Below, in pieces: positions 1 to 64,000 of a DNA stretch of 64,000 nt. Made by a program: the position numbers and the translations under genes. A model generated the notes under the pieces. It worked only from the letters and a program-made list of their open reading frames with translations, searched no databases and was not told where the DNA came from. Numbering within the stretch: position 1 is the first letter of the stretch; each line of letters begins with the position of its first letter. The stretch covers positions 2,480,001 through 2,544,000 of the forward strand of contig JAMXDE010000007.1 of assembly GCA_026770025.1 (NCBI GenBank), in the 5' to 3' direction. Origin of the DNA: Craspedostauros australis. Its lineage: Eukaryota > Bacillariophyta > Bacillariophyceae > Mastogloiales > Achnanthaceae.

Positions 1-3000
1 GATTCGAATGAAGCCCTCCTTGACCCAGTGCCAGAAGAAATGCCACTTAGTGAGGAAGTGCTTGGTCCGCGCCGTGACCTTGTGGTTCGTTGCCAGTGCA
101 ATGCACGCCTCGTTGTCTTCAAAAACGGTGCATTGGATGTTGGTTTGCAGCGGTTGGTTGAGGCTCGTTGATGCGTTGACTTCGTTGATGAGTTGTTGCA
201 TGGGGATGAGGGCACGCATGGCAAGAGACAGCGCGGCGTATTCCGACTCCATTGTTGATAGGGCGATCTCCGTCTGCAGTTTCGATTTCCACACGAGCGG
301 GCAGCCACCGAGGATGATGACGTAGCCGGTGCGTGAGCGCACTGCGTTGGGAGAATCGTCGGGCTCGCGCTTGTATAGACCAGCAAAGTCGGCATCCACG
401 TAGCACTCCAGGTTAAGTTGGCCCGTTGGTCGTACGATAGTGCCCATGGTGTTTGTGTGGCGGAGGTATCGCACGATCATCTTAATGGCCTTTGCGTGCG
501 GTTGGCGGGGATCGTTGCTGAATCGGGCCACTTGAGAGACGGCGAAGGCAAGGTCGGGGCGTGTGTTCGTAGTCAAGTAGAGCAGCATGCCGACGATGGA
601 GCGGTAGTTCCATGCTTCCTTCATTGGTGGTTGGTCGGTTGAGGCGCCGAGGGCAAGTTGTGTTGTTGGTGTCACATTTGGTTTGCAGTGTTGCATGCCG
701 GTGGCCTCGATGATCTTGTTGATTAGCCCGGTTTGCTTGAGGTGGATGGTGTTGTTTTTGGGGTCTCGATGCAGTGATATTCCCAGAAATTCCGTGAATG
801 TGCCTTCGCGTGTGAGATCAAATCCGCGTTTGCGCATGGACTCGATGAATGCGTCTGCCTCTTCTTCCGTACGCGATGCGATACCGGCGTCGTCCACGTA
901 GAGAACGATCATCATGCCGTCGCGCATGAACAGGCACTTCTCTTGATCACACGCGTGAAATCCTTCTGCAAGGAGGGCGCGCACGAGATGCTGATACCAT
1001 AGCTTGGGAGCTATAGTTAGACCGTAAAGGCTTTTAATCAGCTTGAGGCACGTGTCAGGTCCATTCGTTGATCGGAAGCCGCGAGGAAGATGTAAGTAGA
1101 CAGGCCGGTGGATGTCGGCTTGGACGAACGCGTTCGAAAAATCGATCGATGTCGTGACCCAGCGGAGCAGAATGGAAAGGATGAGAAAGACGCGGACGGA
1201 CGACCATGCGACGACTGGAGCGTAGGTCGCTTCCGTTTCGGTCATCATATCGCCTCTGCAGCACCATCGGCCTTTATATTTCTTGACCGTGCCGTCAGGC
1301 ATTCGCTTGCGTCGGAACACCCATGTGCCAGGGAAGATGCGATGGGTGATGGAGGATTTCGGCACCTCAATCCACGTCCCTTTGTTGGTGAGATCGTGAA
1401 TTTCCTTGTGCGCGGCGGCCATCCATTCGCTTTTGTTGTCGTCATTCATTGCCTCGTTGAAGGAAAGAGTGTCAGGGTCAGCTTTTGACGCCTTGTAGCT
1501 GTAGTGGCGATCTGCGATATCGAGGTCGCCGCCGCTGGTGAAGAAGTTGAGCAGGTCGTATGTGATGAGGGCACTGTGGTTGTCGTTGTCGTCGTGCTCG
1601 ACCGCTGCTGCCATCGCGTAGTGTTCGTCGGTTTCGTCGTCATACGGCGGTGGTTGGTAGGCGTAGTGAGTTGATGCCGAAGCGTGCTGTTCTGCTGGTT
1701 CGAATTCGCTCGGTGGGGCCATGATCGTTGGTGGTACCTCGGGTGCGACTCCAAGCTGGATGTGCAAGTGAAGTATTCCGATCTCAAATCGCTCGTCATG
1801 CGTGATGAGATGCCACGCGAAGCCCGCTCGTCGCATGAAGTCCTGTACCCGTTCATCTTCGTCCGGTGGTCGTAGACCGTTCTCCATGGCCGCGATAGCT
1901 CGTTCCAGGGTATACCGTTGACCTTGTACCCTTGGTATGAATCCGAAGTACGAGACGGGGAGGTGATACTCACCTGTTTCGAGCATTTCATCGATGGCGT
2001 CAACAAATCTACGGATGGCGTAGTAGATGCACTGGCTCCTTGCAGCTTCTGTCGGGAATCGGAACCGCACCACATGGTCAAAGTAGTGGCGGATGTGCCA
2101 AGTGATGTTGACGTGATGTGGCCACAGGTGGCCGATGTCGATGGGGTCCATGGTGTTGCCGGGGGATGAGTCGTCGTCCTCTGAGGGCGGGTCGGACTGG
2201 TTGCTCATCATGAGGATGTGATGTTCATGCCGGGATGTAGCTTCATTGGCCGCTGCCTCCTCTTGTTCCCTGCGCATCTCGGCTCGGATCTCGAGCTGTC
2301 TTGCACGTAGCATCCGTTCCATTTCGAGGTCGCCCTGCGCCCAACGCCGTTCGTCCTTTCGTAGCTCTTCGGTATCGATGGTTTTCAAATTTCGGAGCAT
2401 GGATTCCGCGTCACGGACCAGGACCTTGGCTTTTTGTGTTACCTGGTCGTCAGGGTGCTCCGTGAACTCCATTAGCGACTGGCGGCACTCCTGCAGGACG
2501 TTCTTCATGCTCTGTACCGCTTGGGTCTTGCTGTGGTCACCTGTGTGTTGAGTTGTCACGTTGGCGCTAGCTTCGATGGGTGGTGTGTCGTCATCTGCCC
2601 ACACGACTTTGCCCCTTAATTTGTTGTAGGTGAGTCGCTCGACGGTTTTGCGTTCTCGTGGCTCTCGTTTGTTGATACGCTCCGAGCGGCGAAGTGGAGG
2701 TGGCTTGGATGATTTTGCCTTGTCTCTTTTCGTTGGCGCGTGAATGGGCTCACGAGGTGGCGAAGCTGGAGGGGAATCACTTGCGATCGGCATTATACCG
2801 CTTTCGTCATCGTTTGTCGCTCCCTCTGTTGGTGGCAACAGGTTTGGCGAAGTTGTGACGGCACGTTCTTTCGGCTCCTCGCCTCCCTCTGTTGGTGGCA
2901 TTGGTGGTGTGCGTGTGTGATCTTCAACAGTATCCGCTGGTTGGGAGGTTGGTTGAGGTGGTTGCACTTGATCGACCGGTGTTGTGTCGCTGTTCATTTC

Positions 3001-6000
3001 CGGTTCCGACGGCTGTTCCAAAATGTGAGCTGGTGAATTTGTGTTGATCGGAGTTCGCGTGAATACCGGTGGCGCGCCTGATGATGGCAGTGGCATCGGG
3101 GCATCGTTTGTGGAGTGAAACCGTTGGTGGTCGTTTGCGTCTTCACGTTCGATGTCTCTTTCTTCCATGGCGATGATGTCTTCGTCGTCAAAAGGGATTT
3201 GGTAGGTTGTATCGCCGAACATGTGAGTCCACTCACTGGTGTTGTAGTCGGGAAGGTCGCTTGGGTTTGTTGCGATGGTTGCGAACCAGTCGTCAAAAAC
3301 GACGTGGAATTGCGGGGTAATCGATCCTGTCCGTGGTGACAACACCAGGGGGACTGTTGATGCGTGACGGGTGGAGAGACCCATGTTGACGTACCGTTCT
3401 CCGCGTGGTTCCCATCGTGGGATCTTGCGACCATCGCCGAGAGCTTTGTTCAACACGTATACTGGGCTGCCCCACACATGAAGGTTGTGAAGCTGCTTCA
3501 GCGGGATGCGAGTACGCGAAAGGATGTCCATTGGTGTCAATCCAGTGGCTGCGTTGGGGACCCGATTGTGAATGTACGCTGCATGCACGACCGCCATGGG
3601 CCAATGCTGTGCGTCAAACATCGTCGGCCAGTGAATACTCTGATGCATCATCATCGTGCGTGCCATGGAGATGATGGTACGAATGCTCCGCTCGGCCACT
3701 CCGTTGTGATGATGGGCACCGACTCCGGCGAAGCGATGCACTTGGTGGAAGCGCTCGAGGTGTTTGGTGTAGTCTGGCGATGTGAAGGTGGTGGCATTGT
3801 CCGATAGATAGGAGCGCACTGGTACACCCACATCGCGACACATGGACTCAAATCGTGTCTTGGCTTCGAGGGTTGCATGAGTGGTGAGGGACGCAACAGG
3901 TTCCACGTGAATGTACCCTGATGCATGGTCCACAAACATCGCTCCGCCCTTGTACATCTCAGAGGAGTCGGATTTGCCCCTTCCAGTGAATAGACGGCCC
4001 AGCGTGCGTCCCACGAAGTGATCCACGGAGACCTGTTGGCCAGGGAAGAGATGATCAGTTTTGATCACACCCTGTCGGTCCAGTATTGCGTGCTGTGTTG
4101 TGCCTGGCGTTGGTCTGCGGTGTTGTTTGCCGAATTGGCATGCCGCACATAGCGGGCACTCCTGCACACGGGCGGCTGCTGTTTGCATTTTTCGTGATGC
4201 TTCGGTGTTGACGAGTGCACCGGATCGAAGTAGAAATTGCACGCGTCGGAAGGAAAGGTGCCCGAGTCGGTAGTGCCACTTGAGGAGTTCCTTCTGTGGT
4301 TGGCTCAGATTTTGGTTGTGTTGTGCCACAGAAGTGATGGTTGTTGTGAGCGCGGCTGGTACGTCGGAGAGGTCGCCTGTGCGGTAGGCACGTGATGTGG
4401 GAAGACGATTTGCTTTCCGGTTGTGGGCGATGATGGATCCTCGTTCTTCGTTTCCTGGGATACCGCTCAGCTTGATGTTGGTCGCTTCCACGATGATGTT
4501 CTCTCCTTTGTACTGATGGAGGAGGCTTGTGGTGCTGATGAGTTTGACGGATGATCCAGGTACGTAGAAGGCCGGGAGACGCAAGGGTCGTGGCTTGCCG
4601 TTGGTGTCGAGGATCGACCACTCCACTGTACCCTTCGTCTTCACCTTGGTGCGACGCAAGAACCCGTTAAGGAAGGTCGGTGTTGTTGGTGCAGAGGTGG
4701 GGCCCACAAAATCGTTCATGTCGTTGGTAACACAGATGGAGGCACCGGTGTCCCACACTACATCGAAGGAGCCACCGCTTGGGATGACCTCCTCTACCTT
4801 GTGAGGCGCGGCGAAGGCGTGTTTACAACCGAAGATGGCCGTGAGGGTGTAATAGGCGTTGGTAAATACGTTGGTGTTTGCGTGTTCACTTGGTCGTGCT
4901 TCGCAGCGTTGGTTGGGTGGACGAGCGGGACTGGGCGTATGCTTCGCGCGACAGGAGTTTTGGCTTGTACCTTTGCATCGGCGAACCCGTCGAGTTTTGT
5001 TTCGGTGGTTCGCACGTGGAGCGTCGAATTTTGCGATGGTGGTGCGTTTGTCGTGGAGGAAGTGTTTGAAGTCGTCGTCGCCAAACACAGAGTCGTACAG
5101 ACTGTCTGCTGGCTTGGCTGGATGGTGGTAGAAGCGTTGGTGTGTTTTAAAACGCTTTCGTTGTTTCTTCTTCCAGACGTTGGTTGCATGGCTTGTTCGG
5201 GCCGAAGTGGGTTGGTAATGACGTGGAACACTGGTGTGGAGGGCGAATAGCACAATGGCTGTTGTCATCCACATCATGGTGCTCATCACATACCAGCCAC
5301 ACTCGATGCCGAGCACAGCGATTTGCACTGAACAGAGGGCAAGGAAGGATCCGGTCAAGATGTTGACGGTGTCGAAGGAGGTGAAGGTTTTCCAAACGGC
5401 TGTCCACCAGGCAAGCTCGCTCACGTGTGCTTCCGCGGACAGGCAGGTCCAGGCAGCATGGTCGATTTCGAGCTGTGGGCTTTTGGCCTTTCGCTGGAAG
5501 TCGTCGATGTGGCCAGCTGTGCCGTGGGAGATGCGCCAGTGGCGGCACTTCGCACACCAGTGGAAGGTCTTGTCGTTCATGAGCTTCTGTTGTGGCTCAC
5601 CCTTCCTTGGGGGCGTTGTGATCCAGGGGTCCTTCTTTGGTTGTGCTCTCTTCGTGGTTGACTTGTTCTTGGCACCCTGTCGCTTGCCTCCTTTGTGCTG
5701 TTCCAGAAGACGGGCTTCCTTCGTAGTTGAGGTGTGGTTTGCGTGCATGCGAGGGGTGTTTCGATCACGAGAGTGCCTGTTGGCGTGCCAGGAGTTTCCC
5801 TGTAGCTCATCGAGATAGGCATCCTCAGCCACGCTGCAGATGTCCATCCAGGTGAGGTCCTCACGGAGCAGGTGGGGCTCCGCTCGCTCGTAGGTCTTGA
5901 GGGACTTGTCTTCGATCAGTCGTCTGAGTCGATCGCTGATGTCGAGGATTCGATGACGGTATCGTTCTCCTGACGTGGTTCTGCCTCCTGCCATGAAGAA

Positions 6001-7095
6001 GTTGTCTGTCATGGTACGGAGAAGCGAGATTTCGAACTGATCGGCGTCTTGAAGTTCCTTGCACATGATGCGAAGAGCGTCAGCCATGGCTTGGATGTTC
6101 TCTCCTTGGAACTTCTGGGGCGTGGTCTTCCTGACCTTTTCTTGAAGTCGTGCGTACTTGTCCAGCGAGCTCGAGGTGATACTCTTGATGAGTTCGGTGA
6201 AGATCACGTTGAAGTCTTGTTGATACTTCGGTTTGATGCGGTTCATCAGGCGGTCTTCGAGGTCGGGGTCGAGGCTGTCGCGTAGGAATCGAGCGGCAGA
6301 TGCGTTGTTCTGCTTGTCGTATCGATCCCACAAATAGCGATAGTGATCATGGTGGTCAGTGGCTTGGCTGATGGTGGTGCTGCCAGGGGCGTCGAGGACA
6401 CACACCATCTCATCGGGGTGTTCGTTGCTCCTCATGTAGGTCATCGAGATGAGACCTGCAGTGGACATATGGTCCTTGAGGAGGCGCAGCATGCGCTGGC
6501 GGTTGTCCCCGATTCGGAAGCGTGGGCGAATGCCCTTCTCTCGCTCCGGTTGGTTCTTGGAGTCCGAGCCGTTGTGGAGGACGCGCTGCTGTTGGGAGCT
6601 GTCGTAGGATGTGGCTGCGTCTTCCGCAAGGCCCGTCCATTCGACGTTCGGTTTCCCTCCCGTCCATGGTACCCAGTGACGACCAGCCTTGGTGAGTCCA
6701 CCCATGATGGGTTTCTCTGGCTTGTCTTCGCTTTCGTACGCCACGTACGTGGTTTCGGGTCCGATGGGGTCCTCGTCGGCGGCAAAAGGGAAGTCACCTC
6801 CGGTGGATTCGGTGGGGTTGCCTTTGTTCCCTCCGCGTCTTGCGGTTCCATCGGTTTCACCAGGGTTCGGTTGGTCGTTGGCGTCTCCATCGTTGTCTTG
6901 GGCGGTTTCGCCCTCTCCTTGCCCGGCTGCCGTTTGGTCTCTTCGCTGAGCAGGGATGGGTGCAGCTCCTCGCGAGATTCGGGATTCGTTGAGGTCTCGA
7001 AGGGCTTGAGCGGCTTGTTGGTTGAGCCGTTCCACGAAAGCCTCCAGCCTGCGTTCTTCGCTGCTGATGCTCGTGTCTTCTCCTTGGGCGCTCAT
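1..7095 (-). CDS. gag-pol polyprotein of the left copia element (partial at the left edge)
   Basis: One open frame begins at the first in-frame ATG at 7,095 (MSAQGEDTS...) and continues to the window edge, about 2,365 codons. By alignment to the second copy it should end about 98 bp beyond the edge. That is long for copia, where about 1,300-1,600 residues is usual. Much of the excess is a Ser/Thr/Pro/Arg-rich linker between integrase and reverse transcriptase and a large gag. In copia elements this polyprotein is cut by its own protease into capsid, integrase and reverse transcriptase/RNase H. The frame and the order of parts are read directly; the processing is family knowledge. Confidence 0.85.
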   Translation of the reverse strand, partial: MSAQGEDTSISSEERRLEAFVERLNQQAAQALRDLNESRISRGAAPIPAQRRDQTAAGQGEGETAQDNDGDANDQPNPGETDGTARRGGNKGNPTESTGGDFPFAADEDPIGPETTYVAYESEDKPEKPIMGGLTKAGRHWVPWTGGKPNVEWTGLAEDAATSYDSSQQQRVLHNGSDSKNQPEREKGIRPRFRIGDNRQRMLRLLKDHMSTAGLISMTYMRSNEHPDEMVCVLDAPGSTTISQATDHHDHYRYLWDRYDKQNNASAARFLRDSLDPDLEDRLMNRIKPKYQQDFNVIFTELIKSITSSSLDKYARLQEKVRKTTPQKFQGENIQAMADALRIMCKELQDADQFEISLLRTMTDNFFMAGGRTTSGERYRHRILDISDRLRRLIEDKSLKTYERAEPHLLREDLTWMDICSVAEDAYLDELQGNSWHANRHSRDRNTPRMHANHTSTTKEARLLEQHKGGKRQGAKNKSTTKRAQPKKDPWITTPPRKGEPQQKLMNDKTFHWCAKCRHWRISHGTAGHIDDFQRKAKSPQLEIDHAAWTCLSAEAHVSELAWWTAVWKTFTSFDTVNILTGSFLALCSVQIAVLGIECGWYVMSTMMWMTTAIVLFALHTSVPRHYQPTSARTSHATNVWKKKQRKRFKTHQRFYHHPAKPADSLYDSVFGDDDFKHFLHDKRTTIAKFDAPRANHRNKTRRVRRCKGTSQNSCRAKHTPSPARPPNQRCEARPSEHANTNVFTNAYYTLTAIFGCKHAFAAPHKVEEVIPSGGSFDVVWDTGASICVTNDMNDFVGPTSAPTTPTFLNGFLRRTKVKTKGTVEWSILDTNGKPRPLRLPAFYVPGSSVKLISTTSLLHQYKGENIIVEATNIKLSGIPGNEERGSIIAHNRKANRLPTSRAYRTGDLSDVPAALTTTITSVAQHNQNLSQPQKELLKWHYRLGHLSFRRVQFLLRSGALVNTEASRKMQTAAARVQECPLCAACQFGKQHRRPTPGTTQHAILDRQGVIKTDHLFPGQQVSVDHFVGRTLGRLFTGRGKSDSSEMYKGGAMFVDHASGYIHVEPVASLTTHATLEAKTRFESMCRDVGVPVRSYLSDNATTFTSPDYTKHLERFHQVHRFAGVGAHHHNGVAERSIRTIISMARTMMMHQSIHWPTMFDAQHWPMAVVHAAYIHNRVPNAATGLTPMDILSRTRIPLKQLHNLHVWGSPVYVLNKALGDGRKIPRWEPRGERYVNMGLSTRHASTVPLVLSPRTGSITPQFHVVFDDWFATIATNPSDLPDYNTSEWTHMFGDTTYQIPFDDEDIIAMEERDIEREDANDHQRFHSTNDAPMPLPSSGAPPVFTRTPINTNSPAHILEQPSEPEMNSDTTPVDQVQPPQPTSQPADTVEDHTRTPPMPPTEGGEEPKERAVTTSPNLLPPTEGATNDDESGIMPIASDSPPASPPREPIHAPTKRDKAKSSKPPPLRRSERINKREPRERKTVERLTYNKLRGKVVWADDDTPPIEASANVTTQHTGDHSKTQAVQSMKNVLQECRQSLMEFTEHPDDQVTQKAKVLVRDAESMLRNLKTIDTEELRKDERRWAQGDLEMERMLRARQLEIRAEMRREQEEAAANEATSRHEHHILMMSNQSDPPSEDDDSSPGNTMDPIDIGHLWPHHVNITWHIRHYFDHVVRFRFPTEAARSQCIYYAIRRFVDAIDEMLETGEYHLPVSYFGFIPRVQGQRYTLERAIAAMENGLRPPDEDERVQDFMRRAGFAWHLITHDERFEIGILHLHIQLGVAPEVPPTIMAPPSEFEPAEQHASASTHYAYQPPPYDDETDEHYAMAAAVEHDDNDNHSALITYDLLNFFTSGGDLDIADRHYSYKASKADPDTLSFNEAMNDDNKSEWMAAAHKEIHDLTNKGTWIEVPKSSITHRIFPGTWVFRRKRMPDGTVKKYKGRWCCRGDMMTETEATYAPVVAWSSVRVFLILSILLRWVTTSIDFSNAFVQADIHRPVYLHLPRGFRSTNGPDTCLKLIKSLYGLTIAPKLWYQHLVRALLAEGFHACDQEKCLFMRDGMMIVLYVDDAGIASRTEEEADAFIESMRKRGFDLTREGTFTEFLGISLHRDPKNNTIHLKQTGLINKIIEATGMQHCKPNVTPTTQLALGASTDQPPMKEAWNYRSIVGMLLYLTTNTRPDLAFAVSQVARFSNDPRQPHAKAIKMIVRYLRHTNTMGTIVRPTGQLNLECYVDADFAGLYKREPDDSPNAVRSRTGYVIILGGCPLVWKSKLQTEIALSTMESEYAALSLAMRALIPMQQLINEVNASTSLNQPLQTNIQCTVFEDNEACIALATNHKVTARTKHFLTKWHFFWHWVKEGFIRI

Positions 7096-7524
7096 GGTGA
7101 GGCGGCGGAGGTGTCGAAGTCGTTGGACTTCGCTTGGTGTCGACGGTTGTCTCAGGTCTTGCTGCTCTTCCTCCCTTCGGTGGCGAAGGTGTGCACGGAG
7201 GTCTTGGCAGGGGTGCTCTTGAGACGTACACCTGGTTTTGCAGGTGTTGGTTGGGTGCGCTTGCTTAGCAAGGGCTTGATTTGATGAGTTGCCTTCGGGC
7301 TAACTTCATAGATTGCTAGTCAGGATCGTTGGTCCTGCGAGGCTTGGAGCCTTTGGGCTCAGTGTCGTTGGACACAGCGGTCTGCGCGCTTGAGGAAGTC
7401 TCTTTGAGAGTGAGGAAAGGTGGATGTAAGCGAGAACCACTCGCAGCTACCAGTTAGTATTCCGTGTCTTTTGCACGTTGCCAGGAGGATGGTTTGTCCT
7501 TCAACCGGTTTTGACGCCGTTTGA

Positions 7525-8056
7525 TGTTGAGAACAAAGCTGTATCAGACGATGATGTAACTGTAGTAGACTTGGAAGTAAGCTGGTAAGATTGTTTCTGA
7601 TTGCTTGTTTTATGTGTTAAGCTTACTATTGATAGGACGATCGAGTAAAAAGGTGGGGTTCGTGCTGTCGTACTGTAGCCGTTCTTTGTTGCGCAGCAGC
7701 ATGCCGTGGTGATCCTGCACACATACAGTCTTCCAGTATCGTCACCCATAGAGCAGCAGCTGATCCATTCACATGGATATGCTTCAAGATAGATGCATGT
7801 TCAACAGAATGACGAGATGGACAGATGGCAGGGGTGCATGAGCTGGAGGGCGAGCAACGCATGGATTGCAGTTCAACTACACATCGTGTGTGTGGTAGCC
7901 TTTCATCACAGTATCGGTCTTGGGTACCAAATACTGTGTACGCGGAATGGACAGTCAGGTCCCGAGTCAGTCCCGGAGCTAGTCTGTCCCAACTCTCCCT
8001 CTCGGCGTAGTGCGAAGCATGTCCCCGGTGTAAAAACCTCCATCGTTCGATCAACA
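7525..8056 (-). repeat. Probable LTR shared by the two copia copies
   Basis: This 532-bp segment lies between the gag start of the left copy and the end of pol in the right copy. It begins TGTTGA and ends TCAACA, the inverted TGTTG..CAACA ends typical of copia LTRs. It would serve as 5' LTR of the left copy and 3' LTR of the right copy. The ends are inferred from these motifs alone because no second LTR is in the window for comparison. Confidence 0.55.
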
Positions 8057-9855
8057 GTTCACAATTTGCGTCTCCGTTACCACCCCATGAGCATGCGGCG
8101 CAGGTGCTCGAATGCATCCCGCGCGAGACCCTTGGTGAAGATATCGGCGACTTGGTGTGGTGTTGGCACGTGCAGGATTCGAATGAAGCCCTCCTTGACC
8201 CAGTGCCAGAAGAAATGCCACTTAGTGAGGAAGTGCTTGGTCCGCGCCGTGACCTTGTGGTTCGTTGCCAGTGCAATGCACGCCTCGTTGTCTTCAAAAA
8301 CGGTGCATTGGATGTTGGTTTGCAGCGGTTGGTTGAGGCTCGTTGATGCGTTGACTTCGTTGATGAGTTGTTGCATGGGGATGAGGGCACGCATGGCAAG
8401 AGACAGCGCGGCGTATTCCGACTCCATTGTTGATAGGGCGATCTCCGTCTGCAGTTTCGATTTCCACACGAGCGGGCAGCCACCGAGGATGATGACGTAG
8501 CCGGTGCGTGAGCGCACTGCGTTGGGAGAATCGTCGGGCTCGCGCTTGTATAGACCAGCAAAGTCGGCATCCACGTAGCACTCCAGGTTAAGTTGGCCCG
8601 TTGGTCGTACGATAGTGCCCATGGTGTTTGTGTGGCGGAGGTATCGCACGATCATCTTAATGGCCTTTGCGTGCGGTTGGCGGGGATCGTTGCTGAATCG
8701 GGCCACTTGAGAGACGGCGAAGGCAAGGTCGGGGCGTGTGTTCGTAGTCAAGTAGAGCAGCATGCCGACGATGGAGCGGTAGTTCCATGCTTCCTTCATT
8801 GGTGGTTGGTCGGTTGAGGCGCCGAGGGCAAGTTGTGTTGTTGGTGTCACATTTGGTTTGCAGTGTTGCATGCCGGTGGCCTCGATGATCTTGTTGATTA
8901 GCCCGGTTTGCTTGAGGTGGATGGTGTTGTTTTTGGGGTCTCGATGCAGTGATATTCCCAGAAATTCCGTGAATGTGCCTTCGCGTGTGAGATCAAATCC
9001 GCGTTTGCGCATGGACTCGATGAATGCGTCTGCCTCTTCTTCCGTACGCGATGCGATACCGGCGTCGTCCACGTAGAGAACAATCATCATGCCGTCGCGC
9101 ATGAACAGGCACTTCTCTTGATCACACGCGTGAAATCCTTCTGCAAGGAGGGCGCGCACGAGATGCTGATACCATAGCTTGGGAGCTATAGTTAGACCGT
9201 AAAGGCTTTTAATCAGCTTGAGGCACGTGTCAGGTCCATTCGTTGATCGGAAGCCGCGAGGAAGGTGTAAGTAGACAGGTCGGTGGATGTCGGCTTGGAC
9301 GAACGCGTTCGGAAAATCGATCGACGTCGTGACCCAGCGAAGCAAAATGGAGAGGATGAGAAAGACGCGGACGGACGACCATGCAACGACCGGAGCGTAG
9401 GTCGCTTCCGTTTCGGTCATCATATCGCCTCTGCAGCACCATCGGCCTTTATATTTCTTGACCGTGCCGTCGGGCATTCGCTTGCGTTGGAATACCCATG
9501 TCCCCGGGAAGATGCGATCGGTGGTGGAAGATTTCGGCACCTCAATCCACGTCCCTTTGTTGGTGAGGTCGTGAATTTCCTTGTGCGCGGCGGCCATCCA
9601 TTCGCTTTTGTTGTCGTCATTCATTGCCTCGTTGAAGGAAAGAGTGTCAGGGTCAACTTTTGATGCCTTGTAGCTGTAGTGACGATCTGCGATGTCGAGG
9701 TCACCGCCGCTGGTGAAGAAGTTGAGCAGGTCGTATGTGATGACGGTACTGTGGTTGTCGTTGTCGTCGTGCTCGACCGCTGCTGCCATCGCGTAGTGTT
9801 CGTCGGTTTCGTCGTCATGCGGCGGTGGTTGGTGGGCGTAGTGAGTTGATGCCGA
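8057..9855 (-). mobile_element. Ty1/copia fragment, right copy: reverse transcriptase and RNase H end only
   Basis: This is the 3' part of a second copy of the same copia family. Positions 8,176-9,855 align to 1-1,680 without gaps. It encodes the end of pol (frame 9,789 to 8,077, 570 residues): reverse transcriptase with FPNAFVQAD and YVDD, then RNase H with DNEACIAL and the usual C-terminal ADIFTKGL. Similarity to the left copy stops at 9,855, so the gag, protease and integrase regions are missing. It is a broken fossil, truncated at its 5' end. Confidence 0.93.
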
Positions 9856-10840
9856 ATGTCGAGATGTACATGTGAGTATATGTCGAGATGTACGAGTATA
9901 TGTGCATCGTTCACCCGCTATTCTCTCATACGCACTTGGACGGTATAACTACATTCGTGTCGATAGTATACTGTGATTCGTCAGAATTACAGGGGAAACG
10001 GAACACACGAAAAGGGGCAAGATTTCTGGAGGAAATTTGCAAATGACGATTTCTAAGAGAATTGGAAGATCGTCCGTCCATCCATCAATGGTACCAAGAG
10101 AATCTCGAGGTACTTCCCAACTAAACCTCAGATGACGATATCATCTGACAGACCACTGCATCACCAATGGAACGTGACATCTGGAGAGCAGAAGGACGCC
10201 TACTGACGTCGACAGGATGTCATCATGTCACCACGTCGACATCTGTCTCCAAGTCAGAGCAGGAGGCAAAGATCCGATGACCGAAGGGCATCAGCATCAT
10301 GGATACAGAAGGTGAACTTCAAATGGCGAGTACTCATGGAGTAGGAGCCAGTACTGAATGAACGGAGTGTCGAATACGGAGTACGTATCGAACACGGAGT
10401 ATCGTGTGCGACGAGCACACGATGTTGAGAGAGAGAGAGAATACAGAGAAGAGCGAGAGAGCATCTCGCGTACCGACTCATAGTCGGAGACCGAATCTAC
10501 GAAACAGATTGAAGCGCCGAGAGCATCGGGCGAGAGAACGGCGTACACCGAGAGCATCGGAGTAGCCAAGTAATGAAATAGCAAACAGAAGACTATCAAC
10601 CAACACCATCTTCCACGATCGTAGGTTACCGTGAGCGGAACTTGCCAACATGCTCGCATGTGAGCCCCTCGACCTGGAGATCCCAAATCTGTGCCTCCCA
10701 GGCTGCAGCTGCATTGTCGATGGCTGTTTGTTGGGCTGGTCCATTTCTGTCGGAATGTGTGTACTCGGATGTGTATGCATCAGTCACACTTGCGCGCCAT
10801 CATCAGGAATATTTGGTGGCGGAATCACGACCCAAAACTA
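9856..10840. other. Non-coding stretch between mobile elements
   Basis: I see no credible gene. The stretch starts with two near-copies of TGTCGAGATGTAC (about 9,859-9,900), directly at the broken edge of the copia fragment. A (GA)n run lies near 10,425-10,440, followed by a purine-rich tract with repeated GAGAGCATCG. It may be old transposon debris. Confidence 0.4.
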
Positions 10841-11215
10841 TGACGTCACAGGAATACCACCGCGATACCACGAGGATACCGCGATACTACGACAGCAGGA
10901 TACCGCGATACCAGGAACACCCAACATTTTGTCCGATTTTCACTTTTCTAGCTTGTGACCTAATTTACCGGGATTTAATACACTGAGTTGAGACAGAAAA
11001 GTGAATCGCCTGAAATCCTGAAAATCGTAGATAGGGTTACGCTATTTCTCTTCAATTGTCGTTGGTCCAGGCACGGAGAGACCGGACAAAAGCGGAGAAA
11101 CTAGATCAGACCGGACAGACCGGACAAAATGACCGGACAAACCGGACAAAATGACCGGACAGACCGGACAAAACAAACGAATCAACCGGACAGACCGGAC
11201 AAAACTCAAGAATTT
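10841..11215 (+). repeat. Left inverted-repeat arm of the outer transposon
   Basis: It begins with the palindrome TGACGTCA. A GGATACCGCGATACC tract with several tandem near-copies follows, then a block matching the right arm in reverse, then about nine CCGGACA units (11,088-11,205) separated by GA, AAATGA or AAA. Confidence 0.75.
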
Positions 11216-11370
11216 ATCGAACTATTTAACGGACGATTAGTCGAATATAACGGACATTTGGATCGTGAAGAAACAGACAAAACTACTTCGCACGGAGTGA
11301 CGCAAGCCAACCCAAACCACAAGAACAGATCAGCGAAACAAGACAACAAGCCAGCTTCGCACTGAAGTAT

Positions 11371-11528
11371 GAGCCATGTGAGTGAGTCGACCTACCGTTT
11401 GTAAAGTAGAGTGGCACTTTTTCTTCGATTACAATAAAACTAATCATACCAATCAACTCATTATAGTTTCCATAGCAACAGGAAAATTACCCAGAAACTT
11501 AAAGTTTATAGTTTAAGTTTTATGGACC
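11371..11528 (+). repeat. Left terminal inverted repeat of the inner transposon
   Basis: It matches the reverse complement of 15,848-16,005 with about a dozen differences and no gaps. The outer end is GAGCCATGTG and the preceding bases are GTAT. Confidence 0.92.
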
Positions 11529-12039
11529 AGCAAATATTTGGAGTCGTATGGGTCAAACGTAGCATTCCACAATGTAGTTTTGTCGAAGGTTCTTTGATGT
11601 TCCGAGTTAATAACAATTGGTGTCCATTCACGTTGGTGTCTCCAGCTTTTTCCTTCCTCCTCGTTCGTTTGGGACACGTTACACACCGTTAGCTGCTCCG
11701 GAATCGATTGACATTTTCCGCTTGTGGACAACACACACATCATCACATGCGCACGCACACATCGTCGCCACGCCGACACAAAAACCGTCACATTTTTTGC
11801 TTCATTCCAAAGGTGCCTCCGCCGATGCGATGCTCATTGTATCTGTTGTGCTGCGGTTGTAGTATGAGTAGTGAGAGCACTAGTGACATTGGTGGTTGTT
11901 GTTCTCGCTGCTGCATCCAACACCTCTATCGGCATCACCTCCTCCACCCGCTTTCATTCAGCGTTCTACAGTGCCGTTCATCGATCAATCAATCGATCAA
12001 TCAATCAATCAATCAACCTCCTTTGCTACCATCAACACC
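11529..12039 (+). other. 5' region of the inner transposon gene
   Basis: No separate gene is visible. A run of ATCA/ATCG tetranucleotides (about 11,976-12,016) lies just before the chosen start codon. The open frame extends up to 11,896, but the residues encoded there (repeats of DQSI/NQSI) are translated microsatellite. Confidence 0.5.
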
Positions 12040-15000
12040 ATGTCCTCCATCCCCGCCAAAGCAACAATCAAGGGCGAAAACCCATCTCCTCGTAAGAAGC
12101 CTCGTTCCTGTGCTGCCCCTCTCGATTCTCCGTTTGATTCGGAGGGCAACTTGGCACCTACTCGTGAGCAGCTGTTGCCTGACAAGCTGTCTACTGGATT
12201 GCGGAAGCCCACTGACATCACTCACGCGATCGAGGTGAAGCCGATGCTTCCGGTGGACAGCAACCTTGTTCCAACTTTGGCGCATGTCGATGCCGCTAAC
12301 CTGCGCGTTGACGTGCGCCTGTCCAGTGCGGCTGGTGTCATCTTTGATACACCAACGGTCACACTGCGTACGGTTGGACAAGGTGTCGGTGCTATCACAG
12401 TGGTAGACATCAGTGTGAACGTGCCACCTCCTGTTGAGTCTCCTGCCAAACCAACTACCCGCGCAAGCACTGCACGACACGCAAACGCTGTCGCTGGAGG
12501 CGCTTCCGAGCAAGTTGATGTTGACAGCGACGACGACTACGTGGATGGCCGTGATCGCAGGAAGAAGCGAACAGGCCGCAACAGAATCATCAAGAAAACG
12601 GTGAGAGGATGGCGTCGCGATGCGTTGGCCGGCGTCGCGGGGTTGGTCAAGTCGGGCCTATCTCCAAAAGTGTTCGACTCTATGCCGAAGACGGGCTTCG
12701 TACTCGGCGGAAAACACGATCGGCAAGTCTGGAGCAACATCAAACGGCTGTGGGCACCAATTGCTTCTGCGCTCTGGGATGTGTTGCTCCCAAAGCAACC
12801 AACACCGACTTGCCAGATGCATGAGGTGGTGCAATTTGTCCGAGCTGGTCAGCCACTGCCACCAACGACACTTGCACCAAATCTGTACCGCATATGTGTT
12901 GGAGGGAGCAAGCTCATGCACCTCTGCGCGAGAGCCGTTCTCGCGCAGTCTGCGTCTCCAACAACATGCACAGACATTCTCACTGGATACGTCAATGGAT
13001 TGCCGGAGGAAGAACGCGTGCGTGTACATAGCAATCGACAAACCATCACTAAAAGCCAACATAACACATTGCATCGGTACCATGACATGTTGAGCGATGG
13101 GGAAACCATTCCTCCCAAAGTTCTTCAATACCGTGTGACTGCATGTGCTTTGTCTGGTGTGGTGTCGTTTCTCTGCACTACGACCACGTACAAGGCTGGC
13201 TTGTGCCACGCAGTGGAGTGGGAAGGAGTCGTATTCGACAACGTTCCTGTCTTCGATCGTGGAGGAAAAAGCATCATGGCGCTATTCGACATGTACAAGA
13301 CGACGACTACTAACCCAGTGGGCGAACCAGCATTCAAAGAGATGACGCAGCTACTAACACGACGTGGCAAAGTGAACACAGGGCTGTCTTCCTTCGAAAG
13401 CCACTTCTTGCTGGCAATGCTAACTCTCAAACGCACGATCTCGCGCCTCGTCACACTTTTGAAGGCTAAGTATCCCACAACAAACGGCGCTGAGGACGAG
13501 AATGATGTGATTTCCCGGCATCTGCGCACAGCCAAGTCTCTTTTGTACTCATTGGAACTTCTTGTTGTCTTCGTCAAATGGGAATTCACAGCATCACACA
13601 TGCAGATGGAGTGTGATGACCCACTGCACTCGGCTCAATTCGCGCTCACGCCCAACCAGAAGAAGAAGACAACGACGAAACAATCCCAATCAACCAGAAC
13701 ACGTACAAACAAGCACAAGCTCAGGAAGAAGAGCACTCGAACAAGCGACATTGCTTCTGCCACCAATGACACCCCAGCCATCACAATTGATATTCCAGAC
13801 ATCACTTTTGTGACAGATACTGCTGCCAATGACACCACCACTGCCAACAACGAACAGCCTTGCGCCCCCACAGACAAACAGCACACTGGAGTATGTAACC
13901 GTTGTGCAGGGGTGATGCGTTTTGTGGATGACCGATATGTCCCTTTCGTCACGTTGCTTATGGAGGATCATCTTGCAGAACACGCGACAGAATTGGAGTC
14001 AATGATCAATGCCGCACCGGGGTTCAACAACGAAATACTGTGGTACATGGCACACAAAGTGCGCAGCAAGGTTCAATTCGGACAAATTGAGCAGTACCTC
14101 AAAAATATCAACAACAGAGAGGATCGTGCGCATGTGGTGCTCGACCACAAGCAGAAAATTCTTCCAACTGGCCAGGGCGAAGCTCAACAAGAATACTGGG
14201 GCAAGAAGGGCATGTCTCTGTTGGGTGCGATGGTGATCACATGTCACAATGACACATTCACTTATCGCTTCATCGATATCATTGTGAAGGGGAGGCCAAC
14301 TCAAGACACCCTCCAAGTTGGCGGGCTTCTCGAAATTGTGCAACAACAGGTGAGAAAAATTCTTCCATCGGTCACCGAAATTGTCATCCAATCCGATAAC
14401 GCGTCTTGTTTCGCGAGCCATGAGCACATCCCACTGATCACATCAGTGCTGAACAAGAACCTTGGAACGCGAAATGTCCCCAAGATCGCGGCCTGGATCT
14501 ACACCGAAGCCCAAACAGGCAAAGGCCGCCTTGACACGCACTTTGCGTACATCACTGTTGTATTGCGAGCCTACGTGCTGGAGGACAACGACATCAAGAC
14601 GGAACACCAACTTTTTGACGCCTTGGAAGCTGGCAACATCGCGGGAACGACCACCGTATTGGTGGATGCAGAATGCCTCGAAGGGCGCGTTGTGAGTTTC
14701 CCCGGCATGCCAAAGAAGCGTTTCTGCGCGAAAGGGCAAAAGGTACGCCAAACGCACGAGGTGAAGTTCGGAAACGACGAGGCCAATTTGGTGGCGGCAT
14801 CCGGTGTCACAGACGACGTTCTTGTCCCGTGTGCCGAATGGGAAGACTGGGAAATTAACCAGCTGGGCGTCCGCACCATCGCAACGCACACGTCAGGAAA
14901 GGAACCCTTCACCGCCGAATCACCAAAGAAGAAGAAGAAGACGCGAAAGTGGGGTGCTACCGCGGTGGAGAGCAAAGCGCTCGTCTTTCGCGACGCACTG

Positions 15001-15436
15001 AACATGGGGCAAGGAGAGCTACCACACGACCACACCGCAGAATTGAAAGACCAGACCGCGGAAGCCGAAATCCCCCAACTCGCGGTGAAGGGCTGGGCGG
15101 CGAAAACAACGCGCAGCAACGCGGAGTTACCACGGTACGTACTGCAGAAATTGGACGAAATGAGCACGGCCGCCAAAAAGGACCCGAAAAATCGACCAAC
15201 AGAACACGAAGCGCACCGCCGATTGATGGAGCTGGAGGGAACAGAGACTGATTGGTTCACGCAATTGCACGGAAGTCCAATGCGCGTGAAATCGTACCTG
15301 ACTGCGGCGTACTACAGCTCACAACGCGACGCCAAGAAAACAGCCGCGGCATCAGGTACGACCGACAACAACAAAAAAATGGCATCACCGTCACCACCAT
15401 CACCATCACCACCATCACCATCACCATCACCATCAC

Positions 15437-15506
<70 letters not shown>

Positions 15507-15732
15507 CGCTGCGAAACCAACAGGTACGACGCAAACAGAACAGCAGCACATGGAAGAAGAGGAAGAGATGGAAGAAGAGGAACGAGAGCACAGAATGTGG
15601 TGTGAGGCCAACACCACCAAGGCACATGCAGAGAACGAAGAGATGGTCCCAGAAGAAGTGAGGGATGCGATTCGGACGAGGATGAGAACGAGACTGTTGG
15701 CGAAAATGGAGGAAAAAATAAGGACTAATTAA
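12040..15732 (+). CDS. Transposase-like DDE protein of the inner transposon, 1,230 residues, family uncertain
   Basis: This is the only long gene inside the inner transposon, so it is most likely its transposase, acting in the nucleus to cut and join the element. I chose the ATG at 12,040 (MSSIPAKATIKG, context CACCATGT) over 11,896, because the upstream part is microsatellite-coded. Visible parts: a basic N-terminal stretch (RDRRKKRTGRNRIIKK, about residue 170); a conserved-looking HMQMECDDPLHS near 525; a possible zinc ribbon VCNRCAG near 620; and an RNase H-like core with VLDHKQ (D702), IQSDNASCF (D786) and TEAQTGKGRLD (E823, D832), which could supply the catalytic acids. Near the C-terminus a Ser-Pro tract and a Thr-Ala tract come from in-frame microsatellites (about 15,379-15,505), then acidic EEEE runs. 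I infer the DDE core from motif spacing only. Confidence 0.75.
15379..15505 (+). repeat. In-frame microsatellites inside the inner transposase gene
   Basis: A CACCAT/CATCAC-type repeat is followed by about eleven AGCAAC units. The reading frame passes through both without a stop, encoding Ser-Pro and Ala-Thr runs. Hexamer units keep the frame when they expand or shrink. Confidence 0.85.
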
Positions 15733-15847
15733 TTCAAAATGTGAACAAATTCGCCAAAACCAAGAACACGAACACGTTATTTTGGATCGAACTTGTCGTA
15801 TGTCTATCGCCCAGTTTAGGAGTAGTCAAAAAATGCGCACATTGACG

Positions 15848-16005
15848 GGTCCATAAAACCTAAACTATGGACTTTAAGATGCTGGGTAATTTTCCTGTTG
15901 CTATGGACACTATAATGAGTTGATTGGTATGCTTAGTTTGGTTGTAATCGAAGAAAAAGTGCCACTCTACTTTACAAACGGTTGGTCGACTCACTCACAT
16001 GGCTC
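15848..16005 (-). repeat. Right terminal inverted repeat of the inner transposon
   Basis: This is the inverted partner of 11,371-11,528. It ends CACATGGCTC and is followed at once by GTAT, the second copy of the target duplication. Confidence 0.92.
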
Positions 16006-16009
16006 GTAT

Positions 16010-16900
16010 GGCATCATGCCAATGCAAATGTCCAGTTCTATTGCATTATGTGTGTTGTTCTTATTACTGTTTTGTGGTATGACATCAAATCTCAAAGAGT
16101 TCTGCTCCATCATCCTGATGGTATTGCACAATGACACAAATGGCTTCAAACACATGCTTCTGCTTTTCTGTGCCATGCAAAAAGTGATCTTCAGCACGCT
16201 GAAGAACTCCAGTCTCTCATTGAAGGTCTCATGATGCAACCGTGCTCTGCTCTTGAAGTTTTCAAGTTCTGGCCCATCGAACTCATTTGGTGTTCACATC
16301 ATATTCTTTTTCATACGACTCGTCCTGTGCCCACGATCAGCAATGATGACTTTCCCACCTGTGATCTGATGCAACAATCCTTCACAACAAATAGTCAAGT
16401 CATGTTTACCTCATTGGTGGAGCAGTCATGTTTACCTCATTGGTGGAGCCCGTGGATCCAAACACACTTTAAGTGGTACACAGTGATTGCGATCTCGTAT
16501 TTGAGAGCACCGTGGTTGAACTTCTTCGAGCCCCATGCCAGATCTGTGTTGAGTGTTGAGTGTTTCTGCTCCCATACATGAAAATATGTGCTGTCAACTG
16601 TGGCAATGAAAGCTGTTCCCTCTTGATCATTCAATGAGCTTGGCCAAACAGTCATGTCAGCTTTCATTGCTGCAATCATTTTGATCCAGCACCATAGATG
16701 ATTCCATATTGCATACTATCAAAATATCCCATATGCTGCATCAAGGATGTTGGCATTCTTTGGATTGGTCCATAGAAAGCATAGAACTGCAAGGAACATT
16801 CAGAAGCCTCTTCCAGTGTTGTCATATTGTGATATCTTTGCTACGGAAGTAGTCGTTGTGTGCATGTCATCCCAAATACCTGAAATAGTTTCCGGCCAAG
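16010..16900 (-). pseudogene. Decayed DDE_Tnp_4 (Harbinger/IS5-like) transposase of the outer transposon
   Basis: Reading leftwards, several frames together resemble the DDE superfamily endonuclease common in algae and oomycetes. A helix WNHLWCWIKMIAAMKAD and VWPSSL are followed by the first acidic motif TVDSTYFHVWEQKHST (near 16,600) and SKKFNHGALKYEIAI...VWIHG. Then come a second motif IADRGHRTSRMKKN (near 16,320) and a third HHETFNERLEFF (near 16,230), and a short C-terminal part near 16,040. The frame is interrupted in several places, for example a stop after the ADRGH region, a frame change near 16,240, and a 27-bp tandem duplication near 16,400-16,450 that contains CACCAATGAGGTAAACATG. 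It cannot make an active enzyme. No N-terminal DNA-binding part could be read upstream. Confidence 0.7.
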
Positions 16901-18544
16901 ATGCATAGTGAGATCGGAACATGGTATTTCTTTGATCCATTGTCATGTCAAGAAACAAAGGGCAAAGACCAGTTCAGCAATAAAGCCTTGTTCCAGGACA
17001 CCCAATGGTTAAACAACAAGCATTTGTACAGAGGGTATGTGTGGCTTCTGTTGATGTGATGCGGTGGCAATGCTGCTGGCTTTGTTGCCATTGGTATTCT
17101 CTCCATTTGGTGTGAAATTGCCAATATGTTTGGTGCATTATGGTTGATCTTCCCTTCTTGAGAATTTGTCAACATCATCGCTGTGTTCTTGGTTGTGAGA
17201 TTGATGCTGTTGCAATGTGCAAGCGTTGAGTCAAGAGAAAAGAAGTTTCAACATAGAAAGTCTGTGTCAGAAATATTCATTCTCGAGGGCAGTTTCCACA
17301 GGATTCCAATCATTGTCAGGCAGGCACTGTCATCATGACAAGAAAGGGCAAGAACGAATGAAGTTTGATTTGTGAGCTTTCTCTTGCTGCATTCTGTTGT
17401 CCTCACTTTGGTTGTATCGCTGTCTTGTCATTGTGTTCTATGTTTGCTGCAGGTACTTGGCAACTCGGTCTGTTCTTTGTCTATTCTTGGCACAACACAT
17501 CAAGCAGTCCAATCGGAGAATGCTTCTTGCTGCTCCTGCATCCGTGGATGGACAAGCTTGAATTTTCGCAACAGTTCGTTCTCCTGGAATGTTTGGGGCA
17601 AGCTCTCTTGTTTCATCTCTCAGGAACTCAGACAGCCAGGCATCATGCCAAGCTCGAAGAATCGCACAGAAGCCAAATCCTGAGTGAAATCATCATTGTT
17701 CCACAGAATCAACAAGAAAGGAGTGGTCAAGACATAGCACAAACACCACAGTATACTCCAAACATCCCTACCATGTCAAGAAGAGAGGGTTGTATCAAAT
17801 GAAAGGCTAGCAAAGCAAAATTCGTCATTCTACAGGACTTGCTAGATGGTGTCTTGCCAATGACTGAAGAAGAGTTATCTGCTGCAAAAGTGTGGGACAC
17901 ATGCTGCTTCCACATGGCTGAATTTGTTGATGTTGTGCTCAGCCAGTTTGAAGCTCACCTTTGCGATCATTGGAAACAGTTGGGCAAGAAAGAGTTGCAC
18001 CCCATGGTGGAATTGGCCTCGTTGGAACATGATAGATGCATACACCCAAGAGAAGCAATGAATTCTTGTGGAGGCTTGGTGCTCAACATGTCCACTGCAA
18101 GTATGCTCCTCCAACAAGACACCCAAGAAGTTGAACAAACGGAGGTGACACCATCAGAGTTGCAGCAAACCTGACCAGTATATATGTGCAATTTGGAAAA
18201 CGCAAATTCAAAGAACACATCTACCAGGAAGTGCGACAAATCAAGCTTATTTTCTATCTTGAAACCAAGCACGGCAACCCTCAATTGAGTAGGGCGTATT
18301 GAACTTGAGCAGAGTGTCTCAGAATGGAGTACGAAACATTAAGAACCAGCATCACGCTTCACAGCTTTTGCTATCTACTTTCCACATACTAATCGCATCA
18401 ACCAAAAATACTTGCCGGAGGTAGTCCTCCACGCTCAACCCAGACACTCGCAATGTTGCTCCCATTTGATCCATCACACGTCGCCGCGCCGACCTTCAGT
18501 GCTGTTTTGGGTACACTGTCCGTTAACAGTGTCCGCTAAGATCG
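16901..18544. other. Interior of the outer transposon without a readable gene
   Basis: This stretch is AT-richer than its surroundings, with only short open frames (such as 17,365-17,802 and 17,839-18,174). None resembles a family I know. It probably holds the eroded 5' half of the transposase gene and the element's own non-coding DNA. Confidence 0.4.
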
Positions 18545-18945
18545 TTAATTATGTCCGGTCTATCCATTCTGTCCGGCCGTTTTGTCCGGTCTGTCCGGTC
18601 ATTTTGTCCGGTTTGTCCGGTCGTTTTGTCCGGTCTGTCCGGTTGTTTTGTCCGGTCTGTCCGGTCTGTCCGGTCGTTTTGTCCGGTCATTTTGTCCGGT
18701 CTGTCCGGTCTGACCTAGTTTCTCCGGTTTTGTCCGGTCTCTCTTGTTGGGCGTGAACGAACCACAATTGAAGTTCAATAGCGTAACCCTAAGTAAGCTA
18801 TTTGGGATTTCGGCTGATTCACTTTTCTGTCTCAACGCCGCCCATTAAGTCCCGTTAAAGTAAGTCACGAGCTAGAAAAGTGAAAATCGGACAAAATGTT
18901 GGGTGTTCCAGCGGATACCACAGTATCCATCACACGTGACGTCAC
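18545..18945 (-). repeat. Right inverted-repeat arm of the outer transposon
   Basis: This is the reverse complement of the left arm. It has about fifteen TGTCCGG units (18,562-18,740), then the shared non-repetitive block, and ends with TGACGTCA at 18,937-18,944. Its repeat array is longer than that of the left arm. Confidence 0.75.
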
Positions 18946-19277
18946 ATCAAGACCTTAACTACCAGGTCTACAGGAATGAAATATGTTGTGAATATTCCAT
19001 CAGATTCGATCAATCATCAGGTTCAACAAAACCTGAGAACGGAACAACGACGAGACAACGAGAGAGAAACGACAACGTTGACGGTCAAGTCAACATCAAC
19101 GAGCAACATGAGAGAAATGTGCATGGAGGTGCAAGAGGATTGCACCAAGCAATGAGAGCAAGGAAGAGACGGATCAAGAGAGCATCTTGATCATCTCATT
19201 CCCCACGCTCGCTCACCAACAATCAATAGCAACAACAGTAACAGTAACAGAAACACTTTGAGAAAGAGTGTTGACTA
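18946..19277. other. Short spacer between the outer transposon and the next gene
   Basis: I see no gene. AACAGT/CAACAA-rich sequence near 19,220-19,255 precedes the stop codon side of the minus-strand transposase gene. Confidence 0.4.
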
Positions 19278-20933
19278 CTACCGATTCTCCGTGCGCGGAG
19301 CCTTCCAACACATTTCGTCATTGCCAAGCATCCTTGCTTCCCTCACAGCAGGCGATAGGGTAGAATTGGATACGCAGTGTTGGAAGAAGTGTGGGTACAG
19401 CTCGGACTGACGATTGTTGCCGTCTTTCCTGTTGACCATGTCAGTGTACATTCGTTGGTCGCGAGGATTCTCTAGATTGAGGTCCCACTCGAATGAAGCA
19501 GCGTTGGTGCCAACAGCCATCACGTTGTTCAGGTTGTGGCGGTAAGAATAGCAAGTGAATGGTGTGTTGCCCATGCTATTTGATATGGCTATCTGAAGCT
19601 TGCGCGGGCCGTGCTTTCCGACATCCATCTGTGGGTTTCCTGGTGCGGTCCAGCCGCCGAAGGTAAATGACAGGTGAGCGTGATGCTTGTGCGTTCCTTC
19701 AAGGTCTGCGTCCTTGCTGATGAGATCGCGTGAATTTAGTTCAGTGTTGTAGCCGCGGTCTGCCATGAGTGTGACATTGAGGAGGCTCCCATTGGTTTTC
19801 GCCAGTTGGGAAAGGAGGGCCAAGTTGTCTTCATGAGGACCATCATGAGATGCAGCAAGGCCAACAACAAGACCTGATGCACTCTGCACAAGGGTATTCA
19901 ATTGTATGCTGACAAATGGAAGAAGTGAACAAGGAGAGAGGAAGGAAGGAGAATGGAATGAGATGGTGTAAGAAAAGTGGAACAATCATTGCCAACACAA
20001 GTGCACAAGATAGACTTACCCATCGCGGTTTGCATGACTATGTTGCATGAGAAGCAAACAACTTCTGTCAGCATGACTCCGGCAATGGACCTTGTCATCA
20101 TCGAGAGTGACGATTCGATGACCATTGCCATGATTCAGACAGATCTTTGGAAGGCATAGGTTGAATGCCTTTTCCAGCTCTGCCCAAAGGAACCGATGGC
20201 CTCCTGATGATGGAGTGTCCCCGTTGTCCCTGATTTTGCTCCAGGTGGCAATGTACGATTCTTTGGATGGAAATGCATCCATCTTGTCGACGACATCAGA
20301 GTCATAGAGGCGTTTGGTGGTGCACCCCAAAGACATCTGAGCCAAGAATACATACAGAAAGCTTGCATAGCTGCCATAGGGGATTACCAGCCCCCCTGGT
20401 CCAAACACATCAACGAAGATGGAAGATGAAGGTCCCAGCACGTAGTGCATGAGGTCATGTGGGGTGGACAGAAAGGGGCCTATTCCTGGGGGAGGCTTTG
20501 GAAACAGTTGGAGCACACATTGACAAGTGCTCTGGACTTCCATTCGAAGCTGAGCCAAGGCCACACTATGGGCGCCGCTGATGGTGACAGTGGTTGCATG
20601 AGTGGCTGGACAAAGTACGTGCCACTCCATGGAACCCCTGCTGTTGTCCTTTGGTGGAGGAAGGATGACCCAATGGGTGCAACCATGCCTTGTAGAGGGT
20701 CGAACACCAAATGCACCGACAAGTGTAGGGGGTGGTGGATCCACAACACCACCTTTGTCATCGCTGCAGACGGAGGCAACATGAACATGGTTGTTGGGAT
20801 CGTGACGATGGTCGCTGATACCGTCATGGAGAAGGCGTGGGGCATCGATGTTGTTGGTGGCATGAGCATCAGCAAACTCGTTGTCGATAGCCTGGATCAT
20901 GTCAAGGGTGCTGTTGTTGTTCACAGCTGCCAT
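19278..20933 (-). CDS. PiggyBac-like DDE transposase gene, two exons
   Basis: Exon 1 is 20,020-20,933 and exon 2 is 19,278-19,908, with a 111-bp intron (GTAAGT donor at 20,019, TTTGTCAG acceptor ending at 19,909). Splicing keeps the frame across NRDG|IQLNTLVQSASGL and gives about 514 residues. A proline-rich region (near 80-90) is followed by a core whose VTLDDDK (about residue 277) and MADRGYN (about 355) match the first two acidic motifs of a piggyBac-related family seen in algae and oomycetes. I see no clear third motif, so the C-terminus may be incomplete. I chose the ATG at 20,933 (MAAVNNNSTLD); the frame is open to 21,179. I could not find terminal inverted repeats, so it may be a relic or a domesticated copy. 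Confidence 0.65.
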
Positions 20934-22011
20934 GGTTGAGAGTTGGTTGCGGAGAAGGCAAGAGCAGGAGCAGATAGTCTGATGTCGAACTGAAGTTGGT
21001 GGGAATGTCCTGATTGGAAGGAGGACCGATGGAGACTGGGAAGAGGTGGAGGAAGGAGCATCAATGCGGACAGGTGCGTTGTGCAACAACAATGTTGTAG
21101 TTGTTGTCGGAAGGAGGAGAAAAGGAGACGACGCGAGAGACAGCGTGAAATCACAACAGCAACAGATCAGAACACACAAGGGAAAAAACGGGAAGTAATC
21201 GAACCCGTCGATGCGGAAATCGCACCGTCTTAAATCTCCACGTTAAGTTTATTTTTTGCACCCTGACGCAAAAAATCTCCGTGGATATGAAAGACATCGT
21301 GTGCGATGGCATCGGCAACTTCTCCCATTGCTCGTCATCTTTGTCGGCCATATTGACAACCAGGCAGCTGCTGGCATACGCTTGTGTCCTGCGCGACATC
21401 ATGCACGAACTGCAGCACCAACAACATCAAGCTGACTGTCGCAGTACGCTCCACTTCATCAAGTTGGATTCGAGCCCTTCTAGCCAGGCACGACCCCTGG
21501 GGGTCCACCACCATTTCCCACGCAGCTCCTTCCATACCACTGAAGCCAACGAACGCTGAAACCATATGATTGGCAACGACGATCACCATGACAACAGCGG
21601 TGGCTAAACCATCCTCTTCATGTCACATTGGCCAATGATGCTGCACAGCAACATGCCTTATGCCAACCGGGATCATCTGCAATTCATGCACAGAAGACCA
21701 TGCGTATCTCGTGGTTTAGCCAGACCGTGCTGCGAACGACATAGGAGTGAATGGAGCAGCATGCCGCATGGATCACCAAAGGTGACGGTGAAGGCATGCC
21801 GGATGCACCATCGAATGAATGGATTTCTAGTTGCTCCAGCTCCTTTCACACGGTTTCTATCCTAGTGACTATTCTGACGACTATTTTTATCCATCAACTC
21901 AATTCCGTTGTGCGTTCACTTCTCGAAGACTATTGTGATAGTATGGTACGACTATGGTATGGCACTTCACTCCTCTTCCTCAGCAGTGCCATTCGCCTCA
22001 ATCCCATTGGA
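20934..22011. other. Non-coding stretch upstream of the transposase gene and downstream of the ankyrin gene
   Basis: No credible gene. It contains a perfect 9-bp hairpin (21,251-21,276) and a tRNA-like GGTTCGATT string near 21,200 on the minus strand, neither of which forms a full tRNA. Confidence 0.4.
21251..21276. other. Perfect hairpin, 9-bp stem and 8-base loop
   Basis: ATTTTTTGC pairs with GCAAAAAAT around the loop ACCCTGAC. The pair CTCCACG / CTCCGTGG lies just outside. It may be a transposon end or a transcription-linked structure. Its function is unknown. Confidence 0.45.
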
Positions 22012-24693
22012 TCAATTGGTTCTCATTGAGCGGACAAGGTCCACGAGTGTCGCCCGGTCCATGTATGAATCCACTTGTGCTGCACCCTCATCCTCATTGA
22101 CAACCTTGTACAGCTCCATCATGGACATACAGCTGTACTCATCATCAATGTCATCGCTCTCTGCTTCCCCACTGCAAAGCACCTTGATCTCCATGATCAG
22201 TTGGGGCTGTAGGATCAGCTTGCTGAAATCTGGATGAGTGAGCGGATTTTGTTCATATCCAACTGCCATTCTCATTGCTGCATCCTTCAACACCATGCAG
22301 TTGTGTTGATCGGCGAATATCAACGCATCTATCATGCTGTCCTCTGTGAGATATTTGCGGGCCAACTCTGCTTCGACAACAAGCTTGAGTCGCCAGAAGC
22401 CGAATTCGTTGGCCACAAGGATCAGCTGTTGCAGATCGTCCTGTCCATTGAGGGTGGGAGTTGGTTGGTTTGCGTCACCGGCATTAGCGTTGTCTTCATG
22501 AGCGCTGTTGTCGAAGGACATCTCACCTGTGTAGATGCATTGGAGGACGTGTTGGACGTGTTTTGGTTGAAGGTTGGGAAGAGGGATGGTCGTTTGGATG
22601 GGATCAGTTCCATCTTGAGCACCATTGTGAGCACATTGATGTTGGATTCCGGAGTTGATCAATGTCTGAATAGATGGGACGGTGATCATGAGGAGTGCAG
22701 AGTTTGCCTTGATTGATTGTTGGTCGTCCCCTTGTCCGCACAGGAAGGCAATGTCTGCGATGGCCTCGGCACGAACAGCAGTGCGACGATCTTGGTCGAT
22801 GCTGATCTTGAGGTGTTGTTTCAACTTCAGTTTCAGTTGTTCGCTCTCCTGTTGACTTTTCGAGAGCAAGCGCTGCATTGATTCCTCCTTCCGTTCCAAT
22901 TGCTGTTTCAATTGTTCGTTCTCCTGCTCCTTCTGGGTCTTCTCTTCCTCCTTCCGTTCCAACTGCTGTTTCAGTTGTTCATTCTCTTGCTCCTTCTGGG
23001 TCTTCTCTTGCCCCTCCCGTTCCAACTGCTGTTTCAGCTGTTCGTTCTCCCGTCGAGTTTTCGAGACCATGCCCTGCATTGCCTCCTTCTGCTGTTTCGA
23101 TTGCTGTTTCGACTGCTGTTTCATCTGCCATTTCAGTTGCTTGTTCTCCTGGTCCTTCTTGTTCTTTTCTTGCCCCTCCCGTTCCAACTGCCGTTTCAGT
23201 TGTCCGCTCTCTCGTTGACTTTTCGAGAGCATGCGCTGCATTTCTTCCTTCTGCTGTCCCAACTCCAGCTTCAGTTGTTCGTTCTCTCGCTGACTTTTCG
23301 AGAGCATGCCCCGCATTGCTTCCTTCTGCTGTTTCAACTGCTGTTTCAGTTGCTTGTTCTCCTGCTCCTTCTTATTCTTCTCTTGCCCCTCCCGTTCTAA
23401 CTGCTGTTTCAGTTGTTCGCTCTCCTGGTCCTTCTTTTTCTTCTCTTGCCCCTCCCATTCTACCTGCCGTTTCAGTTGTTCGTTCTCTCGTTGACTGTTC
23501 GAGAGCATGCCCTGCATTGCTTCCTTCTGCCGTTTCAACTGCCACTTCAGTTGCTCGTTCTCCTGCTTGTTCTCTTTCAACTGCTGTTGCTGTTGCTGGT
23601 TGCGGTGACTGCGATCAGCGATGATTGACTTCACCACATTGAGTTGATCGATTGTACGGATCACATCGAGAGGGGTTTTGTTGTCACTGTCTTGGATGTC
23701 GATATCGGCATTGGCTGATGCGATGAGGTACTCGATGCACTCCAGCTGGTCGTTCATGCATGCTTGATGAAGGGGAGTGGCACCTAACAAGTTTTGGAGG
23801 TTGACGTTGACCCCGTGTGATTGGATGAGGTACTTCACACACTCCAGCTGGCCGTTGCGGCATGCGAGATGAAGGAGAGTGTTATGAAACCTGTCTTTGC
23901 AGTTGATGTCAGCCCTGCATGATTCGATGAGGTACTTCACACACCCCAGTTGGCCAGCGAGGCATGCATGCTGAAGGGGAGTGGTGCCCTTGTTGGTTTT
24001 GCAGTTGACGTTGGCCCTGCATGATTTGATGAGGTACTTCACACATTCCAGCTGGCCAGTGATGCATGCATGATGAACGGGAGTGCCACCAAACTTGTCT
24101 TCACAGTTGGCGTCAGCTCCGCATGATTGGATGAGGCACTTCACACACTCCAGCCGGCCATTTTGGCATGCCCGATGGAGGGGAGTGACGCCATCGTTGT
24201 CTTTGCAGTTGATGTCTGCCTCACATGACTCGATGAGGTGCTTCACACATTCCAGCTGGCCGTTTTTGCATGCCACATGAAGGGGAGTGAGACCGTCGTT
24301 GTTTTTGCAGTTGATGTCCGCCTCACATGATTCGATGAGGTACTTGACACATTCCAGGTGGCCGGTAGCGCATGCGTCATGAAGGGGAATGGTTCCATTG
24401 TTGTCTTTGCAGTTGGCGTCGGCCCCACATGATTCGATGAGGTACTTGACACACTCCAGGTGGCCGTGAAGGCATGCCCAATGAAGGAGAGTGATACCAC
24501 TGCCGCTTTTGCAGTTGACATCAACTCCTTCATTCTGCGTCTTGTTCTGCTCCTTCCATTCCTTCAACACTGACAAGTCACCTGCCTTGGCAGCATCAAC
24601 GAGTTGTTCGTTTGTAACATTCGGCATTTGGAGAGGATAGTCGATAGTTGCTGGACGATGGTTGTTGGGTGATTGACGTTGGATTATTGGCAT
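22012..24693 (-). CDS. Ankyrin-repeat / coiled-coil / BTB-domain protein, 893 residues
   Basis: The N-terminal third (about residues 65-365) holds eight full 34-residue ankyrin repeats plus a partial ninth. They are very regular, with repeated GHLECVKYLIESC and GADANCKDN elements. A coiled coil follows (about 370-645), built from near-identical units around QRENEQLKRQLEREGQEK. The C-terminal part (about 650-800) reads as a BTB/POZ domain: AEAIADIAFLCGQGDDQQSI, then PKHVQHVLQCIYTGEMSFD and LILVANEFGFWRLKLVVEAE. Ankyrin repeats bind other proteins and BTB domains dimerise and recruit Cullin-3 E3 ligases, so a substrate-receptor role is plausible but inferred. A second ATG lies 22 codons in (MPNVTNEQLV). 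The repeats are alike enough at DNA level to suggest recent internal expansion. Confidence 0.88.
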   Translation of the reverse strand: MPIIQRQSPNNHRPATIDYPLQMPNVTNEQLVDAAKAGDLSVLKEWKEQNKTQNEGVDVNCKSGSGITLLHWACLHGHLECVKYLIESCGADANCKDNNGTIPLHDACATGHLECVKYLIESCEADINCKNNDGLTPLHVACKNGQLECVKHLIESCEADINCKDNDGVTPLHRACQNGRLECVKCLIQSCGADANCEDKFGGTPVHHACITGQLECVKYLIKSCRANVNCKTNKGTTPLQHACLAGQLGCVKYLIESCRADINCKDRFHNTLLHLACRNGQLECVKYLIQSHGVNVNLQNLLGATPLHQACMNDQLECIEYLIASANADIDIQDSDNKTPLDVIRTIDQLNVVKSIIADRSHRNQQQQQQLKENKQENEQLKWQLKRQKEAMQGMLSNSQRENEQLKRQVEWEGQEKKKKDQESEQLKQQLEREGQEKNKKEQENKQLKQQLKQQKEAMRGMLSKSQRENEQLKLELGQQKEEMQRMLSKSQRESGQLKRQLEREGQEKNKKDQENKQLKWQMKQQSKQQSKQQKEAMQGMVSKTRRENEQLKQQLEREGQEKTQKEQENEQLKQQLERKEEEKTQKEQENEQLKQQLERKEESMQRLLSKSQQESEQLKLKLKQHLKISIDQDRRTAVRAEAIADIAFLCGQGDDQQSIKANSALLMITVPSIQTLINSGIQHQCAHNGAQDGTDPIQTTIPLPNLQPKHVQHVLQCIYTGEMSFDNSAHEDNANAGDANQPTPTLNGQDDLQQLILVANEFGFWRLKLVVEAELARKYLTEDSMIDALIFADQHNCMVLKDAAMRMAVGYEQNPLTHPDFSKLILQPQLIMEIKVLCSGEAESDDIDDEYSCMSMMELYKVVNEDEGAAQVDSYMDRATLVDLVRSMRTN

Positions 24694-25280
24694 TGGATTG
24701 GCTGTCGAGCAAGTGTGTGGTATGAGCTACCGATGGCAGTGTCTGTACTGGCTTGTATCCGTACGAGTATCATGCACTGTGTGATGAATATGAGTGGCAA
24801 TTCGATGTCAGTTGCTGATGTGCTCGAGTATGGGGTTGAGTGGTGTGTGTTGTTGTCTTGTTCCCATGGCCTCCTCTTTCTCTCTTTGTATTTGCCTGTG
24901 TTTGCCTGTGTTTGCCTCCTTCTCTTGATCGCGCCCCTCTGATTCTGATTTGGATCGTTCTCTTGATCGCACCCCTCTGATTCTGATTTGGATCGTTCTC
25001 TTGATCGCACCCCAGGTTCTGGTTTGGATCCTCTGGTTCCCATCCATTGCGAAAATGCACCATGGACAACAAGAAGAAAGAAGGAACGAGGGAGGAAGCA
25101 AACACGTTCCGATCACAACAGAGTTCTGTTGTGTGACATCGCCGAAAACGAGAATCTTCGACTGCTACGAGTAAAACCATTGAAGAAGACCAACGCGCGT
25201 GGACATCTGTCGAAGCACAACGAATGCGAGAGATCATTGACTGTGACACACAACTGGTTCGAAATGGTCGTTGCATGTTG
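24694..25280. other. Spacer between the ankyrin gene and the Harbinger element
   Basis: This is the 5' side of the ankyrin gene and contains a 38-bp tandem repeat (24,921-25,034). No gene is seen. Confidence 0.4.
24921..25034. repeat. Minisatellite, 38-bp unit, two full copies and a partial third
   Basis: The units start at 24,921, 24,959 and 24,997 with TCTCTTGATCGC. The first two differ by one base (GCGCCCC / GCACCCC); the third drifts after GCACCCC. A TTTGCCTGTG short repeat lies just before. Confidence 0.85.
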
Positions 25281-25321
25281 CCATTAGAGAGGTCTCGCAT
25301 TGTTTCGATTTCCATCGAGAG
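25281..25321 (+). repeat. Left terminal inverted repeat of the Harbinger-type element
   Basis: It starts CCATTAGAGAGGTCTCGC. Its inner end TCCATCGAGAGAGTCCC recurs as a direct repeat at about 25,436-25,452. Confidence 0.8.
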
Positions 25322-25812
25322 AGTCCCGCGAGGGAGTCATAACCTGATAGAGACATTTTTCTGGGGGTGGCGAGAAAATCACCCCCTCGCTCGATGGACA
25401 TGATTTCCATTTGTGCAGCATGGATGGAAATCACTTCCATCGAGAGAGTCCCGGAAAATGTATCATTTCCACATGGAATATATACTTTGGCCAATCATGT
25501 TGCCTCATTTCGTTCTAGTTTAGTCCTTCTTGTCCTCCACACCCGTCTACGTTTGCCGCCATCGTAGACTTTTGCGTTCGTTTTGGAACAACAAAGAGAA
25601 AAACATCATCCATCACATCGCCATCACATCACCGTCGCTCGATTCTCTCATCTCGATTCTCTCATCTCAAGACAATCATCCGTCACAACCCACCTCATGA
25701 CTACACCTCGATGCTCCACTTCGACCAACACCTTGCACGAGTTGTTGAGATTCCCACCACATACCACCACACGTGTCGTTTCTGACGCATAGTCTGCTTC
25801 CCTCCATTCGTC

Positions 25813-27069
25813 ATGGACGGCTCCCCTCCTCCCGCGGCTCCATCTATCGCCCCGTCGGAGACCAGCAGCGACAGCAAGGTCACGCCAAGTGGAACGACCG
25901 GCGCACCTGCAACCTTCGCCTTCCCACCACCTGTGTTGGGCAAAGATGAGAAACTCCCACCTGGTTTCGAGCATTGCACTTACAGGTTCACGCTGGCGCA
26001 GCCTCCAGCCAACGTTGGTGCCTTCGACACGCGCAACAGTGGCGACATCAATGCGATGGCCGACTCTGGGAAGCCTCATGCTTCACCATCAGTCACCCAT
26101 CAGCCTCCAGCAGAACCATCGCCACTGAGCAGCAGCGGCAGCAGCAGCCACAGCAACAACAAGAAGCGGGCGTACCGGCGCAAGAAGGCGCATGCACCTT
26201 CTTTCGCATCATCTGCGGTGGCGACAGCCAGCGATGGCAACTTGCCAACCGTCGCCAACAATTCCGCCCCCATCGTTGGCAAACGCAGACGAAAATCATT
26301 CCCTCCCATGTACTACGATCTGAAGGGGAAGGTTGACTACTTCCCATGGCTGGTGAGCCCTCAGCCATGCGACCGAATCCTCATCACCGTCATCGCCAGG
26401 GTTCCAAAAAAGCCTTGGATACCTCCATACGGAGTTGCATGGAGTGAGATCTGCAATGCGGTGCATCACGAGAATTCGACGGTCTTCCCAACTATCCCAA
26501 CTGAGAAAGCACTCAAAGGGAGATTCGAACATCTCATGAGGTTCACATCTCAGTACAACCGCACCCATCCTCGCAGGAGCAGCATGGCTGAGAGTGTGAA
26601 AATGTGGCTCGACGACCTCACTCATCTCCAACAAGATCGCGAGGAGTACATCGTCGATGCCATCGCATCCTCCCGAAAAACCGCGGGGCGCAAGAGGATT
26701 TCCACAAGGCAGGAGCAATGTATGCTTGGACGCCGCCCTCCTCGAACGCCATCGCAAGCTGGGGTAGCGACAAGGGCTTGGCGACCGCATGCGGCGGCAA
26801 GCAACAGCGACGACGCGGCCTCAAGTTCGTCTTCTGCGGAGGTGGTAGCTTCCCCAAAGCAGGGCCCAACTGCCAAGCAGCAGATTCAGCACACAGTCGG
26901 TCTCCTGGAGAAACTCGACGAAACTCAACGTCAGTTTCAAGCATGGCTCGCAACAGCCACGCCTCCAAGCCGTGCAGAACGCAGCGAAGATTCTCCGATT
27001 GCTGCATCGCTCGCCACTTCTCCGACCCCTCCAACTGTGGGAGCAGCAGCTTCCACTGATGGCAACACC

Positions 27070-27101
<32 letters not shown>

Positions 27102-27381
27102 CAACAACAACCTCCTCCAGCTCGTGTCGAATCAGCACCAAATGATGCTCAACATGAACCGCCATCTGGAGGAGGATAGAAAGCGGACGCAGCAAGAGAC
27201 CTCGGAGTTGCGCAAGTGCCAAATGAAGCTCTCGTCTGACGTCAGGTCTCTCGTCCTCGCCCTATCTGGAGCTCAACGCACCACCACCACCACCAACAGC
27301 AACAACAACAACAACAATAACGACGACAACGACGAAGAGAACAGCAGCAGCGGCGATGACGACGATGGTGCGGGAATATGA
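25813..27381 (+). CDS. Myb/SANT-like protein of the Harbinger-type element, 522 residues
   Basis: The ATG at 25,813 opens a frame with a disordered Ser/Pro-rich N-terminus and a basic patch (NNKKRAYRRKKAH near 115-128). A folded region at about 165-270 follows, starting MYYDLKGKVDYFPWLV and containing YGVAWSEICNAVH and EKALKGRFEHLMRF. This fits the three-helix Myb/SANT-like (trihelix) DNA-binding domain of the Harbinger accessory protein. The C-terminal third has an Asn run, a short coiled coil (LLQLVSNQHQMMLNMN) and a second Asn/acidic tail, from CAACAA-type microsatellites. It lies within the inverted repeats and converges on the nuclease gene. A domesticated transcription factor is possible but less likely in this setting. 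Confidence 0.75.
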
Positions 27382-27820
27382 TACTCACCCATCCTTTCCT
27401 CTCTGCATTTTCACATTTCATGCCTTCTTTCCCGCAACCCCTCACATTTCGCAACACATCAACCAGCCCATTCGCCGTGACATTCGTCGATCCAATTCGA
27501 CGATCCGTCCTTCAATGCGGGCATCCATCCATTCATTCCATTCATTCCATCCATTCATTCCTCTCTCCGCGCAAGAGACACTCCACCATGGCATACCAAT
27601 CAACGCCAAGTAGAGAAGCCGACGCGCTGAATCCCTTGTGCGTACAGCCGCATGCTTCCTTCCGCGCCCACATGCATTCCATTAAAAAAGCATTCCCAGC
27701 ATTCGCCGATCGTACGCAGCACAGCACACACAACACAAGCGCTCACGCGCCACGAGTGTGACAGAATAAGTAGTCCAATACGTATTACATGTACCTCATT
27801 ATTTCTAACTGTTTGTATGA
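27382..27820. other. Spacer between the two convergent Harbinger genes
   Basis: Non-coding, with a CATTCATTC-type tandem run near 27,520-27,565. It should hold the 3' ends of both transcripts. Confidence 0.45.
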
Positions 27821-29143
27821 TCATGGGATCAGGTCGATGTATTCTTCGAATGTGAGCTTGTGCCATTGGTACCGTGAAGACTGCTGATTACCATTCATGG
27901 TGCAATGAATGTTGGCGAGGAACGCAGCAACAAAATGAATGTGTGTGAGAGGATTCTGCAGTGTTTTGTTGGCGTTGCGAACGCTCACCAAGGGAAAATT
28001 TTTCGTGATCTCCTTGAATGCCCACTCAACACAGATGCGACCCGATGCCATGTCCTTGTTGCACTGCGCCTCAGAAGACCCTGGAACAGTGTCCTTGTAT
28101 GCAGCGAATATGTATGGTGTAGTAGGATATGCTGGATCACCGTAGAGACGATATGGAGGATTGTTCTCATCCAACGGCATGAGAGCCTCCAATCGCTGTT
28201 CGATTTGGCTTTGCTGGAACATGTACCCGTCACCACGAGCACCCGCAATCGGCCCAAAGTAGTGAATGAGCAACCCATCTGGCGCAACGATGGCTTGATA
28301 GTGCAGCCCATGACCGCGTTTATAGCCTGAGTAGAGGTCCTCTTGATTCTCTGAGGGACGACAGGTTTCCCAGAACGTGCCGTCGACATACCCGAACACA
28401 TCATCCACCAAGCCGCGGGTGAGATGATGATTGTTCTCCGCATAGTCAGGGAATCGAGTATGAAACAAACCGATGTCGCTCAGGTATGGCTTGCCAATGT
28501 CATAGAAGTAGGAGTAGAAAGTGGAGGCTATACTGGAAATGCGGACGCTGTCCATGCTGAATATCTGTTCCATGTCACAAAGCCGTCCGCGATGTGCCAG
28601 ACGGAACAGCATGATGAGCAATCCCATTTCGTATGATACCTTGTATCGATTCTTCACTTGAATGCATTCAGGATCTGCCTCACCAGACACTGCCTGGAAT
28701 TTGGGCCAGAGACGGTCAGCCAGACGTTGAAGATCACGCACACGGAAACGAAAGTGACGAACACTTTCGCGTTCGTCCAGTTCCGCGATGGCAATGTTCC
28801 TGTTGGTGAACATGGGAGGAGGTCCCAATGGAGTGAGGTAAAGTTGCTGCATTTGTAGCACATGACGGCCCAATGCGACGATGTTGCTATAGTGCTCAAC
28901 CAGAATCACGACGCCTGCATAATCCAGACGTTGGATGTCGATGTCTGCAAGTTGAGCGATGGCAGCCTCAAATCGAGTGCTGGCTTCTTGCAATACCTGC
29001 CGCTCGGGAACGGTATTCCAATTAGTATTGACCATGACAACGATAGTAAGCAGTGGTCGAACGTGTGGAGGAGCTGTGTGTGCGAAGGTGCGATGAACAC
29101 AGAAGGATTGAAGGAGCAACGAGTATAGCATGAAGCGAAGCAT
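27821..29143 (-). CDS. Harbinger-type DDE nuclease (DDE_Tnp_4), 440 residues
   Basis: The catalytic motifs are in order: GYVDGTFWETCRP (first Asp), YGDPAYPTTP (second Asp) and RICVEWAFKEITKNFPLV (Glu), as in the DDE superfamily endonuclease of PIF/Harbinger and HARBI1. A helical N-terminal region with a YEMGLLIMLFRLAHRG helix precedes them, as usual. The frame opens at 29,143, where the first residues look like translated leader. A second ATG at 29,035 (MVNTNWNTVPERQ) is an equally good start and would give 404 residues, closer to the family. The enzyme excises and reinserts the element, working with the Myb-like protein encoded by the facing gene. Confidence 0.88.
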   Translation of the reverse strand: MLRFMLYSLLLQSFCVHRTFAHTAPPHVRPLLTIVVMVNTNWNTVPERQVLQEASTRFEAAIAQLADIDIQRLDYAGVVILVEHYSNIVALGRHVLQMQQLYLTPLGPPPMFTNRNIAIAELDERESVRHFRFRVRDLQRLADRLWPKFQAVSGEADPECIQVKNRYKVSYEMGLLIMLFRLAHRGRLCDMEQIFSMDSVRISSIASTFYSYFYDIGKPYLSDIGLFHTRFPDYAENNHHLTRGLVDDVFGYVDGTFWETCRPSENQEDLYSGYKRGHGLHYQAIVAPDGLLIHYFGPIAGARGDGYMFQQSQIEQRLEALMPLDENNPPYRLYGDPAYPTTPYIFAAYKDTVPGSSEAQCNKDMASGRICVEWAFKEITKNFPLVSVRNANKTLQNPLTHIHFVAAFLANIHCTMNGNQQSSRYQWHKLTFEEYIDLIP

Positions 29144-29380
29144 GGAGGGAACGCATCATGCAACATCAAAACAGAAACAGATGATGTGTTGTGACACTCA
29201 TGACCAAAATGTGACGCTCTTCGGGAGAAGTGAAAGCGAACATGTCTAAATTAGATACCCTAGAGATGGCGCGAACGGTTATTGACTCCACGTAATCCAA
29301 GCAGTATTCTGTCACGCAACAGTCCTGTGCAGTTTCCTTCACTCGAGCGTCCATGTCGTATGTGACATGGCGGTGGGGGC

Positions 29381-29421
29381 CTCTCGATGGAAATCCAAAC
29401 AATGCGAAACTTCTCTAATGG
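29381..29421 (-). repeat. Right terminal inverted repeat of the Harbinger-type element
   Basis: This is the reverse complement of the left repeat with three mismatches, ending TTCTCTAATGG. Confidence 0.8.
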
Positions 29422-30623
29422 GGAGTGTGCTACACAAACTTACCAAGCCAACGCCATGGTACGACCTTGTAGACTTGCGACAGCAGAAGAGGGTGGCATT
29501 GAGCATCCGAAAGTGATCAGAGCACTATGCATGCCTCGTTGTGGAACGATCTTCTGTATGGGTACTCGTATCTGCGTCTTCCACTTTCCTGCATTAGTTT
29601 CGCATCGCCTTCAACATTGGTTCAACGGACATGCGAGGAGACTAAGGCTTCAATACAGATTGCACCCAAAGCAATGGCAATTTGCAAACATATCCACCGT
29701 GATGACCTTGTTAGAGTTATCTCAACCGAAGAATATCCTCCACTAAACTCTATGTTGATACCTCAGAATGAACATGTGAGGAATGTAGAGTAATGTAGAG
29801 GAGAGAGATTCGTCCACGGTGCTGCTTGCACGGTATGAGTAGACTCGATGGTCCACCTGGTTGTTTCCACGTTTGGACCAATCTTCACCAATCGTGTACA
29901 TGCGACTCCTTTGATTCGTCTGACAGCTGCATGCCTTACAATTTGCAGACTTAAGTTATGGCGATTATAAAGAGATCTGTGGTAAATAGATAACATATTT
30001 CATTATGAGAACGACATCGATTCATGTCCCGGATATGTGTAGTTCAGACGTGTATCCGCAATCAAAGCGTGATTGATATTTATCGGACGAATACCGCAAG
30101 TGGTATCGCATGGCTGTTGTATCAGAAACTAAGACAGTGGTATATTCATTTGAGAGGATGGTGGTTGCATCAATAGTCTTGTCTCCACGCATTGCAGTTG
30201 TGCATTGAAAGGCATGCATGAACTCATGATGGAAAGGAGAAGCGAGAAGCACTTGGAAGATGTATGCAACACCAGTGGGCCAAGCTGATTGATGAGCCAG
30301 TGGCAACTGGCAAGATCGGCAGCCTCTTCTCCAGAGCGATGTTTTCGCCTTCATGGAATCTGTTCTTCGCTCTGAACCCAATCCTGATGCGTTGCAGCGG
30401 GGGGTTCAGAATGCTTCGCCAGTGCAACAGGATGGGTCAATGTTGTGTTGCGTCTACACTACTCGCATAGTACATCGAGAGAGACGCGTTGGGAGGAGGT
30501 ATTCATGCGATGACACGGGAATTGACGAAACAGCGGTCTATATACGAGCAGGATAGTTTGTTCCCAAAATGTGATCATTCATTTCGACTGTCGTCTTAGC
30601 TTTCTGTCTCGCGGCCTCCGTCT
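29422..30623. other. Intergenic stretch
   Basis: I see only short, unconvincing open frames and no repeats of note. The boundary between the transposon-rich left and the host-gene right lies here. Confidence 0.4.
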
Positions 30624-31937
30624 TCAATACGCCAAGCTCCTCAGCGAACGAGGCACGACGGCTCTATTGTTGGGTTGGACTTGAACGGAGGCGTCCAGGA
30701 ATTGTGACATCTGAGGCAAAGGCAAAGGAAGCGCCATCGCCTGCACTTGCGTCTGCGTACTTTCCGTGGACGTGCTTCGCGTGCGCCTCGGCGGAGCTGT
30801 GAGGGAGTCACGTTTCGCGACGAACGTCGTCTTCGTTGATTCCCATCGCGACATCGATGAACCAAACTTGGGATTCGGAGGTATCGTCAGCGGCGGGATG
30901 CTGCGCTGGGCTTGCCGCGGCGTTTGCTGCCGTCTGACGGCATGGCGTGATAGTGGCATCATGGGCGCATCATCCGAATCCTCCCTCGTCGGAATCGACG
31001 ATGTAGACATCGAGGCAAGGGCCCTCATCGAATCTACCTCGTCGTCGGAGTGGCAGCTGGAGCCTTCGGATGTGATGTCGTACCAACGGCACCTGGGAAG
31101 AGCGCGCGAGAGTCGCTTCGCATCAATGGGCAACGAAGTGGTGCGCTTCGGAGGCGCTCGCGGCGGATCGTCGCTGTCCCTTCTTTCTTCATAATGCAAC
31201 GGCCGCAATTGTCGCAACGGTGGCGGTCTGGTAAGGGGTCTGGCGTTGTCGCTGACGATGGAGACGCTGAACGGCATGGGCGCGTTCGAAGGTGGATCAG
31301 GGATGGAGGAGGACGAGGTGTCGCTGCCGTCAATCATTTGGATTGACGGGTTGGCGCAAAGGAGTTCTCCCATGAACGCGTGCAGCGCTGTTTCTGCCAT
31401 CATGCCAAGATCGTGTTTGTTGTTGACGTTGCTGATCGGTGGTTGTTGCTTCTGCTCGAACTGCTTCTGTTGGAACTGCTTGCGCTTGTTCTCCCCTGTC
31501 TCTGTCTCTCGTATGCAATTGTATGTGCTGTTCGTGTGCCGAAGTTGCCTGTCCCGTTGATGAATGAAGTCGAGGTTGTTCAATGATCTCACTGCGCTGC
31601 GGTTCTTCGATGTTGCGGTACCAACGAGCGATGATGTTGCGATGTTGTGTTGTGATGTGATGCTCCTTGTGATGTATTGTGTCAAGTCGCCGTTGAGGTT
31701 GGCTGTGCCACGGATACTCTCGTCGGCTGTTGTGTTTCTCCTTGTTGTGCCCATACCAACACATGCAGACAGAGAGTGATCGAAACTGATACGACGCGAC
31801 TGAGAAGACGCTGGGAGGAAGCACGAAGGGATGCCACCAACGGGGAGCGTGTCGAGTGATGCAAGCGTGATGTGGCTTGAATGGGGATACAGCAGAGCGG
31901 CGTCTTGTTCTTCGAGGTTGAATCTGCACACGTACAA
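30624..31937 (-). CDS. Disordered Ser/Pro/Arg-rich protein, function unknown
   Basis: I do not recognise this gene. The open frame is 437 residues. The first 178 are unconvincing, and a better start may be the ATG pair at 31,403 (MMAETALHAFMGELL), giving 259 residues. After that helix come Pro/Ser/Arg-rich segments with many dipeptide basic sites and an acidic ITSEGSSCHSDDEVD patch. Near the end SSMSRWESTKTTF and SLTAPPRRTRSTSTES recall short diatom proteins with an SRWES motif followed by P.RR repeats, a resemblance I remember but cannot verify here. There are no membrane segments or signal peptide. It stands alone between long spacers. Confidence 0.5.
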   Translation of the reverse strand: MYVCRFNLEEQDAALLYPHSSHITLASLDTLPVGGIPSCFLPASSQSRRISFDHSLSACVGMGTTRRNTTADESIRGTANLNGDLTQYITRSITSQHNIATSSLVGTATSKNRSAVRSLNNLDFIHQRDRQLRHTNSTYNCIRETETGENKRKQFQQKQFEQKQQPPISNVNNKHDLGMMAETALHAFMGELLCANPSIQMIDGSDTSSSSIPDPPSNAPMPFSVSIVSDNARPLTRPPPLRQLRPLHYEERRDSDDPPRAPPKRTTSLPIDAKRLSRALPRCRWYDITSEGSSCHSDDEVDSMRALASMSTSSIPTREDSDDAPMMPLSRHAVRRQQTPRQAQRSIPPLTIPPNPKFGSSMSRWESTKTTFVAKRDSLTAPPRRTRSTSTESTQTQVQAMALPLPLPQMSQFLDASVQVQPNNRAVVPRSLRSLAY

Positions 31938-33860
31938 GTAGACACATGGTAGAAGTGCAAGTGGAAGCCTGTTTTGTTGGAGTCGGTTTTACTTTTTGAG
32001 TGGCTTTCCTCGCTGTTTGTGATTGCGAATCGACATCTCGGGTTGTTGTTTGGGATCACGGAACACAGAAAATGGCGTGGAGAAGGGATGTGGAACCATG
32101 TGACTCATTCAACTTCAATGCGTATTTATTGTCGAGTGACTGATTGACATGCCACTCATGACATTGGTGATCCAAGGGTTTCATGTTGTCAGTGTCGAAG
32201 TTGCAAAAAGTTGGGCTTCGCAAATCAGTTGTCGTAATGATTCGTGGGAGCGCATTCCACCCAACAACTGTCGAATGGCGTGCATCACACTCACCACCTC
32301 CCCCATCATCAATGACATCATCAACAACATCACCAAGATCATCAGCACTATCAACATCATCACCAAACATCAACGTCAACATCAACATCAAGGTCATCCA
32401 AAGGAAGAGAGACAGCTGAACCGGTCCCATCCTGTCTCGAGTACGAGCTACACATAGCTCGCGACAGGTACACGTACGATTACTCTGCTCCGCTCGCGCG
32501 CTGGGCAAGAATTGGCCACAAAAATGACACAGAGATCAGGCACGAGCCAATCAACGGAGCGCCATTTCATCTGCTCTCGAAGTGCACTGCGGCGTGACGG
32601 CCGGGCAAGAGAGACTTCGGAGGAAGACACTCTGCTGTATTCCATTGCAATGGAAAATGGTGTGACGGATGGAAACGCTCGCAGAGTGGACCAAGGCAGA
32701 ATAGATGCAGCATGGCGATCGGCATGCATTACATCGTATTCTACATAATACTACCAGCTGGACGTCGGCGCTTCCACCATCAGAACTTTCTGCGGACAGT
32801 ACGAGCTACTCGTGCCATACATGCGCAGCAACGGGGTTTCGCTTGCTGGTGACTGTATCGTCACGTCATCTTGCTTGCTGAGTGGCAAAGACCAAACGAA
32901 ATAAGCGTTGGTCACCCAGACAGGTAGAGGATGCTCGCAAGGTTTGAGATGGGAGAATAATATTATATTATACGAGCTACGATCTATGGCAGGGAAAGAA
33001 GAGCACCGTGTCATTCTCGCCATAGGCGCATGAGTCACGGCGCCACTCACCACGAGACGGAAGGACCCAATCGGTCGCTTTTTGCCAGACGCACGATCAA
33101 TGATCAACGTCTGTCGGCTGTCTGTTGTGATTCCGCGGACAGCGGACGAGCGAAGATCCGAGCACATGCATGGCGAGATAGGAGAGATACGAGCGAGTGT
33201 GACCAGCCATCACGTTATGATTTCAACCACGTGGTACACTTAGGCACGATCTATTATGCGACCTACTGACACCAACACAAGCTACGAGTGGCATGGTCGC
33301 AGAGACTGCGGCTTTGCACGAAGGCGACGGCAGCCGAAGACTCCGCGGTCAGTCACCTTTTCACGAACGTCATCGATTTTGCCGCGGGAGAAAACCAAAG
33401 AGGGGAAGCAGCGATGCAATTTCTGTCCCCACGATGAGGATTTGCGTCTTTGTGGAAAGAAGGTCCGCTTTGGTCCCATTTCATTCCGTGTGGTACAACG
33501 TTGCTCCTCTGCGACGAGCTATTCTCCTTCTTGATGTTTGGTGCTCTTTCTAGCTCTTCTTGTTGCTTCTGCTGCTGCTTCTGATGCAGTGGATGTGGCT
33601 GTGGTGCTGATTGTGGCTGTGGCTGTGACTATGGTCGTCTATTGTTGTTAGTGTTGTTAGTGTTACTCTTGTTGTTGGCGGTGCTATCTGTACAATTGCC
33701 ATAGATTACATGGCGACCACTCACGCACTCGTACACGCACGTACCAGCCGTACAAGTATGCTTTTGCAGAAAGGCGCTGGCACAAGTGCCATGCGTGAAG
33801 ACAATGCGTTTCTAGTTGAACGGTCGGCGTAAGATTCGCGGGGTGCAAGCTCGCGTGCCA
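31938..33860. other. Intergenic stretch with simple repeats
   Basis: No gene is seen. CATCAA/CATCAC repeats lie near 32,300-32,395 and GTGGCT repeats near 33,580-33,640. Confidence 0.4.
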
Positions 33861-35147
33861 TCAGTTCAGTACTTGCCCATTGGACAACTGCTGCGGCGCG
33901 ATTTTCATTTGTTGCTGGCAGATGATGCACTGACATGATGGTGGCGACGCAAAACCCTGCTGCACATCCCCAGCATGCGTTTCACTCACGTTGCCGTCCT
34001 CATTTCGCAACTTCTTCGTCCATGCCTCCTGGAGCTCTTCATCCACGAGCATGGGATGGACGTTGTCGTATCGCGAGAAGAACTCTCGGATGTAGACGGG
34101 GGAATAACGCAACGAGAAATGCATGAGCACAAACATCGTGGATGGATGGGACGTGACGATGGGCTCCAAGTCATCCCAGTGAATGTGCTTGTACTTGTTG
34201 GCGTTCTGGGAGGGACCGTCCAGGTACGTGCATTCCACGAAGATGATCTTCTGCTTGTCGAGGATCTCTGGGTGGGTTTGGAACACCTTGGGAGTGGTGT
34301 CGCCAAGGAAGCAAAACGTGGGCTGCTCCAATGTCAGTTGCAGATCGTCCAAATTACCATGTTCTTTGCGGTGCGTGCGACAGAGCTGGCCAAGTTCGGC
34401 CCTGGGAAGCGCCTCGAATTCTGGTTTGAACATCCGCTTGGTCTCCACGAACGAATATCCCACGCAGTCAAGGCGGTGGTCGCATTCGACGATGCTGGCC
34501 TTGTGCGACTTGCCAATCTGAATCACATCGCCAGGCTCGCACCCAACCAGACGGTATGGCAGGCTGCTCGTTTGCTGCGCCATCTGCTTCTGATCACCGC
34601 CATGGGTCATGGCACGTACGCTCCCGCCGATGTCAGGAGGCACGTTTGAAATTGCGGTAGCATCACATTCGTCGTTGCTTTCATTCCCACTGTCTTCGGT
34701 TGCCATGGCTATGAAGCTCTTGAGGAAGGCATCGACCTGCGGCACCGCGCTCTTCGGTAGGTATATGTTGTGCTTCGACTTGGTGTCGGAGAAGCTGCTG
34801 CTTCCAGAAAACAGGAGCTTGGTCAACGACGACACGTGATCAGCATGCGTGTGCGTGATGAAGACATGCTTCTGCAGCTTCTTATGGCTGGACATGAAAC
34901 CCGGCTGCACGATGGCGCCGCAGTCAAGCACCCACCCAAGTTGCGGGACGACGAACGAGGTCCCGTCGTTGGCCCAGCTCCGCCCGGTGACCTTCAGTAG
35001 AGAGTTCGGGCCGCCGCCGCCACGGTTAGCAGCAACTGCCGCTGCGGCAGTGGTTGCCACAGAAGCAGACGTGGATGGAAGCGGTAAATGTAGCACCGCT
35101 GAGAGAGCCTTCTGCATCATCTTGGTGCTATGTGACGATGGCAGCAA
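33861..35147 (-). CDS. Metallo-beta-lactamase-fold (RNase Z-like) protein, 428 residues
   Basis: The metal-binding signature is FITHTHADHVSSL (about residue 95), preceded by the strand GWVLDCGAIVQPG. Further on come IVECDHRLDCVGYSFVETK, the phosphate-binding type histidine loop of RNase Z relatives, then FLGDTTPKVF (metal-bridging Asp) and VLMHFSLRYSPVYIREFF (last His). This set fits a tRNase Z-like or related plant-type hydrolase, which would act on RNA 3' ends or small esters using two zinc ions. It lacks the long N-terminal half of RNase Z-L. The N-terminus has an Ala-rich tract (TTAAAAVAAN) that may be an organelle-targeting peptide. The tail has CQCIICQQQ, a possible extra metal site. 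ATGs at 35,147 and about nine codons in are both possible starts. Confidence 0.82.
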   Translation of the reverse strand: MLPSSHSTKMMQKALSAVLHLPLPSTSASVATTAAAAVAANRGGGGPNSLLKVTGRSWANDGTSFVVPQLGWVLDCGAIVQPGFMSSHKKLQKHVFITHTHADHVSSLTKLLFSGSSSFSDTKSKHNIYLPKSAVPQVDAFLKSFIAMATEDSGNESNDECDATAISNVPPDIGGSVRAMTHGGDQKQMAQQTSSLPYRLVGCEPGDVIQIGKSHKASIVECDHRLDCVGYSFVETKRMFKPEFEALPRAELGQLCRTHRKEHGNLDDLQLTLEQPTFCFLGDTTPKVFQTHPEILDKQKIIFVECTYLDGPSQNANKYKHIHWDDLEPIVTSHPSTMFVLMHFSLRYSPVYIREFFSRYDNVHPMLVDEELQEAWTKKLRNEDGNVSETHAGDVQQGFASPPSCQCIICQQQMKIAPQQLSNGQVLN

Positions 35148-38100
35148 AGCGAAGCACCAGGACCTGCGGCGATTGAATCGGGTATTGCTGTTCTTGCTGA
35201 CTTCTTCACTTGAAATTCGAGGATGAAGTGTAGAGCAGAGTGGAGTGGAGTGGAGCAGTAGTAGTGATCAGCGCAACACAGCGCAGCGAGGCAATTGATG
35301 TCTCACGGGAAGGACCGATCGCCGATTGTGGAAGGTGTGCCACTGGGTAGGTTTGCACAATGCTCTGCACTCAAAGTATCGATGAAGGCGAAGGCAATAC
35401 CCACAGAGTATGAGAGTGCGGATGCTCTCACATCCGAGAACTCCACCACCAGCATGATCGCCCTGCAACCAATGATGGGTTTCGATTTTGCACGGTTTAC
35501 CAAGAGAAGCCCTCGTGTGTGGGGCTGACGTGTGCTGATGTCTGGTTGAATCGGGAATGCCAAGAGTGACACCATTCGTGATTCGTTTTTGTGGTCGGTT
35601 GTGTCGAACATCATGACACCATCACGTGAGTCGAATGGGCCAATCAACAAACCAGTCCTGATTTATCCACGACTAAATGGAGTCTGCGAGAGGCGCTTAG
35701 CCATCATTTTGTGATGTCTCGCGCCAAAAAATTGGGCCTCCGTGACCCACAACCCGCACCTTGCAGCTCGTGGTTGTCTTGGACAGAGTTCTCTTTCTTG
35801 TCTGATCACACAGTCGTCGCAACGGTTGTGTTCGCCTTTTGTTGACACGTTCGTGGAGAGGAAAGGCCTGCGGAGAAACCAAACAAGGCAATCTGAGCAG
35901 ACAAACAGAAGCAACCAGAACCCTGATAAGACAAGTGAGGAAAACTTGTCACTCCTGATGATGTGACGCACTGTACTTCACGGTCAACACTTAATGGAGA
36001 GAGACAGCGACAACACTCAGAGAACGTCAGTTGGGAGGAAAGAGGAGGCGATTTTGATGAAACCGCTTCGTTGCATGGATCTGGTTGGTGCACAAACGCG
36101 TGACGCACCATATTCTGGTGAAGGCGGACTCGCGGCCCACCACTCCCGCCTGCCGACGATAAGTGCAAACAACCTGAACGAGAACCAAGGAATAGCTGTG
36201 CATACCACATCGCTTCAGATGCGCTGCCCTACAGGAGCACAAGTCATGATACGCACAACTAAAACCAAGATGTTGTGCCCACTTGTGGCATTTCGAGCAG
36301 CGCAACATCTTGCCAGTCAGCATGGCAGCACCATCACGATGCACACCTCGCGTCATGCCGCGGACTGCAGTGGCACGTAGACGTCACTCCCCTCAAGTTA
36401 GAGTCATCCAGACGTGTTGTGTTGTGCAGTGATGTAGAGTATAATATGTATTGGTGCCATCCTGCGCTTCTCTTCTCGTCTCCGCCACCCTTTCAACTCA
36501 ATACTACATCGCACTCTGCCGATACGCCACTACCAGCAACAGGTCTCTCGAGTGTACTAGCAGCATGGCACCAGGCCACAATTTTCGATGTCCAATGTCG
36601 TTTCGAGTGAAGCGGCTCGGATGTCGAATCTTGTATTATGCTTTTCCCTGCTCTCTCCGGAGATACAGAGAGATACAACGAGAGAGAGAGAGAGAGAGAG
36701 AGGAAGCACATGAGACAACCCTGCCCGAGGCTTGCATGGAGCGCCGGGATCCATGGCGATTAATACACAGGATTATGCATACCACTTACTCGTGCCACAC
36801 GAGCGCGAGCCTCCATCTGGCTTGGGTTCGTTGCCCAACACCTCACGCCGTCGTAGTGCACAAATGTCTTGGGCCTTGAAAACAGCACCATGGAGTAACG
36901 TACTAAAACAAGTACAAGCGCCACGATTCCCGATGCCCTCACCGGAGGCACCAATGATGCGACAAGGAACCGACCGGAACCACAGGTCCGCCTTGCCAGT
37001 TCTCATTCCGACCAACGTCAAGCGAAATGCCGATCCACCTCATGGGGCAATCGGGAAAGACCACATACAAGTCTCGACCATGACAGTTGAGCACGTGATG
37101 TACTTGTACTCGTACACAAGTGAAGGCAAATCCCTTTCATCGATTCGAGATGTTGGCAAATACATCGTATCCCTCACCGACGGCACGAATGAGAACCCTG
37201 AGTTCTTCGGCTTGCCGCGCTTCTCCTTGGGTGTGCCGCTTCATGTTGCTGCGGAATACCCATTCCGACGAATACCAATTTCATTGGTTGTGTTGGCGTC
37301 TCTGCGGGTCGCACAAGGCCACTGTGTTGCACAAATGAGAAGTCCTGATTTGATCGTGATAGTGGCAGAGAGCATGCCTGGGATCGTGTTCCATGCGTCC
37401 GAAGAAAGTGCATGATCACGATTGGAATGGCCTTCGGGAGAGCCATGGCATCCGTTCCTTTCGTTGCATTTGCGCCGCTCGTGCGACAGGAGCCACCAAT
37501 CTCCGAACCCACACACAGGAGCGCTCGCCCAAAGGCTCGACTTGTGATGAATGCGGTGGTGCTATTTGTCCATCGTCGGCCATCCAGACGGAATCATCTC
37601 CGTCTTTGGGATTGGCTCGGCTTGGACCGTTGTCCGACAGCTTTGTCTTCTGCTTGCAAGTGGACTCTCGCACGCAAAGCTGGGGGAAACGTGACATCAA
37701 CCTGTCTCCAGTTTGAATAACTTTTGTTGCTCCTTCAGGCTTCCCAATCAACTGACGTCCATTCGCACGTACTTGTGCACCATGCGAGCTTCTGCTTTCG
37801 TCGGAAGTCTCCGAGAGAGCCCTCACGTCTCGGTTCCAACCAACAAAAACAGCCGAGCTGTCATGACATCAATCATCATTTTTCTCCACAAAGCACATCC
37901 ACAAATACTTGTACTCGACTCTACTGGCATCGCTCATAGTATGGCGCAACACAACCAACAAGCAAGGGCAACTCCAACGACCGCAACACGAACAGACAAT
38001 AACGAGAAGGACAAGAGCAGACACACCAGCACGATCCCGCAGTAACTACGACTCGAGACAGAACAGCATCGATAACGACAACACAAGGAGACAGCACCAC

Positions 38101-38249
38101 AATACGCCAAATCAGCAACTGCACAGGCACCAACTACCACACACCATCAACACCATCAACACCATCAACACCATCAACATCATCGACAGCATCAATAGCA
38201 GCATCAGCAAGTACATCAACCACAGCAGCGGCCCAAACCCTGAAGCGAT
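35148..38249. other. Long intergenic stretch, 3.1 kb
   Basis: I see no supported gene. Open frames exist (such as 36,732-37,415) but show no family features. A (GA)n run lies at about 36,680-36,702 and ACCATCAAC repeats at about 38,138-38,185. The last 500 bp are probably the 5' leader of the following gene. Confidence 0.4.
36680..36702. repeat. (GA)n microsatellite
   Basis: An uninterrupted run of GAGAGA about 22 bp long, preceded by imperfect AGAGATAC units. Confidence 0.8.
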
Positions 38250-40694
38250 ATGAAACGCCCGCTTTCCAGCGACGACGGAAACAGCAACGGCAATGAGAGC
38301 AACGGCCACAACGGTGGCAACGACAGAGACAAGTTCCCCAACTTCGCGCAGAGCAGGGACAGGTATTTGTCAGAGAAGCTCAGCCCATCGTTCCTGCGGC
38401 CAACCGGAGGCTCCAACAACAAACAGCTGAATGGTACCGGCCACGCCGATGCCCAGCCTCGCCAAAACGGCATGTTCTTAGCAACACGAAGTGGGCTGCG
38501 AGGCGAGCCAGAGACTTCCAAGACTACAACTGCGCAAGCCACGTCACACCTTCCACCATCACCCCATCGCTCCCCGCAGCTATCATCAAGTATACCCTTT
38601 CACATTCCCAGCCGTCGCTCACCTCGGCAATCACCTCGACACTCGCCTCGACACTCACCTGAAGCATCACTGTCACCGTCGCCATCACCAACACAAACTC
38701 CGCGCACTCGGACTCGTACTCGTGCAAGGCAGGCGTCGCAGAGCGCCACCGACGGTCTGCTGGCCCGGTCCATCGCGAAAGACCTCTCTAACCTCCCGAA
38801 AGATGAGAGGTCGCAGCTACGGAATGAGATGCATGGTGTGTCGCAGATGGTGCAGGAAGAGGATTCGTCAGTTGTGGATCTCTGCCTCAACCTCATCGAC
38901 GCAGAGATTTCCAAGAAACGGACGAAGGCAGCGTACAACCGCGCTCTCTTCCTGTCTCCAAAGTACACGTTGGATCGCAACCTGCGGCTGCTATTCCTGC
39001 AAGCCAATCGCTTTGAGGTTCTCCGCGCGACAGAGAAGTTCATTGCTTACTTTGAGCATAAGCTCCGATTGTTCGGGCTGGACTGCCTTGTGAGGCCGCT
39101 TACTGTGCACAATGCTCTTGGCCCCGCTGAGATCGAGCTCCTTGACTCAGGGTCGCTACAGTTCGCACCGTGCATCAAAGATAACCAGGGGCGCACGCTG
39201 CTCATCGATGTCGCCTCCTATCTGTGCCATCAGCTCATGCCGGCAAATAAATCCCAAGCAGTCGATGCGCCAACAGTCGGGCATATCGATGCTGGTGACG
39301 GTGCTGCTACTACTTCTGATGGTGGTACCGCTATGCATGCGAATGGCATGCGTTCAGATAGCAGCATGATGGGCAAAGATCATCTCGATGAGCGTTGGGA
39401 TCACGGATCCAACATGAAGAGGAGCACATATAATCACACCAATGTCGGAGGTGCTCAAGATGTCCATGCTTCATTCTCCGGCATGACTTTTACGACTACC
39501 GGCAGCACACGTGATGCTGGTACCATTCCCACCATTTCCGGCAACGCCAACATCAAACGTGAAAGAGCTGCGAGTATTGGTTGTGATGGAATGAGTGGAA
39601 CCGAACAGCACAATGCCGCCATCCACAGCCGTGTCAAGCTGTGGTGGTTCCTTGCCATGAAGGCCTTGGAAGATCGTCAAACACAGATCAGGGGCATCGT
39701 TGCCGTCTTGTATCACATTCATGCCAATCCAGTTCACATCGACCACCAGATCGAGCACCTTTCATTGATCCAAGAATACCTGCAACATATCGAAGCGATA
39801 TCATCCTGCCTGCCAATTCGGTACGTCTGTCGGCACTTTTGCTACGACCAGGTTGGGATCGAAGACATTCTCAATGACCTCAGCGTATCGATGCATCGCA
39901 ACACAAGGATGAGATTGCAGACCTTCGTTGGGGATACAGAAGGAGCGGTCACCTACCTCGGGTCGTTCGGCATATCGCGTGACAAGCTCCCTGTCGACCT
40001 GACAGGGCAGGTGAAAATCAATCCCGAATTCCGAAAATACACGTGCTCGATGCTTCATGGCCAGGGCTCCGTGTATTCAGGGATGGCAACATGTGCTGAC
40101 ATCAACAACTCGACCAAGCAAACAGAACCAGCATGGCCATCGTGGCCATTATCACTGCCGCCTGTCCCATCCCAGGCACTACCAATCCGCTGGAAGCAGC
40201 ACCAGCAGCACCAGTCACAACAAAACCAATGGCAGCAACATCCTTTCCCCCCATCTCCAATAGAATCATCGAGGAGGACACCGCATGCCTCAACCGCCCA
40301 CTCCATCCAACGGGGTTCGGTTGAAACAAGGCAAGCAGTTGAAGTGGAGCCGCCAACAAGCCTAGACGTCCTCCTTGGCAGAGGCAAGCCCTTCCAGGAG
40401 CACCCAGGCAATGCCCGGCTGCAGCAGCTCGTGGATGATTTCCGTCCACAACACGAGGCCAGCTCCTACTCTGACAAGCACGAGATATCCAAGAGGATCG
40501 TCAACATGATCAGGGAGTCTGGCGGCCGATTCCTGAAACGAACCAAGGACATCGAGAACACATGGGAGGTGGCCAATCCGGCTGCAGCGAGAGAGAAAGT
40601 CTCGCATGCATTTCGAACCAAATCCGCCGCAAGCAAGAAGAACGACATCGAGAGACAAGAGTTTCAGAAGGTGCTGGATCCAGGCACGCGCTGA
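38250..40694 (+). CDS. Diatom-type DUF6824 protein with an N-terminal LFL/GRTL region, 814 residues
   Basis: The C-terminus (about residues 704-790) carries DUF6824: DVLLGRGKPFQEHPGNARL, then SDKHEISKRIVNMIRESGG, GRFLKRTKDIENTWEVAN and KVSHAFRTK. This domain is abundant in diatoms and is thought to be a DNA- or protein-binding module; its role is unknown. A low-complexity, Ser/Pro/Arg-rich N-terminus (1-170) is followed by a conserved-looking segment (about 205-320) with YNRALFLSPKYTLDRNLRLL and NQGRTLLIDVA. Another at about 460-600 contains SSCLPIRYVCRHFCYDQ and LGSFGISRDKLPVDLTGQV. These recur, as I remember, in a diatom family distantly like CRAL-TRIO proteins. So this appears to be a fusion of that region with DUF6824. 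The ATG at 38,250 follows a CAACA-rich leader. A nuclear regulatory role is a guess. Confidence 0.87.
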   Translation: MKRPLSSDDGNSNGNESNGHNGGNDRDKFPNFAQSRDRYLSEKLSPSFLRPTGGSNNKQLNGTGHADAQPRQNGMFLATRSGLRGEPETSKTTTAQATSHLPPSPHRSPQLSSSIPFHIPSRRSPRQSPRHSPRHSPEASLSPSPSPTQTPRTRTRTRARQASQSATDGLLARSIAKDLSNLPKDERSQLRNEMHGVSQMVQEEDSSVVDLCLNLIDAEISKKRTKAAYNRALFLSPKYTLDRNLRLLFLQANRFEVLRATEKFIAYFEHKLRLFGLDCLVRPLTVHNALGPAEIELLDSGSLQFAPCIKDNQGRTLLIDVASYLCHQLMPANKSQAVDAPTVGHIDAGDGAATTSDGGTAMHANGMRSDSSMMGKDHLDERWDHGSNMKRSTYNHTNVGGAQDVHASFSGMTFTTTGSTRDAGTIPTISGNANIKRERAASIGCDGMSGTEQHNAAIHSRVKLWWFLAMKALEDRQTQIRGIVAVLYHIHANPVHIDHQIEHLSLIQEYLQHIEAISSCLPIRYVCRHFCYDQVGIEDILNDLSVSMHRNTRMRLQTFVGDTEGAVTYLGSFGISRDKLPVDLTGQVKINPEFRKYTCSMLHGQGSVYSGMATCADINNSTKQTEPAWPSWPLSLPPVPSQALPIRWKQHQQHQSQQNQWQQHPFPPSPIESSRRTPHASTAHSIQRGSVETRQAVEVEPPTSLDVLLGRGKPFQEHPGNARLQQLVDDFRPQHEASSYSDKHEISKRIVNMIRESGGRFLKRTKDIENTWEVANPAAAREKVSHAFRTKSAASKKNDIERQEFQKVLDPGTR

Positions 40695-41525
40695 TCGCAC
40701 TGGAGGAAGCAGCAGATTCGTCTCAGTGGTCCACTGTTGGGTGCGATATGCAGTTCTGTGTCGCCCAATGTACTCGTATAGAGTAGTGCCATACCGTACG
40801 ATGAGATTGGCGGAGCCTGGGTCGTCGAGGAGGTTGCAGTTTCGGTGGTATTGTGTGCTCGTATGGTTAGTGCTACTGTTGCTGTTACTGTTGCGATGAG
40901 CTGCACGTTGGTGGTGTACCTAGACATTGGACCTCGCCCTTGTATGCACAAAGACCCCGGCGTCAAACGGATAGTTTGGGATCATTTGTCGCCGTTGTCG
41001 TTGTTGTCAATACGAGTACCCTCGGAGGAGAGGCCGATCTGATCTGGGGTGCATGGCCGAGAGTTGTGAATTTGTGCAGCATCTCCGGACAGAAACATCC
41101 GTAAAGCTCATAACCAAGGAGAACTTTCGTCGCTCTTCTTGTACCTCACGGATCGATTCGCTTTGGTCGGCACGTGTTTTGGTGCTGTGTTAGGTTTGCG
41201 GTCATTCTCGTGGTCATCCTCCTGCTCGTAGGCGCACACGTACGCACTCATCCCCCACACGTTTGTTGTCCACGCGACCATCTCATTTCTCCACGTTGGC
41301 GTCGCGCAGACTCCAGGACGTGGTACCAACGTTTCCAGAAGCGATGTCCGTCGGCGGTGCTGTACTGGAAATGTGGCACGAATAATAGTGCGAGTATGGT
41401 GTGCAATCGTCAGCATCACAGTCAGGCATGCAATACAGTCGCCACAATTGCGATGACCGTCGTCGCCATGCTGATCGTGCTCGAAGCCCTTTACAGTTCC
41501 AAAATTCCCGACGCGAAAGCACAGT
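40695..41525. other. Intergenic stretch
   Basis: This lies between two convergent genes. No gene is seen. Confidence 0.45.
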
Positions 41526-42419
41526 TTAGGCCACCACGATGTCCTCCCACTCCAGGAAGCTCTTGTTGGGACCACCGAACTCCTTTGGGATGTGTTTCTC
41601 TTGCATGTGCGCGTGCGCCCGGGTTCTCTCCTTGTCGTTCTTGACTGGATCGATGACGTCCATCTTGTGGACGATACGCTTGGGCAGTAACGGGCGGGTG
41701 ATCGCCCACAGTATGTGGAAGATGGAGCCTGGAAAGCACAGAAAGAGGGTCTCAAGCATCTGCGGGTAGGCATCCTCCATGATCTTCGTGGATTCGCCGT
41801 CCCGCTTGATGCATTCGCGTGGAATGGTTCCCAGCCCGACATTGCGGATATCAAGCAGACGGATGGTCTTCGTCAAACGGCCCGTGGTGCGTGTGACATA
41901 GTCACACCATTGGTGCGTCCATTCAGAGAGGTACATGTACGGAGCTACCCAATCCTCGGCCGTGAGGTTGTCAAGCATCTTGCTGTAGTCGGTGGTAGCA
42001 ATGCATATGAATCCGACCACACCGCGCTTGGGATCCGGTAGCGTGTAACGGTGGGAATGCTTGTTGATCTGGAAATACGTGCCTGCCGGCCCCTCCGTCA
42101 ATTTATGCGGTGGAATCGAACGGACGTCCTTCTCATCAAGCTTGTGCTTTGAACGCAGCAACAGCGTCGCCTTCGCTGCCTTGATGGCCAAGTTGGACTT
42201 CTTGTGGGACATCCAGAAGCGCATCAGCCACAGGTCGTCGTGCTTGTCCTCGTCATACAGCGGATCCATGGAGACCTCCGCCTTGATCTTGTCGATCTTC
42301 TCCCTGTGCTCTGCGATCAGATCCGACACCAGCGGTCGAACGTCGTCCTTCGTCACGGGATCAATGGGACTGGAGGTCAGCCCCTCGTCAACACCCTTCA
42401 TCCACGGCCACGAAGTCAT
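41526..42419 (-). CDS. Sec14-like CRAL-TRIO lipid-transfer protein, 297 residues
   Basis: From the ATG at 42,419 (MTSWPWMKGVDEGL) the protein is a typical single-domain Sec14 relative. An N-terminal CRAL-TRIO-N helix set (DDLWLMRFWMSHKKSNLAIK, about residues 61-80) is followed by the lipid-binding fold (about 110-270). The fold has VVGFICIATTDYSKML, TIRLLDIRNVG and IMEDAYPQMLETLFLCFPG, which matches the conserved dYPE..l....NaP segment of the fold. Such proteins move phosphoinositides or other lipids between membranes from the cytosol. The frame stays open upstream to 42,680, but those 87 residues are Cys/Ser-rich and unlike the family, and a GTGCGT string there may be an intron donor. I therefore prefer the shorter form. 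Confidence 0.85.
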   Translation of the reverse strand: MTSWPWMKGVDEGLTSSPIDPVTKDDVRPLVSDLIAEHREKIDKIKAEVSMDPLYDEDKHDDLWLMRFWMSHKKSNLAIKAAKATLLLRSKHKLDEKDVRSIPPHKLTEGPAGTYFQINKHSHRYTLPDPKRGVVGFICIATTDYSKMLDNLTAEDWVAPYMYLSEWTHQWCDYVTRTTGRLTKTIRLLDIRNVGLGTIPRECIKRDGESTKIMEDAYPQMLETLFLCFPGSIFHILWAITRPLLPKRIVHKMDVIDPVKNDKERTRAHAHMQEKHIPKEFGGPNKSFLEWEDIVVA

Positions 42420-43551
42420 CTTCCACTCTGTGAACAAGCTGCTCTCTTCTCCTTCGTATTTTAACGCTTTCTGCCTTTCAGGTTCCTCTTGATTATGGTC
42501 AATCAGAGAGTAGAGTGAGACAGAGATACGCACAGAATGACCGAGGCAGAGGTTCGGTTGCGGAGTGGATGAAGAGCCACTTCTGCAAGCGTGGTTGTTG
42601 GTCTTGGGTTGCTGTTCTCGCTTCCTTGTTACTGGTTTGGAAACTTCACACTTGTGTGCACAGGAAAAACAAAATGCCATGACCAGAACTCACTTTTTCA
42701 CACCAAGAAGTGTCACATTTCGAGAGAATGCCTTGACGTCACAACGTCGTTTCGTCACGCTCAGTTCGAGCGAATGCTAAGAACTATGGAACTATCTCAG
42801 TGCCTACTGAAGAAGGCACAACACGAGTCGATCGACCTCTACGAAGCTCGAGAGACCTCGCATTCGCCTGATCAAATTTTCTTCCATTTGCTTCGTTTCG
42901 CCTCTTTGCGTTGTTCGCCAAACATGGCGAAGACGTCAACACCAAAACGAAGAAATCCACGCTGAGGCATCCACGATGATGCCGGCTGATCTCTGTGTTT
43001 GGTGTTGGTGTCTGCGTCGGTGTCGGCGTTGGTGGTGCCGACGATCGCGCGGAGTTGCTCGACCGTGCGTTGGTTGCATCAAATATCCTCCTTGCCCGCG
43101 TGGCACACACCCCTGCATACTCGTGTGCCATTGCCGGGTTCAACGGATCCCGCGGAACTCCACCCAACCAACCAATCAATCAGCGAAGACTCCGTGCATG
43201 TGAGCATGGCTGCTGGATGCCATGGGATTCGTCAGTTCCGCCATACTATTATACTATACCACACAGTCTCGGAATCGCATTGCTGCAGTTCCGTCACTCG
43301 TGCGTGGGTATCGGATCGTACTCCGTGGTGTGGGACACGAACGTTGAGTAACTCTAGAAGCGCAAGTGCATATAATACATGCCCAAGTGCTCGAGAGCAC
43401 AATGATTCATGCCATTGATCGTTGTTTCATTTCATCATGCCCATCAACCTCACCAGTGCGATTTGCGGGGACGGGTGGGATCGGCAGCGTCGAGATATTC
43501 AACAATGCGCAGTTGGATTTCATAAAAAAATCCTTCTTGGAATCTTCAATC
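42420..43551. other. Intergenic region between two divergent genes
   Basis: It should hold both promoters. No gene is supported. A GTGTTGGTGTCTGCGTCGG-type repeat lies near 43,000-43,035. The minus frame 42,784-43,179 encodes a Thr-Pro run only because of that repeat. Confidence 0.4.
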
Positions 43552-44772
43552 ATGTCCGATGCACAGGAAAACAGCAGCAAGGCAGTGCCCAGCACCACCG
43601 TGCAAGACGTATCCACCATATGCAAGCTTTTGAAAAAGTGCCACCGAAGATCGAGGGTGCAATGGGAGGATTCAGAGTTATCCCCGGCCGACATGGAGGC
43701 ACCGTTCGTATGGAATCTAAATCCAGAGGACTGGGTCACACTGATCCGACACCGATGCTTCTGGAGCAGTCTACGCAACTTCATTTGCAAGCATCGATTC
43801 GTCACGATTGGTCCACTCAGTCTTGTGCAAAAGAATTACAACGAAATCACCAAAAAATTTGAAGGTAGGGCGCTTTACGAAGTTGACGATATTCAGGTGT
43901 TCACAGGAGACTCCATTTGGAACATGTCGGATGCGCACGCCGACCTCGTACGAAATCTTCTGCACTTTACGACATTTGAGACTACCAAGACAATCTCGAC
44001 CTCCCCTTCAGTGGCAGATGCCCTCTTGACGGTCGTATGTCGTGATCAACAGGTGCCGCTACACTATTCATGTAGGCCTTCGAATGGACACGCTGCTTCG
44101 TCGACGATGACGATCCGGTCTTCAATTTGTCGGCGAGCCAACAACGAACATGAGTACCTCGGATTCGATTGTACGAGGACGCAAGTGGCAGTATGCACCC
44201 TAGCGCCAGACCTTTCCACAGACGTTTTCAAATTGCCACTGCGCCTCACCAAGGTGCACATCACACGACCACAACCACCGAATGGAAACATTGATACTTG
44301 GATGAACCCGGTGGTTTTGGCGCTGTCAAAATCCTCCCACATCCAAGAGATTTTTCTCTCGCTGAACCTGAGTTCCGGACAAGAACTGGACTACTTGCTG
44401 TTGCTCCTCTCCAACCCGTCGCTGAAGTCATTGACTTTCGTCGTTTCACCAACCTCATTCAGCGCTATTTGTGGACAGACTGCTGCCATCGTCGATATGA
44501 CGAATCGAACGGGAACCATTGAGGAGTTGGAGATTTTTTACCTGGATCGAGGTTCCCGGAAATCGGTTGAGAGGCATTGTCCAGGTCAAATTAGCTCAGC
44601 GGTGAGGCAGAACAAAACCTGGCGTATGCTCAATCAATTGGCTACCGATGGCAACATCAAATTGTTATCACAAACGCTCCACAAATGCCATCTCCGGACG
44701 AATCCTGACTTGCTTTTCGATCTCCTCTCCCAGCACACAGGACTTTTCGATGGACTCCACGGAACGAAGTAA
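43552..44772 (+). CDS. Protein with weak leucine-rich-repeat features, 406 residues, function unknown
   Basis: I do not recognise the family. The frame opens at 43,366, but the ATG at 43,552 (MSDAQENSSKAVPS) fits better as a start. The first part is helical and Trp-rich (PFVWNLNPEDWVTLIRHRCF near 50-70). In the second half leucine-spaced segments appear: LPLRLTKVHIT, SSHIQEIFLSLNLSSGQ, NPSLKSLTFVV and TIEELEIFYLD, with spacing of about 25-30 residues, as in divergent leucine-rich repeats. There is no signal peptide or membrane segment. It lies head-to-head with the Sec14-like gene. Confidence 0.6.
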   Translation: MSDAQENSSKAVPSTTVQDVSTICKLLKKCHRRSRVQWEDSELSPADMEAPFVWNLNPEDWVTLIRHRCFWSSLRNFICKHRFVTIGPLSLVQKNYNEITKKFEGRALYEVDDIQVFTGDSIWNMSDAHADLVRNLLHFTTFETTKTISTSPSVADALLTVVCRDQQVPLHYSCRPSNGHAASSTMTIRSSICRRANNEHEYLGFDCTRTQVAVCTLAPDLSTDVFKLPLRLTKVHITRPQPPNGNIDTWMNPVVLALSKSSHIQEIFLSLNLSSGQELDYLLLLLSNPSLKSLTFVVSPTSFSAICGQTAAIVDMTNRTGTIEELEIFYLDRGSRKSVERHCPGQISSAVRQNKTWRMLNQLATDGNIKLLSQTLHKCHLRTNPDLLFDLLSQHTGLFDGLHGTK

Positions 44773-45218
44773 ACTGCCACAGAGTATGACATCAAAGTTC
44801 GAATCCGTGCTCTCGAATTGGCAATGCTATCTCTATTCCGCAACCATTCCGGGTGCTCTTCGCGGGACGGTGCAGCGGCGCTACTCTGCACAACAACAGA
44901 CAGCTATCCGAAGCAAATGAACTTCAGCTGGCTCATACGTCGATACCAATAGAACATCTATCCAAACCAAAGTATTGGTTGTTTTGTGTGATTTTGTGCC
45001 TTATTATCTTGGAATGTGGAGGTTGCCTCCCTATCTTCTTCGTCGCGCGTAATGTCCTTGTAATATGTAAGTTCGGTACTTTTCATTGATGGAAGCAACG
45101 AAGATGCCTGGTGACAACCCGGTCGTCATATTGATTCCGGCTTGGCGCTTCATGGATGGCATCATGCACGGCATAATGGATCGTATCATGCCTGGGATTG
45201 AGCATTGCATGCAGCCCA
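44773..45218. other. Spacer between convergent genes
   Basis: No gene is seen. Confidence 0.45.
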
Positions 45219-47339
45219 TCAGTAGAACTGCGTGGACTTGTAGGTCAAGAGGCCGAGGGCAAGAATGCGGAACACCAGGAAGAGCATCAACAAGATGAGC
45301 CAGTACCACCAGATCTCATCGTCGTCGGCATCCATGCTGTCGATGACGTCGAGGCACTTCTCGGCTGGCTCGCAGTCGTCGAATTCCTTCAATACGGCAA
45401 TGCGCAGCGAGTACGTGAGGGAGCAGAGGTACTGCGCCCAGCGCAGCCAGGATGGGATGAGATCGGTGGCAACGAAAAATCCTGCGAACAGCATCTGCGG
45501 GACGAACAGCAGTGGGAGCATCTCCGTGGCTGTTTGGACCTCGTCCACGGCACCGCCCAGGGCAACCGCCAAGGCCGCCGACACCATCGACAGGACAAAG
45601 TTGACGAAGAGGAACGGGATGAAGGCCATTTGCAGGTTGATCATGTAGTACGAGATGAGGGACATCACCAAGATCTGCGTGAAGGTGAGGAAGGCCTCCA
45701 CGGAGAGGCGGGAGAGGAAGTAGGGGACGATGTTGTAATGGTTGGTGGAGTATTCGCGCAGAAAGATGGGGCGTTGCGCAGGGAACTCGAGCAAGGCGTC
45801 GTCCGCGGTTCCGAACATTGCCATCAGGAGCATGGTGATCAATGCGCCCCAGCGGCTTTGAACGTTTGGCTGCAAGGATGGATCTTTTCCGCCGACATCC
45901 CAAAAGATGATTCCGATGAGGACGGAGAGGAAGATGGTGATGCCGAAACGGACCCCAATCGCAGCCATGTCGCGCTTCAACGCGATGAATTCTCGTGTGA
46001 AGAGAAGCTTGGATTGGATCCAGATGGAGACACGGCGCATGTCGATAAACTCGCCACCATCGCGGATCTCGGATCTTTGGGTCAAGCCCAGTGCGTCTCG
46101 CCCCGCCTCGTTCATTCCATCGAGTGGCTCGGGGAGCTCGCGCTTGTCTTTCGGGAAGAAGCCATTCTCCTCTAGCATCTTGATGTCCTTGATCTGCGCA
46201 ACCGACATGATGTGATCCGCTGCATTGTAGTACATCGGGACCGGATGGTTGCGCTCCGCAAAGTAGTCGGGAATGTCCGGAACGGATCCCTGATACATCA
46301 CGCGTCCCTTGCTCATGAGGATAAGGTGATCGAAGGAGTTGAAGATCTCGCTGGACGGTTGGTGGATTGTGAAGAGGACGCTGGCACCGGAGTTAGCGAC
46401 CTTCTTCAGCACCTCGCAGAGCTGAACAGCGGAGAAGCTGTCCAGGCCGGAGGTTGGTTCGTCAAGGAAGACCAGCGGTGGCTTCGTCACCAGCTCCACT
46501 CCGACGGAAGTGCGCTTGCGCTCGCCGCCGCTGATGCCCTTGATGAGTGCACCTCCAATGATTGTGTCAGCGCACTCCTCGAGACCGAGCTCGGCGAGCA
46601 TGCGGTCGGTCAAGTCCGTGATGTCTTCATCGGTCGTGGAGCGAGGGAGACGGAGCCTCGCAGAAAAGGCCAACGCCTCTCGAGGAGTGGAGGTGTGTGG
46701 GAGAGAGTCGTCTTGTGCCACGAACGCGATTTGTTGGCGAACTTGAATGTCGGACGGGTCGACGATGTAGTTGTTCAAACGCACATCCGCGGAGATGGTG
46801 ATACGTCCTCGGGTGGTGGAACGGCCAGCCAGGATGTTCAAGAGCGATGTCTTGCCGGCCCCGCTGCGTGGTGTGCGGAAAGTATGAGGGGTCAATATGT
46901 GAGCAGGCAGGGATGCGATGAAGTAGATGCGCTGATGACATGGGGCAAAATAAAACAAAACGTTTCCACAAGAAACTATTGATCTCGCATCGATAAAAGC
47001 AGGAATGGACGGCACAACAGCGTCGGTATTGATTCTTTTTCAAGCTCCGACGAGTATGTTGTTCGAAACATACCTTGGGCCCATGATCGCGGTGGTTTGC
47101 TTTGCTGGCACTTCCCCCCAGACAGAGTCCAAGAGCTTGCGATCCTCGACGCCTTCCTTGTTGGACGCAAGGGTCATGTTAACCTTGCTCCAGGTCAAAG
47201 TCTTGCCATCACGTTCTGCGAACAGATCGCCTTTGCCATTTCCATTGCCCTTGGCCTTCTCTGTTGCCGGCTTCGACATGATGACCTCCATGCCGTTGAC
47301 CTTCTCGACGGGTACAGATACGGGTTCCTTTGTTGTCAT
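45219..47339 (-). CDS. ABCG-family (WHITE-type) half-transporter, two exons, 636 residues
   Basis: Exon 1 is 47,074-47,339 and exon 2 is 45,219-46,863. The 210-bp intron (GTATG donor at 47,073, CGCAG acceptor ending at 46,864) splits the Walker A motif: exon 1 ends in MGP plus two bases, exon 2 restores SGAGKTSLLN. The nucleotide-binding domain (about 45-290) has Q-loop FVAQDD, signature GISGGERKRTS, Walker B LVFLDEPTSGLDS and H-loop TIHQPSSE. The C-terminal half has about six membrane segments, among them VRFGITIFLSVLIGIIFW, LISYYMINLQMAFIPFLFV and WWYWLILLMLFLVFRILAL. NBD-before-TMD order and lone half-size identify ABCG; such proteins dimerise to export lipids or sterols. The start is the ATG at 47,339 (MTTKEPVSVPVEK). 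Confidence 0.95.
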
Positions 47340-48787
47340 CTTCGTTGGTTTTGTGTGATAGTTGTTTGGGCGTGTGTCGGTGTTGGTGATGGTGGGTATC
47401 TGCGGAGGAGGAGCAGTTCACTTCGTTGCTTTGGTTTTCAATTGAGATTGAAATCGTATTATGAGGACAGCTGAATGAGCAGGATTGGATGGGTGAACCG
47501 GAAGCCTGAGCGGACGGATCACTCAATGAACGTAGAAAATGAGGGCTGACACCGCAATCGCAACCACAAAGTCCGTGTTGCGTACAGCAATGCCAACACT
47601 CACTCTCAAGATCGTTGCCGAGGGGCGCGATCTTCGAGAGACTTGATACGATTGAGTGTCGATGGCCAAGTAGCGAAGGGAGCATGAATTGGAGAATTCT
47701 CAGGTTGTTGATCCTCGACGTTCCGTGGTACCTCAAGCCAGTCCAATGCGCTTCGAACAGGAAGCCGAGACCAACTTTCTTGCAGCTGCGCATCGTTGAT
47801 GTTTGGCAGGGTACCGTGTGGAGAGGTGATATTGCGGCATGCAGCCACCTCGAATTGATCTCATGGTTTGGAGTGGATCCGGAGTGCCCAAGATGTCGTT
47901 GCGATGGATGGTCTCGCCTCTCTCCAGAAGCCTTTCTCCTCCAACCCCCTGTCACAACCGAACTTGCGAACAAAAGCAAAATCACTCTGCCTTGCTTGAT
48001 GGGTCGAAAGCTGTTCGTTGGAACAAACTTGGGGTGGACAAGCAAGACTTGGAATACGTCTTTGTGAAGGGGTCGAACAAAAGAGACTTCCAGACGTTCC
48101 CTTTGTACCCTCTCCGCATGTGGTTGTCATGTCGGAGAGAGGAGCGACACCCGAATCTATTGTGATTTCTGTGTGATGGCTGCAGTCTCTCGTGGTGGGC
48201 GTCGCGATGTCAAGCGGCAACCGAATCGCAAGATTTTGCCGCCAACCAGAACCGCAACAAGAACCGCCCCTTGAGTGTTGATGTTTGGATTCGCCTCGGG
48301 GGAGAGTGTTGTGCATCCCTCACATGGAAGACACGACCAACACCGCCAACAAGAGAACAAAGCGAAAGTGGAAGCGAACGCGTGGTCTCGCTTCGGACAG
48401 CTCCCTCCAGGCAAGCCGGCGTGGCAACTCCTCACGTTGTCACGCACGTATTCATATGTGCGTCGGCTTAGTCATACGAAGGTAGAGATCAGGAACAATC
48501 GTGCGTAAATCGCAAAGAACATTTGCCAACACGGCACGTGGCTCTCTCTGTCTGCTCATGTCTGCAGGTATTGTCAATGAAATTGGAGCAGAAGCTAACA
48601 CTTAACATTTAGCATTCCATTGCGAGCGTTGCGTTGCCTTTCATCACATCCATCTGCCCCTTTCCACGCGACGAACATACCCATCCAATTCAGCCTGAGT
48701 CATTTCGTCGCTTCACTCGATCTGGGAAGGTGCCGCAACATGATCATGATGGATTCATGGCGATTCCACATCATCTCCCCTTCTTCT
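47340..48787. other. Intergenic stretch, 1.4 kb
   Basis: It is upstream of the ABCG gene and downstream of the methyltransferase gene. No supported gene. The longest frame (47,209-48,045 minus) overlaps the ABCG first exon in another frame and has no family features. Confidence 0.45.
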
Positions 48788-49444
48788 TCAGTTCATTGTG
48801 TTGCCAGTTTTACCAGCGAGGCTGGAGATGAAGTAGAAGTTCATGTCTCCGCACGCGATCTCCTCGGAAATCTCCACGTTCGAAAATCCGGCATCCTTCA
48901 TCTTGTCCATGCAAACATCCCAATCCTGGTTGACGAAGACAACTTCATCGTTTCTCTTGACGGTGTCGCAAACACCGAAGATGACCTTGGCATCTGGCTT
49001 GCAAACCCGGCGCAATTCGGTGAGGTACTCCTCGAGCGGATTGAGGAAGTAGATGACGTTGAGCGCGTAGATGGCGTCGATGGAAGAATCCTCCAGGAAG
49101 CTCAGGTCCTTGGCGTCGTTGTCGTGGATGGAGAGCAGTCCCGAGTCGATGTCGGCCTTGAACTTGTCACCGAGCAAGTCACGGAACCGCTGGGAGATCT
49201 CAACACCGTGGATGGTCTTGCATTTCTTGCTGGCAATGAGCTCGGTCATGGAAAAGCCGTTGCCGGGTCCCAATTCGACGACCGAAAGGGAAGAATCGCC
49301 GTCGCCGAGCGTGTCGAGCTGAAGCCGATTGATGATCTCAATGGAGGAGATGGAGTTGAACTTGACCATCAGATTCTGTGCAAACCATCCAATCAATCCA
49401 CCTTGCGGTGCTCTCATGTTCGGTGCGAGCCAAGACTGAAGCAT
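48788..49444 (-). CDS. Class I SAM-dependent methyltransferase, 218 residues
   Basis: Motif I is VVELGPGNGFSM, followed by IHGVEISQRFRDLL (motif post I, acidic residue for the SAM ribose), LSIHDNDAKDLSFLEDSSID (motif II region) and IYALNVIYFLNPLEEYL, then ELRRVCKPDAKVIFGVCD. This is the Methyltransf_11 pattern of small-molecule methyltransferases. The substrate is not evident. I start at the ATG at 49,444 (MLQSWLAPNMRAPQGG) because the 47 upstream codons are Ser/Thr-rich and unlike the family. The NMRAPQGGLIGWFAQNLM segment is typical of a substrate-side N-terminal helix. It is smaller than two-domain relatives and has no membrane segment or targeting peptide that I can see. Confidence 0.88.
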   Translation of the reverse strand: MLQSWLAPNMRAPQGGLIGWFAQNLMVKFNSISSIEIINRLQLDTLGDGDSSLSVVELGPGNGFSMTELIASKKCKTIHGVEISQRFRDLLGDKFKADIDSGLLSIHDNDAKDLSFLEDSSIDAIYALNVIYFLNPLEEYLTELRRVCKPDAKVIFGVCDTVKRNDEVVFVNQDWDVCMDKMKDAGFSNVEISEEIACGDMNFYFISSLAGKTGNTMN

Positions 49445-50408
49445 CGTGTTGTGTATGGTAGAGGACTCGTGGAGTCTTCGTTCTTTTTCGAGCGAGCTTG
49501 TGGTTGTGCTTCGGCAACTTGCTTGAATTGTGTGTCCACTGCTACATGTAGCCGTCCGTGTACTCGCAGGGTGCCTCGGAAGCAACCCTCATCGTCAAGT
49601 CGTCGCTGCTCGTGTTCCTGAGATCGGCAATGGTGATGCCGATGGTGGTCGGTCACGTCAGTGAGCAAGGCGAACGGTGCCATAACCGCCGCTCCAACGT
49701 GGCCATGCCCATCTCCCCCTCTTGATTTGTTGGCACTCGTCCACAGCTCTTGCGTGTGTTCGTGTGCAATAACTTGGCGCGAAAGACGTTTGGGTGTTCT
49801 TTGGAAGTTTCCGGAATGTTTGTCAGGGCGCAAATCCGAATCTACCTACGTCGTGGAAGTTCTTGGATGTTCATCGCCAAGGCCATGCGTCATCCAACAA
49901 GCGACGCCGCTGTCACCGCGAGTTGGTTCATGCCATGGGTGTTCTGCCCACGCGCTTGGAGCATGTCAACATGTGATACTCTCACTGTGGTGTTTGAACT
50001 ATCGCCTGGGTACTCTCATGTACGATTATCGTTCACTAATACTATGCTCAACTTCGCAAGAGCATCGCAAGGAACGCCTGTTCGTGATGTGTCGCAGAAA
50101 TGATGCATCCAAATCTACAAGTTGCGAGTACATACAGGTGCTACATGGCGTCAGCAGTTGTGCCTGTGATTACGTACAATCGCGATGGATGATACGAGGT
50201 AGCAGAGCGCGGTATCCGTATCCGCATCCGTGCCCGTATGGTGCAGTGTTGTGCTCACTCTCCAATTGTTGCAAGGTGCCGTCCCCCTCAAAACTGTCCT
50301 TTTCCCACGGCTTGGTTGTGGTTGTGATCCGACGATGATCTTCGACTCGACGCTGCTTTATTGTGATAACGTGGGACATTGTATTGTGTTGCGTTGCGTT
50401 GTTCGCCA
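49445..50408. other. Intergenic stretch
   Basis: No supported gene. Confidence 0.45.
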
Positions 50409-52664
50409 TTATGCCACCCTTGCCTTCATCTGGGATTGGTCTTCACTGTCACGCGGCTGTGCAACCGTTGCCGCCGCCGCGTCTTCTGCTCCTGTTGATG
50501 ACAGCGGCAGTGGCAACGAATCAGCATCCATGACAGGATTTCCATGGTTCTGCGTCGCGAGTTTTAGCGCCGGTGTCATCATCAGCGGCATCAGCGGCGT
50601 TGCTGTATTTCCTTCCACGACCATCGGACCCAACTGCATTGCTGTTGCCGTGACCGTCGCCGATGTGCCGGGTGATCGTGTGATGGGTTCTATCGGTGCC
50701 CCTTCGGTAGCCTCAGATGCCGCGTTGTCATCCATGTCAACATCAACATCAACGGCAGGCGCGGTTGAAGATGTCTCCGTCATGTCTACCTCTGGCGGCG
50801 TTTCGTGTTGCTGCTGTTCATTCCCCAGGCTAATGGACCTCAGCGATTGATTCAGATCATCCTGTGACGCGTCGACGCTCGATAAGTTCGCGTGGATAGC
50901 TCGATGAGATTGTCCCTGACTGCTCCCGTTGTCCCATTTGTTGTTCCCATTGCCGGCATGATTCGTTCCGTCCCCATTTTGCGAAGTGCTCGCATGATGA
51001 TTGTCATCATGTGCAGCGCCGTTGGCATACGCGCCATTCCCGTCGTGGTCGTCCCTGCCATCGTCAGCGCCGCATCCGTACCACGCATCACGAGCATCCT
51101 GCAGAAATTCGTCAATTTCCTGCTGATCCTTCATCCCCTGTATCCATGCGCGGTTGGTGCACGGACGTGTGACCATCTGGTATTCGTAGGATAGCTGGTG
51201 CCAATCGCAGTAAATGCCGAGGTCGTACTGTCGGTCCTGCTCGTCGAGGACGGCGATCCACGCTGCCAGCTTGTGCTGTGATCTCCATCGGCTCCCCTCC
51301 TTCGTCTTGGACTCGCAGCCTCTGGAGCAGAGGAGGTCCATTTCTCGATCGTAGAGCTGCATTGTGTCGAATTGATCGGCCTTCTCGTCCTCCGCGATGT
51401 CATCGTCGGTGTCACTATCATCCTCCAGCATGCGTGATCTTCCTGCGGATGATGTCGATGATGCTGATGAAGAGGATGACGACGTTGCCGATGCAGTAGA
51501 CGACCTCCGCTTGCTGTTCCCTCGGCTAGCTTTCTTTTGCTGTTTGCGTTGATTCTGAGTTTGGTATTGGTACTTCTGCCTGTAAAAGTCCTGCTCCTCC
51601 TGATACAAGTCGCGGCCGCTCATGATGGCCTGCGCGGTGCGTTGGACCTCGTTCTTCATGGCGCGGAACTCCGAGCTTGAATACCAGACAATATCCAGCA
51701 GAGCGTTTGGCATGTCCGCAACGTGTATTGTGGGGCGGACGTATATTTTCGGCGCAAATCGCACCGATCTCTTACCTCGCCGTCTCGGTGACAAGCCCAT
51801 GCGGCCCAAAGGACTGATGATGGCCCTTCCGCCAGGAGCAGCGACGTTGTGCGGGGTCCTTTGCGGTTGAGGCGGTGATCCGAATTGAGCAGATGAAGCC
51901 GATGCAGGCGTGGAGACGGAGACGTGCGGCTGCGAATGCCTCCTTCCCAACTGGTGTTGAACGGGCGGCTGTTTGCAAGGCGCAGGCACGTGAATGTTTG
52001 CGTTCCCGCCTGCAGATGAGAAGGTAGCCACCTTGGCCTGCGGCGATGTCGGTGGTTGGGATAAGTCTGTCGTTAGGGTTGTCGAGAAAGTGGATGCGAA
52101 TGTCTGCGGTGGTATCGTCTGCTTCAAACAGCTCTTGAGCGGCTTTCCGTTGGCCTTCGATAATGATACGGACACGGGGGCTTTCCTTTGACTCTTCGGG
52201 TGAGGAACGGCACGAAAGTAATTCTGCTTTGGCCTTTTCTCCCCTTTATCGCCAGGACTACTGTTGCTGCCGCTGCTGCCTGTGTTGTCGTTGGAATCGT
52301 CATTCGTGTTAGTGCCAGAGCCGTCGTTGCCAGTGTTGCCAATGTTACCGGACGACCCATCATGTCTCCTCTCTTCCTCTGCCTGCTGGATTTGCTGCTG
52401 GGTGAGAGAAACTGCTCGCACTGCGGGGGTGGGTATGGTGTCAACGATGTTTCTGGGTCTCAGGGGAGATCGTGCCGGAATGGGATCATCATGTCGTTTG
52501 GGCGGAATCAGGGGTGGCAGTGTGGCGGCCAGCGGATTAGTGGTGGCGGAAGCAGTGGCATCAGCGGCAGCGGCAGCAGCAGACTCAGCATGTTGATTCA
52601 CAGGCCCCGATTCTTCCCGACTGCTGCCTTCCTTCAGGTCCTGGCTCTGATCATCGGACGCCAT
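50409..52664 (-). CDS. Large disordered protein with a WYS-type core, stramenopile-type, 751 residues
   Basis: I start at the ATG at 52,664 (MASDDQSQDLKEGSS); the frame is open to 52,961. Most of the protein is low in complexity: Ala, Asn/Gly/Asp, Pro and Ser runs. One central segment (about residues 305-375) looks folded: KRSVRFAPKIYVRPTIHVAD, then LLDIVWYSSSEFRAMKNE and RTAQAIMSGR. Proteins with this I/VWYS..E...K pattern after an SVRF strand recur in diatoms as I recall; their role is unknown. A second ordered stretch (about 440-530) contains MDLLCSRGCESKTKEG and HKLAAWIAVLDEQDRQYD, which looks like the usual downstream partner of the WYS core. No signal peptide or membrane segment. Confidence 0.75.
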   Translation of the reverse strand: MASDDQSQDLKEGSSREESGPVNQHAESAAAAAADATASATTNPLAATLPPLIPPKRHDDPIPARSPLRPRNIVDTIPTPAVRAVSLTQQQIQQAEEERRHDGSSGNIGNTGNDGSGTNTNDDSNDNTGSSGSNSSPGDKGEKRPKQNYFRAVPHPKSQRKAPVSVSLSKANGKPLKSCLKQTIPPQTFASTFSTTLTTDLSQPPTSPQAKVATFSSAGGNANIHVPAPCKQPPVQHQLGRRHSQPHVSVSTPASASSAQFGSPPQPQRTPHNVAAPGGRAIISPLGRMGLSPRRRGKRSVRFAPKIYVRPTIHVADMPNALLDIVWYSSSEFRAMKNEVQRTAQAIMSGRDLYQEEQDFYRQKYQYQTQNQRKQQKKASRGNSKRRSSTASATSSSSSSASSTSSAGRSRMLEDDSDTDDDIAEDEKADQFDTMQLYDREMDLLCSRGCESKTKEGSRWRSQHKLAAWIAVLDEQDRQYDLGIYCDWHQLSYEYQMVTRPCTNRAWIQGMKDQQEIDEFLQDARDAWYGCGADDGRDDHDGNGAYANGAAHDDNHHASTSQNGDGTNHAGNGNNKWDNGSSQGQSHRAIHANLSSVDASQDDLNQSLRSISLGNEQQQHETPPEVDMTETSSTAPAVDVDVDMDDNAASEATEGAPIEPITRSPGTSATVTATAMQLGPMVVEGNTATPLMPLMMTPALKLATQNHGNPVMDADSLPLPLSSTGAEDAAAATVAQPRDSEDQSQMKARVA

Positions 52665-53949
52665 CGTCGGCTCTCCTCGAATTGATTGGTCTATCCTGTC
52701 CAATGCTGCCCTATCCCGTCTTCTGATCAATGAGTTGCTGTCGTCGTCGCCGTCTTTGCCTTCGTCGTTATCGTGAAGTGCTGTGATGCGGATGCGACCC
52801 AAGGTTTCATTTGTATTCCACGAACTTGTTGCTGCTGTCGAAGCTGGCGATGCCCTTGATGTCTTTGATGTCCTTGCTGCCCGTGATGTACAGGAACTCA
52901 AGCATGCAGAGCAGAGCAGCTGAGGAGAGGGCTGTGCACGTGTGTTGCTTCTTCCTTGCACCTTTCGTTTCCTTGCGATCTTTGCTTCCTATGCGAATAG
53001 CCGTATTAGTACCCACTCTGTGCTATCCGCTATCTCATGCGCTGTCTGTTGAGCGTTGGGCGTTGTCGCTGCTTCTTGACCGATGATGCTGGCTTCTTTG
53101 TCGTTATTGGGACAGTGATGGTAATGATGGTAGCGGTGGCAATGACGATCGCAACAGTGATGGTGTCGATCCTCCGACGGCAAAGTTGGTTGTGTGTCAT
53201 ACGCACATGCGATCACGAGCGCAGTGGCTTTCGGAGCGTTGACTGGGAGAGCGCGCACACGGCCGTCCCCGTTGTTCTCGGTTCTGTTTTGTTGAGCCCT
53301 TCTGCCTTTGTGCACGTCACTGAACGTGATCCTTCCTTGTTCTTGTGTCACAGCGCGGGGATTCACTCCTTTTTCGTTTTTCCGCCGTTTCTGTCTGTCG
53401 TGTGTCGGTCTCCACCCGACTTTGTGTCTTTCTAGTTTCGACCAGATGGAATGGGTGTGGTGATCGTTTTGAACAGACACAAAAGTGAGAAACGAGATCT
53501 CGGAAGTACTCTACACATCCATGCAAGGATTCACAGACAAAATGATAGTGAGAACACGGAACGACAAGAACTCGCTTCTGTCAAACATGACGTCATCGGC
53601 GACAACCTTCAAATCCAAACTTGGATCGAAAAACACCTCAGAAGATGCCAACCACGATGATGTCAAACCACCAAGACCGCCGCTCATGGAAGGCAAGACA
53701 GACGGATCCTCGCAAGCTTCCTCCAGGAGCGGGACCTGCTTGTATGCAAGAGACACGAGGAGGCGGCAGGGCAGCGTCATAATCCGACCACACTCAACGC
53801 CATACACGTGCACTTGACCTCCCGTACGCTCAAATCCACCAAGCAGCAACAGAGCAAGAGACAGAGAGGCAGGAAGCCAGAATCTATCCGCACAAGAAGC
53901 GCTGCATTCGTCGGTTCTTTCGTTTTCTCTGTCTTTCTTTCGCAGACTG
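52665..53949. other. Intergenic region between divergent genes
   Basis: Holds the promoters of the flanking genes. A coding leader of the left gene to 52,961 is possible. No other gene is supported. Confidence 0.45.
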
Positions 53950-55458
53950 ATGAAGATGCCGCTTCCTCAAGTGAAGGCAGTGCTGCTGCTGCTGCTGGCG
54001 ATTGCGTCGTTCGCGATGCAGAACAGCCATGCCTTCCTCAATCGGCACATCCCCTTGGGAAGCAGATATCGTGGAACCGTGTCATCATCCGCGTTCGATT
54101 TCGAATCAAACCGATCTCAGCTGTTCGTGACGTCTAACAATGCGGAGGCAGAGCTAAGGGCAGGCAAAGGCGACATTCTGAAGCATACCAGCAACGATGA
54201 TGGCAAACACAATGGCAAGGACGCGGAAAAGCTTGCCTCCTGTGTCGAATTCATTGATCCGGAAACAGGCTGCGAGGTTGTATTGGTCGGATGCTTCCAC
54301 GGAACGGTTTCTTCTTCTCAGGACGTCGAGCGCATGATCACGCCTGAGACGAAGGCGGTTGCGGTCGAACTGTGCGCCAAACGATTCACGGACTTGCTCA
54401 ACAACGAACAGCTCGAACAGCAACGGCAAGAACAGGAAAAGGAAAATGAAAAGGAACAGCCAACTTGGTGGAACGGCTACGTCCAGATGGTGCAGCAGAC
54501 TGCCCAACGTCGCGGAATGGGAACGGCCATCGCCACGGCCGTTGTGGGTGGCGTGAGCGGCTTGCAAACATTGCTGAGCGGATTCACGCCTGGATTGGAA
54601 TTCACAACGGCATTGCAGGCCACGCGCAACAACCCTGATTGCGATCTCTTCTGCGTCGATCAATCCGTCGATGACACCTTGCAGCGCATGGGAGAGCTGC
54701 CCTTCGTGGCATGGAGCATGATCATGGGCACCCATTACGACGACGCCAACACCCTATCCGACGGCGGCAGCAGCAGCAGCAGCATGCATCATCCCAAAGC
54801 CAATCCGGTGCAGCGCAAGTGGCAGCGCATTATACAGGATGCAGGAGGGTTGAGTCGAGCCATCAACGGCGCATCAACGTCGTCGTCATCATCGACAGCT
54901 TCCGACGGCAGCATGGATCTTCCGCAGGTCCAGATCTCGCAGGTTCTGTTTCGGAATCCATCCGCCGTCAAAGACTTGCTGCGATTGATGGTGCCACCTC
55001 TCGTCGTCTTCAACGTGGGTATCATGGCCGTCAACGCAGCGCTGTTATCATTGGTGTCCGCCAATCTCCTGGATCCTTCGCTGGTCGTGTTGCCGACGGA
55101 TGCCGCCTCCATACCGCAGCAAGAGCACGACAGGCTGCCGCACATCCTGGCGAGCCTCATGATCGTGCTGTGCAACTACTTCTTCATCGCCCTGCCAGCT
55201 GCGCGCGTCGTGCTGCTGGAACGTGATATGATTCTGTCGGACGGCATCCGCGCGACGTGCCGTCATGTCGTGCAGCAGAATGATGGAGTGCCGGGTAGGG
55301 TCGTCGCAGTCCTGGGATTGCTGCATGTTAACGGCGTGGCATACCACATGACGACTTCAGGTGGTGCAGCACAATCCTCTGAGGATGACGAATCGAGAAG
55401 GTCGAGGCAATCAGAGACGCTTCAGGAGACATCATCCTTCTCGAAAGTGAAGGTGTAA
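53950..55458 (+). CDS. TraB-family protein with plastid-type presequence, 502 residues
   Basis: The N-terminus is a signal peptide (VLLLLLAIASFAMQNSHA) followed directly by FLNRH, the Phe at position +1 that marks the ASAFAP motif and directs diatom proteins into the complex plastid. The TraB/PrgY domain follows (about 90-300): VVLVGCFHGTVSSSQDVERM, then KAVAVELCAKRFTDLL, an inserted Gln/Glu run, GMGTAIATAVVGGVSGLQTL and DLFCVDQSVDDTLQRMG. These match the conserved H.s..S and ELC..R elements. Two or three hydrophobic segments (LLRLMVPPLVVFNVGIMAVN, ASLMIVLCNYFFIALPA) lie near the C-terminus, with VVAVLGLLHVNGVAYH after them. TraB relatives are membrane proteins, possibly proteases; plastid location is inferred. 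Confidence 0.85.
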   Translation: MKMPLPQVKAVLLLLLAIASFAMQNSHAFLNRHIPLGSRYRGTVSSSAFDFESNRSQLFVTSNNAEAELRAGKGDILKHTSNDDGKHNGKDAEKLASCVEFIDPETGCEVVLVGCFHGTVSSSQDVERMITPETKAVAVELCAKRFTDLLNNEQLEQQRQEQEKENEKEQPTWWNGYVQMVQQTAQRRGMGTAIATAVVGGVSGLQTLLSGFTPGLEFTTALQATRNNPDCDLFCVDQSVDDTLQRMGELPFVAWSMIMGTHYDDANTLSDGGSSSSSMHHPKANPVQRKWQRIIQDAGGLSRAINGASTSSSSSTASDGSMDLPQVQISQVLFRNPSAVKDLLRLMVPPLVVFNVGIMAVNAALLSLVSANLLDPSLVVLPTDAASIPQQEHDRLPHILASLMIVLCNYFFIALPAARVVLLERDMILSDGIRATCRHVVQQNDGVPGRVVAVLGLLHVNGVAYHMTTSGGAAQSSEDDESRRSRQSETLQETSSFSKVKV

Positions 55459-55962
55459 ATTTAGACATTCTACGAGTACAAACGTAAGATATGTGCGACC
55501 AATGAGATCAGCTTTGGAAGCCTAATGATCAAGATGTGTCTCCTTCGTCATTGCGATCCACGAGTGCATGCTCTGCAACAGGACTCTGTTACACTCTCGA
55601 CAACATGTGTTTCGATTGTTTTCATCGTGGAACACAAGTGCAATGCTATGCTACTGCAAGGACGCAATGAACAAAAGGACGTCTCCCGTGGTACGTCTCC
55701 GCGCTATCAAATGATCATCCCGGCGTTCCACATGTGCCCATGTGGTGTCAACGGGATCCTGCCTGGGCCTGTCTACATCTGTCAACGCGGCAGCAAAGAT
55801 GAAGGATGAGGGCTGCTGTGCATGAATGTGGCTGTAGCTCGTATGCATCACACGCACGATTGTGTAATAGATTCGGCCTCTGTCAATGATAATTGTCGAA
55901 TGGAACTAATACATTGCATTACGACTGTGTAGTGTATTGTATGTAACAACCAGCGACGATCC
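55459..55962. other. Spacer between convergent genes
   Basis: No gene is seen. Confidence 0.45.
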
Positions 55963-57576
55963 TCATATTCCAACCAATTGAGGCGTGCGGACACCGGACG
56001 AGGACCAGTTGTCATCGCGGCATGCGCTGCTGCTGCTGCTGCTTCGCACGGAGGCCGTTGAGTGTTGCCGTCGCAATGGCTTGCCTTGATCAGCTTTGCT
56101 GGTGATGCGCTTGCGGTCCACAGCATCCAAAAGGTTTTGGATGATGCCCTTGACGAAGTTCGGGACGACGTGATTTGTGGTCCCCAACACCGCCTGCGCG
56201 ACGCCGTCCACAACGGGTGTCGCCATCCCATCCAATGGTCGCACGACGTGCGGTTGCACGATGTGGGAATCGACTTCTTGCAACGACGTGCCCACCACAC
56301 CCAGGGCCGTCTGCACCACGCCTTCCGCTATTCCGAAGGCACTGCCCACGACGGCAAGCTCCTTGCTCCATGCCCAAAACCCTTTGACGTTGTCGTAGAG
56401 GAATTGCACATGGTGGTGCTCTCCTTGTTGCTCCCGCTTGTGTTGCTGCTTCGTCATGATGACACCCCTTTCACTGTGTTCCTGCTCTCCGTTGAAGTCA
56501 TTCTCGGCGTGGTTGTCCCATGATGCGCCATGATGAATGTCAGATGCTCGAGAATGATCTGTGTCGGACGCTTCAAGGCTCTGGTTGGCGCTCTTGAAGG
56601 ATCCCGTCGCCGTGGAATCAAACGATGCCTCGCGGCACATCTGCTGCAGCTGCAACACGACAGAGGCCTCATCCATGTATCCGTTGCTGCTGTCATAATC
56701 TTTTTCCTCTTCCACTTCCACACCAAGACAAACGCTATCGTTGATGTCAGCATCGCTGTCAGCGTACTCGTTGGTGTCAGCATTGACAGCATTGAAGTTG
56801 ATGGTGTCAAGATTGCGATCGCTGCTGTCATCCCAGCCAAGGTGGTCGTCATGTCTGGAGCTCAATGAGACATCCTCGCACGTTCCGAATTCATCAAAGT
56901 CGTAACTGTAACTGTAACCGTGACTGTGTCCATCGTCGCATTCCTTTTCAGGCTGCGGATCATCAGGTACGACGTGCTGTGGCTTGTTCTCTGACGAGTT
57001 CGTTGCCAATGCTGATGTCGCCGATGTTGCGTGAACGTCAGCGTCTGCATCTACGTCTGCATCAGCGTCAGCATCTGTGCTGTGCGTCGGTTGTGGATTC
57101 CTTTCCGTATCCTTCTCTTCCTGCTCCTCGACGATGGTGGAGATCTGATCTGTGAGGTCTGTCATCTCCGCGAAGGACGATACGACCTGCACATCGGGAC
57201 TCATGTACATCTGATTGGGAATGCCTTGGAAGATGGCGATCTGGTTGTTCCCGTACGCCGCATTGCCGGCATTGAGGTGCCTGCCTCTGTGCATATGCAA
57301 GTGATTGCCATTGCTATTGCCATTGTCATTGTCATTGCTATTGCCATCGTCATTGCTATTGCCATTGCCATTGCCAATGTTGCTGCTCTGATGGCTGTTT
57401 GACTTGGCGCCTGAATTGGCGACTGAATTGAGCATGATGGTCATGTTGGTGAGACGATCCTCGCGGTTGCCTGCCGTCCTTGTGCTCTTGGTGGAAGTCG
57501 TACCGATGCTGCTCAGAGAGTGAACGAAGTCGTCCCACTTCGATGCGTCTCCCTCCGACATGTCACTCATCTTCAA
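55963..57576 (-). CDS. Acidic low-complexity protein with a hydrophobic perilipin-like C-terminus, 537 residues
   Basis: The first 370 residues are disordered: an Asn/Gly/Asp repeat (57,300-57,390), an Asp-Ala run (TDADADADVDADADVHA), and acidic segments. The C-terminal part (about 390-500) is different: FLYDNVKGFWAWSKELAVVG, then SAFGIAEGVVQTALGVVGTS, LQEVDSHIVQPHVVRPLDG and TTNHVVPNFVKGIIQNLLDA. It is amphipathic and hydrophobic without a clear transmembrane helix, resembling lipid-droplet coat or perilipin-type segments, and I recall similar ones in diatom proteins. Membrane or lipid-droplet association is an inference. The start is the ATG at 57,576 (MKMSDMSEGD). Confidence 0.7.
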   Translation of the reverse strand: MKMSDMSEGDASKWDDFVHSLSSIGTTSTKSTRTAGNREDRLTNMTIMLNSVANSGAKSNSHQSSNIGNGNGNSNDDGNSNDNDNGNSNGNHLHMHRGRHLNAGNAAYGNNQIAIFQGIPNQMYMSPDVQVVSSFAEMTDLTDQISTIVEEQEEKDTERNPQPTHSTDADADADVDADADVHATSATSALATNSSENKPQHVVPDDPQPEKECDDGHSHGYSYSYDFDEFGTCEDVSLSSRHDDHLGWDDSSDRNLDTINFNAVNADTNEYADSDADINDSVCLGVEVEEEKDYDSSNGYMDEASVVLQLQQMCREASFDSTATGSFKSANQSLEASDTDHSRASDIHHGASWDNHAENDFNGEQEHSERGVIMTKQQHKREQQGEHHHVQFLYDNVKGFWAWSKELAVVGSAFGIAEGVVQTALGVVGTSLQEVDSHIVQPHVVRPLDGMATPVVDGVAQAVLGTTNHVVPNFVKGIIQNLLDAVDRKRITSKADQGKPLRRQHSTASVRSSSSSSACRDDNWSSSGVRTPQLVGI

Positions 57577-58316
57577 TCTCTTCTATTATGATACAATGCT
57601 GATGTAATACAATGCTGATTTCATACTATGTACTCTAATGATACCATGAGCAGCTCGTACTGCCTCCTTCCTGCAAGTGTGTGAATTGCCTGCCTTGCCT
57701 CACTTCACTTCACTTGAGGAGCATGAGCGTGTTCTGCTCTGTGCACAAGTCCTCTCCTCACGTTCTTGTGAAGAGTCGACATCATCACCCATCACCATTG
57801 TCCGCAGCATCATTGACGCACCACGATTGCAGGTGCCCAGTTCTCTTTTCTCTCGTGAACAACACACAAACATTGAACAAACGGCGTCGTCACCATTCCT
57901 CCTACTTTGACAAAATTTGTGGTGGGAAAAAGTGCATCGTCATGTCACAAATCATTGGATTATATTCAGATGTGAATACGTTTTAATGTTGCTGCTCTCG
58001 TTTTCGACTTGTCGGACTAAATGTGTTCTCTTCAATTTTGCGAACCCGGCATTCTCCCGCCTGGATCTTCGCGACCACCAGATTCAACGAGAGAGTCCAC
58101 GAAGTCCGACGAGCTATCGTGCTCATTGAGCAGACGGGAGTAGCAATCTCCACGGCCAATACTGTTGCGAAAGAGGCACGACCTATGGCATAGCATTATA
58201 GAGTATATTATTATATCATGTTGGAGATAGCATGCCTACTGCTTTCCTCCTCGCCACTTTTAGTTGGCGAGAGCAACCAATCAAGTACGTCCATTCCGTG
58301 GCAAGCATCAGCCATC
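57577..58316. other. Intergenic stretch
   Basis: No gene is seen. ACAATGCTGAT is repeated near 57,593 and 57,610, next to the start of the gene on the minus strand. Confidence 0.45.
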
Positions 58317-59906
58317 TTAGCTCTCCTCCTCTGTGTCTGCGTCTGCGGTGGACCTCGGTCGCACCCGCTCCCATTCATCGAACGAGTCGACGATGATCTC
58401 ATCCTGGTACCCTGCCGGTAGCACGAGGCTTCCAGAGAAAACCATCTCGGGCAATTCGCTGCCTCCGTTGGCATCGCTCTTATGATGAAGCGGACGATCG
58501 CCACGTTCCATCAGGGCGTCGCCACGCAAAGGCCACACCCGCAGCAGCGCGCGCCCGACGATTAGAGATGCCGGCACGGCGCCGTAGTTGCGCGAGTCGG
58601 AGGAATTCCACGGGTTGTCGCCTTCGATCCAGATGTGTCCGTCCGGCACGATCTCGCCGTTCATGTGGCCGAAGCGACGCAAGGGGGAAGCGAACTTGCT
58701 GCGTCGGAATCGTCGGCCGGGCTTCGTGACTGTGTCGCCAGGCAGGCCCATCACGCGCTTGCAGATCGTTCCGGCACGTTGCGGATGCTGCAGCACCACC
58801 ACGTCGCCGACCTGAATTCCAGAACTCTGTCTGTCACAAAATCGTTCCCACCAACCCTCCTTCGGGTAGGCATTGGCCGGTATCCTCGGCTCGTGCCATG
58901 TGGAGCGGAAGGCGTAATCCTCCATCATTCGTAGGCTTTCGGCGCGGTCGACATCATCGACAAGGTTATCGTCATCATCGCCATCATCGTCATCCTCTTC
59001 GTTGTCATCATCGCCGTCATCTGATTCCTCTTCGATTTCCTGCTCTTCATTATTGTTGTTAGCTTCACCAGCACTTGCTGCGCGATCCGTTTCTGTGTGA
59101 TTCTTGTCAGAATTATCTGCTTGTGCGACTTTCTCAGCTTTCTCGGCATGCCCGGCGCTCAACTTCTGTTTCCCCTGTTGCTGCTCTGCATGCTGCTTCT
59201 GTTGTTTCTGTTGCTGCTTCTGTTGGCGCAACTGCAACCTCTGCCGGTTCTGAGCATGCTTCTTCTCGAACTGCGTAGATACTGCGGCGAGCTTGTCCCG
59301 ATACACAGCATCCTCATGCGCCAGCTGCTTCTTGCGTGCGAGCTGGGCCCGCTCTTCCCCGACGGTCCCACCCTGCAATCCGTACCACCATGGCGTCACG
59401 CGATCAATCAACAGGAGCTCGCCGTGCGGTTGGATCGTGGGGAACATGCTGGGTCCTTCGCAGGCCGTCAGCTCGATTCCGTACTCCGTCACCACGTAGG
59501 CGATCCCGAATGCGGCGCACAGCCGACTTAAGTGCGTGCCGAACAGCAGCAGGTCATCCTTGAAGGTATGCGCTGCGACGGGTTCCTTGTCGGTGGCTTT
59601 GCCGCCCTTGGCGCATCGCGATCGCGTCATGCAGTACCATCGCCGCCTTGTGTTGTTGGTCAGCGATCTTCTGCTCCAAGACAGAGGGCGCAGACAAGCA
59701 TCGTGCGTCCCATGATGCAGCGCCCTGTGCTTCACGATCGGTCCTTGGAAGATGCTGCGCTGCGGAGTCGTCGCGCCTCTCTGCACGAGTGTTCTCCTCG
59801 CAATCTGCCATTGGGTCTTCACATTCGTAGGAACGCTGCTGTTCTGATACAAGCGGACAGCACCATGCCTCATCGCCCGCTCCATCAGCAATCCTCTTGT
59901 CGCCAT
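58317..59906 (-). CDS. Mitochondrial inner-membrane signal peptidase (S26, IMP-like) with a long insertion, 529 residues
   Basis: The enzyme cleaves targeting peptides of proteins reaching the intermembrane space, using a Ser-Lys pair. The catalytic Ser is in [20 protein letters not shown] (S153) and the Lys in [13 protein letters not shown] (K383). The last boxes are [20 protein letters not shown] and [19 protein letters not shown]. In IMP1 the two residues lie about 44 apart; here the gap is about 230, filled by a Gln/Lys-rich coiled coil and an acidic Asp/Glu run. The N-terminus is basic (about 120 residues with repeated RR), a probable mitochondrial presequence, followed by a hydrophobic anchor ([18 protein letters not shown]). 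Total length is about three times IMP1. The frame is open and the boxes are intact, so activity is plausible. Confidence 0.9.
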
Positions 59907-60509
59907 CGTCGCAACTGAGATTGTGGTTGGTTGCCTCAGCTGTTTGATGAGTTGGAGGATCGGGTTTGATGTTGGTCGAGTTCGCAGAGTTTGTGTCTAT
60001 TTCGTTGGTGATTGATGGAGGCAGTTCAACCTGGCGTGGAGCTGGAACGAATCCATCTTGTCGGATCAGCTGTTTCTCTCTAGCTTTGTTTCATCACTGT
60101 ACCAGGCATACCAGTAGCCCGTACGTTTGACAACAGTAGCACTTCACTACGCGGAGATTGGGATGCTTGTATCTATCATGCGAGCTCCAGCACAAGACAA
60201 CACGACATTCATCAATGGTTTCAATTGGTTTGATAGGATTGAAATAGTATGATGGTGCACTGCACTCTGTTGTATGCCACGATAATGCAGAATAGTATTT
60301 TGTCATTTTATTGCAGATGGTTATGGAGTAATAATAATAATAGTATGGAATGTAGTGGTCGTCACACATGGATGCAAAGCAAGGCAGGAGGTTCACAGAA
60401 GGTCGACACTGGGCACGAGCAGAGTACCAGTACACCAGTGCGCCGGCACGTGCACAGGACGAAGGCCTCGCTTGCGCGTCTGTCGCTGTGCACGTGGAGG
60501 CTAGCGCTG
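59907..60509. other. Spacer with no gene
   Basis: Upstream of the peptidase gene and downstream of HSBP1. AT-rich TAATAATAATAATAG near 60,331-60,345. Confidence 0.45.
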
Positions 60510-61452
60510 TTACACTTGGACGCTTGTGTTGCTCTCAATGGAGCTGTTGCCATCCCTGCCATTCGCCTTCGTCTGTGGCTCATCCAACCCTGCTTGTTCC
60601 ATCAAGTCGTTGATTCCTGGCGGACGATTGGAGTACGATTCGCGTGTCGTTGGGGGTATGGTTGAGGCATGATTGCGACGCATACGTTCATGGGAGGAGC
60701 ACACAGGGTGAGAGAATTTGTGTGGAAGTAGAATACGTAGGCAGGTGTGAGTTTGGGTTGTGTGTGATACTTGGAGTTCACGCATCCAAACAGATCTGCA
60801 CACGGTCAATCAACGAATGCATCAGCCAATGTAGCCCTCGTCTGTCCGTGGAGCATGTCGGTGGGGCGTGTCCGCGACATAGAGCATGTTCAGATTGACA
60901 GCGGCAACCAACACGGTATCTGCGTCTGCATCCGCGTCCGCATCAGCGAAAGCAGTCACTCACTTATTTCCAGATCATCCATGCGTTTCCCGACTTCATC
61001 CATGCGCCCGATGATGGTGTTTCCGGTGGCAGTGAATGATTCGTTCTGAAAGAGGTTGTTTGGTCGGATTGGTTGTTCCGAGAGTTTGATTCCGTGGAGG
61101 CAAGGGCAAGAGGAAGAACACGAGATGGGAGGAGGAGCATGAAGACGGCGCACGATACATTGCATAATGCAATACCATCATGTGAGAAAGGAAGCGTCAT
61201 GAAAAAGTTGGCATGCACGAGTTCGGAAGGATCTGACACCACAGCACCCACCCACATCACGTCCGCAACCCTGAGGCCTTCACGAGCCGCTTGACGCCGT
61301 GTCGTCAATCATCACAGAAGAAGACTGCCATGCTGGAGCACGCTAACACGCACCATTTGATCCAGCATGTCCTGAACGAACAGGCTGAGGTCTTGCCGGT
61401 TGCCATCGACGGCACCGTCATGAACTTTTCTTGTTGGAGATGTTTCCGCCAT
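60510..61452 (-). CDS. HSBP1: Heat shock factor binding protein 1, three exons, 95 residues
   Basis: Exon 1 is 61,354-61,452 (MAETSPTRKVHDG... to FVQDMLDQM), exon 2 is 60,965-61,045 plus the base at 60,964 (NESFTATGNTIIGRMDEVGK to DDLEI), and exon 3 is 60,510-60,616 (INDLMEQAGLDEPQ... to the stop). The introns are 308 bp (GTGCGT donor, CTTTCAG acceptor) and 347 bp (GTGAGT donor, CCGCCAG acceptor). Spliced, the product aligns without gaps to HSBP1 from QDL..VVQ..L.QM through IIGRIDDM..RIDDLE to IADLMTQAG. HSBP1 is a small trimeric coiled coil that binds the heat shock factor HSF1 trimer and damps the heat shock response. It has no long open frame, which is why it is easily missed. Confidence 0.92.
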
Positions 61453-62561
61453 GCTTGTGTATTGGTATCTTTGGAGGCAACGAGTTTGGATTGTGGTGTG
61501 TTCTGTTTTCTCGCTTTGTTGGATTATGACAGGGTTGGGGCGGGATCTAAGGGAATCCGTTGGTGCTGTTGTTGGCAATGCACCTCTGACAATGGCATGG
61601 AGGATGGCGATGGAGGCAACGTCCTGTTGATTGAAAGGACAAGACTTGTTGTCTTGCAGAATCAAAGCGTCGACTCTGTGATTGGGCTGATGTGGTGCTT
61701 TTGCGACAATGAGATCGAAAAGCAACCTCTCCTCTCCTCTTATCTTCCTTGTGACACGGAGGAATTCCAACCTCGTTCAACGCCTGGGTCGTGTGGTGCG
61801 AGGTGTCTGTATCCAACTCACATCTTGTGTGGGAGACGCAACGAATTGCTTGTCGCATGCTGCCGCGCCTCCTGTTCCCTCTCTGTCTCTTTCTGTTCGT
61901 CCGATTCTGACACGGATCTCCATCCACCCACGACAACGAGGGCGTTGTCAAGAACACGTCCAAAAATGGATGCGCTTTGTCTGGTTGCGAACCTCATCGT
62001 TGCGGACAACCAACCAAGACGCGCGTTCTGACACGTTCTTGTGTGTGGTGATCAATCACGAGTGGATGTCAATTCAAATACAAACCGCGAACGCCAGCGC
62101 GCCAGTCGGACAACCCAGACAGAGCTGACGCATGCAAGGTGACAACCTCAACAAGCGTTTTCTGAGTGACACGAGTTGCTGAATCGTGCATGTGACATGA
62201 ATCAACGATTCAGTTCCAGTCACGAGTCATCAATCAAAGCGCATCGTTCGCGATTGCGGAACATCATCACAAGATCGTCAACAATGCAACAGGAAAGCAT
62301 CCATCCTGCGAATGCCTGGACGAGCCAAGGGGTGCGCAGGCCGTACTCGCAGAGTGTTTCCACCAGGACGCTGTATCCTTCGGTGACACAACCAACAACG
62401 CCGATGACGACACGCAGATCGGCAGGGACAAACCAGACCGTCACGTCAAAACGAAACTCGCATCCATCACACATCATCCAACCTCCGCGCAAGCAACAAG
62501 CAACGCCTCGGAACAACATCTGCAAGGCAGCATCGGCAAACAAGAAGCTTCAGACCATGCA
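61453..62561. other. Intergenic region between divergent genes
   Basis: Holds the promoters of HSBP1 and of the gene at the right edge. Long frames are present on both strands (such as 61,291-62,031), but none has a family feature. Confidence 0.45.
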
Positions 62562-64000
62562 ATGATGGCCAAGATACGAAATCTTCTGTGGCTACTGGTT
62601 GCTGTTTGCTTTCGGCTTTTGCTCCTTCCTCCAGCCGCTGCTGCCTTCGGGAGCGGCGCAAGACCCCTCCATTCCGTTTCGATACATCGCCATCCGCACC
62701 CGGTACCCGACATCGACATCGACATCGGCAAGGCTCCCAGTTTCTTCGCTCAACCAAACCCCAAAGCCCCCATCAACAGAGCTTCTCAAGTCACCGTGCG
62801 TCTGCTTGCCACTCACGCCGACTCTTCATCGTCGATCGATGAGACCATCGCAATGAAAGAAGCCACCACAAAGTCGACAGCTCAATCTGTCACTCTGCAC
62901 ATGCACAAGCACCGTCGCAATCGTGCTGTTGGCAAGATCGTCACATCCGGCACGGCCAAAGAGTTGGTTGAATCCATCAAGGAGTTCATCTATCCCAACT
63001 ACCGTGTCGCCGAACTCGGATCGCAGCTACGCGATGTTTCCAAGGCGATATGCGAAGTCCTTGCAGATAGTGGTGATGGCGATGACACTGACGGCACTGC
63101 CGGCCATGTCATGCTGGTGGATGTGGAACGCCGATTTCCCAAGAACGTCAATGATGGATCACGTACGGATGCGATGCGGCAGAAGCATGCGGAGGTCGAC
63201 TTCTTTCCTGACATATCTACCTTCCAGGAGATGGAGAACCTGGATGATTGGAGGCGCGTGCTATTCCCGCAACGATCGGGAACAGCAGCACCAGCAGCAT
63301 CCATATCATCGGCAGAATCTACGCATGAACAGCCTCATGGCTACGATGCTCTGGTGTTGGACGTCAACAGCATCGTCGGCAACGATCTAGAATGGACCGC
63401 ATTGTCCATCATCCGGGAGTTCCAGGCATTGAATGGCAAGGATCGCCCGCTGGTCGTGCTGGTCAAGTCTGCAGGATTGAACCAATGGGCGACGAGGTTG
63501 CTGCACGGTCCCAAGGTAGTGAACAACAAAGGTTCCACCGACGGGATTGGACCGCCGCACGTCATTGCCACACGCGGCGTCCAAGAGTATCGCAGTACGA
63601 TCCCTTTCGTGGTGCGGTCCGGTGATGCGGTGCTGGAAGTTGGCTGTCACTTCGGCACATCCACTGCATTGTTGCAAGAAGCGGTTGTGAGCGGAAACGT
63701 GGCAGATGGCGTCAATGATGTCGACGGTGTCAACAACGGCGAGAGTGGTGCGGCCATATCAGCTTCCAACGGATACTGCATAGGGGTCGACGTCGGTACA
63801 AAGATTATCAGAGAGGCTCAGCGGAAGTACCCGGATATCTTCTTTCGCGTCGGAAATGCTTGGAGAACGGCGGACCTGCTTCGGATACAGCAAGAGTACC
63901 TCCAGGGACTCAAGAACACCGCCTCCAATGATTCCACCGGCCAACCAGCGGATCACCGTTTGGGCTTTGACGTCGTCTACATTGACGTTGGCGGGCTGTC
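62562..64000 (+). CDS. Plastid-targeted methyltransferase-like protein, partial at the right edge
   Basis: The frame from 62,562 (MMAKIRNLLWLLVAVCFRL) runs open to the window end, 479 codons so far. A signal peptide (RLLLLPPAAAA) is followed directly by FGSGARP, an ASAFAP-type plastid presequence. After a variable stretch, a conserved-looking region begins near residue 135 (IYPNYRVAELGSQLRDVSKA). It is followed by YDALVLDVNSIVGNDLEWTA and by a class I methyltransferase motif I, SGDAVLEVGCHFGTSTALLQ (about residue 350), then YCIGVDVGTKIIREAQRKYP and LGFDVVYIDVGGLS at the edge. The SAM-binding motifs are read directly; the substrate is unknown. It may combine two Rossmann-like halves. Confidence 0.75.
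   Translation, partial: MMAKIRNLLWLLVAVCFRLLLLPPAAAAFGSGARPLHSVSIHRHPHPVPDIDIDIGKAPSFFAQPNPKAPINRASQVTVRLLATHADSSSSIDETIAMKEATTKSTAQSVTLHMHKHRRNRAVGKIVTSGTAKELVESIKEFIYPNYRVAELGSQLRDVSKAICEVLADSGDGDDTDGTAGHVMLVDVERRFPKNVNDGSRTDAMRQKHAEVDFFPDISTFQEMENLDDWRRVLFPQRSGTAAPAASISSAESTHEQPHGYDALVLDVNSIVGNDLEWTALSIIREFQALNGKDRPLVVLVKSAGLNQWATRLLHGPKVVNNKGSTDGIGPPHVIATRGVQEYRSTIPFVVRSGDAVLEVGCHFGTSTALLQEAVVSGNVADGVNDVDGVNNGESGAAISASNGYCIGVDVGTKIIREAQRKYPDIFFRVGNAWRTADLLRIQQEYLQGLKNTASNDSTGQPADHRLGFDVVYIDVGGL

Follow-up and report, generated by a model that had tools for sequence, protein, structure and literature searches.

A DNA transposon of a probable DDE/D lineage with N-TA-N target duplications in the diatom Craspedostauros australis

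The window analysed here, a stretch of 64,000 nucleotides from the Craspedostauros australis genome (GenBank assembly GCA_026770025.1, contig JAMXDE010000007.1, positions 2,480,001 to 2,544,000), contains at 11371-16005 a 4,635-bp element that is very probably an autonomous eukaryotic DNA transposon of the cut-and-paste type and of the DDE/D lineage, either as a divergent Sola-like branch or as a superfamily of its own. The transposon group to which it belongs is large and was recently mobile, and an annotation based on Pfam would miss it, so that in such genomes its many genes would be counted as host genes or as “unknown”. With its strict choice of N-TA-N targets, defined ends and intact gene, the element can be tested as a candidate for an active algal transposon, and its core motifs offer a handle for deciding if any DDE/D superfamily is still missing from the list.

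The terminal inverted repeats (TIRs) were delimited by inverted-repeat alignment at 11371..11528 (left, + strand, beginning GAGCCATGTGAGTGAGTCGACC) and 15848..16005 (right, - strand). Each is 158 bp long, the two are identical at 148 of 158 positions (93.7%, E 7.6e-65), and the pair was also recovered as one long inverted repeat by separate inverted-repeat detection. Target duplication copies reading GTAT directly abut the element on the left (11367..11370) and on the right (16006..16009). The interior carries a putative transposase gene of 1,230 codons in one open frame (12040..15732, + strand), identified as an open reading frame (ORF) and further supported by genome matches and dN/dS; the element holds no second ORF above about 230 aa. 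The original prediction of a whole transposon with 158-bp inverted repeats, a GTAT duplication and a 1,230-residue gene was correct in its coordinates, residue positions and sequences.

To reconstruct the empty site, we fused both flanks of the element, keeping one GTAT, and searched the resulting 341-bp query against the same genome (74.8 Mb, 90 contigs). Among the 30 matches listed, at least 23 uninterrupted sites span the fused-flank junction (339-341 of 341 bp, 96-99% identity), and in a 24th match the alignment across it is 250 bp long and 83% identical; the remaining matches listed are the two flanks in the window or partial. Six of the 23 sites were fetched, and all six read ...CACTGAAGTATGGCATC... 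with a single GTAT. Because the fused flanks match intact sites with one GTAT, insertion and a 4-bp duplication are demonstrated: the transposon inserted into one copy of another repeat and duplicated 4 bp. The flanks at 11201-11370 and 16010-16180 of the window belong to this repeat, which is 96-99% identical to the 23 or more other uninterrupted site copies.

Related copies were collected by searching the genome with the 1,230-aa protein. The 38 large matches scored comprise 18 copies at ≥ 90% identity (group A; the window copy is counted and three copies, L016, L017 and L019, are partial) and 20 matches at 59-61% amino acid identity (sister group B), and 16 additional matches are short C-terminal pieces. 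The matched stretch is free of stops in 12 of the 18 group A matches and 19 of the 20 group B matches. Group B elements are longer, at about 6.1 kb, and in the one group B copy read for this feature the 1.5 kb following the gene has no ORF > 153 aa. Searching with a 165-aa group B core gave at least 150 matches scored of 371 candidates, 149 of which are stop-free over 165 aa.

Further copies with 4-bp duplications were found in both groups. Both ends lay in the fetched stretch for 13 group A copies (five single-ended copies, L013, L014, L016, L017 and L019, were excluded), and of the roughly 16 left-right pairs visible in group B, 10 had their ends fetched. An exact 4-bp duplication flanks 22 of these 23 copies, and every one of the 22 has the form N-TA-N. 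In group A the duplications are GTAT, ATAG, TTAC, TTAT, ATAA, ATAC, ATAT, TTAA, TTAT, TTAC, ATAT and ATAG (12 of 13 copies), and L015, read at both ends, shows no target duplication. The first nine of the ten group B copies have TTAT, ATAT, ATAT, ATAA, ATAC, CTAA, TTAT, CTAT and TTAT; in the tenth (L063/L064/L101, C7:1988556-1988620) the right terminal motif is doubled, with the two motifs 43 bp apart, and the outer one gives the duplication CTAT. The bases on either side of TA are the same in both flanks, and GTAT is single at the empty sites, which rules out a 2-bp duplication of TA.

The ends themselves connect the two groups. The ends of close copies match those of the window element, and none with non-matching ends was encountered; group B has the terminal motif in common with the window element and differs in the rest of the TIR. 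The shared portion covers roughly the outermost 22 bases, which form the motif GASCCNNNNNAGTGAGTSGACC, and the sequences diverge further inward. Genome-wide, 317 occurrences of the end motif GASCC-N5-AGTGAGTSGACC were counted, 312 of them preceded by TAN, and the reversed-pattern control gave 0. Pairing of 99 of the 100 listed ends (the last, on C10, was left out) yielded 40 left-right neighbour pairs, with a spacing of 4.56-4.64 kb in 3 of them and of 5.98-6.12 kb in 29. In the same 99 ends, the ends of two elements fall within 230 bp of each other at C2:2605 kb, C4:3215.9 kb, C9:1073.4 kb and C9:1605.4 kb, four close clusters that suggest nesting near the element’s own ends.

Conservation in the protein was assessed with two alignments. 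Alignment A1 holds 19 group A and B copies, one of them the window protein and 18 drawn from the 29 loci L002-L030; the other loci were left out for internal stops (L005, L010, L011, L012 and L026), as partial (L015, L016, L017 and L019) or as near-duplicates (L023 of L022 and L030 of L029). A pattern search of the genome and the fetched stretches gave a deeper group, C (L088), and a search with the group C core, in which 132 of 344 candidates were scored, returned at least 243 matches, together with groups C' (L094), D (L091), E (L092 and L097) and F (L093). Identity to the window core is 40-43% for groups C, C', D and E and 64% for group F. Six such sequences are in alignment A3, which holds 11 core sequences (L095 and L098, with broken frames, and L096, with a stop, were left out). 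Seven sequence groups in one genome thus keep D702, D786, E823 and D832.

The putative first catalytic Asp, D702 (14143..14145, + strand, within VVLDHKQKILP), is invariant in both alignments (19 of 19 in A1, 11 of 11 in A3). The putative second, D786 (14395..14397, + strand, within QSDNA), is present in 11 of 11 sequences of A3 and 17 of 19 of A1; Asn replaces it in L007 and L008, which are probably dead copies. Two candidates for the third catalytic residue, E823 (14506..14508, + strand, within TEAQTGK) and the alternative D832 (14533..14535, + strand, within LDTHF), are each conserved throughout both alignments (19 of 19, 11 of 11). Across A3 the four residues lie in the motifs DHKxxxLP, QSDNAxCF, TEAQxGK and DxHF, respectively, and in groups C to E an insertion whose length varies lies between the QSDNA motif and WxxTEAQ. 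The acids follow one another as D, D, E/D, the order found in DDE/D transposases, which fits a protein of this kind, and by analogy with known DDE enzymes D832 would be placed where the helix with the third acid is expected. The three acidic motifs of the original prediction (D702, D786 and E823) are thus at the residues given and conserved in the aligned copies, in support of its DDE-like reading of the protein; its choice of third acid is less firm, as D832 may fill that place instead of E823.

Two further segments lie upstream of these acids. The HMQMECDDPLHS segment, which had been correctly placed at residues 520-531 (13597..13632, + strand), is conserved across groups A and B, with H520, Q522, C525, D526, D527, P528, H530 and S531 invariant in 19 of 19 copies, and possibly forms a metal-binding knuckle. 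In the CNRC motif (residues 619-622; 13894..13905, + strand), C619 and C622 are likewise invariant (19 of 19) and may be a zinc ligand pair.

The substitution pattern of the gene fits maintenance by purifying selection. For the whole gene, dN/dS was 0.19-0.26 in all eight copy pairs compared; in the core it was about 0.06-0.08 between group A and B copies, where silent sites are close to saturation, and reached its highest value, 0.28, for L018 vs L029. In this last pair silent sites differ by 0.57 in the N-terminal part (A1 columns 1-690) and by 0.16 in the catalytic core (691-870), as if the core had passed between groups by exchange or conversion. Recent activity, which the original prediction had suggested for the element, holds for the group: over a stretch of 5,731 bp L029 and L030 share 99.98% identity, and they have different duplications (ATAT and TTAT), and near-identity at different sites means that the group moved recently. 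The window copy itself looks older, with ends that differ at 10 of 158 positions and a nearest relative that is 96% identical in protein.

Sequence databases were searched with single proteins and with profiles. Pfam gave no credible match for the window protein, the 19 members or the 11 diverse cores, and NCBIfam none for the window protein, with sub-threshold matches to unrelated families only in both. There was no match in PHROGs, PDB sequences (searched by profile as well) gave weak unrelated matches or none, and no relative of the protein was found among viral contigs, prokaryotic genomes, plasmids and phages. Pfam DDE or rve models were absent among the matches of the 19 full-gene and 11 core members at E-values up to 10, a search in which most matches above about 0.1 are lost to the HMMER filters. 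The literature searched, which offers partial coverage, contained no description of the element.

AlphaFold models were computed from the window sequence alone, without an alignment, and both are of low confidence (324 residues: pLDDT 37.8; 181 residues: pLDDT 46.9, pTM 0.46). In both weak models residues 696-774 are arranged as strand-strand-strand-helix; D702 comes immediately behind the first strand and D786 follows the helix, and beyond D786 the two disagree. Foldseek and VIA on these low-confidence models returned unrelated low-score matches only. An RNase H fold is probable for the protein but beyond what models of this confidence can establish.

The element might be a member of the Sola superfamily (Sola1, Sola2, Sola3 or a further branch), a superfamily whose founding paper is reportedly that of Bao et al. 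in 2009. As far as the excerpted description goes, Sola elements have a DDD transposase, 4-bp target duplications, sizes of mostly 2-9 kb and variable TIRs of 11-1124 bp (PMC10741241), and the present element is alike in duplication length (22 of 23 copies), size (4.6-6.1 kb) and TIR length (about 158 bp). The invariant D832 would permit DDD; E823 is invariant too, and either acid could be the third. These shared traits are loose and were compared by description. Moreover, the Sola2 targets given for amoebozoans (Dictyostelium) in the excerpts of PMC3627910 follow AWWT (ATAT, AAAT and ATTT) and differ from the N-TA-N targets here, which include GTAT, CTAT, CTAA, TTAC and ATAG. We consider membership of Sola possible, at somewhat less than even likelihood. 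The same tentative standing applies to our proposal that the element stands for a superfamily-level lineage of at least seven groups in one 75-Mb genome, outside the 20 superfamilies with a DDD/E transposase in Repbase (as given in the excerpts of PMC9587614 and PMC4455052), the comparison being by description. The marks of such a lineage would be the N-TA-N duplications, the GASCC-N5-AGTGAGTSGACC ends and the motif series DHKxxxLP / KxGMSLLG / QSDNAxCF / TEAQxGKxxxDxHF.

It is unlikely that the element is a member of some other Repbase superfamily (Kolobok, piggyBac, Tc1/mariner, Ginger, EnSpm/CMC, MuDR, hAT, P or others) and is simply too divergent for Pfam. In favour of such a placement, TA lies inside every duplication read, and the termini are purine-purine (GA...TC), as in Kolobok according to the excerpted text of PMC9587614. 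Against this, the duplication is a 4-bp N-TA-N and not a 2-bp TA, TTAA accounts for 1 of 22 only, and even at E-values up to 10 no DDE or rve model matched in Pfam, with most matches above about 0.1 dropped by the HMMER filters. Kolobok is thus alike in its termini and 4-bp duplications, but the present element is not TTAA-specific; it also has no conserved C/DxxH between the second D and the last E, a motif that the same excerpts describe as common to hAT, P, MuDR, Kolobok and Dada (PMC9587614) and that is not conserved in A3. The TTAA duplication likewise separates piggyBac from the element. Tc1/mariner, as excerpted from PMC10741241, is alike in the TA of its target, whereas here the duplication is 4 bp (22 of 23 copies, with a single GTAT at six of six empty sites), the TIRs are long and the protein is large; Ginger has a Gypsy-like integrase (Pfam rve), for which the search above gave no match.

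That the protein is a passenger or non-catalytic, with the transposase supplied from elsewhere, agrees with its lack of a match to any annotated transposase family and is nevertheless highly improbable, as it is the sole ORF of its size in the element, is conserved together with the ends in two groups, shows purifying selection, has invariant acidic motifs that run D, D, E/D, and is followed by no sizeable ORF in the group B copy read.

General features of DDE/D transposons are present in the element: TIRs with a target duplication, an empty site and three conserved acidic residues. For the preferred reading, an autonomous cut-and-paste transposon, we propose the following course of movement. 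The single 1,230-aa protein, most likely a DDE/D transposase, would bind the sub-terminal block AGTGAGTCGACC shared by both ends and would cut at the terminal GASCC. Joining of the ends to the target would follow, with a stagger of 4 bp that has TA at its centre, and repair would leave the N-TA-N duplication. From the conserved positions we infer that D702 and D786, plus E823 or D832, would be the catalytic residues, and movement would presumably be by excision rather than replicative.

Neighbouring genes in the window, which are in keeping with a diatom as host, encode a DUF6824 protein, of a kind typical of diatoms, and, by Pfam, a Copia-type reverse transcriptase ORF at 8077-9789 (- strand; RVT_2, E 4.8e-39) and a 440-aa ORF at 27821-29143 (- strand; DDE_Tnp_4, E 6.5e-19), the latter a separate transposase-like gene. 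An 893-aa ORF at 22012-24693 (- strand) combines ankyrin repeats with a BTB domain, and these lie around a long middle part that is repetitive and charged.
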